A DNA stretch of 36,903 nucleotides from Clostridia bacterium (GTDB taxonomy: Bacteria; Bacillota; Clostridia; Oscillospirales; CAG-272). The notes under the pieces are model-generated. The model made no database searches. It was given only the letters and a program-made list of their open reading frames with translations, and was not told the DNA's origin. Positions 1 through 36,903 of the stretch are shown one piece after another. The position numbers and the translations under genes are program-made. The stretch's first letter is position 1, and the number at the start of each line of letters is the position of its first letter. The DNA lies in contig JAFVYZ010000023.1 in assembly GCA_017508425.1 (NCBI GenBank), positions 1 to 36,903 on the forward strand, read 5' to 3'.

Positions 1-167
1 GCGACCGTTTCCGGTCGTTATCCCCCACAAAAGGGCAGGTTGCTCACGCGTTACTCACCCGTCCGCCACTAACTTCAGGGAGCAAGCCCCCTTCCGTCCG
101 TTCGACTTGAATGTGTTATGCACGCCGCCAGCGTTAATCCTGAGCCAGGATCAAACTCTCGAAATCA
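1..167 (-). rRNA. rrs: 16S ribosomal RNA, 5' end only (partial)
   Basis: Read on the minus strand, this begins with the conserved 16S opening GAGAGTTTGATCCTGGCTCAG (about 160 down to 140). It continues through the GGCGGCGTG block and the GTGGCGGACGGGTGAG segment of helices 5-7, then leaves the window in the V1 region. Only about the first 165 nt of the gene are present. The exact 5' end is uncertain by a few bases. The segment normally read ACATGCAAGTCGA appears here as ACATTCAAGTCGA. The gene is led by tandem promoters and a boxA-like element (separate entries), so it heads an rrn operon running out of the window to the left. Confidence 0.97.
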
Positions 168-308
168 TGGTATCTTAAGCTCCGGCGAAGGAGCATAAAA
201 TCAATTTCGAGCTTGATTGCTCAATTACTTTTTTAAAGAGTTTTTCTCTTTCAGAATTGTCGAGATATTTCGCACTTGCTGTGCTTCATACTATCTCTCG
301 TTGTTCAA

Positions 309-321
309 TTTTCAAAGACCA
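309..321 (-). promoter_or_regulatory. boxA-like antitermination element in the rRNA leader
   Basis: The minus strand reads TGGTCTTTGAAAA, close to the Nus-factor boxA consensus (TGCTCTTTGAAAA), downstream of the rRNA promoters and upstream of 16S. The rest of the leader (168-345) is AT-rich, has no gene, and carries a second weaker CTCTTTAAAAA motif near 231-241. Confidence 0.65.
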
Positions 322-352
322 TTTCGTCACCGTTTTTCGCGGCGACTTGCAT

Positions 353-381
353 ATTATAACACAAAGAAAAGCCTGTGTCAA
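353..381 (-). promoter_or_regulatory. rRNA promoter P2 (sigma-A)
   Basis: Minus strand TTGACA (381-376) and TATAAT (358-353) are separated by exactly 17 nt, a perfect consensus promoter about 180 nt before the 16S start. Confidence 0.9.
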
Positions 382-464
382 TACCTTTTTTCAATTTTTT
401 AAAAAAGTTTTTTCGATATTTTCAAAGCTCTTTGTGCGCCTCACGTTTTTGTGAGAGCCTTTAT

Positions 465-493
465 ATCTTAACACTTGCAAAGCCATTTGTCAA
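465..493 (-). promoter_or_regulatory. probable upstream rRNA promoter P1
   Basis: Minus strand TTGACA (493-488) lies 17 nt from TAAGAT (470-465). The -10 is less perfect than P2, but the tandem arrangement is typical of Firmicute rrn operons. Between here and 615 I see no gene. The promoter of the plus-strand gene at 616 must lie in this stretch but is not clear to me. Confidence 0.6.
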
Positions 494-615
494 GGGGTTT
501 TAAAAATTTTTCCTCTTTTACCAAAGACTTTTTCCATATTCTATCCATTCCTACACAATTTATACATAATTACACTAAAAAAAGGCATCCTAACAAACGA
601 AAAGGGGGTGAAAAC

Positions 616-1293
616 GTGGCCACGATCCTAGTTAGAACCGTAATGATCTACGTCATATTGCTTATTACCATGCGCATCATGGGCAAGCGGCAGCTCGGCG
701 AGCTTGAAATTTCGGAGCTGGTAACCACGCTGTTGCTCTCGGAGATCGCCTCCCTTCCGATCGCCGATCATTCGATCCCCGTCACGCACGCGCTCATTCC
801 CCTCATTACCATTCTCACCGTCGAGGTCATTCTCTCAGTCATCCTCCTAAAATTCCCAAAGCTCAAGAACGTAGCCTCAACGCGACCGAGCGTTCTAATT
901 CGGCACGGCACCCTCGACCAAAAGGAAATGCGACGAGTGCGCATCTCCCTGGATGAATTGATCAGTGAAATACGGCAAAGCGGGATCGCATCCTTTGATG
1001 ACGTCGATTACGCCATTCTCGAGCAAAACGGCAAGCTTTCAATCGTGTTAAAACGGCAATCTTCCCCGTTAACACCAAGCGACCTCGGCGCAACCACGAA
1101 GGAAACGGGAATCGTTCACGCGCTGATCGAGGATGGCCATATTAACGATTACAATTTAACACTGCTCGGATATGACCGCGCATGGCTACAGACCTACCTT
1201 GACCGCCAAAGCAAAAAGGCATCGGCCATTTTCTTTCTCGGTATCAACGACGGTGAAGAATTTTATTGCATTGACAAGGAGAATACAAAGTGA
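616..1293 (+). CDS. DUF421 (YetF/YdfR-type) membrane protein
   Basis: This 225-residue protein has a hydrophobic N-terminal third (about three membrane helices, residues 1-80) and a soluble cytosolic tail. The family's best-known stretch follows the first helix: MRIMGKRQLGELEISELV. The tail has the expected RPSVLIRHG element and a paired beta-type domain ending in a short variable region. I chose GTG at 616 because AAAGGGGGTG precedes it at good spacing; an in-frame ATG further upstream (475) would add 47 residues without family resemblance. It overlaps the next gene by 4 nt (GTGA), so the two are translationally coupled. Relatives occur in several copies in spore-formers; the biochemical function is not established, and I infer none beyond an envelope role. 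Confidence 0.88.
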   Translation: MATILVRTVMIYVILLITMRIMGKRQLGELEISELVTTLLLSEIASLPIADHSIPVTHALIPLITILTVEVILSVILLKFPKLKNVASTRPSVLIRHGTLDQKEMRRVRISLDELISEIRQSGIASFDDVDYAILEQNGKLSIVLKRQSSPLTPSDLGATTKETGIVHALIEDGHINDYNLTLLGYDRAWLQTYLDRQSKKASAIFFLGINDGEEFYCIDKENTK

Positions 1294-1652
1294 AAAGCTT
1301 TATCGGATCGCTGGTGGTATTTGCACTTATGCTCACCATGATCGTTTGCAACCATATATATATCACGCGCGCGTGCGAGGAGCTGACCCTAAGGCTCGAA
1401 GCGCTCCCCCCTTGCGAATCGGCCGAGGCCTCGGTCGCGGACCTCGTTCGATTTTGGGAAAAGGAAAAGGGGAAATTCGGTATTTCGATCTCCAAGCAGG
1501 TCATTGACAAAATGACCCTGGCGATCCGCGAGCTGGCCCACGCCGCCAAAAACGGCGATACGGCTTTGTTTGAGGGTGCGCGCATCCGCGCCGGTTGCTT
1601 GGCGGAGGAAATGCGCTCTACCGAATCCTTGCGCGCGCAAAATTGGATATAA
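1290..1652 (+). CDS. DUF4363-family small anchored protein
   Basis: A 120-residue protein with one N-terminal hydrophobic helix (about residues 4-20), then a helical, charged domain predicted outside the membrane. It resembles the DUF4363 proteins that commonly sit directly behind DUF421 genes in Clostridia. The GTG start overlaps the DUF421 stop, which supports a two-gene operon and probably a functional pair. Its function is unknown. The operon ends at the strong hairpin immediately after the stop codon. Confidence 0.8.
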   Translation: MKSFIGSLVVFALMLTMIVCNHIYITRACEELTLRLEALPPCESAEASVADLVRFWEKEKGKFGISISKQVIDKMTLAIRELAHAAKNGDTALFEGARIRAGCLAEEMRSTESLRAQNWI

Positions 1653-1689
1653 AAGACGCCTGCCGACATGCGGCAGGCGTCTTTTATAT
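1647..1689. terminator. bidirectional rho-independent terminator
   Basis: A perfect inverted repeat of about 19 bp (1647-1665 with 1671-1689) around the loop ACATG, GC-rich core with A/T flanks. It sits between the convergent DUF4363 gene and the minus-strand lipoprotein gene and can end both transcripts. Confidence 0.92.
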
Positions 1690-1699
1690 AATAATGAAG

Positions 1700-3610
1700 T
1701 TATTGTGTGACTCCCTCACGTGCACACCAGTCGGTGTAGAGGTAGTAAGGAGACTGCACCCCACCCTCATTGGAATTGTAGGCCGTTACCTTCAACGCCA
1801 CGATCGCAGCGCGGAGCACACTGTTGGTGATCTCCTTGGTGGCACCGGTCTCGTCAACGTAGGTCAGGCCCTCGCCAATGTACTCACGGATAAGGTAGGT
1901 CATTTGCCAATCACCGTTTGCAGCTGCGGCAACGGCACGAAGATGCATCGTTTCCACCTCAGCGGAGGTCTGCATATTACCAATCACTTCCCACAGCTTC
2001 GCACTGACGGCATCCATAACCAAAATGCTGTTCTTGTCGATCTTGTAGGAGGGGGTAAAGTTCATACCGAGCGTGGGCGCGATAACCATTTCGAAGTTTT
2101 GCTTGGTATCGTACTCATGGCGATGGATATCATCGGGATCATTGGGGTAAGCAATCAGGGTATTGCCCGTCTTTTCAAGATCCATTTCGTAAAGGTTATC
2201 CTTGGTCGGCTTCGCGTAATAACCGTCAACCTCAGTGGTGTCCTCACCGGCGGCATCCTTCTTATAAACAGGCTCCAGCGTGTAGTTCACGTCCTCAATA
2301 CCGTATTGGAGAAGGTTGCGGATCTCAGTATCCGTATTGATGTAAGTAAGTACCTCGGCGGCGCGCTTCTCGCTGACCGAGTAAGCACCGATACCGAACA
2401 TCGATTTGTAGATCTCCGCATCCGTCAGCTGAGGATACTGAACCACCATCACCTCATAGCCTTCCTTCTCGTACTGGGCCTTCTTTTCATAGGAGCCCTT
2501 CACGATCTTGACCGCGGCCTTGGCATCTTTGTCCGTAGTAAGATAACCGTCGGTAGCCTCGTAGTACACCTTGTTGGCAAGTGCCTTCATGTAGGCGGAA
2601 TCGGTGAGAAGGTTTTTATTTTCAAGAATCGAGGTATCGGGATAAGCATCACCGAAGATTGAGAAGCGGTCGGGGTTTTGCTTAGCAACATCGGTGCTCA
2701 CATCAAAGCTCCAGTAATGAGCATAGTCGATGTCGATCTTGCCGGTTTCGGAATAGATGGGGTAGATCTTGTCGGCACCCGTATAGTTCTCGTAAACGTA
2801 ATCAAGGTACGCCTTGAATTCGCTATCGTAGATCGTGGAGCCCGAAAGATCATCGGTAAAGTCCTTCATCAGGTTCTTGTCGGCCAACATATATACGTAC
2901 TCGCCAACACTGTGGTTGTTGGGGATCGCATAGATCATACCGTTGATCGCGGCGGCCGTCAAGTAGGTGCTGCTGACATAGGAGTTCAGCTTAATTGCCG
3001 AGTCCGAAAGATGAGCCTGCATATCGGCAAGCCACTCGTTATTGGCATACTGCGTGTACTTCTCTTGATTGCCGATGAAAAGAATATCGACTACGTAATC
3101 GGGGATCGAGGGATATTTCAGCTCGGGAATACCGTACTCGTTAAGGATCGTTTCCTCGGTCTTGTTCTCGGTCTGCACGTTGCCGGCAGCAATGTTTTCC
3201 TCATGCTTGGCAAACGCGGCTTCCACAGCGGCATAATAATCTGCCTCAAGGAAATACTTAAGGTTCAGCTGCGTTCTGTAATTGGCTTTGGTCAAGGCGT
3301 TCACCTTCTCGGTGATCTGACCAACCTGATACCAAGCCGCCTTTTGCTCCTCGCTCATCGCGGCAAGAGTTGCCTTCTCCGCATCGCTCAGCAAATTAAG
3401 CGATTCTTTTCTCGGCGTAATGCCCGAAAGGATCACGGCACTGGCATCCACTACCAGCTTGCTCTCGGTAATGAGCCAAACGTTAAGCGTATTGGTGTAA
3501 CGCTCAGCCTCTTTGTTGATGTTGCTGATATCATCATCATTCGAGCAACCGACCAGCAACGGCAGCACCATCAGCAAGGCGAGCAGCAAACATACGATTT
3601 TTTTCTTCAT
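1700..3610 (-). CDS. extracellular solute-binding lipoprotein (ABC type), orphan
   Basis: A 636-residue secreted lipoprotein. The N-terminus is a type II signal peptide: MKKK, a hydrophobic core and the lipobox LVGC (Cys at about residue 22). The mature part resembles large family-1 type extracellular solute-binding proteins of Clostridia. I see no diagnostic ligand motif. The chosen ATG has AGGAGGTCC just upstream; a longer frame to 3718 would put 36 non-signal residues in front of the signal peptide. No permease or ATPase gene is adjacent, so its transporter must be elsewhere, or the protein serves another purpose such as sensing. It has its own promoter and the shared terminator at 1647-1689, so it is monocistronic. 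Confidence 0.8.
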   Translation of the reverse strand: MKKKIVCLLLALLMVLPLLVGCSNDDDISNINKEAERYTNTLNVWLITESKLVVDASAVILSGITPRKESLNLLSDAEKATLAAMSEEQKAAWYQVGQITEKVNALTKANYRTQLNLKYFLEADYYAAVEAAFAKHEENIAAGNVQTENKTEETILNEYGIPELKYPSIPDYVVDILFIGNQEKYTQYANNEWLADMQAHLSDSAIKLNSYVSSTYLTAAAINGMIYAIPNNHSVGEYVYMLADKNLMKDFTDDLSGSTIYDSEFKAYLDYVYENYTGADKIYPIYSETGKIDIDYAHYWSFDVSTDVAKQNPDRFSIFGDAYPDTSILENKNLLTDSAYMKALANKVYYEATDGYLTTDKDAKAAVKIVKGSYEKKAQYEKEGYEVMVVQYPQLTDAEIYKSMFGIGAYSVSEKRAAEVLTYINTDTEIRNLLQYGIEDVNYTLEPVYKKDAAGEDTTEVDGYYAKPTKDNLYEMDLEKTGNTLIAYPNDPDDIHRHEYDTKQNFEMVIAPTLGMNFTPSYKIDKNSILVMDAVSAKLWEVIGNMQTSAEVETMHLRAVAAAANGDWQMTYLIREYIGEGLTYVDETGATKEITNSVLRAAIVALKVTAYNSNEGGVQSPYYLYTDWCAREGVTQ

Positions 3611-3659
3611 ACAGGACCTCCTGCGCGCGTAGCACACGCGCGTAACATTTATATAAAAT

Positions 3660-3688
3660 ATAATACACCAACCTAAAATATTTGTCAA
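3660..3688 (-). promoter_or_regulatory. sigma-A promoter for the orphan lipoprotein
   Basis: Minus strand TTGACA (3688-3683), 17 nt spacer, TATTAT (3665-3660), about 50 nt before the start codon. The stretch 3689-3852 between this promoter and the rpoD stop is AT-rich and I see neither a gene nor a convincing terminator in it. Confidence 0.8.
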
Positions 3689-3852
3689 GTGAAGGTTTCT
3701 TGAACATTTTTGCCGCATTTTAACAAAGACGCGTAAAATGCGGTCATCTTATACAAAAGATGCGAGAAAACATTTCCCATTCGGACTAAAAAATCATCAC
3801 TTTGTTAAACAAACAGGGTTAAAAGTTGTGCAAATCAACGATAATTTAAAGC

Positions 3853-5001
3853 TTAATCAAGGAATCCGCGCAAATGACGTGCACGGCTGGGGTGACGAAG
3901 CTTGCGAAGAGCCTTCGATTCGATTTGGCGAATACGTTCACGGGTGATGTCAAACTCCTTGCCCACCTCTTCAAGTGTACGGGTCCTGCCATCGTAAAGG
4001 CCGAAGCGAAGCTTGATCACGTGGGCCTCACGAGGAGTAAGGGTGTTGAGCTCGCGCTCGATCACCTCACGCAAAATATTGGTCGATGCGGCCTCGGCGG
4101 GCGAGGGAGTATCCTCATCGGGGATAAAGTCACCCAGATGGCTGTCCTCCTCTTCGCCGATCGGCGTTTCAAGGGAAACGGGATCCAGGGCGACCTTCAT
4201 AATTTCACGCACACGCTCGGCACTCATGCCCATCTTTTCCCCGATCTCGGCAGGAGTAGGCTCGCGGCCGAGCTCCTGAAGCATTTGGCGCTGATAGCGC
4301 GAAACCTTATGAATGGTCTCTACCATATGTACGGGAATACGAATGGTACGCGCTTGATCGGCAATGGCACGGGTAATGGCTTGACGGATCCACCACGTAG
4401 CATAGGTGGAGAATTTATAGCCCTTGGTGTAGTCGAATTTATCGACCGCCTTCATCAAACCAAGATTGCCCTCTTGGATAAGGTCAAGGAAAAACATTCC
4501 CTTGCCAACGTATCGCTTGGCAATGCTGACAACCAAACGCAGGTTGGCCTCAACAAGCTCGGTCTTGGCGGTATCGTCCCCTGCGGCCATACGCTCCGCG
4601 AGCTCCTTTTCGCGCTCGGCCGTAAGCAACGGCACCTTGCCGATCTCCTTAAGATACATACGAACGGGGTCGTCGATCGACAAGCCCTCCTGCTCGAGAA
4701 GGCGCTCCATGTTTTCGCCGCCGCCGAAGCGCTCGACCTCGCTTTCGATCTCATTCATTTCACTGGTCGAAATATCGTCGGGCAGGGATACACCGTTATC
4801 CTCAAACGCCTCATAGAGCTTTTCAAGGCTATCCATATCAAATTCCATATTTTCCATCGCCTCATCAAGGTCACTGGTGGAAAGATCCCCCTTCTTACCC
4901 TTTTCGATGAGCTCATCCATATCGACCTTCTTCTCGAGTGACTTTTCCGCCTCCACGCCCTCCGTGGTCAATACTTCCTTTTCCATAACGTCCTTTTTCA
5001 T
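3853..5001 (-). CDS. rpoD: primary sigma factor (sigma-70/sigma-A)
   Basis: This 382-residue protein directs RNA polymerase to housekeeping promoters. Visible in order: an acidic region 1.1-like N-terminus, region 1.2 ([16 protein letters not shown]), region 2 with [30 protein letters not shown] and the -10 reading helix [14 protein letters not shown], region 3, and region 4 with LRFGL and the -35 reading helix TRERIRQIE, ending RHLRGFLD. I chose ATG 5001, which lies 1 nt after the dnaG stop with GAAAGGAA upstream; an in-frame ATG at 5031 inside dnaG is possible. It is the last gene of dgt-dnaG-rpoD, the Firmicute form of the macromolecular synthesis operon. The many TTGACA/TATAAT promoters in this window fit its expected specificity. 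Confidence 0.98.
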
Positions 5002-5002
5002 A

Positions 5003-6793
5003 TTATGTTCTTCCTTTCTCGGTTTCATCATTTTTCTTATTCATCATCGCACGGCGTGCAGCGAGCGCGCCCTCAAGGCCTCCGGCACCGGCCTCGCGCG
5101 CCCGCCTTCGATCACGGAGTGCACGAGCCGCATCGATCAGCACCTCTTTGCCATTGTTTTGCAGAGCCTGGCGATCCTGCTGCAATCGCACAAGACGCCC
5201 CATCTCATCCGGTGAAAATTCCTCACCAAGTGCCGAAAAATAAAACCCGTTTTCGCTTTTTTCGGCCTTCATCATCGCCGAAAAAACACGTCGGCCAAAG
5301 TCGGTAAAAAAGTCCTCGGCATTCAGTGCGACCTGCCCACCGGCACAAAGCCGGCGATGCTCAGGATACAGCAGGCAAAGCCCCAAGACCACCTCCTCGG
5401 CGGCGGCCGCTGCGGGGTCCTTTGCGGCATCGGGATTGACACGATCCCCAAAATTCCGCGCCGAAAGCTGCAATTCGCGACTCTCCTTTTGACGCGCCTC
5501 GCGCGCTTGCTTTGCGCGGGCACGCTTGACGTCGTTGGCCAGTCCCTCGGCTGAAATGCCGAGTCGCTCGGAGGCGGCCGCAAGGTACAGCTCGCGCTCC
5601 ACGCCCGAATACGTTGAAGCGATCAGCGTCGTCACCTCTCTTGCCGCACGGATCTTCCCCTCGGCGGTAGCGACGTTATACTTGGCAAGGATCTTGTCCA
5701 TTTTAAAATCAAATGCCGTGCTGCTTCCCTTCAGCAGGTTTCGGAACGCATCCACCCCAAACTTTTTAATAAATTCATCGGCATCCTTGGCACCCTCAAG
5801 CTTGAGCACGCGCACGGGAACGCCGACCTCATCGAGCAGCTGCATGGCCTTATCCGCCGCGCGTTGTCCTGCGTCGTCACTGTCATAGTTGATGATGACG
5901 CGCTTGGTATAACGCGCGATCAAACGCGCATGGTCGGAGGTGATGGCCGTGCCGAGCGTTGCCACGGCGTTGCCAAACCCTGCCGCGTGCATGGCGATGG
6001 TATCCATATAGCCCTCGCAAAGGATCAGCTCCTCCGCACAATGCTCTTTGGCATAATTCAGGCCAAAAAGCACACGGCTTTTTTTAAAGCCCGGGGTATC
6101 TGAAGAGTTCAAATATTTCGGCTTGCTATCATCCATTACGCGGCCGCCGAAGGCCACGATGTTCCCCGACGTATCGATAACGGGAAACATAATGCGGTTG
6201 CGAAATAAATCAAAAAGCGTACCACGTTGCGATTTTTTCGACAAAAATCCGGCAATCAGCTCACTTTCCGAAAAGCCGCATTTTTTCAAATGCATCGTGA
6301 GCATTCCGAAATCGTTCGGCGCAAATCCAAGGCCGAAGCGTTTGATCGTTGCCCCCGAAAGGCGGCGATTTTCCACAAGATATTTCATTCCCTCCGCCCC
6401 GAGAACGGGATCGAAAAGTGCTGAGCGAAAGAACTTTGCCGCCTCTAAATTCATTTCATAGATACGCTTGCGCGACACGGTGGGCGTGCCACCCAACGTG
6501 TCATTATTGGGGATCGCGATCCCTGCCCTTGTTGCCAAGGATTCGACTGCCCCCACGTAATCAAGATTTTCGATTTTTTGAACAAAGGTGATCACGTCGC
6601 CCCCGGCACCGCACCCAAAGCAATAGAAGCTCTTGGTAGCGGGAAACACGGTGAAGGAGGGGCTTTTTTCACTGTGAAAGGGACAAAGACCATGGCGATT
6701 GGAGCCTGCACGCTTCAGCGATACATAGGTGCCGATCACATCCTCGATGTCACAGCGATAACGGATCTCTTCAATTACTTCCTTTGGAATCAT
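5003..6793 (-). CDS. dnaG: DNA primase
   Basis: A 596-residue primase that makes RNA primers at the replication fork. The N-terminal CHC2 zinc ribbon is complete (C37, H40, C58, C61; [13 protein letters not shown] and [11 protein letters not shown]). The RNA polymerase core follows with FGGRVMDD and [14 protein letters not shown]. The TOPRIM acidic residues are seen in LCEGYMDTI and [11 protein letters not shown]. The C-terminal DnaB-interacting region is present but diverged, as usual. The length is normal. It overlaps the upstream dgt gene by 4 nt (ATGA) and is followed 1 nt later by rpoD, so all three genes are probably co-transcribed and coupled. Confidence 0.98.
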
Positions 6794-7797
6794 TTAACGC
6801 GCCACACCTCCGGAACAAACAAATTGTGATAAAGCTCGATCGCGTAGCGGTCGGTCATGCCCGACAGGTAATCGCACACAGCACGCCCCACCGACTCGGC
6901 CTCGGCCGTTTTTCGAAAATCGTGGGGGAGCTTATCGGGGTGCTTTTCAAAATACTCAAAAAGCCGCGCGAGCAGAGCCTTGGCCTTATCCTCCTCGCCC
7001 TTGGCGGCACTGTCGCGATACACGCGCTCAAACAAAAACGCGCGAAGCTGCCCCGTGGCCTCGAGCACGTCGTGCTCCATCGCGATCTCGGGGCGACCGG
7101 CGCTGGCTTTCACCATCGAGCCGACCATGGTATCAATGCGCTCGCCGTGCGTGTTGCCGAGAATGTCGCGAAGGTCCTTCGGGATCTCATCCAGCTGCAA
7201 AATGCCGGCACGCAGGGCGTCGTCAATATCGTGATTGATGTATGCGATACGGTCCGCCAAGCGCACGATCATCCCCTCGAGCGTTGAGGGAAGACCCTTT
7301 CCCGAATGGTGAGCGATGCCGTCGCGCACCTCAGCCGTAAGGTTCAGCCCTCGGCCGTTGTTTTCCAATTTTTCAACCACGCGCACACCTTGTGCGTTGT
7401 GCGAAAAATCGGGCGAGAAGCACTCTTGCATTACCACTTCGCCCGCGTGGCCAAAGGGCGTGTGCCCCAGGTCGTGGCCAAGGGCGATCGCCTCGGTAAG
7501 ATCCTCGTTCAGGGAAAGAGCGCGGGCAACGGTACGTGCAATTTGGGTCACCTCAAGCGTGTGGGTAAGGCGCGTGCGGTAATGGTCGCCGGCAGGAGCC
7601 AAAAATACCTGTGTTTTATTCATGAGTCGGCGGAAGGATTGGCTGTGTATGATGCGGTCGCGATCGCGTTGAAACTCGGTGCGCATGTCACACTCGGTGC
7701 AGGGACGCTCCCTCCCCTTCGTGCATGCGGAAAGCGTCGCGTAAGGGGAAAGATTTTTCTTTTCTTGTTCGGCTAACCTTTCTTTAATGCTGGACAC
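6790..7797 (-). CDS. dgt: dGTP triphosphohydrolase-like HD protein
   Basis: This 335-residue HD-superfamily protein cleaves dNTPs to nucleoside and triphosphate in characterised relatives. The metal-binding HD signature is complete: TRLTHTLEV (His), then LGHDLGHTPFGHAGE (His-Asp) and the later HSGKGL and DRIAYINHDIDD stretches. The start is GTG at 7797, preceded by AAGGAGGGC at good spacing. Clostridia often carry dgt directly in front of dnaG, linking dNTP pool control with primer synthesis. It is the first gene of the operon; the upstream AT-rich region presumably holds the promoter, but I can point only to a weak TATTAT-like -10. Confidence 0.95.
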   Translation of the reverse strand: MSSIKERLAEQEKKNLSPYATLSACTKGRERPCTECDMRTEFQRDRDRIIHSQSFRRLMNKTQVFLAPAGDHYRTRLTHTLEVTQIARTVARALSLNEDLTEAIALGHDLGHTPFGHAGEVVMQECFSPDFSHNAQGVRVVEKLENNGRGLNLTAEVRDGIAHHSGKGLPSTLEGMIVRLADRIAYINHDIDDALRAGILQLDEIPKDLRDILGNTHGERIDTMVGSMVKASAGRPEIAMEHDVLEATGQLRAFLFERVYRDSAAKGEEDKAKALLARLFEYFEKHPDKLPHDFRKTAEAESVGRAVCDYLSGMTDRYAIELYHNLFVPEVWRVK

Positions 7798-7997
7798 GGT
7801 CTTTGCCCTCCTTATTTATTTATCATAATATAAAATACGATAAAAAAGTAGAAAACTCTTTTTTTTCGGTAAAAAAATGTGAATTTTTAAATTTTTTTCG
7901 TTTTGGGCCCTCTTAGCACGTATATTTTACGGTAAAGCTGCCCTTTTTTTCAAAAAACGTCGAGGGATAAGTTTATAAAGAAATCGCGCCGAATTTA

Positions 7998-8026
7998 TTG
8001 ACAAATTTTTCGCAATATATTATAAT
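7998..8026 (+). promoter_or_regulatory. consensus sigma-A promoter for the HAD/2H cluster
   Basis: TTGACA (7998-8003), 17 nt spacer, TATAAT (8021-8026), about 35 nt before the first start codon. The surrounding 263-nt intergenic space (7798-8060) is AT-rich with no gene, and also has to contain the divergent dgt promoter. Confidence 0.93.
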
Positions 8027-8060
8027 ATATTAGTAAAATTACACTCCAAGGAGAAAATCA

Positions 8061-8891
8061 ATGAAAATCAAAGCAGTTTTAATGGATATGGATGGGACAC
8101 TCCTCGGCCGCAGCCAAGTAGCCGTATCGGTACGCAACATGACGGCGATTCAGCGCGCCATTGAAAAGGGCGTGCACGTCATTCCCTGCACGGGTCGCGT
8201 TTACAATATGCTTCCCCCCCAGCTTCTCACCCAACAGGGCCTTCGTTATTTCGTGACCTGCCACGGCGCTCGCGCCTATGACAAGGTGCTCGACACCAGC
8301 ATTTATGAAAATCTCATCTCGCCCGAAAACTCTGCAAAGCTGCTCAAGATCCTTGAAGGTAAGGGCCTTTATAATGAGATCGCCGCAAACGGCACCATCT
8401 ATTTTGAAAAATCCGTGACGGATAACCTTGATATCAACCAGGTTCCCGAGCACCACGTATGGTACGTGCGCGACAACTGCTACACCGCCGTTGAAAAGCC
8501 CTCGGAATACTTTGCCGAGCACGGTATTTCGATCGAAAAGATCAATCTTTACGGCATCCCCGAGGAGCTTCAGCAGTCGATCTACGACGAGGTAGGTGCT
8601 ACGGGCTTTATCAAGCACACGCGCCCCGGTGCCGGCCCCAATCTTGAATTTTCCACCGACACGCTCGATAAGCTGAAGGCTGTGGATGCCATCCTTAAAA
8701 AGCTCGGCGTTTCTTATGAAGAAACGATGGCCATTGGCGACAGCAGCAGCGACCTCGAGATCCTCAAGGCCTGCGGCCTCGGCGTCGCTATGGGCAATGC
8801 CCCCGACAACATCAAGGCCGTGGCCAACGTGGTAACCTGCCTCAACACCGAGGACGGTCTTGCCGAAGCATTTGAAAAATACGTACTGTAA
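8061..8891 (+). CDS. Cof-type HAD-superfamily phosphatase
   Basis: This 276-residue cytoplasmic HAD hydrolase has the Cof-type type IIB cap. Motif I is MDMDGTLL (nucleophile D9, acid D11), motif II is PCTGR, a lysine serves motif III within the C-terminal core, and motif IV is GDSSSDLEILK followed by GVAMGNAPDNIK, typical of Cof proteins. Characterised relatives dephosphorylate sugar phosphates, flavin or pyridoxal phosphates; the substrate here cannot be read from sequence. It is preceded by AAGGAG and the consensus promoter at 7998-8026. The next gene starts 10 nt after its stop, so it heads a cluster of phosphoester-cleaving enzymes. Confidence 0.93.
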   Translation: MKIKAVLMDMDGTLLGRSQVAVSVRNMTAIQRAIEKGVHVIPCTGRVYNMLPPQLLTQQGLRYFVTCHGARAYDKVLDTSIYENLISPENSAKLLKILEGKGLYNEIAANGTIYFEKSVTDNLDINQVPEHHVWYVRDNCYTAVEKPSEYFAEHGISIEKINLYGIPEELQQSIYDEVGATGFIKHTRPGAGPNLEFSTDTLDKLKAVDAILKKLGVSYEETMAIGDSSSDLEILKACGLGVAMGNAPDNIKAVANVVTCLNTEDGLAEAFEKYVL

Positions 8892-8901
8892 GGAGAAGGG
8901 C

Positions 8902-9753
8902 ATGAGCAAGCGTTTTTTGGTATGCATCGACTCGGACGGATGCGCATTTGACACGATGGAATTAAAGCACAAGGAGTGCTTTTGCCCCGCATACATCAAC
9001 TACTTCGGCCTTCAGGCCGTCTCCAAATACGCACGTGACGCGTGGGATTTTGCCAATCTTTACTCGTGCTACCGCGGCATTCACCGCCTGCGCTCACTCC
9101 TGAAGTCCCTTGAGGTACTGGCCGAGCGTCGCGAGGTAAAGGAGCGCGGCTTCACCGTGCCCGAAATGAAGGAGCTTCGCGCCTACGTTGAGGCAGGCAA
9201 GCCCCTCTCGAACGCGGGACTTGAGGAATATCTCGCCGAGCACCCCGAATCGGAGGAGATCCGAAACACGATCGCGTGGTCGGTCAACGTCAACGACCGC
9301 GTGGCCGAAATGGTGCGCAGCGTTCCCCCCTTCCCGCACGTAAGAGAGTGCCTTGAGAGAATTTCGGAATATGCCGACATCGTGATCGTTTCCGCTACCC
9401 AACAGCTCGCACTTGAGCGTGAGTGGGGCGAGCACGGTCTGCTCGACCTCATCTATGCCGTCAAGGGTCAGGAAAGCGGCACAAAAAAAGAGATCATCGC
9501 GTCGCTCAAGGGCGACTATGAGGAGGGCCACGTGCTCATGATCGGCGACGCCCCCGGCGACCGCGATGCCGCCAAGGCAAACGGCGCGCTCTTCTACCCC
9601 ATTCGCCCCGATGAGGAGGCACAGTCCTGGGCGGAATTCAAAACCGTTATGGACAATTTCTTAAACGGCACCTACGCAGGTGCGCTTGAAGCAGAAAAGA
9701 TCGCACACTTTGAAACCCTGCTTCCCTCCACGCCCGCTTGGCAGAAAGGCTAA
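8902..9753 (+). CDS. HAD-family hydrolase, second copy type
   Basis: A 283-residue HAD protein unlike its neighbour. Motif I is CIDSDGCAFD (Asp-x-Asp), motif II is IVSATQQ, a lysine in GTKKEI may serve motif III, and motif IV is MIGDAPGDRDAAK. A large helical cap (residues about 20-140) lies between motifs I and II, which fits a C1-cap HAD. The start ATG at 8902 follows AGGAGAAGGG. The stop overlaps the next start (TAATG), indicating coupling. The substrate is unknown; phosphoglycolate or sugar phosphate phosphatases share this layout. Lack of close similarity to the first HAD protein argues against a simple tandem duplication. Confidence 0.88.
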   Translation: MSKRFLVCIDSDGCAFDTMELKHKECFCPAYINYFGLQAVSKYARDAWDFANLYSCYRGIHRLRSLLKSLEVLAERREVKERGFTVPEMKELRAYVEAGKPLSNAGLEEYLAEHPESEEIRNTIAWSVNVNDRVAEMVRSVPPFPHVRECLERISEYADIVIVSATQQLALEREWGEHGLLDLIYAVKGQESGTKKEIIASLKGDYEEGHVLMIGDAPGDRDAAKANGALFYPIRPDEEAQSWAEFKTVMDNFLNGTYAGALEAEKIAHFETLLPSTPAWQKG

Positions 9754-10427
9754 TGATGACATACGGAAGAGATATCGGCATTAAATTTTATGAGAACGGC
9801 GACGTACGCACCTACCCCGGCAACACGGTGGTGGCTGACGTCACGCCCGATTGCCCCGCTTACCAGGTGATGTGCGCCCTGCACCAAATGGTGCTGGATT
9901 ACGGCTTTGACAGCCACCAGATCCTGCTCCCGAAGGACAGCTATCACATGACGGTGATCCGCGGTGTCAACGATCAGGTGAGAAAGGATACCCACTGGCC
10001 TGCCGATCTTGCCAAGGATGCGCCCATGACCGAGGTTGACGATTACATCACCCGTGCCGTTACAAGTGTCAAAATGCCCGAGCGTATGCGTATGAAGTTC
10101 CACGAGGTGGTGCTCAACAGCGGCGACATCAAGGTATGCCTGCTGCCCGCTGACGAGGAGCAGGAAAAAATCCTGCGTGAGTACCGCAACGCGGTTGCCA
10201 ATGCCATCGGCTTGTTCTTGCCGGGGCACGACAATTATAGATTCCACATCACCCTCTCCTACACGCGCGTGATTGCCGAGGGTGAAGATGCGGTGCGTAT
10301 GGAAAAGATGCTTGCGGAAATGGACCGCCTCATCAAGGACCAGCCCGACGTTGAAATTACTGCCCCCTATATGGCGTATTACAACGACATGATGGCATTT
10401 TCCCCCGTTCGCATTCCGAGAAATTGA
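9753..10427 (+). CDS. 2H phosphoesterase-like protein (DUF1868-like)
   Basis: A 224-residue protein with the two HxT motifs that define the 2H phosphoesterase superfamily: HMT at residues 65-67 and HIT at residues 165-167, about 100 residues apart, each on a predicted beta strand (SYHMTVIRG, FHITLSY). 2H enzymes hydrolyse cyclic phosphodiesters such as 2',3'-cyclic ends; the closest named group I recognise is DUF1868. The ATG at 9753 overlaps the preceding stop; a second ATG follows directly at 9756. It completes a three-gene run of phosphoester-acting enzymes, and substrate channelling (phosphodiester to monoester to free alcohol) is an inference. Confidence 0.8.
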   Translation: MMTYGRDIGIKFYENGDVRTYPGNTVVADVTPDCPAYQVMCALHQMVLDYGFDSHQILLPKDSYHMTVIRGVNDQVRKDTHWPADLAKDAPMTEVDDYITRAVTSVKMPERMRMKFHEVVLNSGDIKVCLLPADEEQEKILREYRNAVANAIGLFLPGHDNYRFHITLSYTRVIAEGEDAVRMEKMLAEMDRLIKDQPDVEITAPYMAYYNDMMAFSPVRIPRN

Positions 10428-10495
10428 CAGCTACGCCGTTGCATGGCAGAACAAGCTCGTTGCGACAGCAATACTAAAAAATCGAGGTGATGATT

Positions 10496-11263
10496 ATGAA
10501 AAATCTTTTTGATCTGACAGGAAAAATAGCCATTGTCATCGGCGGAAGCCGCGGACTCGGCAGGGGCATGGCAAAGGGCCTGGCCGACGCAGGCGCTACC
10601 GTTGTAATTTCAAGCCGTGGCAAGGAAGCCTTGCTACAGGCTGCAGCCGAGCTTACCGCCGAAACCGGAAGCACCGTTGAGGGTATCGCATTGGACATCA
10701 CGTCCACGGCCGCCATCAACGCCTTTGTTGATGAGGTTGCAAATCGCTTTGGCAGGATCGATATACTGATCAACTGCGCCGGCATCAACATTCGAAAGCC
10801 CGCCCTTGAGTACACCGAAGCGGAGTGGAACAGCGTTACTGACACACAGTTCAAGTATGTTTTCTTTATGAATCAAGCTGTGGGCAAATTTATGGTAGCA
10901 AACGGGATCAAGGGTAGGATCATCAACGTAGGCTCTATTTCAAGCATGGTCGGCCTGAAAAATATGATCGCATACTGCTCCAGCAAGGGCGCGATCACAC
11001 AAATGACAAAGGCTCTCGCAAACGAGTGGGCTCAGTATGGCATCACGGTGAATGCGATAGGCCCCGGTTACTGCATGACGGAGATGACAAAGCCTCTGCT
11101 TTCCGACCAGACCGTTGTGGCAAAATATAAGGAGAAGATCCCCATGGGACGTCTTGGCACGCCTGAGGATATGGCGACCACAGCGGTATATCTCGCAGCG
11201 GACGGCTCCTCTTACGTAACGGGACAAATGATCTACGTTGACGGCGGTTGGCTTGTAAACTGA
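10496..11263 (+). CDS. short-chain dehydrogenase/reductase (gluconate 5-dehydrogenase-like)
   Basis: A 255-residue classical SDR using NAD(P)H. Cofactor-binding GGSRGLGRG lies near residue 18, the NCAG element near 90, and the catalytic Ser-Tyr-Lys is seen in SISSMVG and YCSSKGA. The C-terminus ends in the usual VTGQMIYVDGGW. The overall pattern resembles gluconate 5-dehydrogenase and 2-deoxy-gluconate dehydrogenase types, but SDR substrate calls by eye are weak. ATG 10496 has GAGGTGA 8 nt upstream. It lies 68 nt behind the 2H gene with no clear terminator between, so it may be read from the same promoter. If so, a sugar or sugar-acid route is a reasonable guess for the cluster. Confidence 0.88.
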   Translation: MKNLFDLTGKIAIVIGGSRGLGRGMAKGLADAGATVVISSRGKEALLQAAAELTAETGSTVEGIALDITSTAAINAFVDEVANRFGRIDILINCAGINIRKPALEYTEAEWNSVTDTQFKYVFFMNQAVGKFMVANGIKGRIINVGSISSMVGLKNMIAYCSSKGAITQMTKALANEWAQYGITVNAIGPGYCMTEMTKPLLSDQTVVAKYKEKIPMGRLGTPEDMATTAVYLAADGSSYVTGQMIYVDGGWLVN

Positions 11264-11316
11264 TAATCGTTATAAAAAACCCTTATGGGTAGTAAAAATT
11301 TAATCACAAAGCAACG

Positions 11317-11352
11317 AACTGACATCACTTTTGGGTGATGTCAGTTTTGTTT
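11317..11352 (+). terminator. terminator after the dehydrogenase
   Basis: A perfect 12-bp stem (11317-11328 with 11335-11346) followed by a T-rich tail, about 55 nt after the stop codon. Confidence 0.88.
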
Positions 11353-11405
11353 TAGGTAGAATACGTATGAAGGCATACGAAGCACTGCATTGGGGACACA
11401 AAAGC

Positions 11406-11443
11406 AAAACACGGCATACCTCTTTCGAGATATGCCGTGTTTT
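11406..11443. terminator. terminator after yigZ, probably bidirectional
   Basis: A perfect 13-bp stem (11406-11418 with 11431-11443) with A-rich and T-rich edges. On the minus strand it follows yigZ. A second short GC hairpin, CAGGGGTCGCCCCTG at 11458-11472, lies between it and the yigZ stop. Confidence 0.85.
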
Positions 11444-11487
11444 TGAAAACGATCCTTCAGGGGTCGCCCCTGTAATGCTCCCCTTTT

Positions 11488-12123
11488 TTATGCTTCCGGC
11501 TTGGCATCAAGGATGGTTTCCCCCACCTCGGAAATGGCGCGCCCTGCGGTAAGGTCGGTGACGCGGGCAAGAAACACTTCCACGCGCTCGGAAGGAAGCC
11601 CTACGGTAAGCATTACACGCTCGGCAAATTCGCACCCACGCTCGCGTGCCAAAAAGCGCGGCAGCTCCTGCAGCAATCTTTGATAATCGGGATAGGTCAG
11701 GTCAAGCTGCACGTCGGTGAACGAAACAAACTCGGCCACGCCCGCCTGCTCCAGCGCCTCATGCGCGGCAGCACCGTACGCACGGGTAAGCCCCCCTGCG
11801 CCCAGCAAAATGCCGCCGAAATAACGGGTGGTGGCAACGCAAACATCCGAAAGGCCACGCGTCTCAATGGCGCGAAGGGTGGGCATACCGGCCGTCCCCT
11901 GCGGCTCACTGTCGTCGCCGTAGCGTTTATTGCCATCCTTCAAAAGATACGCAAACACCGTGTGTCTGGCATCGGGATGCATTTTTCTTCGTGCCTTGAC
12001 GAAGGTCTCGGCCTCCTCGACCGTAGATACTCGCTTGACAGCGGCGATAAAGGTCGAGCGCTTTTCAAGGATCTCGGCCTCGGTATCCCGCATCACGGTG
12101 CGAAAAACACCTTCATTTACCAT
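11488..12123 (-). CDS. yigZ: YigZ/IMPACT family protein
   Basis: This 211-residue protein belongs to the UPF0029/IMPACT family. The signature block is clear: KRYGDDSEPQGTAGMPTL followed by TRYFGGILLGAGGLTRAYG. The N-terminal domain carries the conserved stretch and the C-terminal half is the ferredoxin-like domain typical of bacterial YigZ. In eukaryotes IMPACT tunes Gcn2; the bacterial role is not settled, with a translation-linked function suspected. Its start overlaps the end of hflX by 7 nt, so it belongs to the hflX transcript, again pointing to ribosome-linked physiology. Confidence 0.95.
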   Translation of the reverse strand: MVNEGVFRTVMRDTEAEILEKRSTFIAAVKRVSTVEEAETFVKARRKMHPDARHTVFAYLLKDGNKRYGDDSEPQGTAGMPTLRAIETRGLSDVCVATTRYFGGILLGAGGLTRAYGAAAHEALEQAGVAEFVSFTDVQLDLTYPDYQRLLQELPRFLARERGCEFAERVMLTVGLPSERVEVFLARVTDLTAGRAISEVGETILDAKPEA

Positions 12124-13400
12124 TCGCTCTCCTCCCTTGGCGGCTCCTTGTCATAGTCGCGGAGCTGCCCGTAGGTTTTGGCATCGACCACCGCCGTGAC
12201 CGTCACCGCATCAGGGCCGTAAGAGACCTCCTCGACCGTGGCATTGCGATACAGGACCGACAAAAGGCCCTGCTTATGGTTCGGGATGCGGAAGGTCACC
12301 CTGCGACTGCCCTCGTGGAGCATTTCCTCGATGCGCACGAGCAGGCGATCTACGCCCTGCCCCGTTGCGGCCGAGATAAAGAGCACGTTCTCGCGCCCGT
12401 GCACGGCCCCCGGAATCGCTACACCGAGGTCGCATTTATTAAAGACGTACAAAATGGGCTTTTCACCGGCACCGAGGTCGCGAAGGAGCGATTCGGTCAC
12501 ATCGATCTGCGCGGCCGCCTCCGTGTCCGAGGCATCGACCAGCACCAAAAGCAGGTCGGCGTGCGTCGCCTCCTCGAGCGTAGAGCGAAAGGCGTGGATG
12601 AGATGGTGAGGCAAATTGCGGATAAAGCCAACCGTATCGGTCAAAAGAATGGTTTCACCACCCGGCAGGCGGCATTTGCGCGTCGTCGGGTCAAGAGTTG
12701 CAAAAAGCTTGTCCTCAGCAAGGATCCCCGCATCGGTCAAGTAATTGAGAAGCGTGGATTTCCCCGCATTGGTATAGCCAACGATCGACACACGCGCAAG
12801 GCCCGAGCGATCACGCGCCACACGCTGGGTGCGACGGTTTTCCGCCATTTCGGCAAGCGATTCCTCAAGCATTCGAATGCGTCGCTGCAAATGACGTCGG
12901 TCGGTCTCAAGCTGACTCTCACCCGGGCCTCGGGTGCCGATACCGCCGCCAAGACGGGAGAGCTCGGTGCCCTTGCCCATCAAGCGAGGAGCCGTATATT
13001 TTAACTGTGCAAGCTCGACCTGCAGCTTGCCCTCGCCGCTGGCGGCGTGCAGGGCAAAAATGTCAAGGATCAACATCGAACGGTCGATCACGCGCACCGC
13101 GTCACCAAGCGCCTGCTCAAGATTTCGAATTTGTGAGGGAGAAAGCTCCGAATCAAAAACCACCAGCGACACATCGTTGCGCGCACAATAAAAGGCAAGC
13201 TCCGCCGTCTTACCCGATCCAAGATAGGTACGCACATCGGGCGCTTCTTTATTTTGCATCATCTTAAACGCGCACACGCCGCCCGCCGTTTCAAGCAAGC
13301 GCTCAAGCTCCGCAAGACCCACCTCGGCCTCCTCGACTGTACCGCGCGTTACCACACTGACCAGTGCCGCGCGCACACCTTCAAAATTCTGATTTTCCAC
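12117..13400 (-). CDS. hflX: ribosome-associated GTPase HflX
   Basis: A 427-residue GTPase that splits stalled or hibernating 70S ribosomes in studied bacteria. The N-terminal domain shows DVRTYLGSGKTAEL and FDSELSPSQIRNLE. The family linker RGPGESQLETDRR precedes a coiled-coil segment. The G domain has G1 GYTNAGKST (208-216), G3 DTVG (255-258), G4 NKCD (321-324) and G5 ISAATG. The start is GTG at 13400, with GGGAGGTGA just upstream; the in-frame ATG at 13595 lies inside rpmE and adds non-family residues. It is located after the rpmE terminator, so expression probably relies on readthrough or a promoter I cannot see. Confidence 0.96.
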   Translation of the reverse strand: MENQNFEGVRAALVSVVTRGTVEEAEVGLAELERLLETAGGVCAFKMMQNKEAPDVRTYLGSGKTAELAFYCARNDVSLVVFDSELSPSQIRNLEQALGDAVRVIDRSMLILDIFALHAASGEGKLQVELAQLKYTAPRLMGKGTELSRLGGGIGTRGPGESQLETDRRHLQRRIRMLEESLAEMAENRRTQRVARDRSGLARVSIVGYTNAGKSTLLNYLTDAGILAEDKLFATLDPTTRKCRLPGGETILLTDTVGFIRNLPHHLIHAFRSTLEEATHADLLLVLVDASDTEAAAQIDVTESLLRDLGAGEKPILYVFNKCDLGVAIPGAVHGRENVLFISAATGQGVDRLLVRIEEMLHEGSRRVTFRIPNHKQGLLSVLYRNATVEEVSYGPDAVTVTAVVDAKTYGQLRDYDKEPPREESEW

Positions 13401-13421
13401 GGCTTCACCTCCCTTTTGATA

Positions 13422-13449
13422 GAAAAAGGGGGCAGTAAGACCTGCCCCC
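13422..13449 (-). terminator. terminator after rpmE
   Basis: Stem GGGGGCAG (13428-13435) with CTGCCCCC (13442-13449); on the minus strand it is followed by TTTTTCT. It stands between rpmE and hflX and would limit readthrough into hflX. Confidence 0.85.
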
Positions 13450-13488
13450 GATACTGCCGTACCAAGACGGCTGCGTGAAATGACTCGA

Positions 13489-13695
13489 TTATTTTCTTGC
13501 CTGGAGTCTTCTGTTGAACTTGTCAACACGGCCGCCCACGTCAACCAGCTTTTGCTTGCCGGTGAAGAACGGATGACATTTAGAGCAAATTTCAACCTTC
13601 ATTTCCCCGCCGTTGGTAGACTTGGTCTTCACCATATTGCCACAAGCGCAAATGATGTTGACGTCTTCATAGGTCGGATGAATTCCTGCTTTCAT
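13489..13695 (-). CDS. rpmE: 50S ribosomal protein L31 (zinc-binding type)
   Basis: A 68-residue L31 starting [12 protein letters not shown]. The zinc-binding form is shown by CACGN and [13 protein letters not shown]. The start is set by GGAGAGGTGG upstream; an in-frame ATG at 13758 would add 21 lysine-rich residues overlapping the promoter. It has its own promoter and terminator, so it is an independent unit between sigE and hflX. Confidence 0.98.
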
Positions 13696-13729
13696 GTTTT
13701 CCACCTCTCCTTTTTTGAAATTACGCTTG

Positions 13730-13758
13730 ATTATACCATATCTTTTTTCGTTTTTCAA
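13730..13758 (-). promoter_or_regulatory. sigma-A promoter for rpmE
   Basis: Minus strand TTGAAA (13758-13753), 17 nt spacer, TATAAT (13735-13730), 35 nt before the L31 start codon, in the 83-nt gap after sigE. Confidence 0.88.
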
Positions 13759-13778
13759 GTAGTTTTACAAAAGTTCTT

Positions 13779-14474
13779 TTAAATTTTTTCCGCGATCTCG
13801 CGTTTTAAGTCTGCAATGATCTTTTTTTCAAGGCGTGATATGTAGGATTGTGAAATGCCGAGCATGTCTGCAACCTCCTTTTGCGTCATCTCGCGCTGAC
13901 CCGAAAAGCCGTACCGCAGCTCAATGATCTGCTTTTCGCGGGGCGAAAGTGCCCTTACCGCCTCGTTGACGACACGCCGCTCCTCGCGCTTTTCAAGCTC
14001 AAAGGAGACGCCGTCCTCCTCGCTACCGAGCACGTCGGAAAGGAGCAGCTCATTGCCGTCCCAGTCCACGTTCAAGGGCTCATCGATCGAGATCTCCCCC
14101 CGCCTTGCACTGCGCTTTCGGATGTACATTAAAATTTCGTTTTCGATGCACCGCGAGGCATACGTCGCGAGCTTGATATTTTTGTCAGCACAAAAGGTGT
14201 TGATCGCTTTGACCAGCCCCAATGTGCCAATGGAAACAAGGTCCTCGAGTCCTGTGCCCGTGCTTTCAAAGCGACGCGCGATGTACACCACCAAGCGCAA
14301 ATTGTGCTCAATAAGCGTGGCGCGCGCACCATCGTCCAGGGGCAAGCGTGACAAGGCCTCTTGCTCCTGCTCGGGCGACAACGGTGCGGGCAGCACGTCG
14401 GGACCGTTGACATAGTACACCCCACGACGGGGCGCAAAAATGCGAGAAAGCAAACGGTAAAAAAAGGACATCAT
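13779..14474 (-). CDS. sigE: sporulation sigma factor sigma-E precursor
   Basis: A 231-residue mother-cell sigma factor of sporulation. The N-terminal hydrophobic and basic pro-sequence (MMSFFYRLLSRIFAPRRG) precedes the characteristic VYYVNGPDVLPAPLS. Region 2 has NLRLVVYIARRFE, LVSIGTLGLVKAINTF and LATYASRCIENEILMYIR; then EPLNVDWDGNELLLSDVLG, a highly conserved sigma-E stretch; region 4 ends MLGISQSYISRLEKK. The order spoIIGA-sigE is the standard one, the upstream protease removing the pro-sequence. I chose ATG 14474, about 9 nt after an AGGGGG site within the end of spoIIGA; ATG 14471 and TTG 14477 are alternatives. The sigma-E gene is intact although its partner reads as frameshifted. Confidence 0.96.
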   Translation of the reverse strand: MMSFFYRLLSRIFAPRRGVYYVNGPDVLPAPLSPEQEQEALSRLPLDDGARATLIEHNLRLVVYIARRFESTGTGLEDLVSIGTLGLVKAINTFCADKNIKLATYASRCIENEILMYIRKRSARRGEISIDEPLNVDWDGNELLLSDVLGSEEDGVSFELEKREERRVVNEAVRALSPREKQIIELRYGFSGQREMTQKEVADMLGISQSYISRLEKKIIADLKREIAEKI

Positions 14475-14477
14475 CAA

Positions 14478-15346
14478 TTACAACCCCCTCACTAATTCAG
14501 CAGGCAGCAGTGCCTGACAGTCATCAAAGCCCACACGCAGCGCCGTGGGGGCGAGCAGTATCTCTACACCCACCTCACCGCGGCCGAGATCCAAGCGTGC
14601 CCAATCGGGCGCGATCGCCACCAAAAGCCCCTGCCCCGTCGCGCTTTGCGCCGCAAGCAGACGCACGCGCCGCGCATCCTCGTGCGGCAGATTCCCCACG
14701 GCACCGGCCCCCTTCCGCACCGCCCCCGCAAGGGGCAAGGATAAAAGAGCGTCAAGGGCTCCCTTGGCCACAAGCACCACGGGCCTTCCGCTGATCGGAT
14801 CGGTCAAAAGATTGGCAGTATCCACCATGGCCGAAAGTGAGAGGACCTCCTTCCCGATCGAAACACGAAGGCGAGCCCGAAGCTGCCCTGCGCGTCGGCG
14901 TGACGTGCGCCCCCACAAAAAGGTACAAAGGCCGCCCGCAGCGGCAAGCAAAAAGAACAAGGGACCCGACACCTGTTGCCCAGACGGTGCAATCGGCAGA
15001 TCCAAGCGCGAAAGAAGTGCGCCGATGCCGCTCATGGCACCGCCTACGGCAAAGGAAACCCCGAAATACACCAAAAGGGCAAAAAAACCGACACCGTATT
15101 GCATTTTTTCTCAGTAAAGGTGCCAACGCACATCAAAAAGCAGACCGCGCAATCGGCAAAAAAAGCAAGGCCGCCCGGTGCCGTGATAAAAAGAGCCGCG
15201 ACCGCATACAAGGCCCCCAGTGCCGAAAAGAGCGCCGAACGCCACACGGGGAACGGGCGGTGCAGCAGCTTTGCCGTCAGGAACAGGCATTGAAAATCCA
15301 TGCAAAAATTGACAAAAAATAAAAGATCGCCCCAAACGGTATCCAT
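14478..15346 (-). pseudogene. spoIIGA: sigma-E processing protease SpoIIGA, frameshifted
   Basis: SpoIIGA is the membrane-embedded aspartic protease that activates pro-sigma-E at the septum. Two frames share it. Residues 1-81 (from ATG 15346, after GAGGTGAAAAG) contain the first membrane helices (MDTVWGDLLFFVNFCMDF). The rest continues in the next frame from about 15104 with more helices (FALLVYFGVSFAVGG) and the protease domain with active-site-like MVDTANLLTDPISGRPVV. The switch is at a run of six A on the coding strand (15104-15109). One more A gives a continuous 289-residue protein, close to the family's usual 300. The active-site triplet reads DTA rather than the usual DSG/DTG. It is either an assembly error, a real mutation, or less likely programmed slippage. 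It is directly followed by sigE. Confidence 0.85.
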
Positions 15347-15424
15347 TTTCTTTTCACCTCGTGGCTATTGTAGCACACTTCAAGCGCAAAGCCTGTCGCT
15401 TTTCGTTCGGGGGATGATTTTTTA

Positions 15425-15467
15425 TAAAAAAACCGCTTTCGTCCTCCACAAAGCGAGGGCGAAAGCG
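15425..15467 (-). terminator. terminator after the DUF1015 gene
   Basis: Stem CGCTTTCGTCCTC (15434-15446) with GAGGGCGAAAGCG (15455-15467), one G-T pair, followed on the minus strand by a run of T. It separates the DUF1015 unit from spoIIGA. A TACAAT-like -10 (15372-15367) for spoIIGA lies beyond it but I cannot assign its -35. Confidence 0.87.
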
Positions 15468-15497
15468 ATTTGATCGGTTTTGTGTATCAAAGGGCCG

Positions 15498-16754
15498 TTA
15501 TTTGATACGGCGGCATTCTATGTAAAAGCGCTTATCCTCGGCATGACCCATAGAAAAGGTCTTGCGCGGAAGTGCACCGTCAAAAATAACGGTACGGAAC
15601 AGGTCGTCCTTACCCATGCCCGAGAAAATAAAGCCAATGGCATCCTCGGCGCGGGCAAGCTCCTCCACCGTTTTGGTGCCATGAATGTAATCGACCTCAG
15701 CACCGGGGTGCGCCTTGATATATTCGTCGATGAAGGCCTGCAGGGTCCCCACCGTCAGCTGTGCCGAGGGACTGCCGAAATGCATGGTGCCGCGGCGCTT
15801 TGCGGTAATAAATCGCGTTTGCTGGGGGGCGGCGTTGCCGTGAAGCGAGAAGGAATACTTTTCGAGCTCCGAGAGCACGTCATCGGAATCCACGCCCATC
15901 ATCACACGGTAAATAGGCTCAAATTCAAGAGCATCATCGTGCAGGTTCATCACCTCAACAAGCGCATAACGGGAGGGATGATACAGGGCACTGTCGCCGT
16001 GCGCCGCCTTGATCTCCTCGTACGAGGCCTTTGCAACGGCAAGCGAATGATTGCCGTCACCCACCGCAAAGAGGAGCGGGGGCACGTTTTCGCCATAGCG
16101 AGCACGGATGCGATCGGGGGCGATCAGGCGTGCCAGCGCATTTTCAATGCGGCCGATGCCGACGCTGTCCACAAAGCGACCCTTGACCGAGCCGCTGCCC
16201 TTGGTAAGCGGAAAATTATAAGCAAGCTCCAAGGTATCGGCACGGGCGGCAAGGGGCTCGATGACCGTCTTTTCGGGATCGTCGATCAAAAGCATCACGT
16301 GAGGAAGCTCCAGCACCGCATCGCGGCGTACCGCAAGGCGGGGTGGGATGCGCTCAGGCACCGTTTCCTCGGTGGCGCGCACCAATGTTTTACTGCCCCG
16401 TGTATAGTCGTAATGCTCAAGATCGATCATACCGACAAGACCGCGGCGAAGTCTTCCATCCGACTGCACGCGTTCAAGATAGATCATACGGTTCGGGTGG
16501 CGCACCAGCACCTCGCGCAAATATTTTTCCATATTTTGCTGTGCTACGGGCACGCGTGCCTCGGTCTCGTTCAAAAACGCCTCGGGCAGGATCAGGCGCA
16601 GGGTGCTCGGTGCCTCACCGACCTGCGCGTCAAGCGCGTTCCAATATTCGGGCTTGCCGGTAAACTGATCGCAGGCAACGGTCGCCCACAGCGTACCGTT
16701 CACGGCACTGAAATCGGGCAATAAAATATCAGAGGGTAAGAAATAAGCGGACAT
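15498..16754 (-). CDS. DUF1015 family protein
   Basis: A 418-residue cytosolic protein matching DUF1015 from end to end: the opening FLPSDILLP, CDQFTGKPEYW, the central GRFVDSVGIGRIENALARL, and the best-conserved block VGDGNHSLAVAKA. The C-terminal part ends FSMGHAEDKRFYIE. DUF1015 genes often lie near serine biosynthesis genes in Clostridia, and a kinase-like role has been discussed, but no such neighbour is present here and I assign no reaction. ATG 16754 follows GAGGTGA. It has its own promoter and terminator and is divergent from the ABC exporter. Confidence 0.88.
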   Translation of the reverse strand: MSAYFLPSDILLPDFSAVNGTLWATVACDQFTGKPEYWNALDAQVGEAPSTLRLILPEAFLNETEARVPVAQQNMEKYLREVLVRHPNRMIYLERVQSDGRLRRGLVGMIDLEHYDYTRGSKTLVRATEETVPERIPPRLAVRRDAVLELPHVMLLIDDPEKTVIEPLAARADTLELAYNFPLTKGSGSVKGRFVDSVGIGRIENALARLIAPDRIRARYGENVPPLLFAVGDGNHSLAVAKASYEEIKAAHGDSALYHPSRYALVEVMNLHDDALEFEPIYRVMMGVDSDDVLSELEKYSFSLHGNAAPQQTRFITAKRRGTMHFGSPSAQLTVGTLQAFIDEYIKAHPGAEVDYIHGTKTVEELARAEDAIGFIFSGMGKDDLFRTVIFDGALPRKTFSMGHAEDKRFYIECRRIK

Positions 16755-16784
16755 ACGGTTCACCTCATTTTTTGTGTTACCTTT

Positions 16785-16813
16785 ACTATACCACACCGCC
16801 GCGCCAAAATCAA
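16785..16813 (-). promoter_or_regulatory. probable promoter for the DUF1015 gene
   Basis: Minus strand TTGATT (16813-16808), 17 nt spacer, TATAGT (16790-16785), 31 nt before the start codon. Confidence 0.7.
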
Positions 16814-16859
16814 GTGGGCCCTCCCCTTTTGGATGTTTTTATTTTTTCGCGCGCCCGTA

Positions 16860-16888
16860 TTGCGTATTTAATTTTTTTGTGCTATAAT
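16860..16888 (+). promoter_or_regulatory. probable promoter for the ABC exporter
   Basis: TTGCGT (16860-16865), 17 nt spacer, TATAAT (16883-16888) with an extended -10 (TGC before it), about 40 nt before the start codon. Confidence 0.75.
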
Positions 16889-16926
16889 AAATTGTTATAA
16901 ATTTGTTTTGCAAAGGAGGGCGATCT

Positions 16927-18856
16927 ATGAACTTCGGTATGATGCCGCAGCAGTACAAGTATGATCGCGTCAAGCCCCCAAAAAGCATCCTCGACCTGCC
17001 TCGCTACCTGAAGGAATTACTCGGCGGCTTCTTCTCGCGCCTTTTTTACATCTTCGGTATCGTGTGGAGGAGCGGGCCTGCCTTTTTGATCCTGATGTGC
17101 TTTATCGCCCTGTTCGAGGGTCTGATGCCGGTCTTCGGCGCACTGTTAACAAGTCAGGTGTTAAACGAGCTACAGGTCGTGATTACCGAAAGCGCACTTG
17201 GCCGTGAATTCGGCAAAGCCGCCTTTTGGAGCTCGATGGTGCTTTTGCTCCTGATCGCCTTTTTTACCTACAAAATTCTTGAAAAGGTCGTTTCACGCCT
17301 TTCGAACGCCGTCACTCGCCTGGCCGGTGAGCGCGTGGTGCGCCACGTAAAGATCGAGATCATGAACAAGGCCCAGTCCCTGGACCTCTCGGCCTTTGAC
17401 CTGCCCGCCTTTTACGAAAAGCTGGAAAAATGCCAACCGCGAGGCCGGCAACCGACCGATCCATATTTTAAGTTCCACGTTTAGCGTCATCAGCACCGTC
17501 ATTTCCCTTGCCGGCTACATCATTATTCTTTTCTCGGCACTGCCCCTTGCAGCACTCGCCATTGCCGTTGCCGCCGTCCCCTCGGCGGTGGTCAACTTCA
17601 TTTACCGACGGAAGTCCTTTGCGTACATGCGCTTCCGCTCGATCGACCGCCGTCAAATGAATTATTATTCGGAGCTGACGGTCAACAAGGACCTCGCCAA
17701 GGAGATCCGCATGTACAACCTCGGAGGGGAGCTTACCTCGCGTTACAATTCGGTGTTTGATAAATACTACAAAGGGCTGAAATCCCTTATCGTGCGCGAA
17801 AACGTATGGCAGATCGCCTTTGCCGTTCTCTCATCACTGCTTTCCTGCTTCTTCTTCGCCTACATCGCCCTTGGCGTTTTCGAGGGCAAATACCTAATCG
17901 GCGACTATTCGCTTTACACCGGTGCCCTTACCTCGATTTCGGGATCCGTGACCGCCCTCATCACCACCTCGGCAACCATTTACGAGGGCACGCTTTTCAT
18001 TGACAACCTGCTCTCGTTCCTAAGAGAAAAGAATCATGTTGTCACTCGCGTCAAGGACCCTCTCGTTCCCGACTTCGGCAAGGCACACACGATCGAATTT
18101 CGCGGTGTATCCTTTGCCTACCCCGGCACCGAAAAGCCCGTGATCGACCGCGTGGATCTCACGATCAAGGCCGGTGAGACCGTCGCCCTTGTGGGTCTTA
18201 ACGGCGCAGGCAAGACCACACTCATTAAGCTATTGACCCGTCTTTATGACCCGACCGAGGGTGAGATCTACCTCGACGGACACGACCTGCGCGACTATGA
18301 CCTTACCGAGCTGCGCCGCCTTTTCGGGATCGTATTCCAGGATTTTGGCAAATACGCCTTTACGGTGCGCGAAAACATAAGGCTCGGCGCCCTGCACCGC
18401 GAGGAGCGCGAGGGGGATATCACCCATGCCGCAACGCGCGCGGGTGCCGATGCATTCATCGACCGTCTCGACAACGGATACAACACCAATCTTATGCGCT
18501 ACTTTGACCGAAACGGCACCGAGCTCTCGGGGGGTCAATGGCAAAAGCTTTGCCTTGCGCGCGCCTTTTACAGCAATGCCGACATCATCATTCTCGATGA
18601 GCCCACGGCATCCCTTGACCCCATTGCAGAGCAGGAGGTCTTCCGCCGCTTTGATGAGCTTCGCGGAGAAAAAACGACCGTATTTGTATCGCACCGTCTC
18701 TCCTCGGCCACCATTGCCTCCAAGATCGTGGTGCTTGAAAACGGCCACGTAGAGGAGGAGGGCACGCACCGCGAGCTGATGGACCAAAACGGAAAATACG
18801 CCGAGCTCTTCCGCATCCAGGCCGAGCGTTACCTTGAAGAGAACGCCGGAAAATAA
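16927..18856 (+). pseudogene. ABC exporter (fused membrane and ATPase domains), frameshifted
   Basis: This is a homodimer-type ABC exporter half. Residues 1 to about 167 (from ATG 16927, after AAAGGAGGGCG) hold the first transmembrane helices and read in one frame up to FYEKLEK; the remainder reads in another frame from NREAGNRPI onward, to the end at 18856. The switch is at the A run 17426-17430: with four A instead of five the text becomes YEKLENANREAG, the expected continuation. The ATPase domain is intact: Walker A GLNGAGKTTL, Q-loop IVFQDF, signature LSGGQWQK, Walker B IIILDEPTASLDP, H-loop VSHRL. The substrate is unknown; peptide, lipid or drug export are all possible. It is monocistronic, with no accessory gene near it. 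Confidence 0.85.
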
Positions 18857-18869
18857 TTTCAAAATCCTA

Positions 18870-18899
18870 TTGACACGCACCCATAAAAAAACATATAAT
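18870..18899 (+). promoter_or_regulatory. sigma-A promoter for the aspartokinase operon
   Basis: TTGACA (18870-18875), 18 nt spacer, TATAAT (18894-18899), 32 nt before the start codon. No riboswitch or attenuator fits in this short leader. Confidence 0.88.
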
Positions 18900-18931
18900 A
18901 ATCTTTGATACTTCGTTTATAAGGAGAAAAT

Positions 18932-20248
18932 ATGCAAACCAAAGTTGTAAAATTCGGCGGCAGTTCGCTTGCCGATGCCCAGCATTTTAAGCAGGTAGCC
19001 GATATCATTCATGCCGACCCCGCACGTCGCTTTGTCGTGCCCTCCGCACCCGGTAAGCGTTTTGGTAGCGACACCAAGGTGACCGATATGCTGTACCGTT
19101 GCTACGAAATGATCCGCAACCACGAAAGCATTGATGAATATTACAAAAGCGTGGAGGAGCGCTACAATTCCATCATCCGCGAGCTCGGGCTTAATTTCGA
19201 TATGTCGGGTGAGCTTGAATACGTGAAAAACGCCATGCTCCACGCCTCGGGCCGCGACTACGCTGCCTCGCGCGGTGAGTACCTCAACGGCATTATTCTC
19301 GCCAAGTATCTCGGCTTTGATTTCATTGACGCCGAGAACGTCATTTTCTTCCGCGAGAACGGCACCTTTGACGAGGAAAAGACCAACACCGTGCTTGCCG
19401 AGGAGCTTCGCCGCCACAAGAATGCCGTCATCCCCGGCTTCTACGGCTGTATGCCCAACGGCACCATCAAGACCTTCTCGCGCGGCGGCTCAGACATCAC
19501 GGGTGCCATCGTAGCACGCGCTTGCGGCGCGGATCTTTACGAAAACTGGACCGACGTGTCGGGCTTTTTGATGGGCGATCCCCGTTTGCTCGACAACCCG
19601 CCCCCCATCGAGACCATCACCTACCAGGAGCTGCGTGAGCTCTCTTACATGGGTGCGACCGTCCTGCACGATGAATCGATCTTCCCCGTGCGTTACGCCG
19701 ACATCCCGATCAATATCCGCAACACCAACGCCCCCGAGGACAAGGGTACGATGATCGTTTCCTCGGCCGAGGGCTACGATAAAAAGCGCATCATTACCGG
19801 CCTTGCCGGCAAGAAGGGCTTTTCGGTCATTCACATCGAAAAGGACCGCATGAACGCCGAGATCGGGTTTGGTCGCCGCGTTCTTGAGATCCTTGAGGAT
19901 AACGACATCTCCTTTGAGCACCTGCCCTCGGGCATTGACACCATGAGCATTGTGGTCGCAACCTCGGCACTTGAGGGCCGCCGCGAGCGCATCCTTCAAA
20001 GCATCACCCGTCAGGTCAAGGCCGACCACGTAGAGATCCTCGACGGGCTGTGCCTCCTGGCCGTCGTAGGTCGAGGTATGGTCAAGGCACGCGGTACCGC
20101 CGCACGCATCTTTGATGCCATTTATGCCGCCGGTGTCAACATCCGTATGATCGACCAGGGCTCGAGCGAGCTGAATATCATCATCGGTGTCAACGAAGAG
20201 GATTACGAGGCGGCCCTGCGCGCGATCTTCAACGAATTCGTCAAATAA
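18932..20248 (+). CDS. aspartate kinase
   Basis: A 438-residue aspartokinase, the first step of the lysine, threonine and methionine pathway. The kinase domain starts VVKFGGSSLAD and includes the nucleotide-binding FSRGGSDITGA and WTDVSGFLMGDPR. Two ACT-type regulatory stretches follow (ITGLAGKKGFSVIHIEKDRM and LCLLAVVGRGM onward), ending MIDQGSSELNIIIGV. It belongs to the clostridial subtype with PSAPGKRFGSDTKVTD near the N-terminus in place of the more usual sequence. No homoserine dehydrogenase is fused. Start ATG 18932 has AAGGAG upstream. It is followed after 9 nt by a HIT gene. Feedback control by an end-product amino acid is expected from the ACT domains. Confidence 0.96.
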   Translation: MQTKVVKFGGSSLADAQHFKQVADIIHADPARRFVVPSAPGKRFGSDTKVTDMLYRCYEMIRNHESIDEYYKSVEERYNSIIRELGLNFDMSGELEYVKNAMLHASGRDYAASRGEYLNGIILAKYLGFDFIDAENVIFFRENGTFDEEKTNTVLAEELRRHKNAVIPGFYGCMPNGTIKTFSRGGSDITGAIVARACGADLYENWTDVSGFLMGDPRLLDNPPPIETITYQELRELSYMGATVLHDESIFPVRYADIPINIRNTNAPEDKGTMIVSSAEGYDKKRIITGLAGKKGFSVIHIEKDRMNAEIGFGRRVLEILEDNDISFEHLPSGIDTMSIVVATSALEGRRERILQSITRQVKADHVEILDGLCLLAVVGRGMVKARGTAARIFDAIYAAGVNIRMIDQGSSELNIIIGVNEEDYEAALRAIFNEFVK

Positions 20249-20257
20249 GAGGATACT

Positions 20258-20596
20258 ATGGATTGCATTTTTTGTAAGATCATCAAGGGAGAAATCCCCT
20301 CGGCAAGGGTGTTTGAAAACGACAAGGTGTACGCCTTTCGCGACATCAATCCCCAAGCCCCCGTGCACGTACTGATCGTGCCCAAGACTCACGTCCCCTC
20401 GGCCGACGCGATCGCTGCCCGTAACAGCGACCTTGTGGCCGCCATTTTCGAGGCGATCCCCGAAATTGCGAAGAGCGAGGGTCTTACGAACGGCTACCGT
20501 ATCATCACCAATTGCGGTGAGGACGGCTGCCAGACCGTAAAGCACCTGCACTTCCACCTGCTGGGCGGAAAGCGCCTGAGCGAGGAAATGGTCTAA
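20258..20596 (+). CDS. HIT-family nucleotide-binding hydrolase (HinT-like)
   Basis: A 112-residue protein of the histidine triad family. It opens with the typical CIFCKIIKGEIP and carries the active-site triad HLHFHLLGG near the C-terminus, plus the TNCGEDGCQTV stretch of bacterial HinT. Relatives hydrolyse adenosine phosphoramidates and aminoacyl adenylates. Length is normal. It sits 9 nt behind the aspartokinase and 1 nt before the methyltransferase, so a single transcript is likely; I see no metabolic reason for the pairing. Confidence 0.96.
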   Translation: MDCIFCKIIKGEIPSARVFENDKVYAFRDINPQAPVHVLIVPKTHVPSADAIAARNSDLVAAIFEAIPEIAKSEGLTNGYRIITNCGEDGCQTVKHLHFHLLGGKRLSEEMV

Positions 20597-20597
20597 T

Positions 20598-21695
20598 ATG
20601 AGCGCACCCGATTTTAACACCCTCCGAAAAACCCCAGACCTGTGGGACACGCTCGCGTGCGAAACGCGCGATATATGGCTCTACGGGATGGGAAACGGAG
20701 CGGATAAGATCTTGGCGGTGCTCGAAAAAAGAGGAATATCCGTCACCGGCGTCTTTGCCAGCGACGGGTTTGTGCGCGGGCACGCCTTTCACGGCATGCC
20801 CGTGCGCTCTTTTTCGGAGCTTTGCGACCTTTACCCCGAAAACCGATGCGTGGTACTGCTCTCCTTCGGCACGGCACGCCCCGAGGTGCTTGCCCTCATT
20901 GAAAATGTGGCCAAACGGTATCCGTTATTTGTGCCTGACGTGCCGGTTTGCGGTGAAGCGCTGTTTGATCGCACCTATTTTCTTGCACACGAAAAGGAGC
21001 TTTTGGCCGCGCGTGAGCTGCTCGCCGACGACACATCTAAGCGCATGTTCGACCTTACGCTTGCCTATAAACTGACGGGCCGCTTGGATCTTCTTTTGTC
21101 GGCAACCGATGAGGCAAGGCGAGCTGAGCTGCTCCTTGACCTCAAAAGCGTGCGACGCATGGCCGATTTTGGCGCCTATAACGGCGATACGGCGCGCGAG
21201 ATGCTCTCCCTTGCTCCCCTTGATTTCATCCTTGCGGCCGAGCCCGACAAGCGTAATTTCAAAAAGCTCACCGCATGGGCGACAACGCTCACGAACTGTC
21301 GCATTGTTTGCCATCAAGCCGCAATATCCGATACCGTCGGCGAAGCGGCGTTTGACGCTTCCGGCAACCGCAATGCGGGACTTTCCACCGGACGGGAGAG
21401 CCGCAACGAGGCCGTTGCCACCGCCACAGCCGACACCCTGCTCGAGGAGGAGACGGTCGATTATATCAAATACGATGTCGAGGGTGCCGAGGCCGCGGCG
21501 CTTCGCGGCAGTGCCGGCACCATCGCGCGGCACCGCCCGCGCTTAAAGGTCGCCTGCTACCATCGCAGTGAGGACCTTTTTACACTCCCCCTGCTTGCAA
21601 GCACTCTTTGCTCCGATTACCGATTTTACCTGACGCGTGCACGCTCGGTGCCCGCGTGGGACCTCGATCTTTTGTGTGTCCCCTATCATAAATAA
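20598..21695 (+). CDS. FkbM-family methyltransferase with N-terminal Rossmann-like domain
   Basis: A 365-residue protein in two parts. Residues about 25-110 show IWLYGMGNGADK, a glycine-rich nucleotide-binding-like loop, and FASDGFVRGHAFHG. The C-terminal half is an FkbM-type SAM methyltransferase: ADFGAYNGDTA (SAM-binding motif I), AAEPDKRNFKKL, and VDYIKYDVEGAEAAALRG, the family's most conserved block. FkbM enzymes O-methylate sugars or secondary metabolites, but no glycan or metabolite cluster is nearby, so the substrate is open. ATG is 1 nt after the HIT stop. No terminator is obvious before the rpsF promoter; the 3' flank is AT-rich. Confidence 0.88.
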   Translation: MSAPDFNTLRKTPDLWDTLACETRDIWLYGMGNGADKILAVLEKRGISVTGVFASDGFVRGHAFHGMPVRSFSELCDLYPENRCVVLLSFGTARPEVLALIENVAKRYPLFVPDVPVCGEALFDRTYFLAHEKELLAARELLADDTSKRMFDLTLAYKLTGRLDLLLSATDEARRAELLLDLKSVRRMADFGAYNGDTAREMLSLAPLDFILAAEPDKRNFKKLTAWATTLTNCRIVCHQAAISDTVGEAAFDASGNRNAGLSTGRESRNEAVATATADTLLEEETVDYIKYDVEGAEAAALRGSAGTIARHRPRLKVACYHRSEDLFTLPLLASTLCSDYRFYLTRARSVPAWDLDLLCVPYHK

Positions 21696-21745
21696 TATAT
21701 TTATAATGTAAAATGTAAAATTTTAAAAAGTTTTATATTTTGCTC

Positions 21746-21774
21746 TTGACAGCATTTAATATTTATGTTATAAT
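21746..21774 (+). promoter_or_regulatory. consensus sigma-A promoter for rpsF-ssb-rpsR
   Basis: TTGACA (21746-21751), 17 nt spacer, TATAAT (21769-21774), about 100 nt before rpsF, leaving room for a structured leader. Confidence 0.93.
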
Positions 21775-21784
21775 GTCAAACCGA

Positions 21785-21847
21785 TACGGGAAGTGTGCCT
21801 GCAAACCGCCACGCCCCGTCTCCTTACCGCACGCAAGGACGTGCGGT
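21785..21847 (+). promoter_or_regulatory. structured rpsF leader, possibly the S6:S18 autoregulatory motif
   Basis: Two hairpins can be drawn in the 5' UTR. The first pairs ACGGG (21786-21790) with CCCGT (21815-21819) and, across an internal loop, GTG (21793-21795) with CAC (21810-21812), leaving a CCG on the 3' side of the apical part. The second pairs ACCGCAC (21826-21832) with GTGCGGT (21841-21847). Many bacteria have a leader here bound by the S6:S18 complex through an unpaired CCG. The match is by eye only and I am not sure which hairpin would be the binding site. Confidence 0.45.
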
Positions 21848-21876
21848 CAATAAAAAGTCCATAGGGAGGTATAAAA

Positions 21877-22248
21877 ATGGAAAAGGTTATCAACTCTTAC
21901 GAAACTCTGTTCATCGTCGATGTAACGGGCGGCGAGGAGGCTACCAAGGCAACGATCACTAAATTTACGAACATCATTGCCAAGAACGCCGAGATCGTTG
22001 ACGTAGCTGATTGGGGCAAGCGCCGTCTTGCATACCCCATCAACGATATGCCCGAAGGCTACTACACCGTAGTGACCTTCAAGGCTGACGCCCTGTTCCC
22101 CGCAGAGCTTGATCGTCTTTACAACATTGACGAGTCGATTATGCGCTCGATCATTGTAAAGCTCGATTACGAGGCAGTTGCTAAGGCCGAGGCTGAAGAA
22201 GCCCCCGTTGCAGCCGCTGAGACCGCAGCCGAAGAAGTTGCAGAATAA
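21877..22248 (+). CDS. rpsF: 30S ribosomal protein S6
   Basis: A 123-residue S6. It opens with YETLFIVD and has the typical WGKRRLAYPINDMPEGYYTV and DRLYNIDESIMRSIIVK. An acidic alanine/glutamate-rich tail extends the C-terminus, common in this group. ATG 21877 follows AGGGAGG. It is the first gene of the conserved rpsF-ssb-rpsR operon, with 28 nt to ssb. Confidence 0.98.
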   Translation: MEKVINSYETLFIVDVTGGEEATKATITKFTNIIAKNAEIVDVADWGKRRLAYPINDMPEGYYTVVTFKADALFPAELDRLYNIDESIMRSIIVKLDYEAVAKAEAEEAPVAAAETAAEEVAE

Positions 22249-22276
22249 TAAAACTTAGGAAACGGAGGCGTAGACA

Positions 22277-22743
22277 ATGTCTAGTTTGAATCTCAACAAG
22301 GTCGTTCTTTGCGGCCGACTTACCGCCGACCCCGAACTCAAGCAAACAGGTAGCGGCATTGCCGTAGTTACCTTCACCCTTGCGGTCAACCGCAGATTCC
22401 AGGCAAGATCCGGTGATGCTGCCGCTCAACAGCAGGCAGACTTCATTACCCTCGTGGCTTGGCGTCAAACCGCGGAATTCATTTCCAAGTTTTTCAAAAA
22501 GGCTCCGCTCTTTGCGTGACCGGCTCGATCCAGACGAGATCTTGGCAGGATGGCCAAGGTCAGCGTCGTTACGCGACTGAGGTCGTGGTTGACGAGGCAA
22601 TGTTCGTGGACAGCCGCGGCGAGGGTGGCATGGCCAGCGGATACACGCCCGATGCGTACGAGTCCGCACCGTCCTTCTCTACTCCTGCGGCCGCTGCGCC
22701 GAACTTTGAGGAGCTGAAGGCCGACGACGATCTGCCCTTCTGA
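22277..22743 (+). pseudogene. ssb: single-stranded DNA-binding protein, frameshifted
   Basis: SSB coats single-stranded DNA in replication and repair and is essential. The first frame covers residues 1-75 (LNKVVLCGRLTADPELKQT, FTLAVNRRFQ, ADFITLVAWRQTAEFISKFFKK) and then runs into an early stop at 22519. The next frame carries the rest: SALCVTGSIQTRSWQD, YATEVVVDEAMFVDS, a flexible linker and the classic acidic tip DDDLPF used for partner binding. The switch is at the A run 22496-22500 or the following GG; one added A or G gives KKGSALCVTG and a normal protein of 155 residues. Because a cell could not survive without SSB unless it has a second copy, a sequencing error is the likely cause. It lies between rpsF and rpsR. 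Confidence 0.9.
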
Positions 22744-22779
22744 CAGATCAACAAGAATTTTATAGGAGGATAATAAGTC

Positions 22780-23037
22780 ATGGATAATAAGATCGAAACC
22801 GTGGCACGCCCTGCGCGCCCCATGAACCGCAAGAGAAAAAAGGTTTGCATCTTTTGCGCTGACAAGGTTGCTTTTATCGATTACAAGGATACCGCAAAGC
22901 TGCGTAAATTCATCAGCGAGCGTGGCAAGATCCTGCCCCGCCGCATTTCGGGTGCTTGTGCAAAGCATCAGCGTGAGCTGAACACTGCTATCAAGCGCTC
23001 CCGTCAGGTAGCTCTGCTTCCTTACGTAACCGACTAA
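22780..23037 (+). CDS. rpsR: 30S ribosomal protein S18
   Basis: An 85-residue S18 with [31 protein letters not shown] and [24 protein letters not shown]. The two N-terminal cysteines (CIFC) mark the zinc-capable form. ATG 22780 has AGGAGG upstream. It is the last gene of rpsF-ssb-rpsR, followed directly by a terminator. Confidence 0.98.
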
Positions 23038-23048
23038 TCGGGTACAAT

Positions 23049-23081
23049 TAAAAATCCCGCACCGTGGTGCGGGATTTTTTA
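23049..23081. terminator. bidirectional terminator between rpsR and lnt
   Basis: A GC-rich inverted repeat of about 12 bp (AATCCCGCACC with GGTGCGGGATT) with a run of T on the plus side and A on the other, between two convergent genes. Confidence 0.93.
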
Positions 23082-23083
23082 TT

Positions 23084-24664
23084 TTATGCTTTCCTTCGGC
23101 GGTTTTGGTGCCACCACACCACCTCTGCCACAGGCAGAGCCAACACGGCGGCGATCAGCAGCCAAACCAAAAGGTTGCCGATGCGCGTGTACAGCGTCAC
23201 GTTCTCACGCGCATAAGCGGTAGCCAGCGCCATGCCCTCGACCAGCGGAGGCTGCTCGGCGTAGCTCTTGCCGTCGGGCGCGATGACCGAGGAAATGCCT
23301 GTATCCGCGGCACGCACGATCCATCTACCGCTTTCTACGGCGCGAAGACGCGCCTGCGCGTGATGCATATACACACCGCGCGAATCGGTAAACCAAGAGT
23401 CGTTGGTGGGCAGGATCAAAAGCTCCGCTCCATCAAGAACACTGTCACGTGTCAAGATTTCATAGATCGAATCAAAGCAAAGAAGTGCCCCAACACGGGG
23501 TCCCTCAGCATCAAAAACCGCACTGTCGGTGCCGGGGGCAAGATCGTCGGAGAGCATGCCAATATCGGCCAGCATCGGGAACACGACCTCAATAAAGGGG
23601 CGCCAGGGCACGTATTCACCAAAGGGCACCAGATGCCGCTTGGCATACACGTTCTCATCGATCGTCCCGTCGGGATATACGGCAAACACGGCGTTGTATT
23701 CCCCATTTTCATCGGTATGAAATGCGCCGCAAAATACCGTGACGTGATAGCGCACGGCAAGCGACTGCACGAACTTACCGAGCGAGGTCGTTTCGCTCAG
23801 GTCATCGGGGATAAAGGTCTCGGGAAAGACCACGATCGAGGCTCCCTTGGCCGCGGCCATAGCGGTATATTTTTCATAAACCTCATAGCTTTTCGTGCGG
23901 CTGTCGGCCGTCCATTTGAGATCGGAGCCGACGTTGCCCTGCACCGCCGCAACCACAATAGGCTCCCCTTTTTCGGGATTCGCCGTAAGATACCCCACGG
24001 TACCGGTCACAAGAGAAACAAGCACGGCCCCCACCGCCACTGCCGCGCACACCCGTACGCGAAAAATACTTTTGCGGTGAAGGATCAAAAAGGCAAGGTA
24101 CGCGTTGACCAAAACAACCGAAAGCGAGATAAAATACGACCCGAACAAAGCGGCTCCGCCTCGAACAATGCCGTATTCGACCTGCCCCAAGGCCAAGCGC
24201 GCCCACGGCACGCCCATCCACGTAAGCGTTTGGCTCCATTCGGCGATCACCGCCTGTGCGGCAAAAAGCAACGGGACAAGGAGGGCAAAGCGCTTGATCA
24301 CGGCGGTGCGGCACAAAAGGCCGAACAAGGGGAAGACCAGCGCGGCAAAGATCGTTTGCAGGAGAGTCAGTCCCAGCCAGCAAACCGCCACCAGCATCAC
24401 CGCCTCACCGCGTGACACGCCCAGAAATTCCATGGGATAAAGGTTCAAAAACCAGTGCAGCGACGTGAGATAAAAGAAGAAATAGTAGCAAAAGCCATAC
24501 CCGTAAAGCCGCCGCAGGGTAATTCCCTCCCCCACGACCGAAAATAAGAAAAAGAGGGCAGGGATCATCGAGAACCATTCAAGGAACCCCATTGCGGGGA
24601 AGGCCAGGCAAAGGCCCGTCAGCACGCCGCTCAACGGCAAAAAAAGCCACTTATATTTTTTCAT
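23084..24664 (-). CDS. lnt: apolipoprotein N-acyltransferase homologue
   Basis: A 526-residue membrane enzyme predicted to add the third acyl chain to lipoproteins. The N-terminal half holds about six membrane helices with family signs (LAFPAMGFLEWFS, TWMGVPWARLALGQVEYG). The outer carbon-nitrogen hydrolase domain has the full catalytic set: Glu in VVFPETFIPDD, Lys in YAKRHLVPFGEYVPW, Cys in LLCFDSIYE, followed by TNDSWFTDSRG and HHAQARLRAVESGR. A last helix closes the protein. The start ATG 24664 has AAAGGAGGGGG upstream and lies 19 nt after the pseudouridine synthase gene, so the two form an operon. Lnt is standard in Gram-negatives and Actinobacteria and less expected in Firmicutes. Confidence 0.93.
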   Translation of the reverse strand: MKKYKWLFLPLSGVLTGLCLAFPAMGFLEWFSMIPALFFLFSVVGEGITLRRLYGYGFCYYFFFYLTSLHWFLNLYPMEFLGVSRGEAVMLVAVCWLGLTLLQTIFAALVFPLFGLLCRTAVIKRFALLVPLLFAAQAVIAEWSQTLTWMGVPWARLALGQVEYGIVRGGAALFGSYFISLSVVLVNAYLAFLILHRKSIFRVRVCAAVAVGAVLVSLVTGTVGYLTANPEKGEPIVVAAVQGNVGSDLKWTADSRTKSYEVYEKYTAMAAAKGASIVVFPETFIPDDLSETTSLGKFVQSLAVRYHVTVFCGAFHTDENGEYNAVFAVYPDGTIDENVYAKRHLVPFGEYVPWRPFIEVVFPMLADIGMLSDDLAPGTDSAVFDAEGPRVGALLCFDSIYEILTRDSVLDGAELLILPTNDSWFTDSRGVYMHHAQARLRAVESGRWIVRAADTGISSVIAPDGKSYAEQPPLVEGMALATAYARENVTLYTRIGNLLVWLLIAAVLALPVAEVVWWHQNRRRKA

Positions 24665-24683
24665 CCCGTTCCCCCTCCTTTTT

Positions 24684-25643
24684 TTACTGAAAATCTTTCA
24701 AGAACCAAACGTCCCCTTCGGGAATCTTGAAGGTCTTGCCCTCAAGATAAGAAAGCACGCCCTCACCGCCCACACGATCAAAGATCAGCTTATAGGCATA
24801 AAGCGCCTGGTATTTGTAACCGCGCCCTTTTTCCTCGCGGTTTTTGCCGTATTTGCCGTCGCCGAGCAAGGGGTTGCCAATATGGGCAAGATGGGCGCGA
24901 ATTTGATGGGTCCTGCCCGTAACAAGCTCCACCTCAAGCAGTGAATTTCCGTTTTTTTCACGCAAAACACGGTACCGTGTTTCAATATTTTTGCCACCGC
25001 GAAGGGGTGTGTCGGATACCGTAACGATATTTTTTGCACTGTCCTTTCGCAAAAATCCGCGGAGCGTGTCGGACCTTTTCGGCATTTTTCCGTGCGCCGC
25101 ACAAAGATAAAATTTAGAGATCTCGTTTTGCTTGATCTTTTCGTTCATCTCACGAAGGGCCACCGCATTTTTCGCGGCAATGACCACACCGCCCGTGTTG
25201 CGATCAATGCGATTACAAAGGGCAGGTGCGAAGGATTGCTCGTCGCGAGGATCGTATTCCCCTTTTTGATAAAGATAGGCCTGTACATGCAGGATCAGGG
25301 TGTTTTCGCCCCCGGCCTCATCCTCGTGCACCAAAACCCCGGGGCGCTTGTTCAACAAAAGGAGGTTCTCGTCCTCATAAACGATCGAGAGCTTGGGCGT
25401 GATGGCGTCAAGCGCACCGTGATCCTTCTCGGGAGCATCAAAAAATTCATCCTTGATGAAAAGCTGTATTTCGTCCCCCTCAAGGAGCATCTGGTTTTCC
25501 TTGGCGCGTGCGCGATTGACCTTGATCTTTTTGGTGCGGATCGCCTTATACATCATCGAAAGGGGCAGGCCCTTTACGGCTTTGGTGAGAAATTTATCGA
25601 GTCGCTGACCCGCATCGTTTTTCCCGATCCTCAAAGAGCGCAT
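24684..25643 (-). CDS. RluA-family (RluC/RluD-like) pseudouridine synthase
   Basis: A 319-residue enzyme isomerising uridines in rRNA or tRNA. An N-terminal S4-type RNA-binding region (GQRLDKFLTKAVKGLPLSMMYKAIRTKKIKVN) precedes the catalytic domain. The active-site block reads CNRIDRNTGGVVI where most relatives have HRLDRDTSG, with the catalytic Asp kept. The C-terminal HQIRAHLAHIGNPLLGDGKYG is typical. ATG 25643 follows GAAAGGGGTGG; a longer frame to 25712 overlaps the promoter. It is co-transcribed with lnt. Which uridine it modifies is unknown. Confidence 0.93.
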   Translation of the reverse strand: MRSLRIGKNDAGQRLDKFLTKAVKGLPLSMMYKAIRTKKIKVNRARAKENQMLLEGDEIQLFIKDEFFDAPEKDHGALDAITPKLSIVYEDENLLLLNKRPGVLVHEDEAGGENTLILHVQAYLYQKGEYDPRDEQSFAPALCNRIDRNTGGVVIAAKNAVALREMNEKIKQNEISKFYLCAAHGKMPKRSDTLRGFLRKDSAKNIVTVSDTPLRGGKNIETRYRVLREKNGNSLLEVELVTGRTHQIRAHLAHIGNPLLGDGKYGKNREEKGRGYKYQALYAYKLIFDRVGGEGVLSYLEGKTFKIPEGDVWFLKDFQ

Positions 25644-25673
25644 CCAACCACCCCTTTCACATAATATATTTTT

Positions 25674-25703
25674 ATTATATATGATAACGCCCTCTTTTTC
25701 AAG
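25674..25703 (-). promoter_or_regulatory. promoter for the pseudouridine synthase-lnt operon
   Basis: Minus strand TTGAAA (25703-25698), 18 nt spacer, TATAAT (25679-25674), 30 nt before the start codon. Confidence 0.8.
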
Positions 25704-25729
25704 GGCTTTCAAAAAACTTTAGCGGGGTG

Positions 25730-25758
25730 TTGACCGAGGGCCGAAAACGTGATAAAAT
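25730..25758 (+). promoter_or_regulatory. promoter for mtaB
   Basis: TTGACC (25730-25735), 17 nt spacer, TAAAAT (25753-25758), 34 nt before the start codon, divergent from the promoter at 25674-25703. Confidence 0.75.
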
Positions 25759-25792
25759 AAAGTATAAATTTCAAGGGAAGGGGGATGTGTCC

Positions 25793-27103
25793 ATGAAAAA
25801 CCGCACCGTAGGCATCGCAACGCTTGGTTGCAAGGTCAATCAATACGAGAGCGAGGCGATCGCCGAGGCGTTTACCCAAAAAGGCTTTGCCGTGCTCCCC
25901 TTTGATGCGTGCTGTGACGCATACGTGATCAACACCTGCACCGTCACGGCCGAATCCGACCGTAAAGCAAGACAAATGATTCGCCGCGTGCGCACACGCG
26001 CCCCCGAGGCCTTCGTGCTGGTGACGGGCTGTTTTTCGCAGTCACAGCCGAAAAGCGTAGCCGCGATCGAGGGTGTTGACTTCGTGTGCGGCAACGATAA
26101 CAAGCTGGCCGTGGTCGAGGCTGCCGAGGCCCTTTGCGCCTCGGGCCAAAAGCAAAAAACACCGACGATCGCCGTGGGCGATATTGAAAGGGCGGCCTTT
26201 GAGCCGATGTGTATCACCCGTTTTGATCGCACGCGCGCTTACGTAAAAATTGAAGACGGGTGCGAAAATCGCTGCACCTACTGTGCCATCCCCGCCGCAC
26301 GCGGAAAGGTGCGCTCTAAGCCTCTTGAGGACGTTGTGCGCGAGGTAAAGGGACTCCTTGACGGGGGATGCCGTGAGGTGGTGCTCACCGGCATTGAAAC
26401 GGCCTCGTGGGGACGCGACCTGAAGGACCTCACCTTGATTGACCTGCTTGAGGCCGTTGACAAGATCGCCAACGGTGCACGCATTCGCTTGGGTTCGCTT
26501 GACCCCTCACTGATGCGCGAGGATTTTGTAAAAAGACTCGCCGCGCTCAAGCATTTAGCTCCCCATTTTCACCTTTCGATACAAAGCGGCTCCTCGCGCG
26601 TGCTTGCCGCGATGAAGCGCAAGTACAACCGCGACATGGCACTTGCGGGAATTGCACGCCTGAGAAGCGCCTTGCCCCACGTGGAGCTGACCGCCGATTT
26701 TATCGTCGGCTTCCCCGGTGAGAGCGAGGAGGATTTTGCCGACACGCTCGATTTTGCAAGAAAAGCCAACTTTTTGTCCATGCACGTTTTTGCTTACTCG
26801 AAGCGCGAGGGGACCCCTGCCGCCGCCAGCCGCGAGCAAATCGACGCCGCCACCAAAAAGGCACGCTCGGCGGCACTGATCGCGCTGGGAGAGGAACTTT
26901 GTGCGGGACGTCTTGCCGCAGGGCTCAAGGCTCCTTACCAAGAGGTGCTTTTTGAAACCTTTGAGCAGGGGTACGCGATCGGTCATACCGCCAACTTCCT
27001 TGAGGTGGCCGTAGCATCCCCTTGTCCCCTGCACGGTAAGGTTTTGCCCGTTCGTTTTCTCAAGGTTCAGGGGGGGCGGATCCTCGGTGAGCTCGCAACA
27101 TAA
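25793..27103 (+). CDS. mtaB: tRNA t6A37 methylthiotransferase MtaB
   Basis: A 436-residue radical-SAM methylthiotransferase that converts t6A37 to ms2t6A37 in ANN-decoding tRNAs. The N-terminal domain has the three cysteines for one iron-sulfur cluster (C13 in LGCKVNQYES, C49 in INTCTVT, C80 in TGCFSQ). The radical-SAM cluster is CENRCTYC (C157, C161, C164). The central domain includes LGSLDPSLM, HFHLSIQSGSSRVLAAMKRKYNRD and DFIVGFPGE, the latter two diagnostic for the MtaB/MiaB group; a short TRAM-like end follows. ATG 25793 has GGGAAGGGGG upstream; the GTG two codons earlier is possible. The gene is monocistronic or shares no obvious operon with rpmB. Confidence 0.96.
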   Translation: MKNRTVGIATLGCKVNQYESEAIAEAFTQKGFAVLPFDACCDAYVINTCTVTAESDRKARQMIRRVRTRAPEAFVLVTGCFSQSQPKSVAAIEGVDFVCGNDNKLAVVEAAEALCASGQKQKTPTIAVGDIERAAFEPMCITRFDRTRAYVKIEDGCENRCTYCAIPAARGKVRSKPLEDVVREVKGLLDGGCREVVLTGIETASWGRDLKDLTLIDLLEAVDKIANGARIRLGSLDPSLMREDFVKRLAALKHLAPHFHLSIQSGSSRVLAAMKRKYNRDMALAGIARLRSALPHVELTADFIVGFPGESEEDFADTLDFARKANFLSMHVFAYSKREGTPAAASREQIDAATKKARSAALIALGEELCAGRLAAGLKAPYQEVLFETFEQGYAIGHTANFLEVAVASPCPLHGKVLPVRFLKVQGGRILGELAT

Positions 27104-27166
27104 TGAGGCCGTTGGCGTGGCCTTGCCATCATTTTGCAAAAAGTTATAAAAATTTGCAAAAAAGAC

Positions 27167-27195
27167 TTGCAATTTAAATTCTTATGTGTTATAAT
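27167..27195 (+). promoter_or_regulatory. sigma-A promoter for rpmB
   Basis: TTGCAA (27167-27172), 17 nt spacer, TATAAT (27190-27195), about 65 nt before the start codon. Confidence 0.82.
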
Positions 27196-27261
27196 AATTC
27201 TCGCTGTTAAAAAACTAATGGATATAAATGAGCACCGCAAGGTGTCAGAGGAGGTGTCAAT

Positions 27262-27447
27262 ATGGCAAAGTGCAGTGTATGCGGCAAGGGTGTTGTGTTC
27301 GGTCAGAACGTTTCTCACTCCCATCGCAAGACCAACCGTTCTTGGAAGCCCAATATCCGTAAGGTTAAGGCTATCGTTGACGGGACCCCCACGACCGTGG
27401 CGGTTTGCTCCCGTTGTCTGCGTTCGGGCAAAGTAACCCGCGCATAA
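27262..27447 (+). CDS. rpmB: 50S ribosomal protein L28
   Basis: A 61-residue L28: MAKCSVCGKGVVFGQNVSHSHRKT at the start in two blocks, then RSWKPNIRKV and the C-terminal CSRCLRSGKV. The paired cysteines (CSVC and CSRC) mark the zinc-binding form. The start is preceded by AGAGGAGGTG. It is a single-gene unit with its own promoter and terminator. Confidence 0.98.
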   Translation: MAKCSVCGKGVVFGQNVSHSHRKTNRSWKPNIRKVKAIVDGTPTTVAVCSRCLRSGKVTRA

Positions 27448-27457
27448 TAAGACGTGT

Positions 27458-27488
27458 AAAAAAGAGGCCGCAATGCGGCCTCTTTTTT
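27458..27488 (+). terminator. terminator after rpmB
   Basis: Stem AAAGAGGCCGC (27461-27471) with GCGGCCTCTTT (27475-27485), loop AAT, followed by more T. Confidence 0.93.
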
Positions 27489-27497
27489 ATCATTCGC

Positions 27498-27526
27498 TTG
27501 ACTTTTTTAGAAAATCTCTTTATAAT
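27498..27526 (+). promoter_or_regulatory. sigma-A promoter for proC
   Basis: TTGACT (27498-27503), 17 nt spacer, TATAAT (27521-27526), 27 nt before the start codon, just behind the rpmB terminator. Confidence 0.88.
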
Positions 27527-27553
27527 AAAAGCAATAAGCTGTGAGGTGATTTT

Positions 27554-28333
27554 ATGAAGCTCGGTTTTATCGGAATGGGAAATATGGCGCTCTCGCTCGC
27601 CGAGGGCTTTATCTCTGCCGGCAAGTGCAAGGCGGCTGACGTGGTGGCTTACGCCCCCAATCAGGATAAGCTGGCGAAAAACGCGCAACAACTTGGCTTT
27701 ACTCCCGCGAAAAGTGCCACCGACGTGGCGATTGCCGCCGACGTGCTGCTGATCGCGTGCAAGCCACAGCAAATTGAAGGGGTGCTTGCCGCGCTCGGCG
27801 ATACGATCGAGGGGAAGGTGCTCTTATCCGTTGCACTCGGCTGGGATCACGATCGCTACAAGGCGCTCGTGCCAAGCTCCACGCGCGTGCAATTTATCAT
27901 GCCCAACACCCCTGCCGCAGTAGGCGAAGGCGTGTTTTTGTTTGAGGAAAAGACCTCCCTTACCGAGCGCGAGCTCGCGCTTGTGAAGGACTGGTTTGCG
28001 GCACTTGGCACGGTTTTGACCCTGCCCTCTCACCTGATGGGCATCGGCGGCGCGCTCGCGGGGTGCGGCCCTGCTTTTGTGGATATGATGATCGAGGCAT
28101 TTGCCGATGCGGGCGTAAAATACGGGCTCCCTCGTGAGGCGGCACTCAAAATGACCTCGCAAATGGTGCTCGGCAGTGCCAAGCTCCAGCTCAAAACGGG
28201 CAAGCACCCGGGCGAGCTGAAGGACGCGGTTTGCTCCCCCGGTGGCTCGACCATCAAGGGCGTCACCGCCCTTGAGCAAGCGGGCTTCCGTGCAAATTGC
28301 ATCTCGGCGATCGACGCCATTATGAAAAAATAA
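27554..28333 (+). CDS. proC: pyrroline-5-carboxylate reductase
   Basis: A 259-residue reductase for the last step of proline synthesis. It opens LGFIGMGNMALSLAEG (NAD(P) binding), and has VQFIMPNTPAAVGEG and the C-terminal family signature block GELKDAVCSPGGSTIKGVTALEQAGFR. Length is normal. ATG 27554 follows GAGGTGA. It is a single-gene unit ended by the hairpin at 28336-28365. Confidence 0.97.
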   Translation: MKLGFIGMGNMALSLAEGFISAGKCKAADVVAYAPNQDKLAKNAQQLGFTPAKSATDVAIAADVLLIACKPQQIEGVLAALGDTIEGKVLLSVALGWDHDRYKALVPSSTRVQFIMPNTPAAVGEGVFLFEEKTSLTERELALVKDWFAALGTVLTLPSHLMGIGGALAGCGPAFVDMMIEAFADAGVKYGLPREAALKMTSQMVLGSAKLQLKTGKHPGELKDAVCSPGGSTIKGVTALEQAGFRANCISAIDAIMKK

Positions 28334-28335
28334 GT

Positions 28336-28365
28336 AAAGCCCTTGGGCGTTCGCCCAAGGGCTTT
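28336..28365. terminator. bidirectional terminator between proC and carD
   Basis: Perfect 14-bp stem AAAGCCCTTGGGCG (28336-28349) with its complement (28352-28365), lying between the convergent proC and carD stop codons. Confidence 0.93.
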
Positions 28366-28368
28366 TCA

Positions 28369-28875
28369 TTATTCCGCTTTGGGGATTCTTTGAGAAATAT
28401 ATTCCTCCATGCTTTCCTCGGCAAGACCAAGCACGTGCGCGCACTCACTATACAGTAAATGCTTGGCAAGGCGCCCGTATTCAAGGTCAGTAACGGGAAA
28501 GTGCTTGTGCTGGGCGGTAAGCTCCTCACGGCGGCGGTGCACGGTCTTGATCACCTGCACGTACCCTTCGGGCGCCAGTGTGCCGATGGTGGCACGGTAG
28601 ATCTCACGGCGTTGCTTTTCCACCGGGATCGTCAAAAGATCGATCTCGGGCATGGCGGCGATGAGTGCATCGATCTCCTCGGGCGTCATCAGACGGCGCA
28701 TCGGCACACGCTCGTTGCAAACGGGCGTATAGATCGTGGAGCTCATGGGATTATTCACGGGTATCAATAAATAATAAGTGCGCGGGTCGGTCTTGTCATA
28801 GGGTGAGGCACATACATCCTCCACGCGGCAGATGCCGTTAATGCCATATACGATATAATCCCCAACCTGGAACAT
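28369..28875 (-). CDS. CarD/CdnL-type RNA polymerase-binding regulator
   Basis: A 168-residue CarD-family protein. The N-terminal RNA-polymerase interaction domain is clear: FQVGDYIVYGINGICRVED and YYLLIPVNN. The rest is a helical DNA-contact domain ending in a cluster of charged helices (LAKHLLYSECAHVLGLAEESMEEYI). Family members stabilise open promoter complexes, often at rRNA promoters. ATG 28875 has GGGGAGG about 12 nt upstream, a rather long spacing. It is probably a single-gene unit: an AT-rich leader precedes it and the shared hairpin follows it. Confidence 0.92.
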   Translation of the reverse strand: MFQVGDYIVYGINGICRVEDVCASPYDKTDPRTYYLLIPVNNPMSSTIYTPVCNERVPMRRLMTPEEIDALIAAMPEIDLLTIPVEKQRREIYRATIGTLAPEGYVQVIKTVHRRREELTAQHKHFPVTDLEYGRLAKHLLYSECAHVLGLAEESMEEYISQRIPKAE

Positions 28876-28903
28876 CTGTCAAAACCTCCCCGTTCGTTTG
28901 GTC

Positions 28904-28939
28904 AAATACGGACGTGAGCGGGTGCCCGGAGCCGTATTT
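28904..28939 (-). promoter_or_regulatory. hairpin in the carD 5' leader
   Basis: AAATACGG (28904-28911) pairs with CCGTATTT (28932-28939), enclosing a GC-rich 20-nt loop that can pair partly with itself. It is about 30 nt before the carD start and beside its ribosome binding site. I know no named element like it. Confidence 0.4.
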
Positions 28940-29028
28940 ATTATTATTATTTTACCATATTTGGGATTTTTATGCAAGAGATAAAATCCATAAAAAAGAG
29001 CGGTATATGATTGTTAAAAATCACAAAT

Positions 29029-29057
29029 AAAAAAAGACGGGCCAAGCCCGTCTTTTT
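29029..29057 (-). terminator. terminator after galE
   Basis: Stem AAAAAGACGGGC with GCCCGTCTTTTT (29031-29042 with 29046-29057), loop CAA, directly after the galE stop on the minus strand. Confidence 0.92.
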
Positions 29058-30071
29058 TTATTTGCCCTGGTATCCACCGGGATTTTTTGATTGCCAGCGG
29101 AAGGCATCGCGCACCATATCCGAGAGATCGTGCGTGGCGACCCACCCGAGCTCCGCTTTTGCCTTTGCGGGGTCGGCATAGCATACCGCAATATCGCCCT
29201 CTCGGCGAGGGGCGAGCTTGTAGGGGACGGGCACACCGTTCTCGCGCGCGAACGCATTGACGATATCGAGCACGCTGTAGCCCGTGCCCGTGCCGAGGTT
29301 AAAGACCTCAGCACCCTTCTTTTGATAACCGAGCGCCGCTACGTGACCGCGCGCAAGATCCACCACGTGGATAAAGTCGCGCACGCCCGTGCCGTCGTGC
29401 GTGGGGTAATCGCTGCCAAAGACCGACAGCTCCTTCAATTTACCAACCGCCACCTGCGTGATATAGGGCATGAGGTTATTCGGGATCCCGTTGGGGTCCT
29501 CACCGATCATACCGCTCTTATGTGCGCCAACGGGGTTGAAATAACGAAGCAAAACCACCTGCATATCGGGATCTGCCACGCAATAATCGCGCAAAATAAC
29601 CTCGATCATATATTTCGTCCAGCCATAGGGGTTTGAACAGTTGCCGGTCTTGCTTTCCTCGGTAATGGGGCATTTTTCGGGATTGCCGTAAACGGTTGCG
29701 GACGAGCTAAAGATCAGCTTTTTCACACCCGCTTTTTTCATAGAGCGCAGAAGCGTCAGGGTCGAGTTGAGATTGTTGTCGTAATACTCAACGGGCTTTC
29801 TCACCGACTCACCCACCGCCTTGTAGCCCGCGAAGTGCACTACGGCATCGATTTTTTGCTCAGCAAAGATCTTGTCCATCGCCGCCTCATCGGCCACGTC
29901 TGCCTCATAAAGCGGAATGCTTTTACCGATGATCTCCTCTACTCTTTTTACCGCCTCGGGGCAGCTGTTGTAAAAATTATCGACCACCACGACCTCGTGG
30001 CCAGCGGCGTCCATTTCAATGATCGTGTGCGTGCCGATGTAGCCGGCACCACCTGTGAGTAATACCTTCAT
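29058..30071 (-). CDS. galE: UDP-glucose 4-epimerase
   Basis: A 337-residue extended SDR interconverting UDP-glucose and UDP-galactose. NAD binding is TGGAGYIGTH near the start; the DNFYNS element follows; the catalytic Ser is in FSSSATVYG and Tyr-Lys in YGWTKYMIE; RYFNPVGAH and GTGVRDFIHVVDLA are typical GalE blocks, and the C-terminus has RREGDIAVCYADP. Length is normal. It is a monocistronic unit with its own promoter; the beta-helix gene upstream has another promoter but may read into it. Confidence 0.97.
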   Translation of the reverse strand: MKVLLTGGAGYIGTHTIIEMDAAGHEVVVVDNFYNSCPEAVKRVEEIIGKSIPLYEADVADEAAMDKIFAEQKIDAVVHFAGYKAVGESVRKPVEYYDNNLNSTLTLLRSMKKAGVKKLIFSSSATVYGNPEKCPITEESKTGNCSNPYGWTKYMIEVILRDYCVADPDMQVVLLRYFNPVGAHKSGMIGEDPNGIPNNLMPYITQVAVGKLKELSVFGSDYPTHDGTGVRDFIHVVDLARGHVAALGYQKKGAEVFNLGTGTGYSVLDIVNAFARENGVPVPYKLAPRREGDIAVCYADPAKAKAELGWVATHDLSDMVRDAFRWQSKNPGGYQGK

Positions 30072-30104
30072 GTTGACCTCCGCTTGTATAGAATTCTTTA
30101 CTTT

Positions 30105-30132
30105 AGTATAGCATTTTTCACACTTGTGTCAA
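30105..30132 (-). promoter_or_regulatory. promoter for galE
   Basis: Minus strand TTGACA (30132-30127), 16 nt spacer, TATACT (30110-30105), about 35 nt before galE. It sits in the 85-nt gap after the beta-helix gene. Confidence 0.85.
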
Positions 30133-30156
30133 TAGCACAGGCGCAATTTTCCAAAA

Positions 30157-30825
30157 TTAAAGCTTAGGCACGACATTGCCCTTTTCCTTGTATATATGCT
30201 GCTCGGGTACGAACCCACGCACCGAGGATAGCGGATAGATCATCGCGCGGCGACCGACGACCGTACCGGGATTGAGCACCGCTCCCGCACCGATCTCGCC
30301 GAAGTCACCAACAAAGGCGCCGATCTTGCGCATGCCTGTTTCAAGCACGAGATCCCCTGCGCGTACGGTAATATTCGCGCCGTCACTGCGGAAGTTAGAC
30401 AGAATCGCGCCGGCACCAAGATGCGCACGGTGACCGAGAATGCTATCCCCCACGTAATTGAAGTGAGGCACCTGTGCGCCGTCAAACAAAATGGCGTTTT
30501 TGATCTCCGAAGAGTTTCCGACCGTCGCGCCCGCACCGATGATAACGTTTGCCCGCAAATAGGCGCAGTGACGCAGCTTTACCCCCTCGCAAATAATGGC
30601 AGGCCCGTCGATCTGCACGCTGGGTGCCACCTCGGCGCTCTTGGCGATCCAAATGCCGTCAGCGGGGTGGTCGTACTGAGCGGGGTCAAGTGCCTGCCCG
30701 ATCTCCAAGATCCATTGGCCGATATGAGACAATGCCTCGTGCGGGTAAGTAAAGGCGGCAAGGCGCTCGCCCGCGATCGAATGAGATACGTCAAAAAGGT
30801 CACGCACCGTGATTTTCGCTTCCAT
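30157..30825 (-). CDS. left-handed beta-helix protein, GlmU-like acyltransferase/nucleotidyltransferase fragment type
   Basis: A 222-residue protein made mostly of hexapeptide repeats (for example VIIGAGATVGNSSEIKN, AHLGAGAILSN, GEIGAGAVLNPGTVVG), which form a left-handed beta helix. Compared with GlmU it keeps the C-terminal acetyltransferase-like part and lacks the pyrophosphorylase domain; a short N-terminal helical region (residues 1-60) replaces it. The VPHFNYVGDSILG stretch resembles the GlmU acetyl-transfer region. Substrate not known; a sugar-nucleotide acetylation role would suit the adjacent galE. ATG 30825 follows AAGGAGAGG; the longer frame to 30930 reads through the promoter and is rejected. 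Confidence 0.8.
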   Translation of the reverse strand: MEAKITVRDLFDVSHSIAGERLAAFTYPHEALSHIGQWILEIGQALDPAQYDHPADGIWIAKSAEVAPSVQIDGPAIICEGVKLRHCAYLRANVIIGAGATVGNSSEIKNAILFDGAQVPHFNYVGDSILGHRAHLGAGAILSNFRSDGANITVRAGDLVLETGMRKIGAFVGDFGEIGAGAVLNPGTVVGRRAMIYPLSSVRGFVPEQHIYKEKGNVVPKL

Positions 30826-30853
30826 AGTCCTCTCCTTATATCTTGATATTATC

Positions 30854-30882
30854 AGTATAAACCATTCTCCCGACCATGTCAA
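30854..30882 (-). promoter_or_regulatory. promoter for the beta-helix protein gene
   Basis: Minus strand TTGACA (30882-30877), 17 nt spacer, TATACT (30859-30854), 29 nt before the start codon. Confidence 0.87.
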
Positions 30883-30923
30883 CGAAAGAAGGTTGACAAA
30901 ATAAAAATTTTGTATTTTAGGTA

Positions 30924-30953
30924 TTGACAAGCGAGGTTGACAGGTGCTATAAT
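30924..30953 (+). promoter_or_regulatory. sigma-A promoter for the T-box-trpB transcript
   Basis: TTGACA (30924-30929), 18 nt spacer, TATAAT (30948-30953), just before the T-box stem I. Confidence 0.9.
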
Positions 30954-30959
30954 GGCTAC

Positions 30960-31242
30960 GTATTAAACCGTTGACGCGGAGATAACGGCAATGATGCCTT
31001 CACAGAGAGCCCACGGTGCTGGAAGTTGGGTAAGAAACACATTGTCAAATGGACCGCTGAGGGCGCAGTCAAAGGTGACTCACACCAAGTATTCTGCGAC
31101 GCCGGGCAAGCGTTATTTGCCAAGGGTATGCAGTACCCGTGAAAGTGCATAGAGCGATCTATGAAAACAAGGTGGCACCGCGGATAAGAGCTCTTATTCG
31201 TCCTTGGCAAAAAACCAATGGGTTTTTGTCGGGGCGTTTTTT
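30960..31242 (+). promoter_or_regulatory. tryptophan-specific T-box riboswitch leader
   Basis: A full T-box leader that senses uncharged tRNA. The base of stem I pairs GCGG (30976-30979) with CCGC (31054-31057), with the GA/UGA kink-turn bases next to it. The specifier loop on the 3' side of stem I reads AAATGGACC, so the codon is TGG (31050-31052), tryptophan. The conserved T-box AAGGTGGCACCGCGG lies at 31169-31183; its TGGC (31173-31176) can pair with a GCCA tRNA end, as expected for tRNA-Trp. A competing terminator stem (31199-31236) is followed by six T. Low charged tRNA-Trp should favour readthrough into trpB. Confidence 0.95.
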
Positions 31243-31282
31243 ATTTCCCCACCGAAATTTGATCATCTAAAGGAGTAAAACC

Positions 31283-32503
31283 ATGAAACTGAATAACGTT
31301 GATTTTGATACTTATTTTAGCAACTACCCCGATAAAAACGGGTTTTTTGGCAAATACGGCGGCGTGTTCGTTGAGGAAAAGCTGAAGCGCGCCATGGCCG
31401 AGATCACCGAGGCCTACTATTCAATTTGCCAGTCGCGCAAGTTTATTGCCGAGCTGCGCCGCATCCGCAAGGAATTTCAGGGACGCCCCACGCCCGTCAC
31501 GCATCTTGAGCGACTTTCCGACGCCATGGGCGGCAAGGTACAGCTCTACGCCAAGCGCGAGGATCTCAACCACTCGGGCGCGCACAAATTAAACCACTGC
31601 ATGGGTGAGGCTCTGCTTGCCAAGTTCATGGGCAAGAAAAAGGTGATCGCCGAGACGGGTGCCGGTCAGCACGGTGTGGCTCTGGCCACCGCCGCCGCCT
31701 ACTTTGGCCTCCAATGCGACATTTATATGGGCGCAGTGGACATCAAAAAGCAGGCACCGAACGTCGCACGCATGAAGATCCTCGGTGCCAACGTCATCGA
31801 GGTCACCCACGGACTGCAAACCCTTAAGGAAGCGGTGGACGCCGCATTTGACGCCTACAGCCGCGAATACGAGGATGCCATTTACTGCATCGGCTCGGTG
31901 CTGGGTCCCCATCCCTTCCCCATGATGGTGCGCGATTTCCAGAGTGTGGTCGGTATTGAAGCAAGAGAACAATTCATCGATATGACCGGACATCTGCCCT
32001 CTGCGATCGTCGCGTGCGTGGGTGGCGGCTCCAACGCCGCAGGCCTGTTTGCCGGATTCCTCAATGACCCCGTGGATATTTACGGCATTGAGCCCCTCGG
32101 TCGTGGCGAAAAGCTCGGTGATCACGCGGCGAGCCTCAAATACGGCACGGAGGGCATTATGCACGGCTTTAACAGCATTATGCTCAAGGATAAAAACGGC
32201 GATCCTGCCCCCGTTTACTCGGTGGCAAGCGGTCTTGACTACCCCTCGAGCGGCCCCGAGCACGCATTCCTGCAGGAGATCGGGCGCGTCAAATACGACG
32301 TCATCAACGATGAGGAAACCATTGACGCCTTCTACCGTCTTGCACGCCTTGAGGGCATTATTCCCGCTATCGAGAGCGCACACGCCGTTGCCTACGGCAT
32401 GAAGCTGGCACAGCGTATGGATCACGGATCGGTACTCATCAACCTGTCGGGTCGCGGTGACAAGGATATGGATTATATCCTCGAAAACTACGGCATCAGA
32501 TAA
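31283..32503 (+). CDS. trpB: tryptophan synthase beta chain
   Basis: A 406-residue PLP enzyme that joins indole and serine. It opens with the typical YFGKYGG-like block ([12 protein letters not shown]). The PLP lysine is K102 in [19 protein letters not shown] and the phosphate loop [10 protein letters not shown] are present; [11 protein letters not shown] and the C-terminal [10 protein letters not shown] complete the TrpB1 pattern. Length is normal. ATG 31283 follows AAAGGAG. No trpA or other trp gene is near, so it works with an unlinked alpha subunit or with free indole. Regulation is by the Trp T-box directly upstream. Confidence 0.97.
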
Positions 32504-32555
32504 GGGCAGGTATCTTTGGTGCAGACCAAAACACACATATAAGACATGAAACATC

Positions 32556-32602
32556 AAAACCGCTTTATTTACCTTTCGGGATAAGTAAAGCGGTTTTCTT
32601 TT
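32556..32602 (+). terminator. terminator after trpB
   Basis: A stem of at least 12 bp, AAAACCGCTTTA with TAAAGCGGTTTT, followed by a T-rich tail, about 55 nt after the trpB stop. Confidence 0.87.
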
Positions 32603-32763
32603 GTTAGATATTAAGGTGGAAACCCTCGCGGGTTTCGATTTTAATGTGTGTTTTTAGCCGCGCTCCTTCCACTCGGCGTATCATGATACGCCTCTCGTGT
32701 CACGATCACGCCTTCTGCCTCCAAATCCCCTCTGCCCTGTTGCTGCTTTGGGCGCAGTCCGAC
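32603..32763. other. non-coding gap with two unexplained inverted repeats
   Basis: Between the trpB terminator and that of the ABC operon there is no credible gene. It holds GAAACCC (32619-32625) with GGGTTTC (32630-32636), loop TCGC, and the perfect 18-nt palindrome GGCGTATCATGATACGCC (32675-32692). The palindrome could be an operator or a relic; nothing nearby needs a promoter here, since both flanking genes end toward it. Confidence 0.5.
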
Positions 32764-32794
32764 AAAAAAAGAGCAGCAACGCTGCTCTTTTTTT
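32764..32794 (-). terminator. terminator after the amino acid ABC operon
   Basis: Stem GAGCAGC (32771-32777) with GCTGCTC (32781-32787), loop AAC, extended by A/T pairing, with a T run on both readings; it directly abuts the ATPase stop. Confidence 0.92.
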
Positions 32795-32795
32795 A

Positions 32796-33551
32796 TTACA
32801 GTACTTTTGCAAGAAAGCCTTGGAGCCTTTCGCTTTTGGGTGTATCAAAAATCTCGGCGGGAGTCCCCTCCTCGATGATCACACCGGCATCCATAAAGAT
32901 CACACGGTCGGCCACCTCGCGGGCAAAGCCCATCTCGTGGGTCACCACGATCATGGTCATACCCTCCCTCGCAAGCCTTTTCATAACGTCAAGCACCTCA
33001 CCAACCATCTCGGGGTCAAGTGCGGAGGTCGGCTCGTCAAACAGCATCACGTCAGGCTCCATGCAAAGCGCGCGCACGATGGCGATACGCTGCTTTTGTC
33101 CGCCCGAAAGCTGGCTGGGGTAGGAATTGGCACGATCGGCAAGACCCACGACCTCAAGCAATTCCATTGCCTTTTTCTCTGCCTCCTCACGGCTCTTTTT
33201 GAGAAGCGTGATGGGGGCTACCGTCATATTTTTCAAAATGGTCATATGCGGAAAGAGATTGAAATGCTGGAACACCATTCCCATTTTTTGGCGGTGCTCG
33301 TTGATGTTCACGCCCTTGCCGACAATGTCAACACCGTTGACGAAAATTTGTCCCTCCGAGGGGATCTCAAGCATATTGAGGGATCGAAGAAAGGTAGATT
33401 TGCCACTGCCCGAGGGGCCGATGACCACCACGACCTCACCGCGCTTGATTTCAGCGTCCACGCCGTCAAGTGCCTTGATCACGCCACCCTTGTAATACTT
33501 TTTGAGACCGCATACACGGATCACGCTTTCCTGTTTTATCTTATCGTTCAC
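32796..33551 (-). CDS. polar amino acid ABC transporter ATPase (GlnQ/HisP-like)
   Basis: A 251-residue ATPase of the polar amino acid uptake family. Walker [11 protein letters not shown]-loop [12 protein letters not shown] (the NLFPH form is typical of GlnQ/HisP), signature LSGGQKQR, Walker [20 protein letters not shown] and H-loop [15 protein letters not shown] are all present. I chose GTG 33551, with AAAGGAGG 9-10 nt upstream; it overlaps the permease end by 11 nt. ATP hydrolysis drives import with the permease and binding protein encoded upstream. Operon order is binding protein, permease, ATPase. The exact amino acid cannot be read. Confidence 0.95.
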
Positions 33552-34275
33552 TTCTACGCAGCCTCCTTTCAAGAACTCCCACCAAGCTGGTTAAAACAAC
33601 GACCAATACCAAATAAATCAGGGCCACCGCAATCAACGGCATAAAGGCCGAGAAGGTACGGCCACGGATCAGATCGCCGGCCTTGGTAAGGTCCATGACG
33701 CCCACGTAGCCTGCAACCGAGGTCTCCTTTAAAAGCACGATAAACTCGTTACAAAGGGTGGGCAATACACTTTTAAACACCTGCGGAATGATGATGTAAA
33801 ACATCGTTTGCACGTAGTTGAAGCCCAGCGATCGTCCGGCCTCAAATTGGCCGTTGTCGATCGACATAATGCCGCCGCGCAGGATCTCCGCCACGTATGC
33901 ACCCGAATTGATGCCAAACGCAATGGTCGCGATCAGCACGTCTTCACGGGAGGTGGCAAAAATAATGAAGTACATAATGAGGAGCTGTACCACCACAGGA
34001 GTGCCGCGAATGACGGTCAGGTACAGCTTGCAAATGGCGTTCACAACGGAAAAAACATAGTAGCCCACGCCCTTATGCTTGGCCATGACCTCTTTGTTTT
34101 TATCATAGGTCGAGCGAACCGCCGCCACGACCACGCCGAGCACAAGACCGATCAAAAGCGAGAAGAAGGTGATCTTGAGCGTGTTCCCAAGACCCTCCAT
34201 CAGCCACTTCCAACGGGCAGAGTCGATAAAGTTCAGTTTAAAATCCGCTTTAAACTTAGCGAACCATACTTGCAT
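33541..34275 (-). CDS. polar amino acid ABC transporter permease
   Basis: A 244-residue inner-membrane permease of the HisM/GlnP family with about five helices. The family's N-terminal [19 protein letters not shown], the [10 protein letters not shown] stretch, and the EAA loop ([21 protein letters not shown]) that contacts the ATPase are clear. The N-terminal 25 residues before the first helix are somewhat long. ATG 34275 follows AAGGAGAA. It is separated from the binding protein gene by a hairpin that probably lowers its expression relative to that protein. Confidence 0.95.
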
Positions 34276-34304
34276 GAAATTTCTCCTTACTGTTATTTTC
34301 GCGA

Positions 34305-34337
34305 GAAAAGAGGAGCAAGTACCCTGCTCCTCTTTTT
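34305..34337 (-). terminator. intra-operon attenuating hairpin
   Basis: Perfect 11-bp stem AAAGAGGAGCA (34307-34317) with TGCTCCTCTTT (34325-34335), followed on the minus strand by a T-rich stretch. Placed between the binding protein and permease genes, it would let the binding protein be made in excess, which is common in ABC uptake operons. Confidence 0.8.
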
Positions 34338-34353
34338 CGATAAAGCCTATCTA

Positions 34354-35193
34354 TTAGTTGGCCTTGATGTACTTCGCAACGATTGCGGCGATCGTACCGT
34401 CGGCCTTGAGCTCAGCCAGAGCCTGATTGATCTTGGTAAGAAGCTCGGTGTTACCCTTCTTTACGCAAATGGCGTAGTCCTCGATCGCGTACTCATTGTC
34501 GCCCTCAAGGATGTGAATGCCGGTGTTGGCAGCCACGAAGGACTTCGCGGGCTCGTTGTCGATGATCACGCAGTCAACCTGGTTGTTCTTGAGTGCTGTA
34601 ACAGCCTCAGCACCGGTCTTGAAGCGCTTTACGCGGTCCTCACCGTTCACGGAGCCATCCTCATTGAGGTTATTAAAGCCCCAGTTGGTAATATCATCGG
34701 ACGAGTAAATGTCGCCGGTGGTGTTCTCCTGCACGCCGATGCGGATGTCAGCGTTCTTGAGAGAAACGGGATCGCCCGTCTCAGCGTCAAAGTTAAACAG
34801 GTCGTCAAGCGAGGTGATGGCAGAGCCGTCGTTTACGATGATGACCTGAATACCGGTTGCATAGGTGTCCGAGAAATCCATCGTCTGCTTACGGGTGTCG
34901 GTCACGGTAATGCCGGCCATACCCATATCGTATTTGCCCTCAGCAACACCCGTGAGGACTGCGCCGAAGTCCACGTCAACGATCTCAAGCTCCATACCGA
35001 GCTTCTCGGCGATCTTCTGTGCGATCTCTACGTCAATGCCGGCGAAATTATCGCCATCCTTGTACTCGTAGGGAGGGAATGCGGCGTTCGTAGCCATCAC
35101 GAGCTTGTCACCATCCTTCTTGCACGCGGAAAATGCAACCATCGTGGAGGCAATCAGCAACACGGCAAGAATAAGACTTACAATTTTTTTCAT
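34354..35193 (-). CDS. polar amino acid-binding lipoprotein
   Basis: A 279-residue solute-binding protein of the family-3 type. It has a lipoprotein signal (MKKIVSLILAVLLIAS and lipobox FSAC), then the typical start of the mature protein LVMATNAAFPPYEYKDGDNFAGIDVEIAQKIAEK in two blocks, EGKYDMGMAGITVTDTRK, RIGVQENTTGD and the DCVIIDNEPAK hinge region. The AGITVTDTRK ligand-contact pattern fits polar amino acids such as glutamine, arginine or cystine. It has a strong promoter and precedes the permease and ATPase genes. Confidence 0.95.
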   Translation of the reverse strand: MKKIVSLILAVLLIASTMVAFSACKKDGDKLVMATNAAFPPYEYKDGDNFAGIDVEIAQKIAEKLGMELEIVDVDFGAVLTGVAEGKYDMGMAGITVTDTRKQTMDFSDTYATGIQVIIVNDGSAITSLDDLFNFDAETGDPVSLKNADIRIGVQENTTGDIYSSDDITNWGFNNLNEDGSVNGEDRVKRFKTGAEAVTALKNNQVDCVIIDNEPAKSFVAANTGIHILEGDNEYAIEDYAICVKKGNTELLTKINQALAELKADGTIAAIVAKYIKAN

Positions 35194-35240
35194 GTCAATT
35201 TTCTCCTTATAATATAATCATTACCTTAGGGTACCTTGCA

Positions 35241-35269
35241 ATTATAGCGCATAAATATGCACTTGTCAA
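35241..35269 (-). promoter_or_regulatory. consensus promoter for the amino acid ABC operon
   Basis: Minus strand TTGACA (35269-35264), 17 nt spacer, TATAAT (35246-35241), about 48 nt before the start codon. I see no T-box or riboswitch in the short leader. Confidence 0.92.
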
Positions 35270-35337
35270 GCATTTTTTGAAATTACTTTTCTTTTTTTAT
35301 TATATACGCACGTAAAAAACGGGGTTATACACAGTAT

Positions 35338-36444
35338 TCACTGTCTTTTGCATAAAGCCACAATTTCGGCCGCCACTGCATCGGGGGAGCGATCGGCCTT
35401 GACCGTGACGTCGCACAGCTCCTCATTACGATATTCATCATCCAGCGAAAGAATGCGGCACGTTTTATCATCGGGGTCAAGGTCGCGCGATACGATATCG
35501 CGAATGACGTCGTAACGGCCACGCTGCATAAAGACCGTCAGGGCCTTGGTACGGTAACGGTTTTTGAGTGTCAAGGCCCCGCAAATGTCGATCGGGATCA
35601 CCGCCCACTTGCCGGCATTCACGATGGTGTCGATCTCATTCGATGAGGTTCCGAAATAATGGCCGCTGTAAACGGTGGTTTCAAGGAATTCACCGGCATC
35701 GCGCTTAAACAGAAAGGTCGCCTCGTCAAGAAAGCGGTAATTCCCCTCTTCTCCATCACGCGTCGGACGCGTGGTAGCGGTAGCAGGCTTTTCCATACCG
35801 TAACGAATCGAAAGCTCCTTTGCTACGGCATTTTTGTTGCTGCCCGTAGGACCGACCAGGCAAACCACACCGCCGGCCGAAAGGTCGGGGCGCTCCCCGG
35901 CAAAGGCGTGGCAAATAATATCCACCAAATGCAGGAAGTCATCGTAGGAGTTCACGGACAAAAGGCCCGAGAGGTGCGTGTTCCACGTGCGGCGGAAGAG
36001 CACCGGATAGGTCGCCGGGGTGCGCGTGATATTATGCGCGCCATCATCGAGCAAAATGTCAAGATTGACCATATCCTTGCGCGTGCCGATGAGCACGTGC
36101 TCGGGCGGAATTTCGGGGAAATCCTGAACTAGGCGCAGGGCGCGCGCCGACATACAGGCGGGCGGTACGGCCGTTACAAAAAACACGTCGGCCACCTTCG
36201 ACAAGCGGCGCACAAATTCCTTTGCTCCCTCAAATATCGGCTGATGGGCCACAAAATCAGGATCGCTAAAATAAGCAATGCGTGCGTCAGCACGGGTACC
36301 GTCAGTTCCCCAACCGCGGATATCATACACACTGAGAGGCGGGTCGTACCCCTCTCTTTCGTTCAAGCATTTGAGCGCATAGGCGTTGCAATCGTAAAGC
36401 ACGTCGTCAACGTCAAGCCCCACACGGAGTCTGTATTTTTTCAT
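35338..36444 (-). CDS. fusion of a HAD 5'-nucleotidase-like domain and a guanylate kinase-like domain
   Basis: A 368-residue two-domain protein. Residues about 5-185 are a HAD domain of the 5'(3')-deoxyribonucleotidase type: motif I GLDVDDVLYD (D11, D13), motif II FVTAVPP (T91), motif III lysine near 123 (GTRKDMV), motif IV LLDDGAHN (D133, D134). Residues about 192-365 follow guanylate kinase: VCLVGPTGSNKNAVAKE, ATTRPTRDGEEGNYRF, VYSGHYFGTS and IPIDICGAL. The P-loop reads GPTGSNKN (198-205) where GxxGxGKS/T is expected: the lysine is kept but the last glycine and the Ser/Thr are not. ATG 36444 follows AAAGGGAGG. The gene is monocistronic. A role in nucleotide pool handling is inferred; whether the kinase half phosphorylates or only binds is open. 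Confidence 0.85.
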   Translation of the reverse strand: MKKYRLRVGLDVDDVLYDCNAYALKCLNEREGYDPPLSVYDIRGWGTDGTRADARIAYFSDPDFVAHQPIFEGAKEFVRRLSKVADVFFVTAVPPACMSARALRLVQDFPEIPPEHVLIGTRKDMVNLDILLDDGAHNITRTPATYPVLFRRTWNTHLSGLLSVNSYDDFLHLVDIICHAFAGERPDLSAGGVVCLVGPTGSNKNAVAKELSIRYGMEKPATATTRPTRDGEEGNYRFLDEATFLFKRDAGEFLETTVYSGHYFGTSSNEIDTIVNAGKWAVIPIDICGALTLKNRYRTKALTVFMQRGRYDVIRDIVSRDLDPDDKTCRILSLDDEYRNEELCDVTVKADRSPDAVAAEIVALCKRQ

Positions 36445-36472
36445 CGTTACACCTCCCTTTTGTGTCCTTTTC

Positions 36473-36501
36473 AGTATAACACAGTTTTTTGCGACGCGCA
36501 A
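36473..36501 (-). promoter_or_regulatory. extended -10 promoter for the fusion gene
   Basis: Minus strand TATACT (36478-36473) with TGT before it (extended -10), and a weak TTGCGC (36501-36496) 17 nt upstream; about 29 nt before the start codon. Confidence 0.65.
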
Positions 36502-36567
36502 GTACAAGCTGCAAAAAAGACTTACGTGCCCCCGAAAAAAATTTTGCTCGATTTTCGAAAAAAAGTG

Positions 36568-36596
36568 TTGACAAAAGGGAATGCTTATGATATAAT
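36568..36596 (+). promoter_or_regulatory. consensus promoter for the tRNA pair
   Basis: TTGACA (36568-36573), 17 nt spacer, TATAAT (36591-36596), 30 nt before tRNA-Met. Confidence 0.93.
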
Positions 36597-36625
36597 ATCC
36601 AAGCGTTGTGAAAACAAGGCAACAT

Positions 36626-36702
36626 GGCGGGATAGCTCAGCTGGCTAGAGCAACCGGTTCATACCCGGTAGGTCATGGGTTCAAGTCCAATTCCCGCTAC
36701 CA
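36626..36702 (+). tRNA. tRNA-Met (CAT), elongator type
   Basis: A 77-nt tRNA with encoded CCA. The acceptor pairs GGCGGGA with TCCCGCT, including a first G-T pair as in elongator tRNA-Met of Bacillus. The D arm is normal (AGCTCAGCTGGCTAGAGC-like). The anticodon stem ACCGG/CCGGT holds loop TTCATAC with CAT at 36660-36662; the lack of three G-C pairs there argues against initiator tRNA. The T stem has one G-A mismatch (ATGGG with CCAAT). Confidence 0.95.
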
Positions 36703-36708
36703 ATAAGA

Positions 36709-36738
36709 CACAAAATGCGGAGTAATCCGCATTTTGTG
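36709..36738. repeat. perfect hairpin between the two tRNA genes
   Basis: CACAAAATGCGGA (36709-36721) and its exact complement (36726-36738) around loop GTAA, a 13-bp stem. It may be a terminator of tRNA-Met, though the T tail is poor, or a processing guide; only 5 nt remain before tRNA-Glu. Confidence 0.75.
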
Positions 36739-36743
36739 AATAT

Positions 36744-36818
36744 GGCCCGTTGGTCAAGCGGTTAAGACACCGCCCTTTCACGGCGGTAACAGGAGTTCGA
36801 TTCTCCTACGGGTCACCA
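36744..36818 (+). tRNA. tRNA-Glu (TTC)
   Basis: A 75-nt tRNA with encoded CCA. The acceptor GGCCCGT pairs with ACGGGTC (one G-T pair). The anticodon stem CCGCC/GGCGG holds loop CTTTCAC with TTC at 36777-36779. The T arm AGGAG/CTCCT is perfect. It shares the promoter at 36568-36596 with tRNA-Met. Confidence 0.97.
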
Positions 36819-36863
36819 AAAGCAAAGGACCACCCCGATCGGGGTGGTCCTTTGCTTTTGGTG
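36814..36863. terminator. 50-nt perfect palindrome acting as terminator, overlapping the tRNA-Glu 3' end
   Basis: The two 25-nt halves (36814-36838 and 36839-36863) are exact reverse complements with no loop. The first half begins within the tRNA's final ACCA. The core GGACCACCCC/GGGGTGGTCC and T-rich far side would serve as a terminator, but the length and its intrusion into the tRNA are unusual. Confidence 0.8.
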
Positions 36864-36903
36864 TCCTCGTCGAATCGAACTCCGCGCGTGCAAAGTGCAG
36901 TTA
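36864..36903. other. window edge, tRNA-tail-like sequence in reverse
   Basis: The last 40 nt hold AATCGAACTCC (about 36873-36883), the exact reverse complement of GGAGTTCGATT in tRNA-Glu, so part of the T arm is repeated in inverted orientation behind the palindrome. The rest does not match and no complete tRNA can be built from what is visible. Confidence 0.45.

Follow-up and report, generated by a model that had tools for sequence, protein, structure and literature searches.

The window analyzed here (the whole 36,903-nt stretch, i.e., contig C7 of a 1.77 Mb genome with 61 contigs and 83% completeness) contains a gene encoding a protein in which a HAD-type nucleotidase domain is joined to a guanylate kinase-like (GK) domain. 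Comparison with its relatives leads us to favor, with moderate confidence, an explanation in which this protein would be a salvage 5′-nucleotidase regulated by a domain that was once a guanylate kinase and now binds a nucleotide without phosphorylating it. In this protein family of uncultured Clostridia, most of them from the gut, a core metabolic kinase seems to have been turned into a control domain, and the open-access literature searched holds no description of it; the search yielded nothing on a nucleotidase-GK architecture, nothing linking NrnA, SurE, and a nucleotidase, and nothing on a guanylate kinase pseudoenzyme with a P-loop. This agrees with the original prediction for this gene, whose author knew of no characterized protein of this architecture; known domain families seem to occur here in an undescribed arrangement. 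The gene and its features, all of which are located on the minus strand, are:

36452..36457, minus strand: GGGAGG, likely ribosome-binding sequence just 5′ of the fusion ATG (from the sequence)
35338..36444, minus strand: NT5C-guanylate kinase fusion gene, a real open reading frame with an ATG start, encoding 368 aa plus stop
35923..36423, minus strand: HAD 5′(3′)-deoxyribonucleotidase-like (NT5C) domain, residues 8–174 (Pfam PF06941, E = 1.7e-14)
36400..36414, minus strand: HAD motif I, DVDDV, residues 11–15 (D11 and D13 invariant, 111/111)
35491..35865, minus strand: guanylate kinase-like domain, residues 194–318 (Pfam PF00625, E = 5.1e-12)
35830..35853, minus strand: altered P-loop GPTGSNKN, residues 198–205 (from the sequence and the alignment with Gmk)
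35758..35775, minus strand: TTRPTR, residues 224–229 (R226 and R229 correspond in the alignment to R49 and R52 in the own-genome Gmk)
35647..35664, minus strand: GHYFGT, GMP-site segment, residues 261–266 (from the alignment with Gmk)
35575..35589, minus strand: DICGA, residues 286–290 (D286, C288, G289, and A290 invariant in 111 sequences)

Both Pfam domains of the window protein scored above their gathering cut-offs, and the fusion architecture initially proposed could be confirmed in its relatives, as both domains are present in all 84 of the 84 sequences in a thinned alignment (NT5C at E 0.001), with the GK domain behind the nucleotidase; this added domain is what distinguishes them from the NT5C 5′(3′)-deoxyribonucleotidases (PF06941), of which the N-terminal half matches almost the entire profile (positions 4–174 of 180; 54.6 bits versus a cut-off of 24.8). 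Among solved sequences, the nearest to this half was PDB 3bwv (E = 5.1e-8), a putative 5′(3′)-deoxyribonucleotidase that can be aligned with it around motifs I, III, and IV; PDB 4mum, a mitochondrial 5′ nucleotidase, matched at E = 0.6 only. The HAD motifs noticed earlier in the window protein are a property of the family, with D11 and D13 (which we take to be the motif I Asp pair), K123 (presumably the motif III Lys), and D133 and D134 (presumably the motif IV acidic pair) present in 111/111 fusion sequences; Thr91 of motif II is conserved in at least 90% of the family, with Ser in some members. The solved sequences nearest to the second half are mostly Gmk entries. The NCBIfam guanyl_kin model (TIGR03263, an equivalog) matched residues 193–356 with 70.9 bits, and its cut-off of 160.45 was not reached.

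A total of 115 distinct fusion sequences were gathered, and 111 were used after four pieces had been dropped (one broken gene in two parts and two sequences cut by contig ends). Full-length fusions were found in 18 of 146 genomes of the bacterial family to which the window belongs, its own genome included. A larger draw from this family gave matches at 1e-40 in 60/395 genomes representing 19 of 71 genera (one of the 60 being merely a 131-aa piece at a contig end), while an order-level draw gave 9/394 and a phylum-level draw 1/398, i.e., the own genome alone; these three draws scored five candidates per genome, and misses are thus possible. In a second family of the same order (f20), 6/63 genomes matched at 1e-30, one with a GK-only sequence (L151) that turned out to be an ordinary Gmk and one with a sequence cut by the contig start. 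Within the own genus, 20 of 21 genomes presented a match to the fusion GK domain (once as a contig-end piece), and the exception is a genome with 52% completeness. A scan of named genome contigs identified 266 coding relatives; the best 80 of these 266, which were retained, all bear titles that identify them as MAGs of Clostridia, Oscillospiraceae, Lachnospiraceae, Clostridiales, Eubacteriales, or Ruminococcus, and many isolate names among these 80 indicate rumen, caecum, colon, or feces. Neither a plasmid nor a phage origin is supported, as at least 80% of the query was covered by 0/167 plasmid records and by one of 63 matching phage records. This phage record (MT839612.1) is an unannotated 4,154-base scaffold from human feces entitled “UNVERIFIED: Bacteriophage sp.”, and its fusion relative (L219, positions 571–1614) covers 94% of the query with 36.5% identity; the record may represent mislabeled bacterial DNA. 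Viral contigs yielded one relative, of the nucleotidase part only, and 0 PADLOC families of anti-phage defense matched at E 0.1.

The GK half is, judged from substitution rates, under purifying selection. Between the window gene and two relatives that share its GPTGSNKN, dN/dS was 0.088 and 0.063 for the GK half (with GK dS of 1.4 and 1.6, near saturation) and 0.066 and 0.050 for the HAD half, and the median over those genus pairs whose dS lay between 0.1 and 2 (61 of 171) was 0.156 for the GK half and 0.104 for the HAD half. The GK half changes faster over the tree (16.7 changes per column, as compared to 10.3 in the HAD half), and 13 of its columns are invariant among the 111 sequences. The codon for Asn203 is AAC or AAT, both of which are used among five own-genus sequences. 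Many P-loop variants, one broken relative (L173), and the position of the gene near the end of a window that is a whole MAG contig could all suggest an assembly artifact or a decaying gene with a functionless GK half. We regard this as very improbable, given 111 usable distinct sequences from many assemblies, the GK dN/dS of 0.06–0.09 against close carriers, and the invariant GK columns; these counts oppose such a reading as far as sequence can argue against it. A single-genome artifact, which the original prediction had named as a possible refutation, is contradicted by the 115 distinct sequences and by the recurrence of the fusion across the genus.

As a reference for the GK half, we used 13 Gmk of the same bacterial family, including the one from the own genome. 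The fusion and Gmk (PF00625, TIGR03263) share the domain family, most GMP-site residues, the P-loop lysine, and two lid arginine positions; residue assignments for GMP binding and catalysis, including R226 and R229 as phosphate-binding, are assumed to be those of published Gmk structures. In the window protein, T224, T225, R226, R229, Y236, E255, Y259, G265, and T266 are the same as in 13/13 Gmk, with mild changes in the GMP site (T222 for Ser and F264 for Tyr) and an acidic D286. K204 (the P-loop lysine) and R330 (Gmk Arg156) are present in 111/111 fusion sequences, and residue 320 is Arg or Lys in 109/111 (R320 in the window protein). In contrast to Gmk, the fusion is family-wide without Glu109 and, with one exception, without the lid Arg141, and in one of its two branches (branch A, see below) the P-loop is mostly incomplete. 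The residue at the Glu109 position, located two before D286, is acidic in 13/13 Gmk, P, T, V, I, or A in the fusions (acidic in 0/111), and Pro284 in the window protein; the Arg141 position, Arg in 13/13 Gmk, is Arg in 1/111 fusions and Asp316 in the window protein; and the Arg143 position is I, V, L, or M in 111/111. The P-loop of 13/13 Gmk reads GP.G.GKGT, i.e., Gly before the lysine, Gly directly after it, and Thr at the second position after it, whereas the window protein has Asn203 before the lysine and lacks the Thr two residues behind it. The degeneration of the P-loop described in the original prediction therefore holds for the lost Gly before the lysine; the loss of Ser/Thr right after the lysine, also described there, is not diagnostic because the Gmk of these bacteria has Gly at this place. 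GPTGSNKN, TTR, GHYFGT, and DICGA were all found where that prediction had placed them, with the altered P-loop next to a preserved GMP site. For a domain with a GMP pocket but no ability to phosphorylate, sensor or holder is the most plausible role; the sensor suggested in the original prediction is supported, by inference, by the family-wide pattern, by the purifying selection on the GK half, and by the presence in 21/21 own-genus genomes of a distinct Gmk that exceeds the curated cut-off.

In the tree, the fused GK domains form one clade against the 13 Gmk (support 100), with branch A, which includes the window protein, containing 87 sequences (support 100) and branch B containing 24 (support 97). 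Branch A retains R226 (86/87), R229 (72/87, missing in 15), and Y236, E255, Y259, and D286 (87/87 each); Gly203 is present in 30/87 and, together with Ser/Thr205 (i.e., a complete GxGK[S/T]), in 13/87. Residue 203 in this branch is Ser (33), Gly (30), Leu (8), Asn (5), Arg (4), Phe (3), Met (2), Lys (1), or Cys (1), and residue 205 is Thr (50), Asn (34), Gly (2), or Ile (1). Branch B presents Gly203 in 23/24 and Ser/Thr205 in 16/24, with R226 and R229 in 1/24 each and Glu255 in 15/24 (Gln in the other 9); 16/24 combine Gly203 with Ser/Thr205, and two of these 16 carry Ser201. R229 is present in 57/57 branch A sequences without Gly203 and in 15/30 with it, a contrast behind which there are few independent changes. 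One branch B fusion, in genome G915 (L173), is broken into two open pieces.

This distribution allows a tentative, more specific reading, in which a GK domain that lost catalysis would survive as mirror-image half-sites, with branch A keeping the NMP pocket and branch B the P-loop; branch A would then sense guanine mononucleotides or (p)ppGpp and branch B a triphosphate, each setting the activity of the nucleotidase. Some of the members with both Gly203 and Ser/Thr205 may, from their motif, bind ATP, which speaks against the explanation that we favor. The own assembly has one fusion of each branch. If true, this would represent a nucleotide-level switch for the salvage of RNA and DNA breakdown products. 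A different role for the GK half, as a lobe that captures GMP or dGMP for the HAD site and confers guanine preference without regulation, would fit the NMP site kept in branch A and the constant presence of both domains in one chain (84/84); it is made improbable by branch B, which retains the fusion despite having lost the two phosphate-binding arginines (1/24 each).

P-loop variation in the family is extensive. The whole-protein tree implies 16 changes at position 203, 10 at position 205, and none at K204 (14 and 10 changes at 203 and 205 on a second tree). For the base of the fusion clade, parsimony reconstructs Asn205, from which Thr would have emerged later, and either Arg or Gly at position 203; the P-loop is therefore not necessarily the eroded form of a complete one. 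The same reconstruction has the acidic residue lost once, at the base, and the losses of Glu109 and of the lid Arg are common to both branches. As to the conservation of GPTGSNKN, which had been raised as a question, four distinct own-genus-clade sequences carry it (a fifth has GPTGTNKN) and it recurs in a branch B sequence (L189) that is distant on the tree, but it is not fixed across the family, in which P-loops vary and some are complete (e.g., GPSGTGKT in L099). This range of complete, partial, and lost P-loops would make it possible to compare kinase-like with kinase-dead forms closely, whichever the direction of change.

The complete P-loops also bear on whether the fusion might be a bifunctional enzyme, in which the GK half would still phosphorylate an NMP, possibly using a different donor or substrate, and phosphate removal would fall to the HAD half, setting the NMP level or exchanging phosphate as does Pnkp. 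The polynucleotide kinase-phosphatase of T4 and mammals (Pnkp), with a HAD phosphatase and a P-loop kinase in one chain, provides a precedent; the fusion differs from it in having an NT5C-like phosphatase and a kinase of the guanylate kinase family that looks impaired. The invariance of K204, R330, and D286, the near-invariance of R320, the combination of Gly203 with Ser/Thr205 in 13/87 branch A and 16/24 branch B sequences, and the ability of the local Gmk to manage without Ser/Thr after the lysine are all in line with kinase activity, and K204, R330, and R320, as residues that an active kinase would need, count against the explanation that we favor. Such an enzyme nevertheless appears unlikely, as the Glu109 position is never acidic, the lid Arg141 is found in 1/111, Gly203 is replaced in 57/87 branch A sequences (often by Ser, Leu, Phe, Arg, or Met), and every one of the 21 genus genomes has a dedicated Gmk.

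Guanylate kinases that have lost catalysis are known from animals. According to PMC4718807, the GK domains of MAGUK proteins have lost kinase activity and reuse the GMP surface for peptide binding. The fusion resembles the MAGUK GK domains (e.g., PSD-95 and Dlg) as a guanylate kinase that appears from its residues to have become non-catalytic with a reused GMP surface, and the two-branch half-site reading would be the bacterial counterpart of the MAGUK story; the fusion differs in being bacterial, in being joined to a nucleotidase, and in keeping its pocket residues as for a nucleotide. By analogy, the GK half could be a protein-binding module that tethers the nucleotidase to a partner, since the fusion likewise retains the pocket while losing other kinase residues. 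We consider this rather unlikely, because the branch A pocket residues are almost unchanged, which a nucleotide ligand explains better, and because no shared neighbor gene was seen in branch B, 13 loci of which were inspected, while in the own genus the neighbor is a transporter.

The salvage context of the nucleotidase is suggested by the gene neighborhood in branch A. A DHH gene lies no more than 5 kb from the fusion in 59/115 entries, as does SurE in 51/115, and all of these loci belong to branch A but not to its own-genus clade (59 and 51, respectively, of 67 such sequences), with none among the 20 own-genus-clade or 24 branch B sequences; a second query set gave 57 DHH and 50 SurE genes within 8.5 kb. 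The DHH representatives are DHH-DHHA1 proteins nearest to NrnA that score below the equivalog cut-off (230 and 228 versus 350 bits), and the SurE representatives score above the TIGR00087 cut-off. We identified three gene orders: a same-strand arrangement with a DHH pair and SurE downstream of the fusion (e.g., L099; 15 loci, with SurE in reach in 10), SurE before the fusion and the DHH pair after it (e.g., L087; 6 loci), and a divergent set on the other strand (e.g., L066; 37 loci from one tree clade, mostly rabbit MAGs); one more locus has DHH genes about 5 kb from the fusion. As 37 of the 59 DHH loci have the same gene order and come from a single tree clade, these counts are not independent; retention of the same company in a rearranged order argues for a shared pathway. 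Fusion and SurE also co-occur at the genome level (SurE in 12/18 genomes with the fusion and 25/128 without; Fisher p = 9e-5, kinship ignored). In the own genus, an NrnA pair was found in 3/21 genomes and SurE in one of four examined, and none adjoins the fusion; the salvage context is therefore borrowed from relatives.

Under our preferred explanation, a cytosolic HAD 5′-nucleotidase would act on (d)NMPs and, where it lies near NrnA, would pass NMPs on to nucleosides; in PMC9757072, NrnA is described as converting RNAs of 2–4 nt to NMPs. The GK half would perform no kinase chemistry and would serve as the ligand-binding regulatory half of the nucleotidase, with a pocket that may bind GMP, dGMP, or a guanine alarmone, and ligand binding would alter nucleotidase activity such that mononucleotides from short RNAs would be dephosphorylated for salvage only under nucleotide excess. 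In PMC6783271, (p)ppGpp is reported to inhibit the Gmk of several phyla at the active site, and the GMP pocket kept in the fusion could sense the alarmone in a similar manner; while the kinase itself is inhibited there, the pocket would here control a fused nucleotidase. This would name a new control point between RNA and DNA breakdown (NrnA, SurE) and nucleoside salvage.

Other neighborhoods are more diverse. In the window, the neighbor of the fusion gene is an amino-acid ABC transporter (read by eye) with its own perfect −35/−10 sequence at 35269–35241; a further perfect −35/−10 sequence precedes tRNA-Met and tRNA-Glu genes that are divergent from the fusion gene (36568–36818). At five loci (L065, L061, L073, L109, and L075), a FAD-dependent oxidoreductase gene (identified by eye) directly follows the fusion on the same strand. 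No common neighbor gene was seen by eye in the 13 branch B loci inspected. In branch B, the fusion of L181 is followed after 7 bases by a DeoD-like frame, and a thymidine kinase-like gene is found within 8.5 kb in L172 and L181.

Two other contigs of the own genome carry related genes. Contig C52 (L218, positions 1731–13564) contains an NrnA-NrnA-SurE set (SurE and DHH were assigned by family and the other genes by eye), which is preceded by genes encoding thymidine kinase, DeoC, DeoD, DeoB, cytidine deaminase (Cdd), pyrimidine-nucleoside phosphorylase (Pdp), and uridine kinase (Udk), and followed by genes encoding a lipoprotein and a secreted endonuclease I-like protein, an apparent run of nucleic-acid scavenging genes. 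Contig C10 carries a second fusion, of branch B, with the P-loop GPSGSGKS (L002, positions 916–2034; L152, positions 8058–9170), making this the only one of the 60 matching family genomes with two fusion copies. The amidohydrolase gene next to it has a relative at E 1e-30 in only 1/20 other genus genomes (39% identity). Among 25 loci compared, C10 and C52 are nearest to the window in tetranucleotide make-up, and the NrnA gene of C52 has relatives with 75–78% identity, also paired, in two other genus genomes. C52 is thus probably native, and C10 may be native or acquired, or possibly a contaminant.
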